41,575 bases of DNA from Gemmatimonadota bacterium (lineage in GTDB: Bacteria; Gemmatimonadota; Gemmatimonadetes; Longimicrobiales; Gaopeijiaceae): NCBI GenBank assembly GCA_012267505.1, contig JAAXGI010000196.1:1-41575 (forward strand), in the 5' to 3' direction. Below are positions 1 through 41,575 of this stretch, piece by piece. The position numbers and the translations under genes were made by a program. Position 1 is the stretch's first letter, and every line of letters starts with the position of its first letter. Under the pieces are notes generated by a model. It had not been told where the DNA came from. It made no database searches and saw only the letters and a list, made by a program, of their open reading frames with translations.

Positions 1-187
1 GAGGCGGGCCGGCGGCTTGGCTCCTTCTCTCTGCGGCACGCCTGCGGGCCTCGCGGGCGCGCTCCAGGGCCTCCGTTCCGTTCAGGTTCTCGAAGACCCA
101 CGTTCCTGCCCCGAACTCGGTCCGCTGGCGCACGTACCGCGCGAGTTCGGCCGGGTCCAGGCGGCCGCTCACGGCGGGCGGTTCCAT
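1..187 (-). CDS. Partial unidentified gene (5' end only), possibly a DNA glycosylase-type gene
   Basis: An open frame on the minus strand starts with ATG at 187 and runs off the left edge of the window, so only about 62 codons are visible. The start overlaps the coaBC stop by 19 bases, which fits translational coupling as the last visible gene of this cluster. The visible N-terminus contains a tyrosine/arginine helix (ELARYVRQRTEFG), an acidic/aromatic stretch and an Arg/Ala-rich tail that looks like a linker. Uracil-DNA glycosylase genes of some related bacteria begin in a similar way and can follow coaBC. This is only a hint, because no catalytic motif falls inside the window. A GTG at codon 6 is an alternative start. 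Confidence 0.5.
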   Translation of the reverse strand, partial: MEPPAVSGRLDPAELARYVRQRTEFGAGTWVFENLNGTEALERAREARRRAAERRSQAAGPP

Positions 188-1416
188 GCCGCGGCGTCGA
201 CCGCGCGATCGACGAGTTCCCCGGCCAGCGATTCCTTCGACTGGAGGGGGAGCGGCTCGGGATCACGGTCCCCGTAGAAGAGCGTCACCCGGTTTGTCGG
301 GAGGTCAAACCCGGCGCCCGGCTCCCCCGGGTCGTTCCCGACGACGATGTCGAAGCGCTTCTCGCGGAGCTTCATCGCCGCGTTCTCGTGCATGCGCCCC
401 GTCTCGAGCGCGAACCCGACGGCGATGGCCCCCTTCTTTCGGAGGGGAAGCGTGTCGAGCGCGACATCGGGATTCCGCTTGAGGTCGAGGACCGGGGGAT
501 CGGTGCTCTCGCGCCGGCGGATCTTCTCGGATGCGGTCGTTCGCGGCCGGAAGTCGGCGACCGCGGCCGAGAAAAAGGCGATGTCGGCCCCGGGAATCAC
601 CGACTCCACGGTGGCGAGCATCTCCCGGGCGGTCTCGACCTGCAGGGTCGTCACGCCCACCGGAGCGGCGAGGGCCGACGGTCCGGTCACGAGCGTCACA
701 TCCGCGCCGCGAAGCCAGGATTCCCTCGCGAGAGCGAAGCCCATCCGTCCCGACGAACGGCTGCCCACGAACCGGACGGGATCGAGGGGCTCGCGCGTGG
801 GTCCGGCCGTCACGAGAACGCGTCTTCCGGAGAGTGTTCCGCCGGTGCCGAGCAGCCGGCCAAGGTGCTCTGCGATCTCGAAAGGCTCGGACATCCGGCC
901 GGGCCCCTCTCCCTCCCCGGCGGCGAGCGCGCCGGTTGCGGGCCCGACGACACGGTAGCCCAGCGTGGAACGGCAGTGCGCGAGATTCTGCTGGGTCTGC
1001 GGGTGGGTGTACATGCGCTCGTTCATCGCCGGGGCGAGAAGGACGGGCGCGCGTGTGGCCAGGAGGATCGCGGCGAGGAGGTCGTCGGCCCGCCCGGCGC
1101 GGGCCCGGGCGATGAGGTCCGCCGTCGCGGGGGCCACGACGACCGCATCGGCGTGGCCCGCGAGGTTCAGGTGGGGAGGCGACCCGAGCGTCGAGAGCAG
1201 GCGCCCGTAGGTTCTCTGTCCCGTGACCCCCTCGAAGCTCAGGGGCGCGACAAAGCTCTTCGCGGCCTCCGTCAGGACCGTGTCGACGCGTGCTCCGAGA
1301 CGCGTCAGGTCGCTCGCGAGCTGGACCGCCTTGAAGGCCGCGATCCCTCCCGTAACCCCGAGCAGGATCCGTCGGCCCGCCCAGGGAGGGCGCGGCGCCA
1401 GGGACCGCTCGGGCAA
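169..1416 (-). CDS. coaBC: CoaBC: phosphopantothenoylcysteine decarboxylase / phosphopantothenate-cysteine ligase
   Basis: Bifunctional coenzyme A enzyme. The CoaB half joins cysteine to 4'-phosphopantothenate and the FMN-dependent CoaC half decarboxylates the product. CoaC occupies roughly residues 15-185: the flavoprotein start GVTGGIAAFKA, a candidate catalytic His at 82 (HLNLA) and the PAMNERMY substrate clamp at 129-136. CoaB follows from about 198 (VLVTAGPTREPLDPVR, then SSGRMG). Length (415 aa) is normal for the fusion. Translation appears to begin at TTG 1416, three bases after the rpoZ stop. Oddity: the CoaC recognition loop that commonly reads LACG reads LAAG here (164-167), so the cysteine known to matter in E. 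coli Dfp is absent. Family identity is certain; the start codon is less so. Confidence 0.95.
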   Translation of the reverse strand: MPERSLAPRPPWAGRRILLGVTGGIAAFKAVQLASDLTRLGARVDTVLTEAAKSFVAPLSFEGVTGQRTYGRLLSTLGSPPHLNLAGHADAVVVAPATADLIARARAGRADDLLAAILLATRAPVLLAPAMNERMYTHPQTQQNLAHCRSTLGYRVVGPATGALAAGEGEGPGRMSEPFEIAEHLGRLLGTGGTLSGRRVLVTAGPTREPLDPVRFVGSRSSGRMGFALARESWLRGADVTLVTGPSALAAPVGVTTLQVETAREMLATVESVIPGADIAFFSAAVADFRPRTTASEKIRRRESTDPPVLDLKRNPDVALDTLPLRKKGAIAVGFALETGRMHENAAMKLREKRFDIVVGNDPGEPGAGFDLPTNRVTLFYGDRDPEPLPLQSKESLAGELVDRAVDAAAWNRPP

Positions 1417-1419
1417 CCC

Positions 1420-1635
1420 TCAGTCCTCCGTTCTTCGCCGCCCCACGAGACGAAACTCGATCTGCCCCGACGTGAGTGCCCCGAGGGACCGGGTCGTCAG
1501 CTTCTCCTCTTCCCCAAGGGGCTTGAGGTCGCGCGGGAGCGAATTCAGTTCCCGGGCGTACTTGGCCGCAACCAGGACGCCGAGGTACTTGCTCCCCGTA
1601 TTCTCGGCCAACTGGGCCGGCGTAAAGACTCTCAC
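1420..1635 (-). CDS. rpoZ: RNA polymerase omega subunit
   Basis: Small subunit that helps assemble and stabilise core RNA polymerase by holding the C-terminus of beta prime. The 71-residue protein starts VRVFTPAQLAENTGSKYLGV and contains the omega core AAKYARELN followed by a basic, polar tail. A much longer open frame extends upstream to 1968, but that part is low-complexity Arg/Pro/Ser antisense to gmk. GTG at 1635 is the best start: it gives the usual omega length and has a GAGGAGG Shine-Dalgarno-like run about 11 bases upstream. It lies between gmk and coaBC, the order gmk-rpoZ-coaBC seen in many bacteria. Confidence 0.9.
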   Translation of the reverse strand: MRVFTPAQLAENTGSKYLGVLVAAKYARELNSLPRDLKPLGEEEKLTTRSLGALTSGQIEFRLVGRRRTED

Positions 1636-1738
1636 CGTGGCCTCATCCTCCTCTTCGCGCACGGCTGCCGTGCGCTGCGTGGTCGCGTCCGGCGCCGTCC
1701 GGCGCCGGGCAGAAAGATACAAAGGATCGGGGCATCCG

Positions 1739-2428
1739 TCATTCGGAGCGTCCCGCGGCGGACCGGGCCTGACAAGCGATTCCCTCCTCGACGAGGAGCG
1801 CATCGATCTCGCGGAGGATCCGGGCCGGCTCTCCGGTCCGCCGTCGCTGGGCGGCGGCCGCTCCGCCCTCCGCGATTTCGAGGAGGGCGGCGACGGTACT
1901 GTCGACATCATCGTTGACCACGATATGGTCGAATTCCCCGGCCGCGCGCAGCTCGTGCCTCGCGGCACGCAGACGCCGCGCCAGCTCGGCCCGTTCCTCG
2001 GTTCCGCGGAGCGTCAGCCGCCTCCAGAGTTCCCGCGCCGTGGGCGGGAGGAGAAAGATGAGGGCCGCCGCGGGGAATGCGGTCCGAACCTGCCGGGCAC
2101 CCTGCACGTCGATATCGAGCACGGGCCACTTCCCCGCCCCAGTCGCAGCCGCGAGGGCCACCTTCGGCGTCCCGTAGAGATTGCCGTGGACCTCGGCCCA
2201 CTCGGCGAGTCCCCGGTCCCGCACCATCGCCTCGAACGCTTCCCGGGAGATGAAGTCGTAGTCTACCCCGTCGCGTTCCCGCGATCTCGGGGCCCGGGTC
2301 GTGGCCGAGATGCAGAAGACGAAATCCGGGCGCGTCGAGACGAGCCTCCGCGCGACGGTCGTCTTCCCGGTCCCGCTCGGAGCCGCGAGGACGATCGGGA
2401 AGGCCGGGCTGCCGGAACGGCTTTTCAC
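1739..2428 (-). CDS. gmk: Guanylate kinase
   Basis: Phosphorylates GMP to GDP with ATP in the cytoplasm, feeding GTP and dGTP synthesis. The P-loop APSGTGKT lies at residues 16-23. It is followed by the GMP-binding segment with TRAPRSRERDGVDYDFIS and then EVHGNLYGTPK, both typical of the family. At 229 residues it is slightly longer than many guanylate kinases because of an extended C-terminus. The start is GTG at 2428, whose GTGA overlaps the yicC stop by four bases, indicating translational coupling. The gene sits in the yicC-gmk-rpoZ-coaBC cluster. Confidence 0.95.
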   Translation of the reverse strand: MKSRSGSPAFPIVLAAPSGTGKTTVARRLVSTRPDFVFCISATTRAPRSRERDGVDYDFISREAFEAMVRDRGLAEWAEVHGNLYGTPKVALAAATGAGKWPVLDIDVQGARQVRTAFPAAALIFLLPPTARELWRRLTLRGTEERAELARRLRAARHELRAAGEFDHIVVNDDVDSTVAALLEIAEGGAAAAQRRRTGEPARILREIDALLVEEGIACQARSAAGRSE

Positions 2429-3330
2429 TCGACGTTCTCCACCTGCTCCCTCACCTTCTCGATCTCCTCCTTGAGCGTCACGACGCTCTCGGCGATCTCG
2501 GCGTCATTGGCCTTGGCCCCGATCGTGTTCGCCTCCCGCAGGAGCTCCTGGGAGACGAACCCGAGCCGCTTACCGATCCCGCTCGGATTCCCTCCCGCGA
2601 GGGTGGCGCGGAACAGCTGCAGATGCGAGCGGAAGCGGACGATCTCCTCATGGACGTCCCACCGGTCGGCGAGGTGGGCGATTTCCCGGGCGATGCGGTC
2701 CTCATCGATATCGCCGCGCCTCCCGATTAGGGCCGTGACCGAGCGCCGTAGCCGGTCGTGCTCCCGGGTGAGCCGCTCCGGCGCCCGTGCTTCCACCTGC
2801 GAGATCCCGGCGTCCATCGCGTCGAGCCGGGCCTCGAGATCCTCCCTGAGGAAGGCACCCTCCTCCTCCCTAGCCGCGACGGCACGGAGGGCGGCCTCGG
2901 CCACGACCTCCCCGAGGACGTCCTCGGGAAGCTCCGGATCCGCATCCGCGCTCTCCTCCTCGACGACGCCCCGAAAGCGGGAAAGGAGGGCGAGATCGAT
3001 CGTGTCGTCGAGCCCCAGCTCCGCTGTGAGCGTCCGGAGACCTTCGGAGACCGCGCGTGCCCGTTCCGCGTCGAAGCGGATCACCGGTTCGGTGGGGGCA
3101 TCCGCCGTCCTCTCGGCGGTGAGCGTCGCCGTCACTTGGCCGCGCGCGAAATGCGCGCGGAGAACGCGTTCGATGCGCGGCTGGTGGCGTTCGTGGCCCG
3201 CCGGCGTGCGGAGCTGGATCTTCAGGTGCCGCTGGTTGACCGTCCGGATCTCGGCGCGGAGCCGCATCTTCCCCGCGTCCGCCTCCGCTTCCCCGAAGCC
3301 CGTCATGCTCCGCAGGGGGGTGCGATTCAT
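2425..3330 (-). CDS. yicC: YicC/YloC family endoribonuclease
   Basis: Member of the YicC family, whose E. coli and Bacillus members are reported RNA-cleaving enzymes. The N-terminal YicC_N domain begins with the hallmark SMTGFG (residues 8-13) and continues with the motif EIRTVNQRHLKIQLRTP. The C-terminal DUF1732 part carries DRWDVHEEIVRFRSHL and the closing KRLGFVSQELLREANTIGAKA segment. Length (301 aa) is normal, about 290-300 being usual. The ATG at 3330 is used here. A second ATG seven codons in, at MTGFGEA, is an equally plausible start. It precedes gmk with a four-base overlap, a widely conserved pairing. Confidence 0.93.
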   Translation of the reverse strand: MNRTPLRSMTGFGEAEADAGKMRLRAEIRTVNQRHLKIQLRTPAGHERHQPRIERVLRAHFARGQVTATLTAERTADAPTEPVIRFDAERARAVSEGLRTLTAELGLDDTIDLALLSRFRGVVEEESADADPELPEDVLGEVVAEAALRAVAAREEEGAFLREDLEARLDAMDAGISQVEARAPERLTREHDRLRRSVTALIGRRGDIDEDRIAREIAHLADRWDVHEEIVRFRSHLQLFRATLAGGNPSGIGKRLGFVSQELLREANTIGAKANDAEIAESVVTLKEEIEKVREQVENVE

Positions 3331-3403
3331 CGGTCTCTCCCTGTTGGGCGGCGGCCCCCGCCACCGCTTTCCGGCGGCAGCGGGGGCGTGAAGGCCGGGA
3401 TCG

Positions 3404-5488
3404 TCAGTTCCAGAGCGTCCACCGGATCCCGTACATCGAGCGGATCCGCGGCTGCACGCGGTCCGGGTAGTCCTGATTCTCCTTCCGGACGCTCAGGTTG
3501 TCCACCAGGATGAAGAGGCGAACCGAGGAGATCCGGATCTGGATGCGGGCGAACCAGTGCTGCTGGAAGGGGGCGGTCTCGGGCTCGGGTCTGTCGGCGG
3601 GCGACGGGATCTCCATCGGATCCCTCCCGCGGGCCCCGATGTCGGTCCAGAGTTCGAGATTCTGGCGTTCGAAGAAGATCCGGTGGTAGGCGAGCCGCGC
3701 GTGGTAGATGCGTTGCGGAAGGTAGCGCCACGCGGCGCCTTCCTCCCAGAACTGGGCGTTCCCCCTGATGGACAGGCCCGTCATGAGCGGCGAGAGGGGT
3801 AGCGTAGCGGATACCTCGAAGCCGGTGACCCTCGGCGCCGCCGTCGCCGGGGCGTCGCGGTCGGTGGGAAGCCCCAGCGGGTGGAGCGAGTCTGCCTCCA
3901 TAACGAGGTAGGCGCCGCCCACTGCGAGCGACCCGCGGCGGAATTCGATCCCCCCGCGCATCGCCCGTCGCTCCGTGACGGCGGGGTGGACGTCCGTCCC
4001 GGTCGAATCCGGTGGGAGTGTGGGCGGCGGGTCCGGCCGGCCTGTTCCCGCCCCCGGCGCGGCCGGAACGGAGTCCGCCGGAACGGGCGGAGCCACCCAG
4101 AAGGGAACCCCGACCGTGCCATCCTCGATCTCGCCGAAGAGGGCGATGCCGAAAACGGGCCGCGTCCAGAGACGGCCATGCCGGCTCTCGGTCGCTCCCC
4201 GCTCCTCCCACTCCTGGCGCTCGACGCCCGCGCTCGCGCCCCCGAACGCGGGGAGGCTGCCGCCGATCCGAACGGCCTGGATCGAAGACGCCCATCCCGG
4301 CCCGCCTCGGCGGGTGTAGGCGGCATCGGCCCACCAGTTCTCGCGGACCGCGGAGGCGTGCACGCCCAGTTGGGTCCGGGCCTCCGTGTTGACCAGGGGA
4401 TCCTCCTCTGCCGGGGCTCGGGAGGGCGCGTCTCCGCCGCCTTCGGAGAGTCCGGAGCGCTGGACGAAGAGCTCGCCCTGAAGCCAGGGCGCCCAGCTAT
4501 AGCGTGCCCTCGCCCCTAGGTCCGTCCGCTCGAGGGAAGCCGGTTCCCACAGCTCCTCGGGCCGCCGCGAGCTCATCCGCCGCAGGTCCCACGCGAGTCC
4601 GAGACGTTCGCCCCGGAAGACGGCGTGGCGAATCGAGACGCCGGTCGAGGCGCCGGGCTCCTCCCGCCGCGTGCCGTGCGTATCGATCCGGTCGAGTGTC
4701 AGGGCGACGGTCCCGCCGAGCGCGTTCGGGTGCGCGAACGCACCGCGAAAGAGATTCGTGTTGAGGTCGCCCGTCCCGACCTCCAGGAAGGAGTAGGGCC
4801 GCGTGTCGGAGAACTGGTGCGGATAGAGGTGGACCCGAAGCTCTCCCGGTCTCCTCTCGACCCGCACGCGGTCGAGCCCCCCGAGTCCGGTGCGGGAAAG
4901 ATCCACGACCCCGCCGTCGAGCGGCGGGAGTTCGGAGCCGTCCACGAAGATCCGGATCCGGCCGGCCCCTGCGGCGAACGCGGTCGCGGCCTGCGGCTGG
5001 CCGAAGTCCCCGCCCCGGAGCGGAATCACCCCGGGCACCTCCTCGAGGAGCTCGAGGAGGGTGATGGCCCGTGAACTCTCGAGTCCCTCGCGGTCCCACT
5101 CCCAGACCCCCGTGGTCCACCCCGCGGGGACCGGGTCGGGCCGGAGCGGGAAGTTCCGGAGAACGAAGGGCTCGGCCTCGACCGTGTCGGGCGCGGCGTC
5201 AAGCGTGTCCGGGATGAGAGGGCCGGCCGGCCCCGGGGCGACGGTGTCGGCGGGAGGGGGGTCGGGCGGCACGTCGGTACTGTCGGCCGGAACCTGCAGG
5301 GCGACATCCGGCGCCGGGCGCGCCGACGCCCACGCGCCGGGCGTCGCCGCAAGGCCGAGTGCCAGCGGGAGGGCCAGCGCGGCGGCGCGGCGGCAGGAGC
5401 GCCGTGCACGCCGCCCCCGAGGGTTCGGGCGGTCCGGTCCCGGCAGCCGGTCCGGTCGAGGTGTCAGCCTGCGCGGTGCCAGACCCAC
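3404..5488 (-). CDS. Outer-membrane protein with TonB-type plug and putative beta-barrel
   Basis: Probably an outer-membrane receptor-like protein of about 694 residues. With GTG 5488 as start the N-terminus is Arg-rich, followed by a hydrophobic Ala/Leu stretch ending AWA, a credible signal peptide. A Pro/Asp/Thr-rich spacer follows. Next is a plug-like domain: LLELLEEVPGV, then RIRIFVDGSELPP and LDRVRVERRPGELRVHLYP. The remainder alternates hydrophobic and polar residues as in beta-barrels and ends RSMYGIRWTLWN, with a terminal aromatic region like barrel targeting signals. The start overlaps the pepA stop by 25 bases. No in-frame ATG lies near, and the open frame running further back to 5734 is antisense-like sequence inside pepA. 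Substrate unknown. The barrel is shorter than in most TonB receptors and no TonB box is obvious. Confidence 0.75.
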   Translation of the reverse strand: MGLAPRRLTPRPDRLPGPDRPNPRGRRARRSCRRAAALALPLALGLAATPGAWASARPAPDVALQVPADSTDVPPDPPPADTVAPGPAGPLIPDTLDAAPDTVEAEPFVLRNFPLRPDPVPAGWTTGVWEWDREGLESSRAITLLELLEEVPGVIPLRGGDFGQPQAATAFAAGAGRIRIFVDGSELPPLDGGVVDLSRTGLGGLDRVRVERRPGELRVHLYPHQFSDTRPYSFLEVGTGDLNTNLFRGAFAHPNALGGTVALTLDRIDTHGTRREEPGASTGVSIRHAVFRGERLGLAWDLRRMSSRRPEELWEPASLERTDLGARARYSWAPWLQGELFVQRSGLSEGGGDAPSRAPAEEDPLVNTEARTQLGVHASAVRENWWADAAYTRRGGPGWASSIQAVRIGGSLPAFGGASAGVERQEWEERGATESRHGRLWTRPVFGIALFGEIEDGTVGVPFWVAPPVPADSVPAAPGAGTGRPDPPPTLPPDSTGTDVHPAVTERRAMRGGIEFRRGSLAVGGAYLVMEADSLHPLGLPTDRDAPATAAPRVTGFEVSATLPLSPLMTGLSIRGNAQFWEEGAAWRYLPQRIYHARLAYHRIFFERQNLELWTDIGARGRDPMEIPSPADRPEPETAPFQQHWFARIQIRISSVRLFILVDNLSVRKENQDYPDRVQPRIRSMYGIRWTLWN

Positions 5489-6996
5489 TCCAGGAGGAGC
5501 CGTGTGGGCGTGCCGAACCCGCCCTTTCTCTGATAGGGGGCCACGGGATCGCCGTAGGCGGTTCCGGCGATGTCCAGGTGGGCCCACCGCGTCTTCCCCA
5601 CGAACTCGGAGAGAAAGAGCGCGGCGGTGATCGTGCCGGCAGGCCGCCCCCCCACATTCTTCAGGTCGGCTGCCGGGCAGTCGAGCTGCTTCCGGTAGGG
5701 CTTCCAGAGAGGGAGTGGCCAGCATCGCTGCCACGCCCGGTCGCCCGCCTCGCGCAGCTCCGTGACGAGCGTCTCATCGTTTCCGAGAACGGCCGACGCA
5801 TGATGGCCCAGCGCGATCACGCAGGCACCGGTGAGCGTCGCGCAGTCGACCACGGCCTCGGGGGAATAGCGGTCCACGACATAAGAGAGCGCATCGGCAA
5901 GGATGAGCCGTCCCTCGGCGTCGGTATTGACGACCTCGACGGTCTTGCCGGCCCGCGTCCGGATAATGTCTCCCGGTTTCGTCGCCCGTCCCGAGAGGAG
6001 ATTCTCCGATGACGGAATGACCCCGATGACGTTGACGGCCGGGGCGAGTTCGCCGATGGCGCGCATCGCGCCGAGGACGGCCGCACCGCCGGACATGTCA
6101 TATTTCATGTCCTCCATCCCGAGCGCCGGCTTGATGGAGATCCCGCCGGCGTCGAAGGTGAGGCCCTTGCCGACGAGAGCGATCAGGGGACCGTCTTCAG
6201 GCCCGCCGCGATGCTCGAGCACGATGAGCCGTGGCTCCTCGTCGGAGCCGGCCGAGACCGCGAGAATCGCCCGCATTCCCTCCGCCTCGAGCTCCCCGGG
6301 GCCGAGGATCCGCGAGGTGAACCCGTACTCTCCGGCCAAGTCCGCTGCGATCTCCGCGAGGTGGGAGGGCGTCGCAATGTTGGCGGGCCGCCACTGGAGC
6401 CGCCTGGCGAGGCACTCACCCTCCGCGAAGGCGCGGCCGGTCCGAAGCGCCTGCCCGAGCGTGGCCGGGTCACCGGCGGCGGCAAGCGTGAGCTCCTCGA
6501 CAGGCGGTTTCGGGTCGCCGGCGTCCGCCGACGATCCGGCCTCCAGCCGGGCGTCTCCCTCCGACTTGAGCTCACGGAAGTCCCACGCCGCGAGGACACC
6601 TCCCTCGGCCGCGGCCTTCGTGGCCTCGGCCGCGTCCACCCCGAGATCCGCCGGGAGGTGGACGGCAAGCCGCGTCAGGCGGAGCGATTCGGCGCGCCGG
6701 ACCGCCTGGGCGACGGCCACCCTGACGTCTTCCGCCGAGAGTGCGGACCGGTCGCCGAGTCCGACGAAGAGGATGCGGTGCGGGCGCTCCTCTCCTTCGG
6801 GAGCGTAGAAGAGGAGGTCCTCCTCCGCCTTTCCACGGAAGTCACCGGCATGGCGGGCCCTTGCGAACGCGCCGTCGAGAAGGTCATCGGCCCGCTCCGC
6901 CTCGGCCGTGAGACCGTTGTCGCCCCCGAATACGGGGAGGGCCAGGAGAGGGCACTCGATCGAGAGGGGGTCGGCGAGGGAGAGTCGTACCTTCAT
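5464..6996 (-). CDS. pepA: Leucyl aminopeptidase (M17 family)
   Basis: Cytosolic dinuclear-metal aminopeptidase that removes N-terminal residues from peptides. The catalytic domain shows GKGLTFDAGG at 276-285 (Lys277 and Asp282 metal ligands), Lys289, MKYDMSGG with Asp300, and the family signature NTDAEGRL at 357-364. These supply the two-metal site and the bicarbonate-binding Arg. Length (510 aa) matches PepA. The N-terminal 170 residues form the more variable macro-like domain. The ATG at 6996 lies 75 bases after the icd stop. The 3' end overlaps the start of the following plug/barrel gene. All catalytic residues that can be checked by eye are present. Confidence 0.96.
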   Translation of the reverse strand: MKVRLSLADPLSIECPLLALPVFGGDNGLTAEAERADDLLDGAFARARHAGDFRGKAEEDLLFYAPEGEERPHRILFVGLGDRSALSAEDVRVAVAQAVRRAESLRLTRLAVHLPADLGVDAAEATKAAAEGGVLAAWDFRELKSEGDARLEAGSSADAGDPKPPVEELTLAAAGDPATLGQALRTGRAFAEGECLARRLQWRPANIATPSHLAEIAADLAGEYGFTSRILGPGELEAEGMRAILAVSAGSDEEPRLIVLEHRGGPEDGPLIALVGKGLTFDAGGISIKPALGMEDMKYDMSGGAAVLGAMRAIGELAPAVNVIGVIPSSENLLSGRATKPGDIIRTRAGKTVEVVNTDAEGRLILADALSYVVDRYSPEAVVDCATLTGACVIALGHHASAVLGNDETLVTELREAGDRAWQRCWPLPLWKPYRKQLDCPAADLKNVGGRPAGTITAALFLSEFVGKTRWAHLDIAGTAYGDPVAPYQRKGGFGTPTRLLLEWVWHRAG

Positions 6997-7071
6997 GTCA
7001 GAGAGCCGTCCGTTTCCGGTGGAGCGAAGACATCGGGTCGGGGGGACACGAGCCCGGCCTAGGTCACGCCG

Positions 7072-8307
7072 CTACATATGGCCGACGACCTCCTCCCCGA
7101 ACCGGAACGTGCCCACCTTCGTGGCGTCGTCCATCTGGCGGGCGAGGTCGTAGGTCACCGTCTTCGCGCCGATCGCGCCCGCCAGCCCCCTCTCGATCCG
7201 CTGCGCCGCCTCGTTCCACCCGAGGTGCTCGAGCATCATGACGGCCGAGAGGATCACGGATCCCGGGTTCACCTTGTCCTGACCAGCATACTTCGGCGCG
7301 GTCCCGTGGGTTGCCTCGAAGAGCGCGACCCCGTCGCCGATGTTAGCTCCCGGGGCCATCCCCAGCCCGCCCACCTGCGCCGCACATGCGTCGGAGAGGT
7401 AGTCGCCGTTCAGGTTCGGCGTCACGAGGATATCATACTCATCCGGACGGAGGAGAACCTGCTGGAACATCGCGTCGGCGATCCGGTCCCCGACGACGAT
7501 CCGCCCGTCCGCGTCCTCGCCGTTCCAGATCCGGGACTCGGGGACCGTCTCGTCCGGGAACCGCTCCCTCGCGACCTCGTAGCCCCAGTCGGCGAAGGCG
7601 CCCTCCGTGAACTTCATGATGTTCCCCTTGTGAACAAGCGTCATCCCCGTCCGGCCGCGATCGATCGCGTAGCGGATCGCGGCCGCGACGTGGCGCTTGG
7701 TCCCGAAGGGCGAGATCGGCTTGATCCCGATCCCGCTGGCCTCGCGGATCGCCGCCTGCATCTCGCCGGTAAGGAAAGCGCGCACCCGGTCCGCCTCGGG
7801 GGTTCCGGACTCCCACTCGATCCCCGCATAGACGTCCTCGGTGTTCTCGCGGAAGATCACCACGTCGAGCTTCTGCGGCTCCTTCATCGGCGACGGCACG
7901 CCTTCGATCCAGCGCACCGGACGGACGCACGAATAGAGATCCAGGACCTTTCTGAGCGTCACGTTCAGTGAGCGGATCCCTCTGCCGACCGGAGTCGTCA
8001 GAGGCCCCTTGATCCCGACCCTGAACTCGCGGAGGGCCCGGAACGTCTCTTCCGGGAGCCACTCGCCGGTGCGCCGGTGCGCCTTCTCCCCGGCGAGAAT
8101 CTCCATCCACCGGATCTCGCGCTCGTCCCCGTATGCCGTCGTAACCGAGGCGTCGACGACATGGCGCGTGGCCGCCCAGATGTCCGGACCGATGCCGTCG
8201 CCCTCGATGAACGGGATGATGGGCCGGTCCGGAACACGGAGCCGATCTCCCTCGGCCGTGATCCGCTCCCCGCCTGCCGGAATGCGGGCGTATTTGTATG
8301 TGCTCAT
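7072..8307 (-). CDS. icd: NADP-dependent isocitrate dehydrogenase
   Basis: TCA-cycle enzyme converting isocitrate to 2-oxoglutarate and CO2 with NADP. The protein (411 aa from ATG 8307) carries the N-terminal [12 protein letters not shown] and the substrate loop RSLNVTLRK, whose Ser corresponds to the E. coli phosphorylation site. It then has [10 protein letters not shown], the metal-binding [17 protein letters not shown], and the cofactor loop [19 protein letters not shown]. The Lys-Tyr in that loop is the usual NADP-specifying pair. An in-frame upstream ATG at 8358 would add 17 residues without similarity, so [10 protein letters not shown] is preferred. It is transcribed away from the iron-uptake genes, with a 266-base divergent region between them. 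Confidence 0.96.
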
Positions 8308-8573
8308 AGGTGCAGCTTGCGCGTGGCCTTCGTTGTGCGGGGATGTCGCGCGGAGCATGCCCGCGCAAAGACGCGAAGCTTAATCGAAGTGCGCGGGAGC
8401 AGGCAACCCGTCGCGGGGACCGGCGGGCGCGGGGCGCGGACCGGGCTGCCGGTCCGCCGTTGACACAGCCGGGCGGGTACCTAGTTGAGATTTATTCTCA
8501 ATCTCATTAGCGTGTCGGAGGCCTCGGAGCAGGCCCGGTTCCCTTTCCCCACACCCGACGGTGCCGCGTTCCC
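8308..8573. promoter_or_regulatory. Divergent intergenic region between icd and the iron-uptake genes
   Basis: This 266-base gap separates two divergently transcribed units and must hold promoters for both. On the plus strand, TTGACA at 8460-8465 is a good -35 candidate. The sequence about 16-17 bases downstream (around 8482-8488) is only a poor -10 match and runs into the palindrome at 8485-8501. No convincing promoter was found by eye for icd. No coding frame here looks real. Confidence 0.4.
8485..8501 (+). promoter_or_regulatory. Fur-box-like operator upstream of the ferric-iron importer
   Basis: The 17 bases read TTGAGATTTATTCTCAA, with perfect six-base arms TTGAGA/TCTCAA around a five-base spacer. 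The inner 15 bases TGAGATTTATTCTCA fit the 7-1-7 Fur pattern TGAGAAT-N-ATTCTCA with one mismatch. A further partial half-site (ATCTCATTA) follows at 8501-8509, so two overlapping boxes are possible. It is an AT-rich island in GC-rich DNA, 73 bases before the binding-protein start and next to a TTGACA -35 candidate. Repression by Fur under iron sufficiency is inferred. Confidence 0.65.
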
Positions 8574-9647
8574 ATGAAGAGCAGAATCCCCCGAACCGCG
8601 TCCCACTTCCCGTCCTCTCGCGTGCGCGCCGCCCGCCGTTGGCGGCTCCCACTCCTTGCCTCCCTCCTCGTTGGCGCCTGCCAGGCGGGACCGCGTGAGG
8701 TGGTCAACGTCTACAGTCACCGCCACTACGATGCGGACCAGCTCCTCTTCGACCGTTTCGAGGAACTCACGGGGATCGGCGTGCGGGTCGTGACTGCGTC
8801 GGCCGACGAATTGATCACGCGGCTCGAACGCGAGGGTGAGACCTCGCCCGCGGATCTCCTGATCACCGTCGACGCCGGTCGCCTGCACCGTGCCAAGGAG
8901 CGCGGCCTCCTTCAGCCCGTGGGTTCGCCCGAGCTCTCGAGTGTGATCCCGGAGAACCTGAGGGATCCGGAGGGATACTGGTTCGGGCTCACCCAGCGGG
9001 CCCGGATCCTGGCCTACGCGAAGGACCGGGTTCGCCCGGAGGAGCTCTCGACGTACGAGGCTCTCGCGGGTCCCGAGTGGGCAGGTCGGGTCCTCGCGCG
9101 CAGTTCGGAGAACATCTACAACCTCTCGCTCCTGGCCTCGATGATCGCGGCAAATGGGGCGGAGGTTGCCGAGGAGTGGGCGGCGGGCGTTGTCTCGAAT
9201 ATGGCGAGGCCGCCGCAGGGCAATGACTCGGACCAGGTCCTCGACGTCGCCGCCGGCGTCGGGGACGTTGCGATCGTCAACACCTATTACGTGGCGCGCC
9301 TTCTGAACGACGGTGACCCGGCCGCCCGTGAGCTGGCGTCCGGGGTCGACGTGTTCTTTCCCAACCAGGATGGGCGCGGCGCGCACGTGAACGTGAGCGG
9401 CGCGGGTGTGACCGCTCACGCGCCAAATGCCGGCAACGCCGTCCGGCTCATCGAGTTCCTGGTGAGCGAGGAAGCGCAGGCCGTCTTCGCCGAGACCATC
9501 TTCGAGTATCCCGTCCGGCCGGGTGTGCCGTGGGCGGAGACGCTCCACAGCTGGGGCCGGTTCCGGCCCGATCCCCTGAATCTCCAGCGTCTGGGAGAGC
9601 TGAACAGCGACGCCGTCATGGCCTTCGACCGCGCGGGGTGGCGCTAG
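8574..9647 (+). CDS. Ferric-iron ABC transporter substrate-binding lipoprotein (FbpA/FutA type)
   Basis: Periplasmic Fe(III)-binding protein that hands iron to a membrane permease. After an Arg-rich start there is a hydrophobic stretch ending in the lipobox LVGAC, with Cys36 as the lipidation site. The mature part opens with VVNVYSHRHYDADQLL, typical of the family, and has the adjacent tyrosines Tyr238-Tyr239 (VNTYYVARL) that coordinate iron in FbpA/FutA proteins. Tyr52 is a further likely ligand. Length (357 aa) is normal. The permease gene follows directly. A Fur-like operator lies 73 bases upstream, which supports an iron role over other class-I substrates. Confidence 0.92.
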   Translation: MKSRIPRTASHFPSSRVRAARRWRLPLLASLLVGACQAGPREVVNVYSHRHYDADQLLFDRFEELTGIGVRVVTASADELITRLEREGETSPADLLITVDAGRLHRAKERGLLQPVGSPELSSVIPENLRDPEGYWFGLTQRARILAYAKDRVRPEELSTYEALAGPEWAGRVLARSSENIYNLSLLASMIAANGAEVAEEWAAGVVSNMARPPQGNDSDQVLDVAAGVGDVAIVNTYYVARLLNDGDPAARELASGVDVFFPNQDGRGAHVNVSGAGVTAHAPNAGNAVRLIEFLVSEEAQAVFAETIFEYPVRPGVPWAETLHSWGRFRPDPLNLQRLGELNSDAVMAFDRAGWR

Positions 9648-9676
9648 CGGGCTCTAGGCACACCGCCTCCGGCCGC

Positions 9677-11401
9677 GTGAGGAACGCCGTGTCTCCGCTG
9701 GGGCCGGGCGGGCGGATTCTCCTGACGCCGTGGACGGCCGCCACCCTGGCGCTGGTGGCGCTCTTTCTCCTTCCGCTCGCCACGATCTTCGCCGGGATCC
9801 TCGGCGAGCCGAGCGACACCTGGCGGCACCTCGCCTCGACGGTCCTCTTCGACTACGCCTGGCACTCGGTCGTGCTTGTCCTCGGTGTCGGACTCCTCGC
9901 GCTCGTCCTCGGGATCACCTCGGGCTGGCTCGTGACGACGTGCGAGTTCCCCGGCCGCGCCGTGTTCGCGTGGAGCCTGGTCCTCCCGCTCTCGATCCCG
10001 ACCTACATCATGGCCTACACCTACGCGGCCATCTTCGGGCACACCGGTCCCGTGCAGGCGCTCCTCCAGGTTGCCCTGGAGCCGGAAACGACCGCAGGCC
10101 TGCGCACGGGCCTCATGTCGCTTCCCGGTGCGGCCGTGATCCTCGCACTTGCCCTCTACCCGTATGTGTACCTGATCACGCGCGCCTCGTTCATGAAGCA
10201 GTCCGGAGGCATTCTCGAGAGCGCGCGGATCCTCGGCCGGTCGCCGTGGCGCATGTTCCTGGGTGTTGCGCTGCCCGTCGCCCGTCCCGCGATCGTCGCC
10301 GGGGTCACGCTCGTCCTGATGGAGGTTCTCAACGAGTACGGTGCCGTCCGGTACTTTGGCGTCACGACGTTCACGACGGGGATCTTCAGGGCCTGGTTCT
10401 CCCTCGGGGATGCGGCGGCCGCGATCCGTCTCTCAGGCTGCCTCCTCCTCCTGGTCTTCGCCCTGATCGTCGTGGAGCGGATACAGCGGGGCCGGGCGCG
10501 CTTTGATTCGGGTCCGGCGCCCGCCCGCCCGGTCGTACGTTTCCAGCTGGCCGGGTGGAAGAAGTGGGGGGCGTTCCTCGCGTGCGGGATCCCTGTTCTC
10601 TTCGGGTTCATCGTTCCGGTGGCGCAGCTCGTCACGTGGGGCCTCGGGGCGGCTGCGGAAGTAGCCGACCCCCGCTTCCTCCGTCTCACCGTCAACTCGT
10701 TCGCGCTCGGCCTGGTAGCTGCGCTGCTCGCCGTCACCGCGGCACTCGTGATCGTCTACTCCGTCCGCCTCGCGCCCACAGCGGTCCTGCGGCTCGCGGC
10801 AAGGGCGTCTTCGCTCGGCTACTCGATTCCCGGAGCCGTCATCGCGGTCGGGATCCTGATCCCGTTCGTCTGGCTGGACCGCCGGCTGGCGCCCGTCCTC
10901 TCGCAGCTCTCGGGATCCCCTGCCGGACTCGTCCTCACCGGGACGGCCGCTGCCCTCGTCTTCGCCTATGTGGTCCGCTTTCTCGCCGTCTCGATGAACT
11001 CTCTCGACGCGGGGTTCGAGCGCACCTGCGCGAATATGGACGAGAGTTCCCGGTCCCTGGGCGTCGCTCCCCTCCGCACGCTCCTCCGCGTGAACGTGCC
11101 GCTCCTCCGGGGCACTCTCCTCGCCGCCGGGCTCCTGGTCTTCGTGGATGTCCTGAAGGAGCTGCCCCTCACCCTGATCCTGAGACCCTTCGACTTCGAT
11201 ACCCTCGCGACCCGCGCATTCCAGCTTGCGATGGACGAGCAGGTGGCGCGCTCCGCGCTTCCGTCGCTTCTGATCATCGCGATCGGGCTCATTCCCGTGG
11301 TCCTCCTCACCCGGCTGATGGAGGGCGACCGCGGCGGTGACGGCGAAGCGCCCGCGGGCGCGCTGGCTGGAGTGCATCCGGCCGGGATCACCCGGACCTG
11401 A
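9677..11401 (+). CDS. Ferric-iron ABC transporter permease, fused two-domain (FbpB type)
   Basis: Inner-membrane permease moving Fe(III) from the binding protein to the cytoplasm. The approximately 574-residue protein has two homologous halves, each with about six membrane spans, as in FbpB/SfuB. The first EAA-type loop region contains ESARILGRSPWRMFLGVALP and the second ESSRSLGVAPLRTLLRVNVP, each with the conserved Gly. The open frame begins at 9530 inside the binding-protein gene, where the sequence is non-homologous. GTG 9677 is chosen because it precedes the first hydrophobic segment closely. GTG 9638 and GTG 9689 are alternatives and none has a strong ribosome site. No ATP-binding subunit is encoded next to it in this window. 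Confidence 0.9.
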   Translation: MRNAVSPLGPGGRILLTPWTAATLALVALFLLPLATIFAGILGEPSDTWRHLASTVLFDYAWHSVVLVLGVGLLALVLGITSGWLVTTCEFPGRAVFAWSLVLPLSIPTYIMAYTYAAIFGHTGPVQALLQVALEPETTAGLRTGLMSLPGAAVILALALYPYVYLITRASFMKQSGGILESARILGRSPWRMFLGVALPVARPAIVAGVTLVLMEVLNEYGAVRYFGVTTFTTGIFRAWFSLGDAAAAIRLSGCLLLLVFALIVVERIQRGRARFDSGPAPARPVVRFQLAGWKKWGAFLACGIPVLFGFIVPVAQLVTWGLGAAAEVADPRFLRLTVNSFALGLVAALLAVTAALVIVYSVRLAPTAVLRLAARASSLGYSIPGAVIAVGILIPFVWLDRRLAPVLSQLSGSPAGLVLTGTAAALVFAYVVRFLAVSMNSLDAGFERTCANMDESSRSLGVAPLRTLLRVNVPLLRGTLLAAGLLVFVDVLKELPLTLILRPFDFDTLATRAFQLAMDEQVARSALPSLLIIAIGLIPVVLLTRLMEGDRGGDGEAPAGALAGVHPAGITRT

Positions 11402-11436
11402 CGCTCACCCGATCACGGCTGCCTTCCGGTGTGCAT

Positions 11437-11463
11437 CACCGCCGAGGATTCCTGTCGGTGGTG
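11437..11463. terminator. Possible bidirectional hairpin terminator
   Basis: The arms CACCGCCGA (11437-11445) and TCGGTGGTG (11455-11463) pair over nine positions with one mismatch around a nine-base loop. The hairpin lies exactly between two convergent genes, the iron permease (plus) and a small membrane protein (minus). No T-run follows, so it is a weak candidate for an intrinsic terminator. Confidence 0.3.
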
Positions 11464-11467
11464 GGCT

Positions 11468-11812
11468 CTACTCGGTGCTCGTGCTACCGCCGGATCCGCC
11501 GGAGAAGAGAAGGGCGTGGAGTGTGGGGCCAAGCGCGGCCGTCACGAGCCCGATGCCAGCTCGCCAGAGTGCGCCTGCCGCAAGCTCGTGGCGCGGCGCG
11601 GTCCGGTCGGACCGGAACCAGGTGAAGGCGGCGGCCTCGAGCAGGCCGCCGAACGCGCCATAGCCAACCGTGCGCAACCGCCCCTTCCATGACGCGTGGT
11701 CGCGGCAGGTAAGCCTAAACCCGGATGACACCGCCGGAACAACGCCGATCGCGGCCCCTATTTTGCCGGTGGGTCCAAGGAGCGCCGTCGATGGCGACCG
11801 CGATCCGTTCAT
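11468..11812 (-). CDS. Small hypothetical membrane protein
   Basis: I do not recognise the family. From ATG 11812 the product is about 114 residues. The second half has two hydrophobic segments, around GAFGGLLEAAAFTWF and AGIGLVTAALGPTLHALLF, separated by a charged loop, so it is probably a two-span inner-membrane protein. Codon third positions on this strand are strongly G/C, as in the neighbouring real genes, which favours it over the overlapping plus-strand frames. The frame is open back to 11911, but that extension is Arg/Pro-rich. It may be the distal gene after the VanX-like gene (108-base gap). Confidence 0.5.
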   Translation of the reverse strand: MNGSRSPSTALLGPTGKIGAAIGVVPAVSSGFRLTCRDHASWKGRLRTVGYGAFGGLLEAAAFTWFRSDRTAPRHELAAGALWRAGIGLVTAALGPTLHALLFSGGSGGSTSTE

Positions 11813-11920
11813 CGGTGCCTTCTCCCCTCTCCCACGAAGCCGGGTGCCGTTCAGTCGTGCGGGGACGCTCCGCCGGGTGGCGGGGGCGTTCGTCCGGCTG
11901 GGAGCGCGCACTCTCGGGCG

Positions 11921-12667
11921 CTACGGGCTGGCCAGTTGCTCGAAGCTCAGGTTCATGATCGGATAGTCCGGCCAGCTCCGGTGGTCGAAGTGCCACCATT
12001 CGTACGGATAAACGGCAAATCCGTGGGCTTCCATTGCACGCCTGAGACGATCCCGGTTTGCCCGCTCGCGGGGGGCGAGGCCCGGGTAGTCGGGATACGA
12101 CCGTTCGGTGAACTCGTCGAATTCACTTCCCATCGGCACCGGTTGGCCTGTCTGGAGGTCGTAGAGCGTCAGGTCCACGGCTGCCCCGCGGTTGTGCCGG
12201 GACCCTGATGCCGGATCGGCTACGAAATGCCGAAGGTTCTCCGGCGTCGCCTCCCAGAACATCCAGCTCACGTACCATGGACGGTACGCATCAAAGATCA
12301 TCAGCCCGTAGCCGGCCTCGCGGAGCTCGTCGTGGGCCGCGGCCAGGGCTTCCGCAGCCGGCCGCTGGAGGTAGGCCTTTGCCTGTCTGTAGAAAACCGC
12401 ACCCATGAAGTTGTCCGTGCCGGCGTAGCGGATGTCGAACCGGAGCCGCGGGACCAGAACCGCGAGGTCGACGAGGTCCGGCTCGAGTTTCTCGTCGGTC
12501 TCCGCGGGCGGAGTTGCGGCGAGCGCCTCGGCTTCAATCTCCACGACCGGCCTCCGGGGGTGGATCCGAATCGGCCCCGCATCGCCCGGCCCCCGGCAAC
12601 CGAGCATGGCGACCGTGGCAATCAGGGCCGGCGCCGCCCGGCGGCGGATCACGGAGGGCCTGGACAT
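11921..12667 (-). CDS. VanX/DdpX-like D-Ala-D-Ala dipeptidase lipoprotein (M15 family)
   Basis: Zinc peptidase of the M15D type, predicted to cleave D-Ala-D-Ala or similar dipeptides. From ATG 12667 (248 aa) there is a short basic start, a hydrophobic run and the lipobox AMLGC with Cys24, so it should be lipid-anchored outside the cytoplasm. The zinc motif SxHxxGxAxD is complete (SRHNRGAAVD, His158 and Asp165). The catalytic/zinc segment EWWHF supplies Glu223 and His226. Arg129 in FDAYRPW matches the transition-state arginine of VanX. No vancomycin-resistance ligase or VanS/VanR genes are near, so a role in peptidoglycan turnover or dipeptide scavenging is more likely than resistance. Confidence 0.88.
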   Translation of the reverse strand: MSRPSVIRRRAAPALIATVAMLGCRGPGDAGPIRIHPRRPVVEIEAEALAATPPAETDEKLEPDLVDLAVLVPRLRFDIRYAGTDNFMGAVFYRQAKAYLQRPAAEALAAAHDELREAGYGLMIFDAYRPWYVSWMFWEATPENLRHFVADPASGSRHNRGAAVDLTLYDLQTGQPVPMGSEFDEFTERSYPDYPGLAPRERANRDRLRRAMEAHGFAVYPYEWWHFDHRSWPDYPIMNLSFEQLASP

Positions 12668-12838
12668 GGGCGCAGAATGTACCCGAGGGGAGGACGATGG
12701 TCGGCGCGCACCGATGCCGCCAGTATCGGCGCGGCGCGGAGAGTACCCGCGGTCCGGCATCTCACGCAGCCGTGAATCGCGGTCCGCCACGGGGCCGCGC
12801 AAGATGCGGCAGCGAGCTCCTCGTCGCGCCGGGCCCGC

Positions 12839-15397
12839 TCAGCCCCGGTCCTCCGAGACGGTTGCGGGCTCCTCGCCGCCTGTCTTGACGTGCGTGTCGA
12901 ACCAGTCGATGAAGCGGGCCCACATGTCCAGCTTGTTCTCGATCGCGCGCGGCGTGTGCGACTCGAAGGGGTATTCGTAGAGCACCGCCGTCTTTCCCAG
13001 AATCGTGAGTGCGGAGATCATCCGCCGAGACTGGACCGGAAAGGTTCCGGTGTTGTTGTCGTCTCCCCCGTGATAGAGAAGGAGAGGCGCGTCGATCTGG
13101 TCCGCCCTGAAGAACGGCGACATCTCGAAGTAGGTCTGCGGCGCATCCCAGATACTGCGCCGTTCCGCCTGGAACCCGTCGGGGGTGAGCGTCCGGTTGT
13201 AGGCTCCGTCGCCGGCGATCCCTGCTCGGAAGTACGGTGCGTTCGCAAGCACGTTCGCCGTGGCGAACGCCCCATAGCTGTGCCCGCCGTGGCCAATGCG
13301 GTCGATGTCCACGAGACCGAGGCCGTCGACGGCCCGGATCGCTCCGTACATCGCACCGAGGAGGCTCGAGATATAGGTGTCGTTGTAGTTCTCTCCGATG
13401 ACGGGGATGTCGGGGTACACGAGTGCGTATCCCTGGGTGAGCCAGATGTCGGACCACCGCAGCCAGCTCAGGTGCGTGAACGCGTTGACGTTCCGGGCCC
13501 GGACCGCCGCATGCCCGTATTCGTCAGGCTCCTCGTACTCCCGCGGATAGGTCCAGAAGACAGCGGGCACGGGGCCGTCGCCATCGCGCCAACCCACCGG
13601 CATGGAGACCCGGCCCTGGGCGATTGTTCCGTCGGGGAGTTCGAAGTCGAAGTCGATCCGGTGGGCGGCCGTGATCTCGGGGAAGGGATCCGTGTTCCCG
13701 GTCAGGTTCTCCCCCCAGTTCCCGCTGGTCCAGAGGTAGCTGTCGGGGAAATCGGTCACGGATTCGCGACTCACGATCATGCGGTCCGCATCGGGATCGA
13801 GGGGAACGAGCGGCTGCTCGAAGGCGTCCGGCGAGCCCTCGAAGAGCCTGGTCCGCACGCGGTCCTCTAGGCGTATGCGGTCGAAGAACGGCCGGGGGCG
13901 GAAGTCGGGCCGGTAGCCCGGGCCCTGCAGAAAGACAGACGTCCGATCGCTCGAGAGCATCGCATGGTCCAGACCGTTTGGGGTCTCCAGGGTGACCAGC
14001 TCACCCGGAAGCTCCGTCGGGTCGTCCGTGTCGTGAAAATCCACGAGGAGTTCCCGGGCCGGATCGGGTGAGGTGAGATCCCAGAATGCGGTCCCACTCT
14101 GCGTGTCGCGCTCGATGTCGGCGAACACCAGGCGGCCGTCGTCCGAGTAGACGACCGCTTCGATCGGATCCTTGCTTTCTGCCACGACGCGCGCGGTTGC
14201 AGGCTCGAAGGGCGGCTCGAGCAGCATGATCCGGTCCGGAATGTTCTCCGGCTCCTCACCTTCGGACTCCGGTACCGGGCGCTCGAGAAAGCCGAGACCG
14301 GCCCCGTCCGGCCTCCACGTGAACGAACGGGGTCCCGTATCGGCATCCTGGTCCCGGGTCCGCGCTTCCCGGAGCGGCTCCTCGTCCAGTGTGGCGACGA
14401 GTGTGCCGTCGCGGGCGATGATGACGGTGTGGCGCGGGAAGCTGCGATAGCTCGTGATGAAGGAGAACGGACGTTCGATATGCGTTGCGAGCAGATGCCG
14501 GCCGTCTGCGCTGAGCGAGATGGACTCGTACATCCGGGGCGGACCGAGGAGGACCGGAGGGTGGCCCTCGCTCAGCTCCGCGAGCTGGCTCCGCGTGTAG
14601 TGCTCGAAGAGCGCCTCGTCGTGCGTGTCCTCGAGGAGGTAGGGGTACGTGGGCGTTCCGGTCGGCTCCGGCCGGGTCCGTCGCGTGAGCGGCCCTGCGG
14701 GCAGCGCCGACTGAATCGGTTCGGGTCCCCGGTCCGGCGGCACGATCAGGGTCAGGACGGTTCCCTCGGGGGTCCACTGGATCATCCGGGAGGCCCGGGT
14801 GCCCTGCCCCTGGGTGCCGGTTCCCAGCGTGGCCAGGATCCGGGCATCGCTCAGGCGGCGCGTCCGCCCCGTTGCCGCCTCGGCGGTCCACACCTCAGTG
14901 CCCTCCGGCAGGTGGGCCAGGAAGGCGATCCGGCTCCCGTCGGGAGACCATGTGAAGTCGCTCGCGAAAGCGGCCCCGGGCAGTTCTGTCTCGATGTAGG
15001 TCCGTCGGCTGAGCGAGTAGAACCGGAAAGCATGGATCCCGTAGGTATCGAGGTGCCAGACCCGGTCGGTACCCGGCCTCAATTCCAGCTCGCCGAGCCG
15101 GTAGGTCGGCTTCGCCATGAGTTCGAGCGTCGACAGCTCGGTTGCGACCGGCACGAGAAAGTGGTCTCCGTCCGGGCTCATGTAGTCGAGCGTCGCATAG
15201 TTCTTGTCCGTCGCGAAGAGGTCCTGCACCTCCGGAGGGGGAAGGATGTAGGTCTCGTGGTCCGGGTTCTGTGGTGCCGCGGCGGCCTGGCTCGGACCCG
15301 TCGCTGCTGCGATTCCGGGGACGGCGAGGAGAAGGACCGAGAGCGGGACGACGCTCGTGAGCGCGCGCGCTCCGCGGCTTGACCGGGCTTCAGACAT
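12839..15397 (-). CDS. Exported S9-family (prolyl oligopeptidase / DPP-like) peptidase
   Basis: Large serine peptidase (852 aa) predicted to be secreted. The N-terminus from ATG 15397 has Arg residues and a hydrophobic run ending GIAAATG, a signal peptide. Residues of about 80-600 form the beta-propeller gate, with recurring short WSPDGSRIAFLA-type blades. The C-terminal alpha/beta-hydrolase domain has the nucleophile in GHSYG (about Ser707), the acid in HGGDDNNTG (about Asp779) and the His in FESHTPR (about His814). The start has a GGAGGCGAGG ribosome site; the frame is open to 15469 but that extension is unsupported. The acetamidase gene ends 75 bases upstream on the same strand. The substrate cannot be read from sequence. 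Confidence 0.93.
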   Translation of the reverse strand: MSEARSSRGARALTSVVPLSVLLLAVPGIAAATGPSQAAAAPQNPDHETYILPPPEVQDLFATDKNYATLDYMSPDGDHFLVPVATELSTLELMAKPTYRLGELELRPGTDRVWHLDTYGIHAFRFYSLSRRTYIETELPGAAFASDFTWSPDGSRIAFLAHLPEGTEVWTAEAATGRTRRLSDARILATLGTGTQGQGTRASRMIQWTPEGTVLTLIVPPDRGPEPIQSALPAGPLTRRTRPEPTGTPTYPYLLEDTHDEALFEHYTRSQLAELSEGHPPVLLGPPRMYESISLSADGRHLLATHIERPFSFITSYRSFPRHTVIIARDGTLVATLDEEPLREARTRDQDADTGPRSFTWRPDGAGLGFLERPVPESEGEEPENIPDRIMLLEPPFEPATARVVAESKDPIEAVVYSDDGRLVFADIERDTQSGTAFWDLTSPDPARELLVDFHDTDDPTELPGELVTLETPNGLDHAMLSSDRTSVFLQGPGYRPDFRPRPFFDRIRLEDRVRTRLFEGSPDAFEQPLVPLDPDADRMIVSRESVTDFPDSYLWTSGNWGENLTGNTDPFPEITAAHRIDFDFELPDGTIAQGRVSMPVGWRDGDGPVPAVFWTYPREYEEPDEYGHAAVRARNVNAFTHLSWLRWSDIWLTQGYALVYPDIPVIGENYNDTYISSLLGAMYGAIRAVDGLGLVDIDRIGHGGHSYGAFATANVLANAPYFRAGIAGDGAYNRTLTPDGFQAERRSIWDAPQTYFEMSPFFRADQIDAPLLLYHGGDDNNTGTFPVQSRRMISALTILGKTAVLYEYPFESHTPRAIENKLDMWARFIDWFDTHVKTGGEEPATVSEDRG

Positions 15398-15472
15398 CCT
15401 CGCCTCCGTGACTCTGGGCGGATGGGTCGGGGTCAGTGGCTCCGTACACTCGGTAGTGCGGGCATGCACCCG

Positions 15473-16648
15473 TCATGGTGTGAGGAACAGGCTCTTCGGG
15501 ATATGTCCGACCACGACCTGTGTCAGGTCGACAACCTCGGCGACGCGGAAGTCCACCGCTATGCTGGCCAGGGAGAGTGCTTCGGCCGGGGTGAGGTCCT
15601 TCTCCTCCACGAGGAACTCCACGACGGCCCGGGTGGCGTTCCGCATGGCGCGGTCGAGATCGAGGTCGATGCCCATGAGGAGGTAGTGGGTGTCCGACTC
15701 GGCCCGAGGCCCCGGAATACTCTCTCCCTTGTGCACGACGAACCGGAACACGCCGGTGAGCGACTGCTCGATCGCCGTCCCGCTCACCTCGCCGTCTCCC
15801 TGGGCGCTGTGCGGATCGCCCGTGTAGAAGAGTGCTCCAGCATGGAATACGGGGAGGAGGAGCCGGGTTCCCGCCACGAGATCCTTGACATCGAGATTGC
15901 CGCCAAATGGACCGGGCGGACGGGAAGCCTGGACGCCCGGCACGGTGACGCCGGGCTCGCCGACAACGGGATCGGCTGGCGCTACGGCTAGGATTCCCAT
16001 GAAGGGTGCCAGCGGCACCTGGATGCCGGCGGAGAAGAACGCCACCGCCTGCCCTTCCGTCTCGCCGGTACGGATGAGATGGCGGGTGCCTGGAGCGATA
16101 TCGAGCGGTGGGTCGTCGGGCCGCGCGCCCGGGTACGCGTCTGCGAACACCCCGCTCGTCGGGCCCGTGTTGTTGATGCCCCACGGGACCCTGACCTCCA
16201 GTTCGAGGATCTGCACCTCGAGCACGTCGCCGGGCTCGGCACCCTCCACGTAGATCGGGCCGGTGATCACGTGCCCGCTCCGCCCCTCCCGCTCCCGCCC
16301 CTCGCGTGATCTCCAGAAGTCGATCACGTCCGGGAGGATCTCTTCCCGTGGCACGCCGAAGGCTGTCAGGTAGGCAACCGGTTCCTCCGACTGCGTGGTT
16401 CCAGCGTGCGTGAGTGTCTCGATCCGGACCGTTTCTCCGGACTCCACCGTCAGGACGGGCTGCTTGTCGAGCGGATACCAGCCCCATGAGAGGTTTTCCG
16501 GGGTTGACGGCACGAGGTGATCCGCCTCGATGTCGCGGGGAGGTTCCCCGTCTCCAGCCCCTGGTGGGGCGGAGCAGGCAGACAACAGTGAAGTCAGGAC
16601 GAGGGCGGCGCAGAAGATGCGCGCGAGGCTCGGAGCAAGGCTGTTCAT
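15473..16648 (-). CDS. Acetamidase/formamidase family lipoprotein
   Basis: Member of the FmdA/AmdA family, zinc-dependent amidases that release ammonia from formamide or acetamide. The hallmarks are all present: GINNTGPTSG, the loop GPFGGNLDVKD, and GDPHSAQGDGEVSGTAIE, which carry the conserved metal and active-site residues. It differs from the usual cytosolic enzyme in having a signal peptide and lipobox (LLSAC near residue 25), so it should be anchored outside the inner membrane. ATG 16648 has a GGGAGG ribosome site five bases upstream. The S9 peptidase follows 75 bases downstream. The exported location suggests a role on external amides or as a scavenging hydrolase; the substrate is unknown. 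Confidence 0.9.
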   Translation of the reverse strand: MNSLAPSLARIFCAALVLTSLLSACSAPPGAGDGEPPRDIEADHLVPSTPENLSWGWYPLDKQPVLTVESGETVRIETLTHAGTTQSEEPVAYLTAFGVPREEILPDVIDFWRSREGREREGRSGHVITGPIYVEGAEPGDVLEVQILELEVRVPWGINNTGPTSGVFADAYPGARPDDPPLDIAPGTRHLIRTGETEGQAVAFFSAGIQVPLAPFMGILAVAPADPVVGEPGVTVPGVQASRPPGPFGGNLDVKDLVAGTRLLLPVFHAGALFYTGDPHSAQGDGEVSGTAIEQSLTGVFRFVVHKGESIPGPRAESDTHYLLMGIDLDLDRAMRNATRAVVEFLVEEKDLTPAEALSLASIAVDFRVAEVVDLTQVVVGHIPKSLFLTP

Positions 16649-16976
16649 AATCCTCCCGTTCGTGCCCGGGCCACCGCCTGGTGGCGGGTTGCGGAGGGTG
16701 ACCGGCGATCCTGCCCGGTCATCGCGGACAGGCGACGTCTACCGCACGGTGCCGCGAGGGTCTCCACCGACTTCAGGATGGATCCCGTCCGGATTCCGGA
16801 GGGGAAGCGGGATCGCCACGGCCAGTCGGCCCCGTGCCGGCCGGCGGCCTCGGCCCGTTCCGGTGCCAGTACCCGCGGGTCCGCATGAACTCGTGCGGTC
16901 GGGTCCGAACCGGTCATCCGCGGGCGCAGGCAAGCCAACGCGATCCCGCGTCCCGTGCGTCATGGGTTCCGACAAG
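16649..16976. other. Intergenic region between acetamidase and tRNA-Arg
   Basis: This 328-base gap has no coding frame I believe. It contains an inverted repeat at 16699-16721 (TGACCGG, nine-base spacer, CCGGTCA), 51 bases upstream of the amidase start, which could be an operator or a hairpin. Frames crossing into the tRNA are antisense artefacts. No clear promoter was found by eye. Confidence 0.4.
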
Positions 16977-17050
16977 TGTCCTCGGCAGGACTCGAACCTG
17001 CGGCCTGCTGCTTAGGAGGCAGCCGCTCTATCCACCTGAGCTACGAGGAC
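16977..17050 (-). tRNA. tRNA-Arg (anticodon CCT)
   Basis: Minus-strand cloverleaf. The acceptor stem GTCCTCG pairs with CGAGGAC, the D-arm is GCTC/GAGC and the anticodon stem GCTGC/GCAGC encloses the loop CTCCTAA, so the anticodon is CCT, reading AGG. The T-arm is GCAGG-TTCGAGT-CCTGC. The discriminator base is A at 16977 and CCA is not encoded. All stems pair without mismatch. Confidence 0.95.
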
Positions 17051-17269
17051 GACAATCACTGCCTGCGGATTACAGCGAAGCTCCTCTCCGGGAGATCAGT
17101 CGTTTGCTTCCGGAGGTCGGACTGAGCTCCAGACGCCGACCATCCCGGCTTCCGATACCCGCGCTCGCGACGGCGACCGGAGACAGACAAGGTAGCGCCC
17201 TCGCCGGGAACTTCAATTCGCGCACACCGGGCCGCCATCCGTCTAGTGGCAGCAGATTGGTTCATCTCC

Positions 17270-18448
17270 TCAGGGGCGGACCCGCACGAACCTTACCAGG
17301 CGCCGCCGCCCCACGTCACCGCCATAGATATTGCCGTCCCTGTCGACTCCGACGAATTCCATGCTGCTTCCGGTCGCGACCTCGGAATCCGGAATGAATG
17401 CCGAAATCCACCCCGTCTCCGCGTCGCCGACGCGGATCCCCCGCTCCCAGCCGGGATTCCAGGCGCGTCCCGACCACTCTCCGCCGGACATTCCGTCGAC
17501 GACGTAGATCGTGTCGTCACCGTCAATTGCGATCCCGCTGGGTTTGCCGAACTGGGTCCAGACAGCGACGAGCGTCCCGTCCTGGCGGAAGACCTGGATC
17601 CGGTTGTTGCCCCGGTCGGCGACGAAGAGGCGGCCCCGCCGGTCCATGGCCAGATCGTGCAGGTCGTAGAACCGGCCCCGGTCCCCGCTCGCGGAATGCA
17701 CGCCCCCGGCCCCGGGAACCGGATCGGTGACCGGCTGCGGCGGGGGACAGGAGGGCGCGATGCCGTCCGGCGCGGCGTGGGCACACCCTCCCACCGCGCC
17801 GGCACCGCCCAGCTGGAAGATGAAGTCCCCGGCCGGCGAGAACTTGACGACGCGGTTGTTTCCGCTCCGGTGGCCGTCGGCCACCCAGATCTCGCCATTC
17901 GGGGCGACGAGCACCGAGGCGGGGCCGTTGAAGTGGGCCTTGTCGTCCCCTGCCACTCCGGCCTCGCCGAGTGTCATCAGGACCTCGCCGTCGGGGCTCA
18001 GCTTGAAGACCTGGTGGCCCATCCCCATCGCGAAGCCGGGCTCGCCGCGCGGATCGCCCACTGGAGCTCCGTCGGTGACCCAGATGTTCCCCTCGTCGTC
18101 CACGTCGAATCCGTGAGGCCATGCAAAGAGCCCTGCCCCGATGCTCGCGACGATATTGCCGTCCAGGTCGAACTTGTGGATCGGGTCGAGAGGGGAGTTC
18201 GCACACTGATAGGCACCGCATCGCTCGAGGATCCAGAGGTGCTCGCCGTCGGGGTCCGGCTTGATGCCGCTCACGACGCCGAGTTCGCGTCCTTGCGGGA
18301 GCCGCGGCCAGTCGTGGACGGCCCTGTAGGGATTGTTGGCCACGGACTGGCCGAGGAGTCCTCCGCCCGGCGGGCCGAGCGCCAGGGAGAGGAGCAAGGC
18401 CATCCACGACGCGCTCCGGGTTCGCCGATGTCGTCGTCGCCTTTTCAT
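17270..18448 (-). CDS. Exported NHL-repeat beta-propeller protein
   Basis: Secreted protein of about 392 residues with an Arg-rich start and a hydrophobic signal segment (MALLLSLALG). The rest is a series of NHL blades, recognisable by repeated D.dGniwvtDg... and nnRvvkFspaG units, for example IWVADGHRSGNNRVVKF and LFVADRGNNRIQVF, fitting a six-bladed propeller. Such folds occur in peptidyl-alpha-hydroxyglycine amidating lyases and in scaffold or sugar-binding proteins; no lyase active site can be named here. The ATG shares its A with the stop of the upstream quinoprotein gene, and a GTG one codon earlier gives a GTGA overlap. The two are therefore almost certainly co-translated and probably act together in the periplasm. 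Confidence 0.85.
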   Translation of the reverse strand: MKRRRRHRRTRSASWMALLLSLALGPPGGGLLGQSVANNPYRAVHDWPRLPQGRELGVVSGIKPDPDGEHLWILERCGAYQCANSPLDPIHKFDLDGNIVASIGAGLFAWPHGFDVDDEGNIWVTDGAPVGDPRGEPGFAMGMGHQVFKLSPDGEVLMTLGEAGVAGDDKAHFNGPASVLVAPNGEIWVADGHRSGNNRVVKFSPAGDFIFQLGGAGAVGGCAHAAPDGIAPSCPPPQPVTDPVPGAGGVHSASGDRGRFYDLHDLAMDRRGRLFVADRGNNRIQVFRQDGTLVAVWTQFGKPSGIAIDGDDTIYVVDGMSGGEWSGRAWNPGWERGIRVGDAETGWISAFIPDSEVATGSSMEFVGVDRDGNIYGGDVGRRRLVRFVRVRP

Positions 18449-20472
18449 CACGGAAGCCTCAGGGCGACGAGCGAGCCCGGCATGCCGCCGCCGCCCACCT
18501 GGAGCACGATGTGCTGCCGTCCCTCATGCAGGTACGTCATGAGGCCGTACTGGACCGGCGCCGGGACCTCGAGCGTCGCAAGCTCGTCCCCTGTCCGCTT
18601 GTCGACGGCGTGAAGGAGGGGGTCTCCGCCACGCCCTTCCCCATAGAGGAGGAGTGTTCCGGTGACGAGGAGCGGGGCGTGGGCCGGCTTGCCCGTCCTG
18701 GGGAGGTCCACGCCCTGAAGCGCCGGATGCTCCCTGATGTCCTGGGGCGTGTCCCCATTGGGGATCCACCAGAGATGCTCCCCGGTGTTCATGTCGATGG
18801 CCGTGATCTTGCCGTACGGAGGCCTCGTGACGGGGATGCCCTGCACGCGGGCGGGCAGGTCGCCGCCGTGCACCCAGCTCGCCACGGTTTCGCCCGTCGT
18901 GTACGGCGCGTCGGGATCGTCAAGTTCGGTGCCCGGCACCTGGAAGAGGAAGCGGCATTCCGAGCGAGATGCCACGTACATGATTCCGCTCTCCGGGTCC
19001 GCTGCAGGCGGCGCCGTGGTGAGCGCGGCGAACCGGGGACACTGGGCCGTGGCAACGATCCCGTCCGGATTCCCGGAGTGTATGATGGGGGTGAAGATCG
19101 GACCGAGCTGCATGTTGCTCACGTACTCGAGAGCCTCCTGGCGGAGCTCGGGCGTGAAGTCGATGAGATCGTCCTCGGTAAGCCCTTGCAACTCGAAGGG
19201 CGCCGGGCGTGTCGGGTGCGGCTGGGTGGGCGACGTCTCCTCGCCGGGTACCGGCGAGGCGGGCACCGGGCGTTCCGGGATCGGCCAGATGGGCTCCCCC
19301 GTTTCGCGGTTCAGAGCGTAGAGAAACCCGTTCTTCGAGGCCTCCATCAGCGCGGGCACGGGCTCTCCGGCCACTACGAGATCGAGCAGCAGCGGCCCGT
19401 GGGGGTTGTCGTAGTTCCAGATGTCGTGGTGGACCGTCTGGTAGTGCCAGGCCCTCTCGCCCGTTTCCACGTCCAGGGCCAGGATGCTCGTTGCAAAGAG
19501 GTTGTCGCCCGGGTGGAACCCGCCCCAGAAGTCGTTGCTCGGCGGGTCGGTGGGGATGAAGACGAGACCCCGTTCGGGATCGGCCGACATTGGTGCCCAG
19601 GAGGACAGGTTGCCGGTGTAGGACCAGGCATCGCTCTCCCAGGTCTCATGACCGAACTCACCGGGCCGGGGAATGATGTTGAACCGCCACTTGTGCTCAC
19701 CGGTCAGCGCGTCGTAGGCGAGGATGTCGCCCGGGACGTTCTCGATCCGCGTCTGCCGATACCCCTGCTCGTGGGAGTTGCCCACGATGATCACACCGTT
19801 GACGACGATCGGTGGTGAGGAATTCGTGATGTAGCCGATCTCGGGCGGGATCCCGCGTTCCACGTCGTAGGGGTGGCCCAGGTCGGCCAGCAGGTCAACG
19901 GTTCCCGTCCCGGGAAAGCCCTCGATAGGGACACCGGTGCCCCAGTCGTCGAGCGGCCGGCCCGTCTCGGCGTCGAGCGCGTGCAGGAAAAACCCAGGCG
20001 TGACGACGTAGATCACCCCGCGCCCGTTCCTCTCTCCGTAGGCAACTCCCTTCCCGTGGCTCTGGCGCATGGAACGCTCCCAGCGCTCCGTGGGAGGCTC
20101 GCGGAACGACCAGAGCGTCTCGCCGGTTCCGGGATCGATCGCGACCACCTGCCGTCGCGTTCCGACGACGGTGAAAAGCATGCCCTCGGCATAGACAGGC
20201 GTGGAGCGCATCAGGGGGTCCGCCCGGGGGCTGAAATTGTCGCCGCGCCAGATCCACGCGACCTCGAGATCGGTGAAGTTGTCCGCACGGATCTGGTCGA
20301 GACCGGAGTATCTGGTGTTCGCCGCGTCCGCCCCGATATAGGTCCAGTCACCCGCGTCCGGTGCCTGTGCCTGCCCGGGATACCCTGCCGCCACCATGCT
20401 GCAGGCGAGGACGAATGCGGCGATGGGAAGATGTCCGCGCGGCGGGTCCCGCAGTATGCGTCGCGTCGTCAT
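18448..20472 (-). CDS. PQQ-dependent dehydrogenase-like quinoprotein (exported)
   Basis: Periplasmic quinoprotein of 674 residues. It has a signal peptide (hydrophobic run ending GQAQA) and then an eight-bladed propeller built of PQQ repeats such as QVVAIDPGTGETLWSF, ILALDVETGERAWHYQ and KITAIDMNTGEHLWW. The mature start DWTYIGADAANTRYSGLDQI and the motif HDIWNYDNPHGPLLLDL resemble the membrane glucose-dehydrogenase-like branch of PQQ enzymes. No CxxCH haem site is present, so it is not a quinohaemoprotein; electrons would have to go to a separate acceptor. The start has a GAGGAA ribosome site. It is coupled to the NHL-propeller gene downstream. Its substrate, probably a sugar or alcohol, is not readable from sequence. 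Confidence 0.9.
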   Translation of the reverse strand: MTTRRILRDPPRGHLPIAAFVLACSMVAAGYPGQAQAPDAGDWTYIGADAANTRYSGLDQIRADNFTDLEVAWIWRGDNFSPRADPLMRSTPVYAEGMLFTVVGTRRQVVAIDPGTGETLWSFREPPTERWERSMRQSHGKGVAYGERNGRGVIYVVTPGFFLHALDAETGRPLDDWGTGVPIEGFPGTGTVDLLADLGHPYDVERGIPPEIGYITNSSPPIVVNGVIIVGNSHEQGYRQTRIENVPGDILAYDALTGEHKWRFNIIPRPGEFGHETWESDAWSYTGNLSSWAPMSADPERGLVFIPTDPPSNDFWGGFHPGDNLFATSILALDVETGERAWHYQTVHHDIWNYDNPHGPLLLDLVVAGEPVPALMEASKNGFLYALNRETGEPIWPIPERPVPASPVPGEETSPTQPHPTRPAPFELQGLTEDDLIDFTPELRQEALEYVSNMQLGPIFTPIIHSGNPDGIVATAQCPRFAALTTAPPAADPESGIMYVASRSECRFLFQVPGTELDDPDAPYTTGETVASWVHGGDLPARVQGIPVTRPPYGKITAIDMNTGEHLWWIPNGDTPQDIREHPALQGVDLPRTGKPAHAPLLVTGTLLLYGEGRGGDPLLHAVDKRTGDELATLEVPAPVQYGLMTYLHEGRQHIVLQVGGGGMPGSLVALRLP

Positions 20473-20661
20473 CGGTCGGTTCCTCGGGCCGCCGCCGGGG
20501 TGGCTGGTACGTTCCCCGGCCGCACCGGCCGTCGGTGGGTGTCCGGATGATGGGCTGCCGCCCGTCGCCCCCCCTTCCCCCCGGCGGACGGCGTGGTGGT
20601 GGTCAGAAAGCCGCCGCGAGGAGGCGCGGCCGGGGCAGCCTCGACGGACCGGCCCGGCGGC

Positions 20662-21093
20662 TCATCCGGACCTCGCGGGTGCCAGGGCCCAGACGATCGC
20701 GGCGGCGGCCGCCAGATGCATGACCATGAGCGTGCCCACCGCCACAGGTGTCGCGCCGGGGAAGGCGGCGGCAGCGGCGTCGGTCAGGAGCCAGAGGTCC
20801 GGCACGAACGACACGAGCAATGTCCAGAGTGCCACCCGCCGGAAGAGGCGCGCCGGTCTCTCAGAGCGCCACCGTATCGCGGCCAGCACGGCCGTCGCGC
20901 CCAGGGCGCCGGCAGCCGTGAATACGATGGTCGGGCCGGGCCCCGCCAGCGGAGGAAACTCCGGGGGGATGGCGAACGCGGCCAGGGCGAGCGAGCGGAC
21001 GACAAGGGTGGCGACGAGCGATGCGATGAGCGCCTTCAGTCCGGCCTTCCCGAGGCTTCCCGGCCCCAGCCCCCGTTCCGGCGGTGCCGTCAT
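20662..21093 (-). CDS. DUF6069-like four-span membrane protein
   Basis: Small inner-membrane protein of 143 residues with four clear hydrophobic segments, starting near ALIASLVATLVVRSLALAAFA, TIVFTAAGALGATAVLAAI, VALWTLLVSFVPDLWLL and TLMVMHLAAAAAIVWALA. The FVPDLWLL turn and the late M..H motif in the last span resemble DUF6069 proteins, which have no assigned function. It starts 31 bases after the stop of the molybdopterin protein and may share its transcript. Function unknown. Confidence 0.75.
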   Translation of the reverse strand: MTAPPERGLGPGSLGKAGLKALIASLVATLVVRSLALAAFAIPPEFPPLAGPGPTIVFTAAGALGATAVLAAIRWRSERPARLFRRVALWTLLVSFVPDLWLLTDAAAAAFPGATPVAVGTLMVMHLAAAAAIVWALAPARSG

Positions 21094-21124
21094 CGGCTCT
21101 ATCCCCTGCCGCGGCTCTTTCCGA

Positions 21125-21862
21125 TCAGGCCGGCAGCGGCTCCTGCGGCAGGCCAGGCGTGCCGAAGTGGATCTCGGTGATCGCCTTCAGGTTCCGTGCT
21201 CCGTAGCGGAAGGGGATGATGAGACGGAGGGGTGCCCCGTGCTCCGGAGGGATCGGTTCATCGTTCATGAGCCATGCGAGCATGACCTGCGGATGCATGA
21301 GCGTGGACACGGCCTCATCCACGTAGTAGCGGTCGGAGCCCACGAACCGGCAGTAGCCCTTCTCGAGCGTGTGCGGCTGGACGCCGATCATCTCCGCGAA
21401 GTCGCTGAAGCGCACGCCGGTCCACTTCACGATTCCGGTAGGGGTCGGCACACCGCACTGCAGCAGGTAGACACCGGAGGTCCGCGGCAACGGCTCCAGG
21501 TCGTCAAACGTCATTGTCCCGCCGAGGGTCGCCATCCCCCTGGGGTCCACTTGGACGCTCATTCTACGGTAGTCGAACTCGATCTCCGGCGGCTCCCCTC
21601 CGGTGTAGCGCCAGAGAACCCCCTCGATCGGACCAGCCGCGCTCTCCGGGTGTTCGGGCGCCGAGCCGTCTGGGGCCAGCGGGAGTTCCACCCGGTCCCG
21701 GAGCTCCATCTCGGCCAATCCATCCTGTCTGCTCCGCTCGACCGCTTCCCCTTCGCTCCGGCCCACTTCCGGGCGCAGCTGCCCGGGAGTCAGGAGTCCC
21801 GACGAGAGGCCCGCAAGGGCGCCCCCTGACAGTCGGATGGCGTCACGTCGCGTCAAGGTCAT
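21125..21862 (-). CDS. Tat-exported molybdopterin oxidoreductase (sulfite oxidase / MsrP-like fold)
   Basis: Protein of 245 residues with a twin-arginine start TRRDAIRLSG followed by a hydrophobic stretch, so it should be exported folded with cofactor. The body matches the oxidoreductase molybdopterin-binding domain: VYLLQCGVP provides the likely Mo-ligand Cys136, WTGVRFSDFAEMIG follows, and the C-terminal part has HPQVMLAWLMNDEPIP.EHGAPLRLI with a closing GARNLKAITEIHF. It is short and lacks the C-terminal dimerisation domain of sulfite oxidases, so it is closer to the MsrP (YedY) or stand-alone class. No haem-bearing partner (MsrQ type) is visible, although a four-span membrane protein follows. 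The substrate is unknown. Confidence 0.8.
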   Translation of the reverse strand: MTLTRRDAIRLSGGALAGLSSGLLTPGQLRPEVGRSEGEAVERSRQDGLAEMELRDRVELPLAPDGSAPEHPESAAGPIEGVLWRYTGGEPPEIEFDYRRMSVQVDPRGMATLGGTMTFDDLEPLPRTSGVYLLQCGVPTPTGIVKWTGVRFSDFAEMIGVQPHTLEKGYCRFVGSDRYYVDEAVSTLMHPQVMLAWLMNDEPIPPEHGAPLRLIIPFRYGARNLKAITEIHFGTPGLPQEPLPA

Positions 21863-22263
21863 GGCTCTGCCTCCTCTACTGGACTCCGTCCATCGGTGAG
21901 CGTGCTCCGCGTCCTCCGGCGTCCGGACATGCGCGGAAGTGGCGGGCGCGGCGCCCGGGACCGGGACTCATCTCAGCAGCCGGGCCGCCCTCTCCCCCTG
22001 TCGGTGCGGCTATAGGACTGAACCTATCACGGCGGGGTGGCTGGCGCATCCGCGGGTCGGGGGGCGCCGGGATCGTCTCGAGGCTCCGGGATCCGCCGGC
22101 CCGCGGGGGTGGCCCGCGCGCCGCCGCGTCGCCGTCGGGACCGTGGAATGCCCTGGCCCGAGAGTGTGTCGAGCGATCCGACATCCCGGGCGGGACGGGG
22201 CCTCGATGGTCGAACGGCTCAGGCCGGCGGAACAGCGGGTCGGGCCGCTGGCGGGAGCGTGGC
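21863..22263. other. Intergenic region upstream of the molybdopterin gene
   Basis: A 401-base stretch without a convincing gene. It carries a small palindrome at 22012-22027 (ATAGG, six bases, CCTAT) whose minus strand gives a TATAGC element that could serve as a -10 for the gene ending at 21125. Several open frames cross the region, but their Arg/Pro/Gly-rich translations look like non-coding GC-rich sequence. Confidence 0.3.
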
Positions 22264-22881
22264 TCAGAGAGGCCGGATGCGCACGCTCCTGAATTTGATG
22301 AGTCCTGCCGAATACTGGAGCCCAATGACCCCGCCGGAGTGCCGATCGTCCTCTGCGTCGACCGTCCGGATCCCGTTCAGTGTCACGGTGAGTCGGGGCC
22401 CCTCGGCGCGAATCACGTATTCGTTCCACCGGTCGCCCGCGTCCACCTGCTCCAGGGGAGAGGAGACTCCCACGACGGCGCCCGTCCGGTATGTCGGATC
22501 GGGCCGCACGTCGGAGATGTTCACCTCGTAGCAGTTCCGCGCGGTGATGTCAGACGGATCCGAGCAGCGGATGTACACCCCGCTGTTCGTCGCCGGCTCG
22601 GCCCAGAACTCGACGACCAGCTCGAAGTCGGCGTAGGAGGACCTGGTCACGAGGTGACCTTCCGCGCCCATGTCGGCTCTCACCGAGCCGTCGCTCGCGT
22701 CGAGGCTCCAGTTCGCCCCGCCGATCAGGTTCCAGGCATCGAGGTCCGAACCGTCGAACAGCACCTCCGACCCCGGCTCCTGGGCCGACAATGGCACCGC
22801 ATGCGCGACGGCACTCCCCGCGCCTGCAAGGAGGAGTCCGAGGGCGACCGCGACCGAACTGCTGTGCACTCCGTTGTCCAT
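22264..22881 (-). CDS. Exported DUF1080 (3-keto-disaccharide hydrolase-like) protein
   Basis: Secreted protein of 205 residues. A signal peptide (hydrophobic run ending LSAQ) leads directly into the DUF1080 start VLFDGSDLDAWN, followed by FELVVEFWAEPATNSGVYIRC, the NSGVY turn being diagnostic, and WNEYVIRAEGPRLTVTLNG. The fold is a concanavalin-like jelly roll. Some members hydrolyse 3-keto-glycosides made by sugar 3-dehydrogenases, while many others are only sugar-binding. Length is typical for the single-domain form. No sugar 3-dehydrogenase is adjacent; the nearby PQQ protein is the only sugar-oxidoreductase candidate in the window. Confidence 0.88.
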   Translation of the reverse strand: MDNGVHSSSVAVALGLLLAGAGSAVAHAVPLSAQEPGSEVLFDGSDLDAWNLIGGANWSLDASDGSVRADMGAEGHLVTRSSYADFELVVEFWAEPATNSGVYIRCSDPSDITARNCYEVNISDVRPDPTYRTGAVVGVSSPLEQVDAGDRWNEYVIRAEGPRLTVTLNGIRTVDAEDDRHSGGVIGLQYSAGLIKFRSVRIRPL

Positions 22882-22969
22882 CTCCGCTTCTCCGCCTCAG
22901 GTGCTGCTGATCCGCTCCGGTACCCCGGGGCCGGCGCCGGGGCAGAGGAAGGGATTCCGGTGTGGTCCC

Positions 22970-23854
22970 TCAGCGCGTGCCGAAGAAGGCGAGCAGTCCG
23001 AGTCCGGCAGCAACGAGGACGCGCCGCCAGGTGAGCGGTCTTCCCTCGGTGGTCACCGGGTCGCGGGTCCAGACCATCACGACGCCGCAGCCCGACTGGC
23101 CTGCATAACGGATCGGCACGTTGGATCCGTGATAGACCTCGACCGCCTCCACTTGCGTCGTCGCAACGAGATCGTCGATCACCACCGGACCGCTCAGCAT
23201 CATCCCGTCGATCACGAACCTCGGTGTGCATCCCCCGCGGAGGAGGACCCGCGCGCTCTCGAACCCGCCCCGGCTGCCGCGCACGACCCGCGCGCCCGGG
23301 ATCCGCCGGAAGAGGTCGGACACCCGGAGCGCCGCGCTTGACTCAATATCGTCGCGCGTAACGAAATGTCCTATCCCGCGCTCCTGGCGCTCTAGGAATC
23401 CGGAGCGCTCGAGCACCGTCTGCCGGCGGGCCGACACCACAACCGCCTCGACCTCGTAATCGACCCGGACCATCTCGACACGAAGGTCGACGATGCCTGC
23501 TTCCGAGAAGACGATCGAATAGACCAGCGGGGTGAACGGGAGCATCTCCACATCGAGCTGGTAGGCCCCGAGCGGGATGCTCTCCGTCCGGAAACGGCCC
23601 CGGCCATCGGACTGGCCCGACCAGACCGGTTCGTCTCCCTCCACCGGAAAGGGGAAGAGCTCGACCCGGGCCAACGGAAGGGGATCGCCCGTTCGCCGGT
23701 CGACGACCGAGCCGACGAGCTGTACGACCTCTCCCGCGTCTCCCGCGTCGGAGGGCTCCTGGGCGAGAGCCGGTGCCGGCCACCCCAAGACGACGCAGAG
23801 GACGGTCGCGAGCGCCTCTCGCAAGGGGAGTCCAGTCGCAGTGCGTCGGATCAT
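22970..23854 (-). CDS. Carboxypeptidase-regulatory-like plus TonB plug protein without barrel
   Basis: Protein of 294 residues from ATG 23854. After a signal peptide ending PALAQ there is a carboxypeptidase-regulatory-like beta sandwich (about 44-130: VVDRRTGDPLPLARVEL...DGRGRFRTESIPLGAYQL). A TonB-receptor plug follows (about 165-264: ALRVSDLFRRIPGARVVRG, ARVLLRGGCTPRFVIDG, VEAVEVYHGSNVPIRY and GCGVVMVWTR). No barrel follows. Instead there is a short basic segment and one hydrophobic stretch (277-291) before the end. Cys209 and Cys256 may form a disulfide. Usual TonB receptors run to 700-1000 residues, so this is a deliberate short form or an old truncation; similar short proteins are frequent in Gemmatimonadota. 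The function is unknown. Confidence 0.85.
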   Translation of the reverse strand: MIRRTATGLPLREALATVLCVVLGWPAPALAQEPSDAGDAGEVVQLVGSVVDRRTGDPLPLARVELFPFPVEGDEPVWSGQSDGRGRFRTESIPLGAYQLDVEMLPFTPLVYSIVFSEAGIVDLRVEMVRVDYEVEAVVVSARRQTVLERSGFLERQERGIGHFVTRDDIESSAALRVSDLFRRIPGARVVRGSRGGFESARVLLRGGCTPRFVIDGMMLSGPVVIDDLVATTQVEAVEVYHGSNVPIRYAGQSGCGVVMVWTRDPVTTEGRPLTWRRVLVAAGLGLLAFFGTR

Positions 23855-23943
23855 CTTGCCCGCCTTCCGGCCCGGTCGCCCCGGGGGGGAAGCCACCGCG
23901 TCCGCCCCTCCTCCCCCCCGGTCCTCTGAGTGTCGCCCGGAGG

Positions 23944-25752
23944 TCAGCTCTTGGCAAATTCCGTCCCGGTCTGGACGCGCCAGAGTGCGCTGTAGAGCCC
24001 GTCCATCGCGACCAGCTCGTCGTGGGTGCCGAGCTCGACCACCCCTCCGTCTTCCAGCACGCAGATCTGGTCCGCCGACCGGATAGTCGAGAGGCGGTGG
24101 GCGATCGCGATCGTGGTACGATCCTGGCTGATCCGTTCGAGCGAGCGCTGGATCGCCGCTTCCGTCTCGTTGTCCACGGCGCTCGTGGCCTCGTCGAGGA
24201 CAAGGACGGGAGGATCCTTCAGGATCGCCCGGGCGATCGCGATTCGCTGGCGCTGTCCCCCCGAAAGCTTCTGGCCGCGTTCCCCGACGACCGTCTCGTA
24301 GCCCTGCGGGAGCGCCTGTACGAAGTCGTGGGCCTCGGCGAGCCGCGCGGCCCGTTCAATCGCTCGCGGGCCCGCGCGCCAGCTCCCGTACATGATGTTC
24401 TCCCTCACCGTACCGTGGAAGAGAAAGACGTCCTGGCTCACGAGCCCTATCACGCCGCGGAGTTCCTCGAGCTGGAGCTCCTCGATCGACTCGCCGTCGA
24501 GAGTGATTCTCCCCTGGTCTAGCGGATAGAGGCGGAGCAGGAGTTTGACGAGCGTACTCTTGCCCGATCCCGTCGAGCCGACCACCCCGAGGGTGTGTCC
24601 CGCGGGGATCGAGAGGGAGACGTCCCGCAGGACGGTCGGCCCGCGGCCATAGGAGAAGGTCACGTTCTCGATCTCGATGGCCCCGCGGGTTCCCGAGGCG
24701 GGGAGCGGGCGGGTGCCGCGGTGGATCTCGAACGGCGTGTCGAGGAGCCGCATGACGCGGTTCGTCGAGGCCATGGCCCGCTGGTACTGGTCGAGAGTCT
24801 CGCCGAGTCGGGTGAGCGGCCAGAGAAGGCGCTGGGTGAGGAAGACGAGCACGCTGTAGGTCCCGACGGAAAGATTGCCCTCGACGGCCTCGAGTCCGCC
24901 GTAGAGGAGCGTCGCCGTGAACCCGACGAGGATCACGATCCGGATCAGGGGCACGAAGGCGGCGCTCACGCGGATCGCGCGCCGGTTCGCCTCACGGTAG
25001 GCCGCGCTCTCGCGTCCCACCTGGCCGACCTCGTATCCCTCGGCGGTGAACGCCTTGATCGTCATGATCCCGCCGAGGTTGTTCGCGAGCCGGGCGTTCA
25101 GGGCGCCGACCTGCTCGCGGATCGCGGCGTAGTACGGCATGAGGAGCCGCTGGAAGCGGATCGACCCCCAGATCACGACAGGCATCGGGAGAATCGCCAT
25201 CCATGCGACGGACGGCGCGAGCAGGACGAAGGCAAGGCCGATCACGACGACCGTGGTCGCGACCTGGAGGATCTCGTTCGCGCCGATGTCGAGGAACCGC
25301 TCGAGCTGGTTGATGTCGTCGCTCAGCACCGACATGAGCCCGCCCGTGCTCCGCTCCTCGTAATACGCGAGCTCGAGCCCCTGGAGGTGGCTGTACGCAT
25401 CCATCCTGAGGTCGTGCTCGATGGTCTGGGCGAGGTTCCGCCAGAGAAGTGCGTAGAAGTACTGGAAGATCGACTCCAGAATCCAGACCACGAAGGTGAT
25501 CGCCGACAGCAGGAGGAGCTGGTCCCAGACATCGCTCAGCCCGAAGGAGGCGAGAAAGGAGTTCTCCCTCTGCACGATGACGTCCACCGCGGCGCCGATG
25601 AGGGCGGGAGGTCCGAGATCGAAGATCTTGTTGAGCACCGAGCAGGCCGAGGCGAGGAGCATCCGGCCGCTGTGCGCCCGCGCGTACCCGATCAGGCGGC
25701 GGAGCGGGTGCGGCCCGGCCCTCATCGCGGCAGGTGGTCGGCTGTCAGCCAT
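23944..25752 (-). CDS. ABC exporter, fused membrane and ATPase domains (MsbA/LmrA type)
   Basis: Half-size exporter of 602 residues that would work as a dimer. The N-terminal part (about 25-330) is a six-span type I exporter domain. The nucleotide-binding domain follows, with Walker A GSTGSGKS at 392-399, Q-loop Gln440, signature LSGGQ at 496-500, Walker [13 protein letters not shown] from 516 and the H-loop His in AIAHRLSTI. All catalytic residues are intact. It starts 99 bases after the YqaA-type gene and is the last gene of this minus-strand cluster. The substrate cannot be told from sequence; lipid, peptide and drug export are all possible for this class. Confidence 0.93.
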
Positions 25753-25851
25753 TCGTCCAGGTCCATCGGTTCGCGTCCCTGACGCGGTGGAAGCGCAGCG
25801 GGTGCCCCGAATAGTAGCACCAGAGGGTGGCCGGCCGGCACCGGCATGGTC

Positions 25852-26493
25852 CTAGAGGAGCCAACCCACGAGGACGAAGCCCAGGAGGAGAAGGATCCCG
25901 AAGAGGAGGGTCAGGAGACCGAAGTACCGGTCGATGAACCGCGTCACGGGCGTGCCGAACCGCCAGATGAGCCCGGCCAGGAGGCAGAAGCGGAGCGCCC
26001 GGCTGAGCACGCTTGCCATGACGAAAACCGGAAAGTTGATGGCGAACACCCCCGCGGAGAGGGCAAAGATCTTGTACGGGATCGGGGTCAGGCCGGCGAG
26101 GAAGACGGCCCGGAAATCCCAACGGTCGTAGAGTCCCTGCACGGCGGCGAACGCCTCGGGCGTCACGCCCGGCACCGACGCGAAGAAGAAGTCCCCGAGA
26201 GCCGACCACGCTCCCGCCCCGATGGCGTATCCCCCGATGCCTCCGGCCACCGACGCGAGGGTGGCCCATCCGGCGATCCGGAACGACCGGCCCGGTGCCC
26301 CGAGGCAGAGCGCGATGAGGAGCGGGTCGGGGGGGATGGGGAAGACAGAGGCCTCGGCGAAGGCAAGGAGCACGAGCGCGGGAACGCCCCACCGGGTGTC
26401 GGCCCAGCCGAGAACCCAGTCGTAGAGCCGCCGCAATACGCCCGGGCGGCGGTGGTCCCCCGCACTGCCGTCCCGCAGGCCGGCGCCGGTCAC
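25852..26493 (-). CDS. YqaA/DedA-type membrane protein (VTT domain)
   Basis: Inner-membrane protein of 213 residues of the VTT (DedA-like) superfamily, some members of which are lipid scramblases or flippases. Visible hallmarks are FAEASVFPIPPDPLLIALCLG near the N-terminus (the E.....PIP re-entrant motif), the glycine-rich span GGIGGYAIGAGAW, and FLAGLTPIPYKIFALSAG with the second P.P.K motif. A hydrophobic C-terminal helix closes the protein. The start is GTG 26493, whose GTGA overlaps the pcm stop; the frame open to 26739 is antisense-like sequence within pcm and is excluded. Confidence 0.88.
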   Translation of the reverse strand: MTGAGLRDGSAGDHRRPGVLRRLYDWVLGWADTRWGVPALVLLAFAEASVFPIPPDPLLIALCLGAPGRSFRIAGWATLASVAGGIGGYAIGAGAWSALGDFFFASVPGVTPEAFAAVQGLYDRWDFRAVFLAGLTPIPYKIFALSAGVFAINFPVFVMASVLSRALRFCLLAGLIWRFGTPVTRFIDRYFGLLTLLFGILLLLGFVLVGWLL

Positions 26494-27170
26494 ACCTGCG
26501 CCTCGTCCTCCGACCACCCCTGGAGTCCCAGGAGCGGGACGAAGCTGACCCGGTCGAGCACCCGTTCCTCGGAGGTGCGGTCGCCCGCTCGTCGCACGAG
26601 GACGAGTTCCTGCGCCTCCTGCGTCCCGATCGGGACCAGCATCCGACCCCCGTCGGCGAGCTGCTCCACCAGTCCACCCGGCGTCGATGGAGATGCAGCC
26701 GAGACGATGATCACATCGTAGGGCGCGAACCTCCTCCATCCGATCGAGCCGTCGCCCACGAAGAGGGCGGCGTTCTGTATGCCCAGACCGTCAAGGACGC
26801 GCCTCGCACGCCTGGAGAGCGGCCGGATCCGTTCGACGGAGTAGACGCGTTCGGCCGTAAGGGCGAGAAGCGCGGTCAGGAATCCGCTCCCGGTCCCGAT
26901 CTCGAGCACCCTGTCGGTCGGCGCGAGCTTCAGGACGTCGAGGTAGAGCGCCTGGAGCGAGGGCTGGGACGCGGTCTGCCCGTGCCCGATCGGAATCGGA
27001 GCGTCCTCGTAGGCGCGCGGCCACTGTGCCTCGGGGAGGAAGAGGTGCCTCGGGACGCGGTCGAAGAGGTGGAGGATCTCCAGATCGTCGACCCCGGTCG
27101 CGCGGATGTCCTCGATCAGCCTGTGCCGGTAGCGCACGAAGCGGCGGTCGGTCAGGTCTCCAGATTCCAA
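26490..27170 (-). CDS. pcm: Protein-L-isoaspartate O-methyltransferase
   Basis: Repairs isoaspartyl residues in aged proteins by SAM-dependent methylation. The family start PRHLFLP and the active-site loop IPIGHGQTASQPS are present, then SAM motif I VLEIGTGSGFLTALLA, YSVERI and the post-motif YDVIIVSAASPSTPGGLVEQL. The start is probably TTG 27170: it gives 226 residues, the normal size, overlaps the surE stop by 19 bases and has a GAGGAG ribosome site eight bases upstream. The longer frame to 27281 is antisense-like. surE next to pcm is a classic stationary-phase repair pairing. Confidence 0.9.
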   Translation of the reverse strand: MESGDLTDRRFVRYRHRLIEDIRATGVDDLEILHLFDRVPRHLFLPEAQWPRAYEDAPIPIGHGQTASQPSLQALYLDVLKLAPTDRVLEIGTGSGFLTALLALTAERVYSVERIRPLSRRARRVLDGLGIQNAALFVGDGSIGWRRFAPYDVIIVSAASPSTPGGLVEQLADGGRMLVPIGTQEAQELVLVRRAGDRTSEERVLDRVSFVPLLGLQGWSEDEAQV

Positions 27171-27901
27171 CCTCGGATCTCCTCGATGATGCGGTAGTTC
27201 GTGAGGTCCAGGTGCAGGGGGGTGACCGAGATGAAGCCTTCCTCGATCGCCCGGAAGTCGGAGTCGCGGCTCCCCCGCCATGTGGTCGCGCCGCCCCCGA
27301 TCCAGTAGTAGTCCTTCCCGGACGGATCCACGGCCCGCGTCAGCGAGTCCGAGTAGCGGCGCTGGCCAAGCGAGGTGATCCTGAGGCCCCGGACGCGGGC
27401 CGGCTCGACGGGCGGGAGGTTCACGTTGAGAAGCGTGGAATCCGGAAACGATTCCATCCGCGCCAGCTGGCCGAGGAGCCGCGTGAGTGTCCCGTCCCAG
27501 CTCGCGATCGACTCGAAGTCCTCCCCCGTGTAGGAGACCGCAATCGCGGGCACGCCGAGGACGGTCGCCTCCATGGCCGCCGCGACGGTCCCGGAATAGA
27601 GGACGTCCTCCCCCATGTTGGACCCGTGGTTGACGCCGGAGAAGCAGATGTCGGGAGGGCGCTCCATGAGCGCGTTCACGGCCAGAATCACGCAGTCGGT
27701 CGGCGTGCCGTCGACGACGAGCATGCCATCGGCGGTGCGGCGGCTCCTCAGGGGATGATGCATCGTGAGGGAGTTGCTCGTCGCACTCTGTTCACGGTCC
27801 GGGGCAACGACGGTGACCGTGCCGAGCGTCGAGGCGGCCGAGGCGAGGACGGCGAGCCCCGTTGCGAGGAAGCCGTCGTCGTTCGTGCAGAGGATCCGCA
27901 T
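27152..27901 (-). CDS. surE: 5'-nucleotidase SurE
   Basis: Metal-dependent nucleotidase acting on nucleoside 5'- and 3'-monophosphates, also linked to polyphosphate hydrolysis and stationary-phase survival. It begins MRILCTNDDGF, with the acidic pair that binds metal, and carries the family block SGVNHGSNMGEDVLYSGTVAAA with the metal-binding Asn. Length (249 aa) is standard. ATG 27901 lies two bases after the stop of the MerR-type gene and the 3' end overlaps pcm, so it is coupled on both sides. Confidence 0.96.
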   Translation of the reverse strand: MRILCTNDDGFLATGLAVLASAASTLGTVTVVAPDREQSATSNSLTMHHPLRSRRTADGMLVVDGTPTDCVILAVNALMERPPDICFSGVNHGSNMGEDVLYSGTVAAAMEATVLGVPAIAVSYTGEDFESIASWDGTLTRLLGQLARMESFPDSTLLNVNLPPVEPARVRGLRITSLGQRRYSDSLTRAVDPSGKDYYWIGGGATTWRGSRDSDFRAIEEGFISVTPLHLDLTNYRIIEEIRGWNLET

Positions 27902-27903
27902 GG

Positions 27904-28278
27904 TCAGGTCGGCGGCTCCCCGGGCGGCAGGGTTAGGAGATCCCTCAGCTTCTCGAGCCCCTCCCTCACCGCAGCCAGGCGCTTCGCGGCTCCGGCCTCC
28001 TCCTCACCGCCAGGGCTCACCCCGGCCTTCCTCGATTCCTCGATTCGGCGTTTCGCCCCGGCGATGGTGTACTGGCGCTCATGAAGGAGGTAGCGCAGCT
28101 GCCGCACATGCTCGAGGTCCTTCGGGCGGTAGACCCGGTTGCCGGCCCGGTTCCTGATCGGGCGAAGCGAGGGGAACTGGGTCTCCCAGTAACGCAACAC
28201 ATGATCCTCAAGCCCGGTCAGCTTGCAGACCTCGCCGATCGAGTAGTACGGCTTCTCGCGCCCGGTGTCGCTGGACAT
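27904..28278 (-). CDS. MerR-family transcriptional regulator
   Basis: DNA-binding protein of 124 residues. The N-terminal winged helix-turn-helix is clear: YYSIGEVCKLTGLEDHVLRYWE, then NRAGNRVYRPKDLEHV. A basic coiled-coil start (LLHERQYTIAGAKRRIEES) and a short charged tail follow. There is no metal-binding Cys pattern or large effector domain, so it belongs to the short HspR/MlrA-like MerR group found widely in this operon position. It sits between gpsA (42-base gap) and surE (two-base gap). Targets are unknown and autoregulation of the operon is possible but not shown. Confidence 0.9.
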   Translation of the reverse strand: MSSDTGREKPYYSIGEVCKLTGLEDHVLRYWETQFPSLRPIRNRAGNRVYRPKDLEHVRQLRYLLHERQYTIAGAKRRIEESRKAGVSPGGEEEAGAAKRLAAVREGLEKLRDLLTLPPGEPPT

Positions 28279-28320
28279 CGGTCGTCTCCCTTGGATACTG
28301 AATTCCCAGTCCGCGATCGC

Positions 28321-29370
28321 CTACGCGCCCGCCGCGCGCGCGTCTCCGGCGCCCTCGGGCTCGGGTCTCGGATCGCGGAGCATGAGCTCCTGGACTGCCG
28401 CGAGGGGATCCTTCCCTTCCTCGAGGATCGCGTGCATCTGCCCTACGATAGGCATTTCAACAGCGTAGCGCCGACTGAGCGCATGGGTTGCGGGGGTGGT
28501 GGCGACCCCTTCGGCCACGGCGTGCATGTCCCCGAGGATCTGGCGGAGCGCCTCACCCCGCCCGAGACGGAACCCCACGGTGCGGTTCCTCGAGAGTTCG
28601 CCGGTGCACGTCAGGACGAGATCTCCGATCCCCGCAAGTCCGTAGAAGGTGGAGGTGGCCGCACCCATGGCAACGCCGAGGCGCGTGATCTCGGCGAGGC
28701 CACGCGTGATGACCGCGGTCCGTGTGTTGTGGCCGAACCCGAGTCCCGCGCAGACCCCTGCGGCCAGGGCGATCACATTCTTCAGCGCACCGCCGAGTTC
28801 GACCCCGAGCACATCCGGGTTCGTGTACACGCGGAACGACGCCGAGCCGAAGACCCGCTGCACCAGGAGCCTGGCCTCACGGGACTCGCTGGCCGCCACC
28901 ACAGCCGTCGGCTGGCCCTTCGCCACCTCCGTGGCGAAGGAGGGGCCGGATAAGACGGTGAGGCGCCTCCCCGTCTCGCCTGGGAGGACCGCGCGAAGCA
29001 CCTCGTCCATCCTCCGCAGCGAGGAGGTCTCGATCCCCTTCGACGCACTCACGACGAGAGCGCGCGGATCGATGTACCGGGCCGCCTCCCGCATCACCTC
29101 CGCGACGAACTGGGCGGGGCTCACCGAGACGACGAGCCGGGCCCCGGCGACGACCTCCCCGAGTTTGCCGGATACGCGGACCGCATCCGGGATCCGGATC
29201 CCCGGCAGGTAGGTCCGGTTCTCACCCGACTCGCGAAGCTCGGCCACCACCCGCGGCTCGTAGCTCCAGAGCCGCACGCGGTGCCCGTTCCGGCTGAGAA
29301 GGTGCGCGAGGGCCGTGCCCCAGCTCCCGGCCCCGATCACTGCGGCGTCGAGGGGGGCACCGCCCGTCAT
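28321..29370 (-). CDS. gpsA: Glycerol-3-phosphate dehydrogenase [NAD(P)+]
   Basis: Makes sn-glycerol-3-phosphate from dihydroxyacetone phosphate for phospholipid synthesis. The Rossmann motif VIGAGSWGTALAHLL is near residue 10. The catalytic half has SASKGIE, then LKNVIALAAGVCAGLGFGHNTRTAVITRGLAE, which includes the catalytic Lys and the substrate-binding Arg-Thr. Length is 349 aa from ATG 29370, which overlaps the plsY stop by ATGA; the open frame continuing to 29829 is antisense of plsY. It directly follows PlsY, which uses its product, a sensible functional pairing. Confidence 0.95.
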   Translation of the reverse strand: MTGGAPLDAAVIGAGSWGTALAHLLSRNGHRVRLWSYEPRVVAELRESGENRTYLPGIRIPDAVRVSGKLGEVVAGARLVVSVSPAQFVAEVMREAARYIDPRALVVSASKGIETSSLRRMDEVLRAVLPGETGRRLTVLSGPSFATEVAKGQPTAVVAASESREARLLVQRVFGSASFRVYTNPDVLGVELGGALKNVIALAAGVCAGLGFGHNTRTAVITRGLAEITRLGVAMGAATSTFYGLAGIGDLVLTCTGELSRNRTVGFRLGRGEALRQILGDMHAVAEGVATTPATHALSRRYAVEMPIVGQMHAILEEGKDPLAAVQELMLRDPRPEPEGAGDARAAGA

Positions 29371-29978
29371 CCGGTCCCCTTCCGGCGGAACCTGTGCTCC
29401 TTGCCGCGGAGCAGCCGCGCGATGTTCGTCCGATGGGTCCAGAGAACGAAGGCGGCCAGAATCATCGTGACGGGAAGAAGGAGCGGTTCGCGGGCATCCG
29501 GGGTGACGAGGAGGACGGCGGGGAGGGTGAGTGCGGCAGCGATCGAGCCCACCGAGACGTATCCCGTCGTCCACACCGCGACGATCCACACTGCGACGGC
29601 GACGCCGGTTCCGAGGGGCGCGAGCGCCAGAAACACGCCCGCGCTCGTAGCCACGCCCTTCCCCCCGCGGAAACCGACCCAGAACGAGAAGACATGCCCG
29701 AGGATCGACGCGGCACCATATGCCATGCCCCACCCCGTGCCGCCGTCCCCTCCCAGATGGGGGAAGAGGGCAGCCGGGGCCCACCCCTTCAGGATGTCGA
29801 CCAGGACAACCGGGAGGGCGGTCTTCCATCCGAGGACGCGGAACACGTTCGTCGCTCCAAGGTTGCCACTCCCCTCCCGGCGGAGGTCGACCCGGTGGAA
29901 GAGGCGGCCCACCCAGAGTGAAGTGGGTATCGCTCCCGCGGCGTAGGCTGCGAGTATCAGCAGGAGACGTTCGCTCAC
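29367..29978 (-). CDS. plsY: Glycerol-3-phosphate acyltransferase PlsY
   Basis: Membrane acyltransferase that moves an acyl group from acyl-phosphate to the sn-1 position of glycerol-3-phosphate, the first step of phosphatidic acid synthesis. The 203-residue protein has about five or more membrane spans and the three family motifs: IPTSLWVGRL, GSGNLGATNVFRVLG and GGKGVATSAG. The start GTG 29978 overlaps the der stop (GTGA), and the stop overlaps gpsA (ATGA). The longer frame to 30530 lies antisense to der and is not used. No PlsX is in the window, so acyl-phosphate must come from elsewhere. Confidence 0.94.
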   Translation of the reverse strand: MSERLLLILAAYAAGAIPTSLWVGRLFHRVDLRREGSGNLGATNVFRVLGWKTALPVVLVDILKGWAPAALFPHLGGDGGTGWGMAYGAASILGHVFSFWVGFRGGKGVATSAGVFLALAPLGTGVAVAVWIVAVWTTGYVSVGSIAAALTLPAVLLVTPDAREPLLLPVTMILAAFVLWTHRTNIARLLRGKEHRFRRKGTG

Positions 29979-31318
29979 CGTTGGCGTCCCTCCTCCCTCG
30001 CTCCGGACTTCTTCAGACGGATGCGGATCGGCGATCCGGGGAATCCCCACGCCGTGCGAAAGCCGTTTCGCAGGTACCGAAGGTAGTGGCCCGGAATCTC
30101 CTTCGGCAGGTTCGAGAAGACGAGGAAAGTAGGCGGACAGACATCGATCTGGGTTGCGTAGCGAAGCCGGACCGCGCGCCCGCGCGAGTGTGGCGGGGGC
30201 TGCCGGTGGACCATGCGCTCCAGGACGACATTGACTTCGGGCGTCGGGATCCGCCGCCCGCGCGCCTCCGCGACCGTGAGGAGGAGGTCGACGCACTTCC
30301 GGACCCGCTGTCCGGTCAGTGCCGAGATGAAGCAGATAGGGACGCCCTTGAGAAAGGGGGCCTCTTCGAGGAGACGCTTCTCGAAGTCCGGTGCGGTATG
30401 AAGGTCCTTGTCGACCAGGTCCCACTTGTTGACCCCCAGGACGACCCCGCAGCCCGCCTCCCAGGCCGCCTTCAGGATCTTCACGTCCTGGTCGTGCGTG
30501 CCCGCCACCGAGTCGACCAGGACGAGGCACACATCTGCCTCGCGGATCACCCGGTGCGTCCGGAGCGCTGCGTAGTACTCGATCGACTCGCGGATCCGGG
30601 AGTGCCGGCGAAGCCCCGCGGTGTCCACGAATACGAGGTCGCGCCCATGGTACCTGAGCGTGGAGTCGACCGGGTCGCGGGTAGTCCCCGGCGCGTCGCT
30701 CACGACCGACCTCTCCTCGCCGAAGAGCCGGTTCACGAACGACGACTTTCCGACGTTCGGTCGGCCCAGAACGGCCAGCCGGAGGTCCGCGTCCGTCGCC
30801 GCCGGAGCGCTCTCGGGAAGCGCGGCCACGAGCCGGTCGAGGAGGTCTCCGGTTCCCTTGCCGGAGATGGCGCTGACGGGGAGAGGCTCACCGAGTCCGA
30901 GTCGCCAGAAGTCGTGATGGGAATGGTCGTTGGGGAGCCGGTCGATCTTGTTTGCGACGACGATGATCGGCGGCGGGGAACCGTGGAGGATCCCCGCGAG
31001 CCTCTCGTCGAGGGGGTGCACGCCGTCCCGCCCGTCGACGAGGAGAAGGACGAGATCAGCCTCCCGGACTGCCGCGAGAGCCTGCTCGCGCACCTTCGCG
31101 TCCAGCGGCTCGTCGCTCCCCTCGACAACACCACCGGTATCGACAAGGAAAAACTCTCTTCCGGCCCAGTCCGCCTTCCCGAAGTTCCGGTCGCGGGTCA
31201 CTCCGGGCCGGTCGTCGACGATCGCGATCCTGGCGCCCAACACGCGGTTGAAGAATGTGGACTTGCCGACATTCGGACGGCCCACCACGGCTACCACAGG
31301 GAGGCGACGGGCCGTCAC
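29975..31318 (-). CDS. der: Ribosome-biogenesis GTPase Der (EngA)
   Basis: Double-GTPase protein that assists 50S ribosome assembly. Two G domains in tandem are visible. The first has GRPNVGKS at 13-20 and GVTRD, then NKID. The second has GRPNVGKS near residue 188, GTTRD and NKWD. A KH-like C-terminal domain follows (about 360-447). Length is normal. The start is GTG 31318, overlapping the stop of the PDZ/radical-SAM gene, and the stop overlaps plsY. A der-plsY-gpsA order is common in several bacterial phyla, and a DUF512 protein next to der is also found elsewhere. Confidence 0.96.
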   Translation of the reverse strand: MTARRLPVVAVVGRPNVGKSTFFNRVLGARIAIVDDRPGVTRDRNFGKADWAGREFFLVDTGGVVEGSDEPLDAKVREQALAAVREADLVLLLVDGRDGVHPLDERLAGILHGSPPPIIVVANKIDRLPNDHSHHDFWRLGLGEPLPVSAISGKGTGDLLDRLVAALPESAPAATDADLRLAVLGRPNVGKSSFVNRLFGEERSVVSDAPGTTRDPVDSTLRYHGRDLVFVDTAGLRRHSRIRESIEYYAALRTHRVIREADVCLVLVDSVAGTHDQDVKILKAAWEAGCGVVLGVNKWDLVDKDLHTAPDFEKRLLEEAPFLKGVPICFISALTGQRVRKCVDLLLTVAEARGRRIPTPEVNVVLERMVHRQPPPHSRGRAVRLRYATQIDVCPPTFLVFSNLPKEIPGHYLRYLRNGFRTAWGFPGSPIRIRLKKSGAREEGRQR

Positions 31319-32586
31319 AGCCGAGAGAGCGCCTCGGTCACCTCGAAGGCGGGAATCACGCGTGCGGGGTGCACTGCACGCCGGAAGTCCTCAAGGGGGA
31401 GCGAGTCGATGAAGTGCCCGTCCCGGTTGAGTGCCTCGGCCGGGATGAGAATGATCTCATCGGCGGAGGGGGCGGTGACGGCCTGAAGGAGGTCCCGCCC
31501 CGCGAGGAGTCCCGCCACGGTCACCGTGTTCCCGTAGAACTGGTTCCGGACGGCCCGGACCGTGACCTCCGCCCCGGTCCGCTCCGCCACGCGGGGCGCG
31601 AGCCCCGCGAGGAAAGGCTCCATCGAGGTCCCGGTGAAGATCCGTACTCGATAGCCGGGGAGTCTGGGGAGGGTGGCGAACCCTCGCTCGAAATCCTCGA
31701 GGAAGCCCCGCACGGCGCCCACGCCGTTCTCGGTGAGGGAGAGATCGTCGTAGTAGGCCGCTCCCGGAAGCGGCTCCGGTGCCCTGAGGAAGAGTTCATC
31801 GGCCGCGTAGCACCATCCGTAGCCGCGCTCGGCTGCGGACTGCTTCCGGACCTGGTTCACGGCGCGGATCGCGTCCCCCGCCTCACCGGCGGTCAGCTCC
31901 CGGACCGGCCGGTTCACGTTGTACCTCGTGAGGCCGACCGGAACGACCGAGAGCGAGAGGATCCGTGGGCCCAGCCGGTAGAGGTCCCCGATCGTGCGGT
32001 CGAGATGCGGACCGTCGTTCCAGCCGGGACAGAGGACGACCTGGGTGTGCAGGTCCAGGCCGCCGTCGGTGAGGAAGCGGAGCTGTTCCATGATGAGGCC
32101 GGCCCGCTCGTTCTTGAGCAAACGGATGCGGACCGCGGGCTCCGTGGCGTGGACGCTCACGTAGAGGGGCGAGATGCGCTGGTCCACGAGGCGCCCGAGT
32201 CCGCGGGGCCCGAGGTTCGTGAGCGTCACATAGCTCCCGTAGGTGAAGGAGAGCCTGAAGTCGTCGTCCCTCAGCCAGAGGCTCTCCCGCACACCGGGGG
32301 GATTCCCGTCGATGAAGCAGAAGACGCACTCATTCGCGCACTCGCGGATCTTGTCGGGCTCCGGAACGATGCCGAGCGCCTCTCCGGGTTCCCGGTGGAT
32401 CTCGAGCAGGGTGTGTTCGCCGCCCGGGCTCCGCGCCTCGATCTCGAGTTCCGGCTCAGCCTGGAGGAATGCCAGATCGATGCCGTCCCGGACACGCTGT
32501 CCGTTGATGCGAACAATCTTCGTGCCTACGTGGAGCTCGAGCTCTTCGGCGATGCTTCCGGGCTCGATCTGACCGATGCGGACCAC
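31315..32586 (-). CDS. PDZ / radical-SAM DUF512 protein
   Basis: Cytosolic iron-sulfur protein of 423 residues of the DUF512 family. An N-terminal PDZ-like domain (about 3-65: IEPGSIAEELELHVGTKIVRING) is followed by a radical-SAM-type Cys cluster CxxxCxxC (Cys83, Cys87, Cys90 in ECANECVFCFIDGNP). Further on are SVHATEPAVRIRLL, VLCPGWNDG and SVVPVGLTRY, and the DUF512 C-terminal part with FTGTSMEPFLAGL and AVRNQFYGNTVTVAGLL. The reaction is unknown in the family. It is the first gene of the tightly overlapping run toward der; the start is probably GTG 32586 with no strong ribosome site. Confidence 0.92.
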   Translation of the reverse strand: MVRIGQIEPGSIAEELELHVGTKIVRINGQRVRDGIDLAFLQAEPELEIEARSPGGEHTLLEIHREPGEALGIVPEPDKIRECANECVFCFIDGNPPGVRESLWLRDDDFRLSFTYGSYVTLTNLGPRGLGRLVDQRISPLYVSVHATEPAVRIRLLKNERAGLIMEQLRFLTDGGLDLHTQVVLCPGWNDGPHLDRTIGDLYRLGPRILSLSVVPVGLTRYNVNRPVRELTAGEAGDAIRAVNQVRKQSAAERGYGWCYAADELFLRAPEPLPGAAYYDDLSLTENGVGAVRGFLEDFERGFATLPRLPGYRVRIFTGTSMEPFLAGLAPRVAERTGAEVTVRAVRNQFYGNTVTVAGLLAGRDLLQAVTAPSADEIILIPAEALNRDGHFIDSLPLEDFRRAVHPARVIPAFEVTEALSRL

Positions 32587-32999
32587 AGCAACTTCCGGGA
32601 TCGGGAGGCGGAATGATGCGAACGAGGTTCGGGACCCGGCCGTGGGGACGGCCGGAGAACGTGCCGGATGCTACCCCTAAAGGTAGTGGGTCGAATCGGC
32701 CGTCTCAACGCGTCCCGAAGCGCGGTCCCCGGGACTGTGGAGCCGGTCGTCAGCCGCATGGATCACCGGTGCGACCCCGCCGCTACTGTCGCGCGGCCCG
32801 GCGTTCCCGGTCCGTCCTGGCGTGCGCCGGCGGTAAATCGGAACACCGCTGACGCTATCCTCCTCAGGTCTGTACCTGCCGTCGGTGCGGCGCGCAACCC
32901 GAAATCCGGCGTCGGACGTGCTGTACGGAGAGGCACGAGCGCGCCGGTACCAGGTTGATGCTTGCTCGCCGGCCGCGAAGGTTCCCTTCCCCGGCGTCC
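32587..32999. other. Gene-free stretch upstream of the PDZ/radical-SAM operon
   Basis: 413 bases with no coding frame I trust. It must hold the promoter of the operon that starts at 32586. A short hairpin (CTACC, six bases, GGTAG) occurs near 32670-32685, about 85-100 bases before the start. No clean -35/-10 pair was found by eye. The plus-strand frames here have no recognisable features. Confidence 0.3.
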
Positions 33000-33872
33000 C
33001 TACCGTCGCGTGATGACCCGGATGATCCCCGCGACATACCCCGTGCCGTAGAGCGTCGTGGCATCCAGCGCGCTCACCCGCTCGAGGCGCTCGATCTCGT
33101 TCGCGTCGAAGGCGCGGAGGCTCTCGGCCGGGCCGTAGTGGAGATGACCCTCGAAGACCTCGGGGTAGACCGCGGGGTCGGGGACAGAACGTGAATCCGC
33201 ATCGAGGGCGGCAGCCGTCGCGAGAGCGGAGGTGATCGTCGCCTGCGTGCGGGGCCGGAGCCATCCGGGCCGGAGGCGGCGGACGATCTCCATGGCGTCT
33301 CCCTCGCGGAAGGCCGCGATCTCCTCCCGGGTGATCGTGTCCATCCCCGCGCCAGCGTCATCGTCGCGGCCTGCGAGCAACGTCCGTCCCGGAGTGCCGC
33401 GTAGCCGGACCTCCTCCCAGATCTCGCGGCCGCCCCATGCGACCGCGCCGATGAGTGCGCCCACACCGGCGCCGAGCAGGGTACGGTCCAGGGCCGAGGC
33501 CGAGCGGCAGGTATAGTGCGGCTGGCTCCGGCAGGGAATCGCGACGAATGTGCCGAGGAGACTCCCGGCGGCGCCGCCAACCAGCAGCCCTTGCAGCCGG
33601 GACCTTCTCCCGCGGTAGACTTCAAGCCGCCGGAGCGCATCTCTGGGGACGACGAAGCGGGTCGCGGGAGAATCCCCTTCCAGGAGCAGGCTTTCCTCGA
33701 AGACCGCTGCGACGCGTGAGTCTCCGGAGATGCTATCAGAGACGAAGCGCACCCGCTCCCCCGGCTCGGGCCAGCGGGTGTCCTGCGCGGCGAGGGAAGC
33801 GGGCACGGCGAGGACGACAGTGATGCGGAGTAGCTGGATCCGGAGCCTTCGCGTCTCGGTCGCTCTCTGCAT
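33000..33872 (-). CDS. Secreted glycine-zipper and plug-remnant protein
   Basis: Hypothetical protein of 290 residues from ATG 33872. It has a signal peptide (VVLAVPASLAAQ) and then a small beta-rich part with FVVPRDALRRLEVYRGRRS. Two glycine-rich hydrophobic stretches follow, GLLVGGAAGSLLGTFVAI and LLGAGVGALIGAVAWGG, which look like a glycine zipper or membrane-associated hairpin. The last 90 residues resemble the end of a TonB plug domain: ITREEIAAFREGDAMEIVRRL, then IERLERVSALDATTLYG and YVAGIIRVITRR. Proteins of this architecture are common in Gemmatimonadota genomes but uncharacterised. An upstream in-frame ATG at 33917 is possible, without a signal-peptide advantage. Divergent from the cupin gene. 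Confidence 0.75.
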   Translation of the reverse strand: MQRATETRRLRIQLLRITVVLAVPASLAAQDTRWPEPGERVRFVSDSISGDSRVAAVFEESLLLEGDSPATRFVVPRDALRRLEVYRGRRSRLQGLLVGGAAGSLLGTFVAIPCRSQPHYTCRSASALDRTLLGAGVGALIGAVAWGGREIWEEVRLRGTPGRTLLAGRDDDAGAGMDTITREEIAAFREGDAMEIVRRLRPGWLRPRTQATITSALATAAALDADSRSVPDPAVYPEVFEGHLHYGPAESLRAFDANEIERLERVSALDATTLYGTGYVAGIIRVITRR

Positions 33873-34096
33873 CGGCTGCGCTCTCGCCTCTTTCGTCCGT
33901 CCGATGTATGGTCCCATCGTACCCTAAGGCTCCCGTGTTGTCGATTCCGGCTACCCTGCGGAACCGCCGGGGGGAGCCTGGGGCCCGGCCATGGCGGCAC
34001 CGGATGGCGGACGTGATTGCCGCACGGCCCCCGAACCTGACACCGCGCGGTGCTCGCCTGCCGCCGGGGACTTCCACCGACAGGGAGAGAGGAATC

Positions 34097-34495
34097 ATGA
34101 TCAGATACCTGGTATCCGTCCTCGGGCTCGCCGCACTCACCGCGGCCATCATGGCGCAGACCCCTCCGGTCACCGGCGACCGCACGTCGCCGCTCCGTGA
34201 GCTGGGCGGGGAAGACAACATCGGGATCAGCAACGCGGTCCTCCGCAATCAGCCGGAGGTCCGCGTGCTTCGCGTTGTCGTGGAGCCTGGAGGGGTGCGG
34301 GCGATGCACTCGCACGACGACGTGGATTTCCATCTCTTCGCACCGATCTCCGGCACGATGGAGCTCACTATCGAGGGGGACGATCCGATCGAGGTGACCC
34401 CCTGGCATCCGTACTACCTCGACGGCGGAACGCAGCATGGCTTCCACAATCCGACCGATGTGGCCATCGAGATCATGGAGATCTTCGTCCAGTGA
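34097..34495 (+). CDS. Exported small cupin-domain protein
   Basis: Protein of 132 residues. An N-terminal hydrophobic segment (YLVSVLGLAALTAAIMAQ) acts as a signal peptide. A single cupin barrel follows: VLRVVVEPGGVRAMHSHDDVDFHLF gives motif 1 (His-x-His and a later His), and HPYYLDGGTQHGFHNPTD gives motif 2 with further His residues, so a metal site is likely. ATG 34097 has the ribosome site GGGAGAGAGGA just upstream. The frame is open back to 33908, but that part is unrelated. The catalytic role, if any, is unknown. It is divergent from the glycine-zipper gene. Confidence 0.85.
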   Translation: MIRYLVSVLGLAALTAAIMAQTPPVTGDRTSPLRELGGEDNIGISNAVLRNQPEVRVLRVVVEPGGVRAMHSHDDVDFHLFAPISGTMELTIEGDDPIEVTPWHPYYLDGGTQHGFHNPTDVAIEIMEIFVQ

Positions 34496-34775
34496 CCTCA
34501 CCGGGGAGGGGAAGCCGCCGCGCCGGAAGGGTGCTCTGGAGGCACGCGCCAGTCGGGTGCGGTCCGGGACACGCGCCACAGTGCGCCTACCCGTCCTTCT
34601 CCCATGGTACGGAAACCCGCCGGGCAGGGCGGCCCGGAAAGCAGGGTTGACCGTGTTGGCCGGCAGCGGGGACCCACACGTTTCAGGATTGCGAAGCCGT
34701 CGCATGTGCTTGAACGCACCTGTATCCGAGCCCGACCCGCGTATATCTGACCACCGGGCGAGAAGGCGTCGATCG

Positions 34776-35210
34776 TTGAGGCCGTACCGGCACGCGCTGT
34801 GGACGCTCGTCGTCGGGGCGTGCACGGCCGGAGACGCCGGGCATCCCTGGCTCGATCTCGGAGATCCCTCCCCGCACGAGATTGTTGAGTTCTCCGGTGC
34901 GAACGCCGGCCAGATCGTGATCGCGATGGATCCCGCCGTGACGCGCGAGGAAGCGCTTGCACTCGGCCGGTTGATCCAGTCGCAGGCCCCACCGGGTGCG
35001 ACGGTGAACGCGCGGCTCTACGATCACGAGCCGACGGCACGTGGCTGGCGCCAGGCGCCGGCCGAAATGCGGATCGCACACCTTCTCGTCGTCGTCAGCA
35101 TCAACCCGGCTACAGCCCTGAACGAGGTCCGGTGGGTACGCCCGGACGAGGAGCAAGCAGACTCGGGGACATCGACAGGCACGGGCGTGCCAGCAGGCGG
35201 TGGACCGTAA
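34776..35210 (+). CDS. Small hypothetical lipoprotein
   Basis: Unrecognised protein of about 144 residues. Starting at TTG 34776, with AGAAGG ten bases upstream, it opens with a short basic region, a hydrophobic run and the lipobox-like VVGAC at Cys14, consistent with a lipoprotein. The rest is soluble, with an alpha/beta look (IVIAMDPAVTREEALALGRLIQSQ, then MRIAHLLVVVSINPATALNEVRWV) and ends in a Gly/Thr-rich tail. The longer frame includes ATG 34705 and reaches back to 34437, but the added part is Arg-rich and lacks features. It may share a transcript with the cupin gene 280 bases upstream. Function unknown. Confidence 0.6.
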   Translation: MRPYRHALWTLVVGACTAGDAGHPWLDLGDPSPHEIVEFSGANAGQIVIAMDPAVTREEALALGRLIQSQAPPGATVNARLYDHEPTARGWRQAPAEMRIAHLLVVVSINPATALNEVRWVRPDEEQADSGTSTGTGVPAGGGP

Positions 35211-35464
35211 CGGACATCGGTGGGTTGTGGACATCCAGTTTGGGTGAGGCCGCGAGCTGCCCACATGCCCGTGCGCGTTCCCGGCCGGTGAGGTGGCCGT
35301 GTCGGTCAGCTGGGAATGGGTGCGTCGAGAGGTGATCGAGGCTTAGGAACATGGGCCGGGGAGCTTGGCCTCCCGACGGATTCCAGGGTGCCCAGCAGCC
35401 CATGCGACAGGTTTGGCGGGGCGCGGATCGGAGACACGGATCGACCAAGCCCTGCGCGGCTGGA

Positions 35465-35487
35465 TCAAGCACGATGATGTTGCTTGA
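35465..35487 (-). terminator. Hairpin downstream of tRNA-Pro, possible terminator
   Basis: The arms TCAAGCA (35465-35471) and TGCTTGA (35481-35487) are a perfect seven-base inverted repeat with a nine-base loop. It begins 16 bases beyond the 3' end of the minus-strand tRNA-Pro. No T-run follows, so termination is plausible but unproven. Confidence 0.4.
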
Positions 35488-35503
35488 GCCCTTGTAGGTT
35501 CAA

Positions 35504-35577
35504 TCGGGGCGCCCGGATTCGAACCGGGGACCTCCTGCTCCCAAAGCAGGCGCGCTACCGGTCTGCGCCACGCCCCG
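35504..35577 (-). tRNA. tRNA-Pro (anticodon TGG)
   Basis: Minus-strand cloverleaf: acceptor CGGGGCG/CGCCCCG, D-arm GCGC/GCGC, anticodon stem CCTGC/GCAGG enclosing TTTGGGA, so the anticodon is TGG. The T-arm is CCCGG-TTCGAAT-CCGGG. The discriminator is A at 35504 and CCA is not encoded. It marks the left edge of a lower-GC, gene-poor stretch. Confidence 0.95.
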
Positions 35578-36320
35578 TACACCCTTCCACCGCTGGTCTT
35601 GCGTCATACAAATTCAGACAGCTCCGGCGCGGTCCGACTACTTGGATGCGTGCGGTCCGCTGGGAGCCTCGTGTGCTGACCCAATGTGGAGGGATCTGTC
35701 CCGAACCGGGCCGGCAATGGAGGCTTAGACCAGATCACACTCGATTGAGCCCCGCCGTCTTTCCCATGGCGACCTCGCATGACGCACGTACACCGCGACC
35801 GACCGAAGGTAGCCATCGTGCGGATTTCTTCAATTGGCATCCGTATGCCGATCCGATCTCAAGCATCCGGGACCGGGACAGAAAGTCGATTCCGCCCCCG
35901 ACGTCGACGGTCGATCGCATTGGACGGTCCTCCTCACGTCCGGATGTCCCCCGGACGTCCGTATCCTGCGCGTAGATACCGTCAGTCCTTCACTGGCCGT
36001 ATGGGGCTTCCCCTCCCCGCTGAATTCGCTCTTCCCCTCTTCGCTAGCTGCACGAGCGATTGCACGCTGAGCGGCCGCGATTCCGCTATGCTCTGCCTAC
36101 CCCGGGAGCTCCGGTTGAAAAGGGGTGGGCTCCATTCGCCTCCGGCGCCGCTCGCCGAATCCTGCGAAATCGGCTAATTTCTTGAAGTTGCCCATCGTCA
36201 CCGAGTGGGAACCATGCCCGGTATTCGACCGTTTCGTGGTCCCGTCTCCATGCGTTTCAGGGCCGTCGCCCGATGCATCATCGGGTGCCTGGCTCGGGTA
36301 CCGGACCGCGGGATGTCTAC
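35578..36320. other. 743-base gene-poor, lower-GC stretch after tRNA-Pro
   Basis: No gene is supported here. One 60-base line counted by hand (36181-36240) is 57% GC, below the housekeeping genes. It contains a strong inverted repeat at 35936-35958 (ACGTCCGG, seven bases, CCGGACGT) and must hold the promoter of the efflux genes that follow. A plus-strand frame that begins in the antisense of the tRNA is an artefact. No transposase or integrase remnant was recognised. Confidence 0.4.
35936..35958. repeat. Perfect 8-base inverted repeat in intergenic DNA
   Basis: ACGTCCGG and CCGGACGT flank a seven-base spacer. This can be a regulator-binding palindrome or a hairpin. It lies about 360 bases before the efflux gene start, rather far for a simple operator. 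No T-run follows it on either strand. Confidence 0.5.
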
Positions 36321-37892
36321 ATGACAGTCAGCCAGGAAAGGTCCTCCTTCCGGGATCCAGCAGCCCAGTCCGGGCCCGGGGTCCGGTTGGCGTACTCGCC
36401 CCGCCCTGTCATTCCCAGATATGTGTTGCCCACGGTCGCAGCCGGCGTTCTTTCCGCCTGCTCGCTCGCGCCGGACCCCTTGCCCCCGGTTCCGGCATCA
36501 GTCAGGACCCTTCCCGAGGTATTCGCCGCGGGTGAAGTAGAGGGTGCTTATGAGCCGCTCGAATGGTGGACAAGCTTTGCCGACCCGGTCCTCGACGAGA
36601 TCATCCAGGAGGTTCTCGCATCGAACTTCGATCTGGCCGCAGCGGTCGCACGCGTTGAGCAGGCGAGGATGCAGGCCGGCCTCGCCCGTGCCGCCATGTT
36701 TCCGCTGGTCCAGCCGTCGGTAGGCGGCGTCGAATTCGATACGCCCACGAACGCGGGCATCGGAGCCCAGCTGGACGAACTGGGGCTGGGTACGCCACTC
36801 GAGAGCGCAGCTGGGATCGTGCTCCCCGACCGCCTCGGACTGACCACCTACACCCTGAGCATGGAGTTCGCCTACGAGGCCGACTTCTGGGGGCGGAACC
36901 GAAACGACGCGCTCGCCGCGGGAGCTGCTCACCTAGCATCGGAGTCCGATTACGTCAGCGCCCGGATGGGCGTGCTGTCCGAGACGATCGCAACCTATCT
37001 GGAGGTCGTGAATCTCCGGGCGCAGGAGGGACTGACGGAAAGGACAGTGGAGATCGCTGGACAGCTCGAGGCGCTCGCCGTGTCCCGCTATGACAGCGGG
37101 CTCACGGATGTGCGGGATCTCTACGCTGCGCGTCGCAACCTTCGCACCGCCGAGGCCGAGCTGCTCCGGATCGAAGCCCTCCTGGCCGATGCAGAGGGAC
37201 GGCTCTGGGTGCTCGTGGGCGGGTATAGCGAGGAGCTGGAGGACCTGCTTCCAGATGCGATGGCTCCCACTGCGGCATACCCGCCGGTTCCCGCGGGCAT
37301 CGTGGCGGACCTGCTGGTTCAGCGGCCTGACGTCAGCGCGGCGAGGCAGCGCGTCGACGCGGCCCGCTTCTCGGTCGGCGCCCGCCGCGCGGAGCTTTTT
37401 CCGAGACTCTCGCTCCAAGGGTTCATCGGGATCCAGAGTACGGACGCCAACGAGTGGTTCGATGTGGACCAGTGGTTCCGGAACCTGAGCCTGAACCTCC
37501 TCGGCCCGGTCTTCCAGGGCTCACGGCGCCGAAGCCAGCTGGCGCTCGCCGAAGCTCAGCTGAACGAGGCCGCGGCCGCCTACGGGCGTTCCGTCGTTGC
37601 CGCCGTCACCGAGGTTGAGACCGCGCTCACGGGACTCGAGTCGAACCGCCGGCGTCATGCACTCCTGACTTCCGTGATGGAGGACGCCGAGGCCGAGGCC
37701 GATCTCCTCGAGCAACGGTACATTTCGGGAGTGGCCGCGTATGAGGAATTCCTCTCGGCAGCGCAGTCGCTTGTGGCTGCCGAAGGCCTGCTGGCGGCAG
37801 CGGAGCGCGATCTGGGTTACGCCCGTCTCGCGCTGCACCGGGCGCTGGGGGGGGCCTGGACCGCCGAAGATGGGGAGGCGATACAGGAGTAG
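36321..37892 (+). CDS. Outer-membrane efflux lipoprotein, TolC/OprM family
   Basis: Outer-membrane channel of an RND-type efflux system, about 523 residues. It has a lipobox-like LSACS after a hydrophobic run (TVAAGVLSAC), then the OprM start LPPVPASVRTLP and EWWTSFADPVLDEIIQEVLASNFDLAAAVARVEQAR. Two OEP repeats follow. The second begins DLLVQRPDVSAARQRVDAARFSVGARRAELFPRLSL and ends with RYISGVAAYEEFLSAAQSLVAAE. ATG 36321 is chosen; ATG 36273 would lengthen the start without benefit. The N-terminal region before the hydrophobic run is unusually long for a lipoprotein. The adaptor gene begins 30 bases after the stop, so they form one operon. Confidence 0.9.
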   Translation: MTVSQERSSFRDPAAQSGPGVRLAYSPRPVIPRYVLPTVAAGVLSACSLAPDPLPPVPASVRTLPEVFAAGEVEGAYEPLEWWTSFADPVLDEIIQEVLASNFDLAAAVARVEQARMQAGLARAAMFPLVQPSVGGVEFDTPTNAGIGAQLDELGLGTPLESAAGIVLPDRLGLTTYTLSMEFAYEADFWGRNRNDALAAGAAHLASESDYVSARMGVLSETIATYLEVVNLRAQEGLTERTVEIAGQLEALAVSRYDSGLTDVRDLYAARRNLRTAEAELLRIEALLADAEGRLWVLVGGYSEELEDLLPDAMAPTAAYPPVPAGIVADLLVQRPDVSAARQRVDAARFSVGARRAELFPRLSLQGFIGIQSTDANEWFDVDQWFRNLSLNLLGPVFQGSRRRSQLALAEAQLNEAAAAYGRSVVAAVTEVETALTGLESNRRRHALLTSVMEDAEAEADLLEQRYISGVAAYEEFLSAAQSLVAAEGLLAAAERDLGYARLALHRALGGAWTAEDGEAIQE

Positions 37893-37922
37893 CTGCCTCC
37901 ACCCTTATCGACCTCCGACGGA

Positions 37923-39110
37923 GTGGATAGCATGTCCCGCGTATCCGGTCTGGTGACTGCCGGTGCCATCGTCCTCGTTTCCCTGGCGATCGCGGCTCTC
38001 CTGATCTCTCGTGCGCCCGAGCCTACGCGCACGGATCCGCCGGCGCAGATCCCGTTCGCGCAGACCGGCCTGGCAGCGACCGGGTCCGGACCGATCCCCG
38101 TTTACGGGGCCGGCACGGTGCGCCCCAGCGCGGAGATTGACATCGCCCCGCAGGTCAGCGGGAGGGTGGTCTCGGTGGATCCGCGTTTCCGGAGCGGGGG
38201 GCGGGTCGTGGCGGGCCAGACGCTCTTTCGCATCGAGGACGACGACTACCGGTACCAAGTGGAAGAGGCCGAGGCCAACCTCGCCGCGCGCCGCGTGGCC
38301 CTCCTCGAGGAACGGGAGAGGTCCGACATCGCCCGGACGCAGTACGAATTCTATTCCGACGCCCGGGACGGGTCGGTGTCCGGGACGGGCGCAAGTCCGC
38401 TGACCCTGAGGGAGCCACAGCTGAACGCCGCCATCGCCGCCGTAGAGCGCGACGAGGCCCGGCTCGCGAGCGTGAACCTCGCGCTTTCGAGAACCGTCGT
38501 GACCGCGCCGTTCGCCGGGTTCGTGCGGGAGGAGTCGGTGGACCTAGGGCAGATTGTGGCCGCCGGCCAGCCCGTCGGGCGGCTCTTCGCATCCGATGCG
38601 GTGGAAGTGGTCGTGCCCCTGTCCGATGCCGATGCGGCGCTCGTTCCGGGACTCTGGGCGGTGGAGGGGGAGGCAGGGGCTTCCGCCCGCGTCACCGCGG
38701 AATACGGGGCCGGAAGCTACGTTTGGGAGGGGTACGTGGACCGGGCCGAGGCGTTCCTCGACGCGCAGACGCGGACCGTCGACATCGTGGTGCGCGTGCC
38801 GGATCCGTTTCCGGCGGGAGCCGCGGGCGCTCCGCCGCTTCTCGTCGGCGAGTTCGTCGAAGTCGAGATCGAGGGGATCGAAGTCGACGCCTACTTCAGG
38901 GTGCCACGCGCGGCGCTCCAGCCGGGTGACGAGGTCTGGATGGTGAGAGACGGTGCGGTGACGATCGTCCCCGTCCAAGTGCTCCAGCGCGCCGACGACG
39001 AGGTGTTCGTAACGGGCTCGCTGGCGCACGGGGCGGCGGTGGTCACCGGCGGCCTCCCGTTCGCGACCGAGGGGATGCCGGTCCAAGCCGAGGCCGGCGC
39101 GTCGCCATGA
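37923..39110 (+). CDS. RND efflux periplasmic adaptor (HlyD/AcrA family)
   Basis: Membrane-fusion protein of 395 residues linking an inner-membrane RND pump to the TolC-like channel. It has an N-terminal anchor (GAIVLVSLAIAALLI), a barrel-sandwich half with GAGTVRPSAEIDIAPQVSGRVVSV, an alpha-helical hairpin (about 110-190) and the returning half SRTVVTAPFAGFVREESVDLGQIVAAGQP. A beta-barrel and membrane-proximal domain follow, with RVPRAALQPGDEVWMV. The start is GTG 37923 or ATG 37932. Its TGA overlaps an ATG (ATGA at 39107-39110), the usual coupling to a pump gene, but that gene is broken (see 39107-39212). Confidence 0.92.
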   Translation: MDSMSRVSGLVTAGAIVLVSLAIAALLISRAPEPTRTDPPAQIPFAQTGLAATGSGPIPVYGAGTVRPSAEIDIAPQVSGRVVSVDPRFRSGGRVVAGQTLFRIEDDDYRYQVEEAEANLAARRVALLEERERSDIARTQYEFYSDARDGSVSGTGASPLTLREPQLNAAIAAVERDEARLASVNLALSRTVVTAPFAGFVREESVDLGQIVAAGQPVGRLFASDAVEVVVPLSDADAALVPGLWAVEGEAGASARVTAEYGAGSYVWEGYVDRAEAFLDAQTRTVDIVVRVPDPFPAGAAGAPPLLVGEFVEVEIEGIEVDAYFRVPRAALQPGDEVWMVRDGAVTIVPVQVLQRADDEVFVTGSLAHGAAVVTGGLPFATEGMPVQAEAGASP

Positions 39111-39212
39111 CAACCAGACGGGCGCGGCAACGGGGAGCCATCCGGCCCGGTCGCCTACATGGCGGACAACAGCGTTGCATCCAACCTCTTTATGTGGGCG
39201 ATCATCGCCGCC
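39107..39212 (+). pseudogene. Truncated and frameshifted start of an RND efflux pump
   Basis: An ATG overlaps the adaptor stop exactly where the inner-membrane pump gene should begin. The first frame reads MTTRRARQRGAIRP and then, after a one-base shift near 39150, the second frame continues VAYMADNSVASNLFMWAIIAA. The block with NSVASNL is the typical start of TM1 in RND pumps. After about 39212 the similarity stops abruptly, and the remaining 1000 or so codons are missing. The next sequence is unrelated and leads into the end of the opposite-strand methyltransferase gene. This is a real remnant, or an assembly join with a local base error. Confidence 0.7.
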
Positions 39213-39333
39213 GACTCGGCAAATACCGCCGACACTGCCGACAGTTCTATCCGAACCCGGCGATGGCGCCTCGAAGTCCGGACCGCAACGGCGATTAGGC
39301 AGCCCTCACAGCCGGGCAGTGGGACGGTTGTGT

Positions 39334-40374
39334 TCAGGCCCGAAGGGGTTTGCGGGCCAAGAAACAATACAGCGGCGTGAAGATGCCCGCCTTGCCGCCA
39401 GCGACGTAAGCCTCCGCAGTTCGATCAAGGAGTCGAACGACTTCCGCCGAGCCGTTGGGAAAGAGCCGCAGTACCTCGGCCAACTTCGACCCCGCGATGA
39501 ACGCCTTGCGGCCCCACGGAAGCCTGCGCACCGTGTTCCCCAACGTCCCGTGGCGACTCTGCATTGGTTGATACCAGGGCGTGGACTGTCCTTCCCGGAC
39601 GTCCCAATCGCTCCCCTCGATGACTTGAAATCCCGCCCCTTCGAGAGCGTGATTCACTTCCCCGAACGTGGCGATATCGTGCAGCGCAATACCGCGCATG
39701 AGGTTCCGCTTGATGGTCCGGTGCCGGCCGTCCCGCGGATCGAACCGGTCCGTCAGGCACATTTCCTGACCCCAGAACAGGGCACCCGGCTTCAGTACGC
39801 GGAATATCTCCGCGAAAGCGCGTTGTTTGTTCTGCGCATGACACGTTGACTCTATGGCGTAACCCCGGTCGAAGGTGTGGGCGTCGATGGCGCTCATGTC
39901 CGCGAAGCTGCACTTCCTGAAATCGGCCATGTGCTCCAGCCCTGCCTCGGCGTTCAACTTCTTCGCCTCCGCCAGCTGGATCTCATTGATGTTGATTCCC
40001 ACGACCCTGACACCCGTCTCACGGATGACGCGGCGCATGGGGCCGCCGACTCCACAACCAACGTCGATCACCTTCATGCCCCGTTGCAGCTGCAACTTGG
40101 AGATCATCGCCCGCTGGTGCCGGACCTTGGACTCCTCCAGACTTTCGTTAGGCGTGAGTGGTGCAAAATGCAGGGATTCGCCCCAGCCCCACACCATGAA
40201 GCCGTTGCAAAGCTCGTAGTAGTCCCTGACCGTTGCCACGTGGTCGTAGGTGCCCGCGCCCGCAGCCTCCGATGCCGCCCGGTCAAGCCAGCCGTTAAAG
40301 TGCCGGACTCGACGCGCGACGCCCGATTCCGGGTACGCACCCCTCAGCGCCCTCGACAGTTTGCCCAGTCGCAT
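39334..40374 (-). CDS. Sterol C-24 methyltransferase family protein (Erg6/SMT type)
   Basis: SAM-dependent methyltransferase of 346 residues, very close in motif pattern to eukaryotic sterol 24-C-methyltransferases. The sterol-binding region I is seen at 52-72 (YYELCNGFMVWGWGESLHF, compare the YE.GWG.SFHFA pattern of Erg6). SAM motif I is VIDVGCGVGGP (102-112), followed by GININEIQLAEAKKLNAEAG (compare GLNNNEYQ..RA). Region III GYAIESTCHAQ (171-181) leads to the FRVLKPGALF turn. The C-terminal SMT domain ends AYVAGGKAGIFTPLYCFLARKP (323-344), as in Erg6. Length is normal (about 340-380). It starts 12 bases after the P450 stop, so the two are probably co-transcribed. An alternative is methylation of another triterpenoid or a tocopherol-like acceptor. 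Confidence 0.9.
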   Translation of the reverse strand: MRLGKLSRALRGAYPESGVARRVRHFNGWLDRAASEAAGAGTYDHVATVRDYYELCNGFMVWGWGESLHFAPLTPNESLEESKVRHQRAMISKLQLQRGMKVIDVGCGVGGPMRRVIRETGVRVVGININEIQLAEAKKLNAEAGLEHMADFRKCSFADMSAIDAHTFDRGYAIESTCHAQNKQRAFAEIFRVLKPGALFWGQEMCLTDRFDPRDGRHRTIKRNLMRGIALHDIATFGEVNHALEGAGFQVIEGSDWDVREGQSTPWYQPMQSRHGTLGNTVRRLPWGRKAFIAGSKLAEVLRLFPNGSAEVVRLLDRTAEAYVAGGKAGIFTPLYCFLARKPLRA

Positions 40375-40386
40375 CTTGGGGGTCTC

Positions 40387-41575
40387 TCAGGCGGGCAGCT
40401 CGCGCCGCTGCTCGGAGATGCGGAATTTTAGCTTCTTGCTCGGCTTCAGCGACGGAAACGGGTTGAATCGGAGCTTCTGGGTGTACTTTGCCGGCGACAC
40501 CTCAATCGTGAAATAGTGTGCCAGCATCAGCAAGTTGACCGCCAAGTGCATCTCCATCCACTGGGTGCCGAGACACCTGTGCGTACCCAGCCCGTACGGG
40601 GCGAACCCGAGGCTGCGATGCTCACGACGCGACGGCAGGAAGCGGTCGATGTCGAACTTGTAGGGCTCGGAAAAGACTTCGCTCATATAATGCGTGGCGG
40701 TCATGGCGATGTGGATCCGTTCCCCCACGGGCAGCTCATAGTTCCCGACCTTGCAGGTATTCATCACGGTCCGAATAGACATGGGCACGATCGGGTACAT
40801 GCGCAGGCACTCCATGAGGAAGCGGTGAGTCACGTCGATGTTGGCGGGGATGAAGTCCTCTTTCTCGGGGTCACCCTTGGCAAACAGGGCATCCGCTTCG
40901 GCTTGGATCCTGTCGTAGAGAGCCGGCTGTGACGCCATGGCGTAGACCAGGAGGCTGAACGTATCGCCGAGGTACACGCTAGCAATCAGGGCCGCGGAAA
41001 AAGCGAAGAGAAGGTTGGACTCCGGGAGAAACTGAGGATCGCTGGCGTGCAGGCTGAGATAATCGTCCACTAGGTTCCGCGGGCTATCCACCCGTTGGAC
41101 GGGAGTATGGACCGTTAAGACCCGTTCCATCAGCGTGTCCAGGACTGCTGCCCGACGTCTCATACCCGGGGTATGCAGCGTGAACTTGGGCAGGATCCTA
41201 GCGATGTGCACGCTGAGGGCCCGTTCCTTGTAAACCATCAGGTCGTCCATGAGATCTTGCGTGTCGACGCCGATGAACAGCGGCGATAGCTGGGCGTTCA
41301 CCATTGCCCGGCTCATGGACGTGGCACGGTAGGAATCCCCAACCGTCAGGGTCGACATGTACGCGCGCCCCTTGTTGTAGAGCTGGTCCAGCTGCCCTAC
41401 CAGCCTCGTGCGGGAATAAGCCGGCGACAAGAACTTGCGAAGCCGGAAGTGGTCGGCCCCGTCCAAGGCAGGGAGAACGCCAGCCGCGCCGTAGACTTTC
41501 TCAAAGTCGGAGAAGTAATCCCTGGTTCTCAGGTACATGCGCCCGCGCTTTTGCACCCATTCATTCGTCTCGAGT
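40387..41575 (-). CDS. Cytochrome P450, 5' end beyond the window
   Basis: Haem-thiolate monooxygenase; 389 residues from GTG 41556, but the frame stays open to the window edge, so the N-terminus is missing. Counting from GTG 41556, DGADHFRLRKFLSPAYS (32-48) is the helix-C region and helix I reads ASVYLGDTFS with the acid-alcohol pair Asp198-Thr199. The K-helix ExxR is ECLR (249-252), FDIDRFLPSR is the meander entry, and the haem loop is YGLGTHRCLG (321-330) with Cys328 as ligand. The usual Phe seven residues before the Cys is Tyr. The N-terminal motif specific to CYP51 is not visible, so sterol 14-demethylase is not supported. Pairing with the SMT gene suggests a sterol or triterpenoid substrate. 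No redox partner is in the window. Confidence 0.9.
   Translation of the reverse strand, partial: LETNEWVQKRGRMYLRTRDYFSDFEKVYGAAGVLPALDGADHFRLRKFLSPAYSRTRLVGQLDQLYNKGRAYMSTLTVGDSYRATSMSRAMVNAQLSPLFIGVDTQDLMDDLMVYKERALSVHIARILPKFTLHTPGMRRRAAVLDTLMERVLTVHTPVQRVDSPRNLVDDYLSLHASDPQFLPESNLLFAFSAALIASVYLGDTFSLLVYAMASQPALYDRIQAEADALFAKGDPEKEDFIPANIDVTHRFLMECLRMYPIVPMSIRTVMNTCKVGNYELPVGERIHIAMTATHYMSEVFSEPYKFDIDRFLPSRREHRSLGFAPYGLGTHRCLGTQWMEMHLAVNLLMLAHYFTIEVSPAKYTQKLRFNPFPSLKPSKKLKFRISEQRRELPA

Follow-up and report, generated by a model that had tools for sequence, protein, structure and literature searches.

A sterol methyltransferase homologue with an altered sterol site and its neighbouring cytochrome P450 as the probable remaining end of a sterol-tailoring module of sponge and coral bacteria

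Analysis of a 41,575-nucleotide stretch of Gemmatimonadota DNA (hereafter the window) identified, at its right end, a sterol methyltransferase (SMT) homologue adjacent to a cytochrome P450. On balance we interpret this pair as the end that is left of a sterol-tailoring module, one that has spread horizontally among sponge and coral bacteria and in which a remodelled SMT would act on salvaged sterols, and we hold this interpretation with moderate confidence. The gene content of the module is conserved, and the catalytic motifs of its SMT, P450 and Rieske oxygenase are intact. In the proposed pathway, ready-made sterols would be taken up from the host, its diet or neighbouring symbionts, most carriers apparently making no sterols of their own; they would be oxidized by a membrane-associated GPP34-P450 fusion, a Rieske oxygenase and a flavin oxidoreductase, and methylated by the remodelled SMT, and an RND system, whose direction of transport we infer, would carry either the substrate or the product through the cell envelope.

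The initial annotation had described a 346-residue Erg6/SMT homologue, and this was borne out by the Pfam domains of the protein (Sterol_MT_C, PF08498, 56.9 bits against a cut-off of 21.7; Methyltransf_11, 60.2 bits), which place it in the broad family of class I methyltransferases with a C-terminal Sterol_MT_C domain, and by its full-length identity to eukaryotic SMTs. Identity was 42% to Arabidopsis SMT1, 35% to yeast Erg6 and 33% to SMT2, each over at least 300 residues, as against 28% over only about 160 residues to gamma-tocopherol methyltransferase; these approximate values agree with the earlier assignment as a bacterial SMT homologue rather than a tocopherol-type enzyme. The AlphaFold model of the window SMT was mediocre (pLDDT 68.8), and its structure hits included no sterol methyltransferase. 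Values of dN/dS in comparison with relatives (0.21–0.26 for the SMT and 0.14–0.17 for the P450) are taken to indicate constraint on both genes. A plasmid or phage origin of the SMT was considered and rejected, with no close kin found there and a Legionella methyltransferase of 25% identity as the best match.

Table 1. Features of the sterol-tailoring locus at the right end of the window (substitutions in yeast Erg6 numbering)
Feature	Position	Strand	Remarks
Outer-membrane factor (OMF) of module RND system	36273..37892	+	OEP, 137.5 bits
Membrane-fusion protein (MFP) of module RND system	37923..39110	+	HlyD_3/HlyD_D23
acrB remnant	39117..39212	+	About 32 codons of gene start, abuts Rieske remnant; 72% to AcrB of locus L029, E 3.6e-11
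Rieske remnant	39215..39298	+	Last 27 codons and stop of KshA-type oxygenase gene; 89% to residues 333-359 of locus L005 protein, tblastn E 3.6e-12
SMT homologue	39334..40374	-	346 aa, ATG start, intact, clade C; Pfam, alignment and tree
SMT region IV	39760..39774	-	Residues 201-205, WGQEM; A221W, Y223Q, W225M
SMT region II	40039..40071	-	SAM-binding VIDVGCGVGGP, canonical
SMT region I	40165..40197	-	Residues 60-70, MVWGWGESLHF; Y81M, E82V, F89L
GPP34-P450 fusion	40387..41574	-	C-terminal 395 aa; 5' part beyond contig end

Residue comparison of the window SMT showed FMVWGWGESLHF in region I, where canonical enzymes have FYEYGWGxSFHF, and WGQEMC in region IV, where AxYEWC is canonical. The 24-SMT signature Y81EYGWG86 is accordingly replaced by MVWGWG and the region IV YEW by QEM, and the SAM motif of region II and E195/H199 of region III are present throughout the clade to which the protein belongs. 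In a tree built by a quick method with SH-aLRT support only, this clade (clade C) comprised 68 rows, with a support of 89 and a stem length of 0.64 changes per site, and SMTs linked to sterol operons fell among other bacterial SMTs outside it. Y81M, F89L, A221W, Y223Q and W225M occurred in 68/68 clade C sequences and E82V in 64/68; these rows include near copies, which overstates their independence, yet about 12 phyla are represented among them. Other bacterial SMT clades keep the Y/E/F of region I with few exceptions, the W/Q/M of region IV is absent from clades A and B as well as from three eukaryote references, and at all six sites other bacterial SMTs and these references have canonical or similar residues, again with few exceptions. 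SAM region II, W85, H90, E195 and H199 are unchanged in clade C, and position 83 is almost always aromatic.

The aromatic residues of region I have been assigned the role of stabilizing the cation during methylation of the sterol (PMC5711494); a nematode SMT lacking them methylates C-4 of 3-oxo sterols (PMC6997595). In light of these two reports and the replacements in regions I and IV, we therefore did not classify the window protein as a 24-SMT, although certain changes in region I may be compatible with 24-SMT function. The earlier label of an Erg6-type C-24 methyltransferase thus held for the SMT family and was too specific as to C-24, since the residues that mark 24-SMTs in regions I and IV are replaced clade-wide; similarly, of the regions I–III that it had listed, the SAM-binding region II and the sterol region III were recovered in canonical form together with the C-terminal SMT domain, and region I was not.

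A gap of 12 bases separates the P450 gene (Pfam p450, 104 bits) from the start codon of the SMT on the same strand, as had been noted; the P450 gene is cut by the contig end at 41575, with about 280 N-terminal residues missing. In relatives the corresponding 280 or so residues consist of a GPP34 domain, the Golgi phosphoprotein 3 domain, followed by the P450 N-terminus. The window part shares 91% identity with residues 281-675 of the L005 fusion protein, and 64 full-length P450 relatives align over both fusion parts, GPP34 being confirmed by Pfam in the two that were scanned. The GPP34 domain may serve to tether the P450 to the membrane. Because the same P450 accompanies a clade-type SMT at 70 of 81 loci, the window included, the pairing is not due to chance. 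GTHxCLG was found in 62/64 and ExxRxYP in 60/64 of the module P450s, as expected of heme-thiolate P450s, and the structure model was good (pLDDT 84). By profile (best match bacterial CYP51, E 1e-31) and by fold, the closest solved relative is the CYP51 of M. capsulatus. The module P450s differ from bacterial CYP51 in their N-terminal GPP34 domain and in the CYP51 I-helix motif GQHTS, which was present in 1/64 and missing from the other 63/64, as against 3/3 of the operon CYP51s that were read.

In public genomes, 219 relatives were found by scanning, the best 80 of which were 66–90% identical and carried 12 phylum labels, among them Gemmatimonadota, Acidobacteriota, Chloroflexota, Nitrospirota and Pseudomonadota. 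Judged by record titles, nearly all of these 80 were apparently sponge or coral MAGs, and the RHO, COS and IRC bin names among the relatives fit species of a sponge MAG study (PMC8163846). Across 81 loci (the best 80 of the 219 relatives and the window), the P450 was found in 70, a Rieske oxygenase in 57 and a flavin oxidoreductase in 41, and an RND transporter of either AcrB or MMPL type, the two never together, was found at 58 of the 80 relatives. The SMT, GPP34-P450, KshA-type Rieske oxygenase, often the flavin oxidoreductase, and the RND transporter form a recurring module, and the initial view that the SMT-P450 pair belongs to a side-chain or nucleus-tailoring cluster was upheld by the loci of the relatives as far as a conserved, sterol-linked gene set is concerned. 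Like KshA-type oxygenases, the Rieske protein carries KshA_C, the Pfam domain of 3-ketosteroid hydroxylase, and its Rieske cluster and iron motifs are kept in all 55 full-length module proteins. ERG4/ERG24-type reductases (Pfam) occur at some module loci themselves and in 35/50 carrier genomes, with none in the window MAG. At locus L056 (5416-7899) and the other MMPL loci, the MMPL transporter replaces the AcrB system, and the one scanned (L056) has a sterol-sensing/Patched domain (Pfam). Six loci also hold a TPR-repeat protein of about 250 aa, which follows the SMT in L043, L050, L054 and L055. A second "SMT" at L005 (3-1127) and similar short ones were discarded as spurious reading frames lying in another frame over acrB.

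Four loci tie the module to sterols, because a sterol operon adjoins it in L031, L032 and L034 (Nitrospirota) and in L037. The operon pieces seen included an SDR with a 3Beta_HSD match, a VanA_C-type Rieske protein distinct from the KshA_C protein of the module, ERG24 and a CYP51 with GQHTS; L031 and L034 additionally had a squalene epoxidase-oxidosqualene cyclase fusion with DCTAE, and a canonical SMT lay within the operon in L031, L032 and L034. Neither oxidosqualene cyclase nor squalene epoxidase was detected in the window MAG (3.30 Mb in 318 contigs, 92% complete). Squalene epoxidase was absent from 27 of 29 other genomes tested, with weak matches in the remaining two. Judged by score and by the length of the reading frame, 6/50 carrier genomes have a full-length oxidosqualene cyclase (DCTAE read in three), and 22/50 had a cyclase of some kind above the cut-off, including high-scoring squalene-hopene-type cyclases in 18/50 (DxDDTA read in 13); 27/50 had no cyclase match whatsoever. 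At the module loci, the cyclase motif was found only in L031 and L034. Cyclase absence from any single genome is weak evidence because MAGs are incomplete, but its absence from the window MAG and most carriers makes it probable that the module acts on a ready-made sterol from outside the cell, which is the simplest reading.

The window locus itself is rearranged. Orthologues of its MFP (49–66%) directly precede acrB in ten other module loci, and those of its OMF (60–67%) precede the MFP gene in six, with L028 giving the reference order OMF-MFP-AcrB-P450-SMT-Rieske. Between the MFP gene and the SMT, the window instead has a scar (39117-39298) in which an acrB start is joined to a Rieske gene end. 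Set against the L028 order, such a remainder would be expected from an inversion that broke within both acrB and the Rieske gene; deletions or an assembly error could also have produced it. Inverted repeats at the scar were limited to imperfect arms of 15–21 nt, with nothing convincing at the breakpoint. Another contig of the same MAG (C124; locus L159, 9081-12542) carries an acrB end, a GPP34-P450 broken by a large internal deletion and a frame break, a TPR gene and an intact KshA-type Rieske gene, with no SMT found on that contig; judged by its gene content it is a second, eroded module copy. Given the broken acrB and adjacent Rieske gene, the module may be decaying in the window MAG, though an intact Rieske gene is kept on C124; the SMT and visible P450 part are intact in the window. 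A tRNA-linked island was considered in view of a tRNA-Pro (35504-35577) about 0.7 kb before the OMF gene and was rejected, as the relatives have no consistent tRNA.

Within the window's phylum, the distribution of the SMT is patchy, since matches at E 1e-40 were found in only 35/395 genomes and 5/138 genera. Compared with an Acidobacteria gene carried by a contig of 3.9 Mb, the SMT had a dS of 0.25, a low value that points to a recent transfer between phyla rather than a binning error, and the gene set has evidently moved between about a dozen bacterial phyla. Strict co-inheritance of SMT and P450 as one unit was rejected: their distances correlate (r 0.46), but Acidobacteria and Gemmatimonadota share about 90% identity in the SMT as against 61% in the P450, from which it follows that parts of the module were exchanged separately. 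At the Acidobacteriota loci L010-L019, the SMT and AcrB are both approximately 88–90% identical to those of Gemmatimonadota, with the P450 at only 61%.

Within the same salvage module, the SMT might be an ordinary 24-SMT acting on host desmosterol or 24-methylenecholesterol, its replacements only tuning rate or product range, which we consider possible but unlikely. Such an activity would fit the homology over the full length, the retained E195, H199, H90, W85 and SAM motifs, and the existence of C-24-active sponge-symbiont SMTs, some of them with no cyclase in either the cluster or the MAG (PMC10070321). It is countered by six sterol-site positions replaced together and fixed in 64–68 of 68 sequences on the stem of clade C, by the canonical residues of the SMTs seen within the sterol operon, and by the nematode SMT, in which the region I aromatics were lost alongside a new reaction (PMC6997595). 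In the preferred reading, the methyl group would instead be placed by a path other than the usual C-24 route, or added to a side chain or A ring that has been oxidized beforehand. That clade C represents a new SMT class methylating a position off the C-24 route (such as C-26, C-22/23 or ring A) and, with GPP34-P450, yielding unusual sponge-attributed sterols from host sterol is a tentative proposal to which we give a fairly low probability; enzymes for C-26 methylation are still undiscovered according to PMC10070321.

A polycyclic isoprenoid other than a sterol, for instance a hopanoid or specialized triterpenoid, is an improbable substrate. Most carriers lack sterol synthesis, over a third of the 50 have the squalene-hopene-type cyclases described above, the pocket residues of clade C are unlike those of sterol SMTs, and the Rieske, P450 and amine-oxidase families are promiscuous; however, with the window MAG and 27/50 carriers lacking any cyclase match, hopanoids are not the general substrate, and KshA_C, the CYP51-like P450, the sterol-sensing transporter and the sterol reductases all point to steroids. 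The initial annotation had instead predicted a de novo bacterial sterol cluster, with oxidosqualene cyclase and squalene epoxidase beyond 41575. In its favour, six carriers have a full-length oxidosqualene cyclase and the cyclase gene stands beside the module in L031 and L034. The assembly contains no sequence past 41575, and intact relatives have GPP34-P450, an AcrB or MMPL pump, the Rieske oxygenase and the flavin oxidoreductase at the corresponding place; the other loci lack a cyclase motif, the sterol operon carries its own canonical SMT, and the window MAG has neither enzyme, which at 92% completeness is not final. A de novo cluster is therefore very improbable, and the salvage of ready-made sterols by a module with a remodelled SMT remains our preferred reading.

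Sponge symbionts are already known to carry SMTs and sterol clusters (PMC10070321, PMC9531527). Brown et al. (2023) reported 7966 metagenomic SMT homologues and active sponge-symbiont SMTs that methylate desmosterol (PMC10070321), which renders outdated the earlier statement that bacterial SMTs come from only a few lineages. Their SMTs share with ours the family, the bacterial origin, the sponge symbiont metagenomes and, in some cases, the lack of linkage to a cyclase; compared by description, their clusters contain erg and sdmAB homologues, and a P450 is unmentioned in the main text. Kelly et al. (2022) described steroid gene clusters in Ircinia symbionts with an ERG24-CYP51-LSS core and often an SMT on the opposite strand (PMC9531527). 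These too are horizontally transferred, cross-phylum sterol genes of sponge symbionts, whereas the window module lacks that core and has its own P450, Rieske protein, flavin enzyme and transporters, and the L034 SMT in the Ircinia-cluster SMT position is of canonical type. The nematode sterol C4-alpha-methyltransferase (PMC6997595) is likewise an SMT relative whose region I is without the signature aromatics and which acts on externally acquired sterols, as proposed for the window module; this likeness concerns region I features, and the nematode enzyme differs in acting on C-4 of 3-oxo sterols, whereas clade C retains W85 and, in nearly every member, an aromatic residue at position 83. For the GPP34-P450 fusion, the altered SMT clade and the module, no published description was found in the open-access literature.

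C30 sterane biomarkers serve as evidence for the oldest animals, and their origin depends on that of unconventional sponge sterols. A module spread across about a dozen phyla, with an altered SMT pocket and a GPP34-P450, provides concrete candidate genes for such sterols, and its distribution suggests that many symbionts remodel sterols that are not of their own making. If clade C does methylate off the C-24 route and yields such sterols, this symbiont module, shared through horizontal transfer, would be one origin of sterols relevant to biomarkers.
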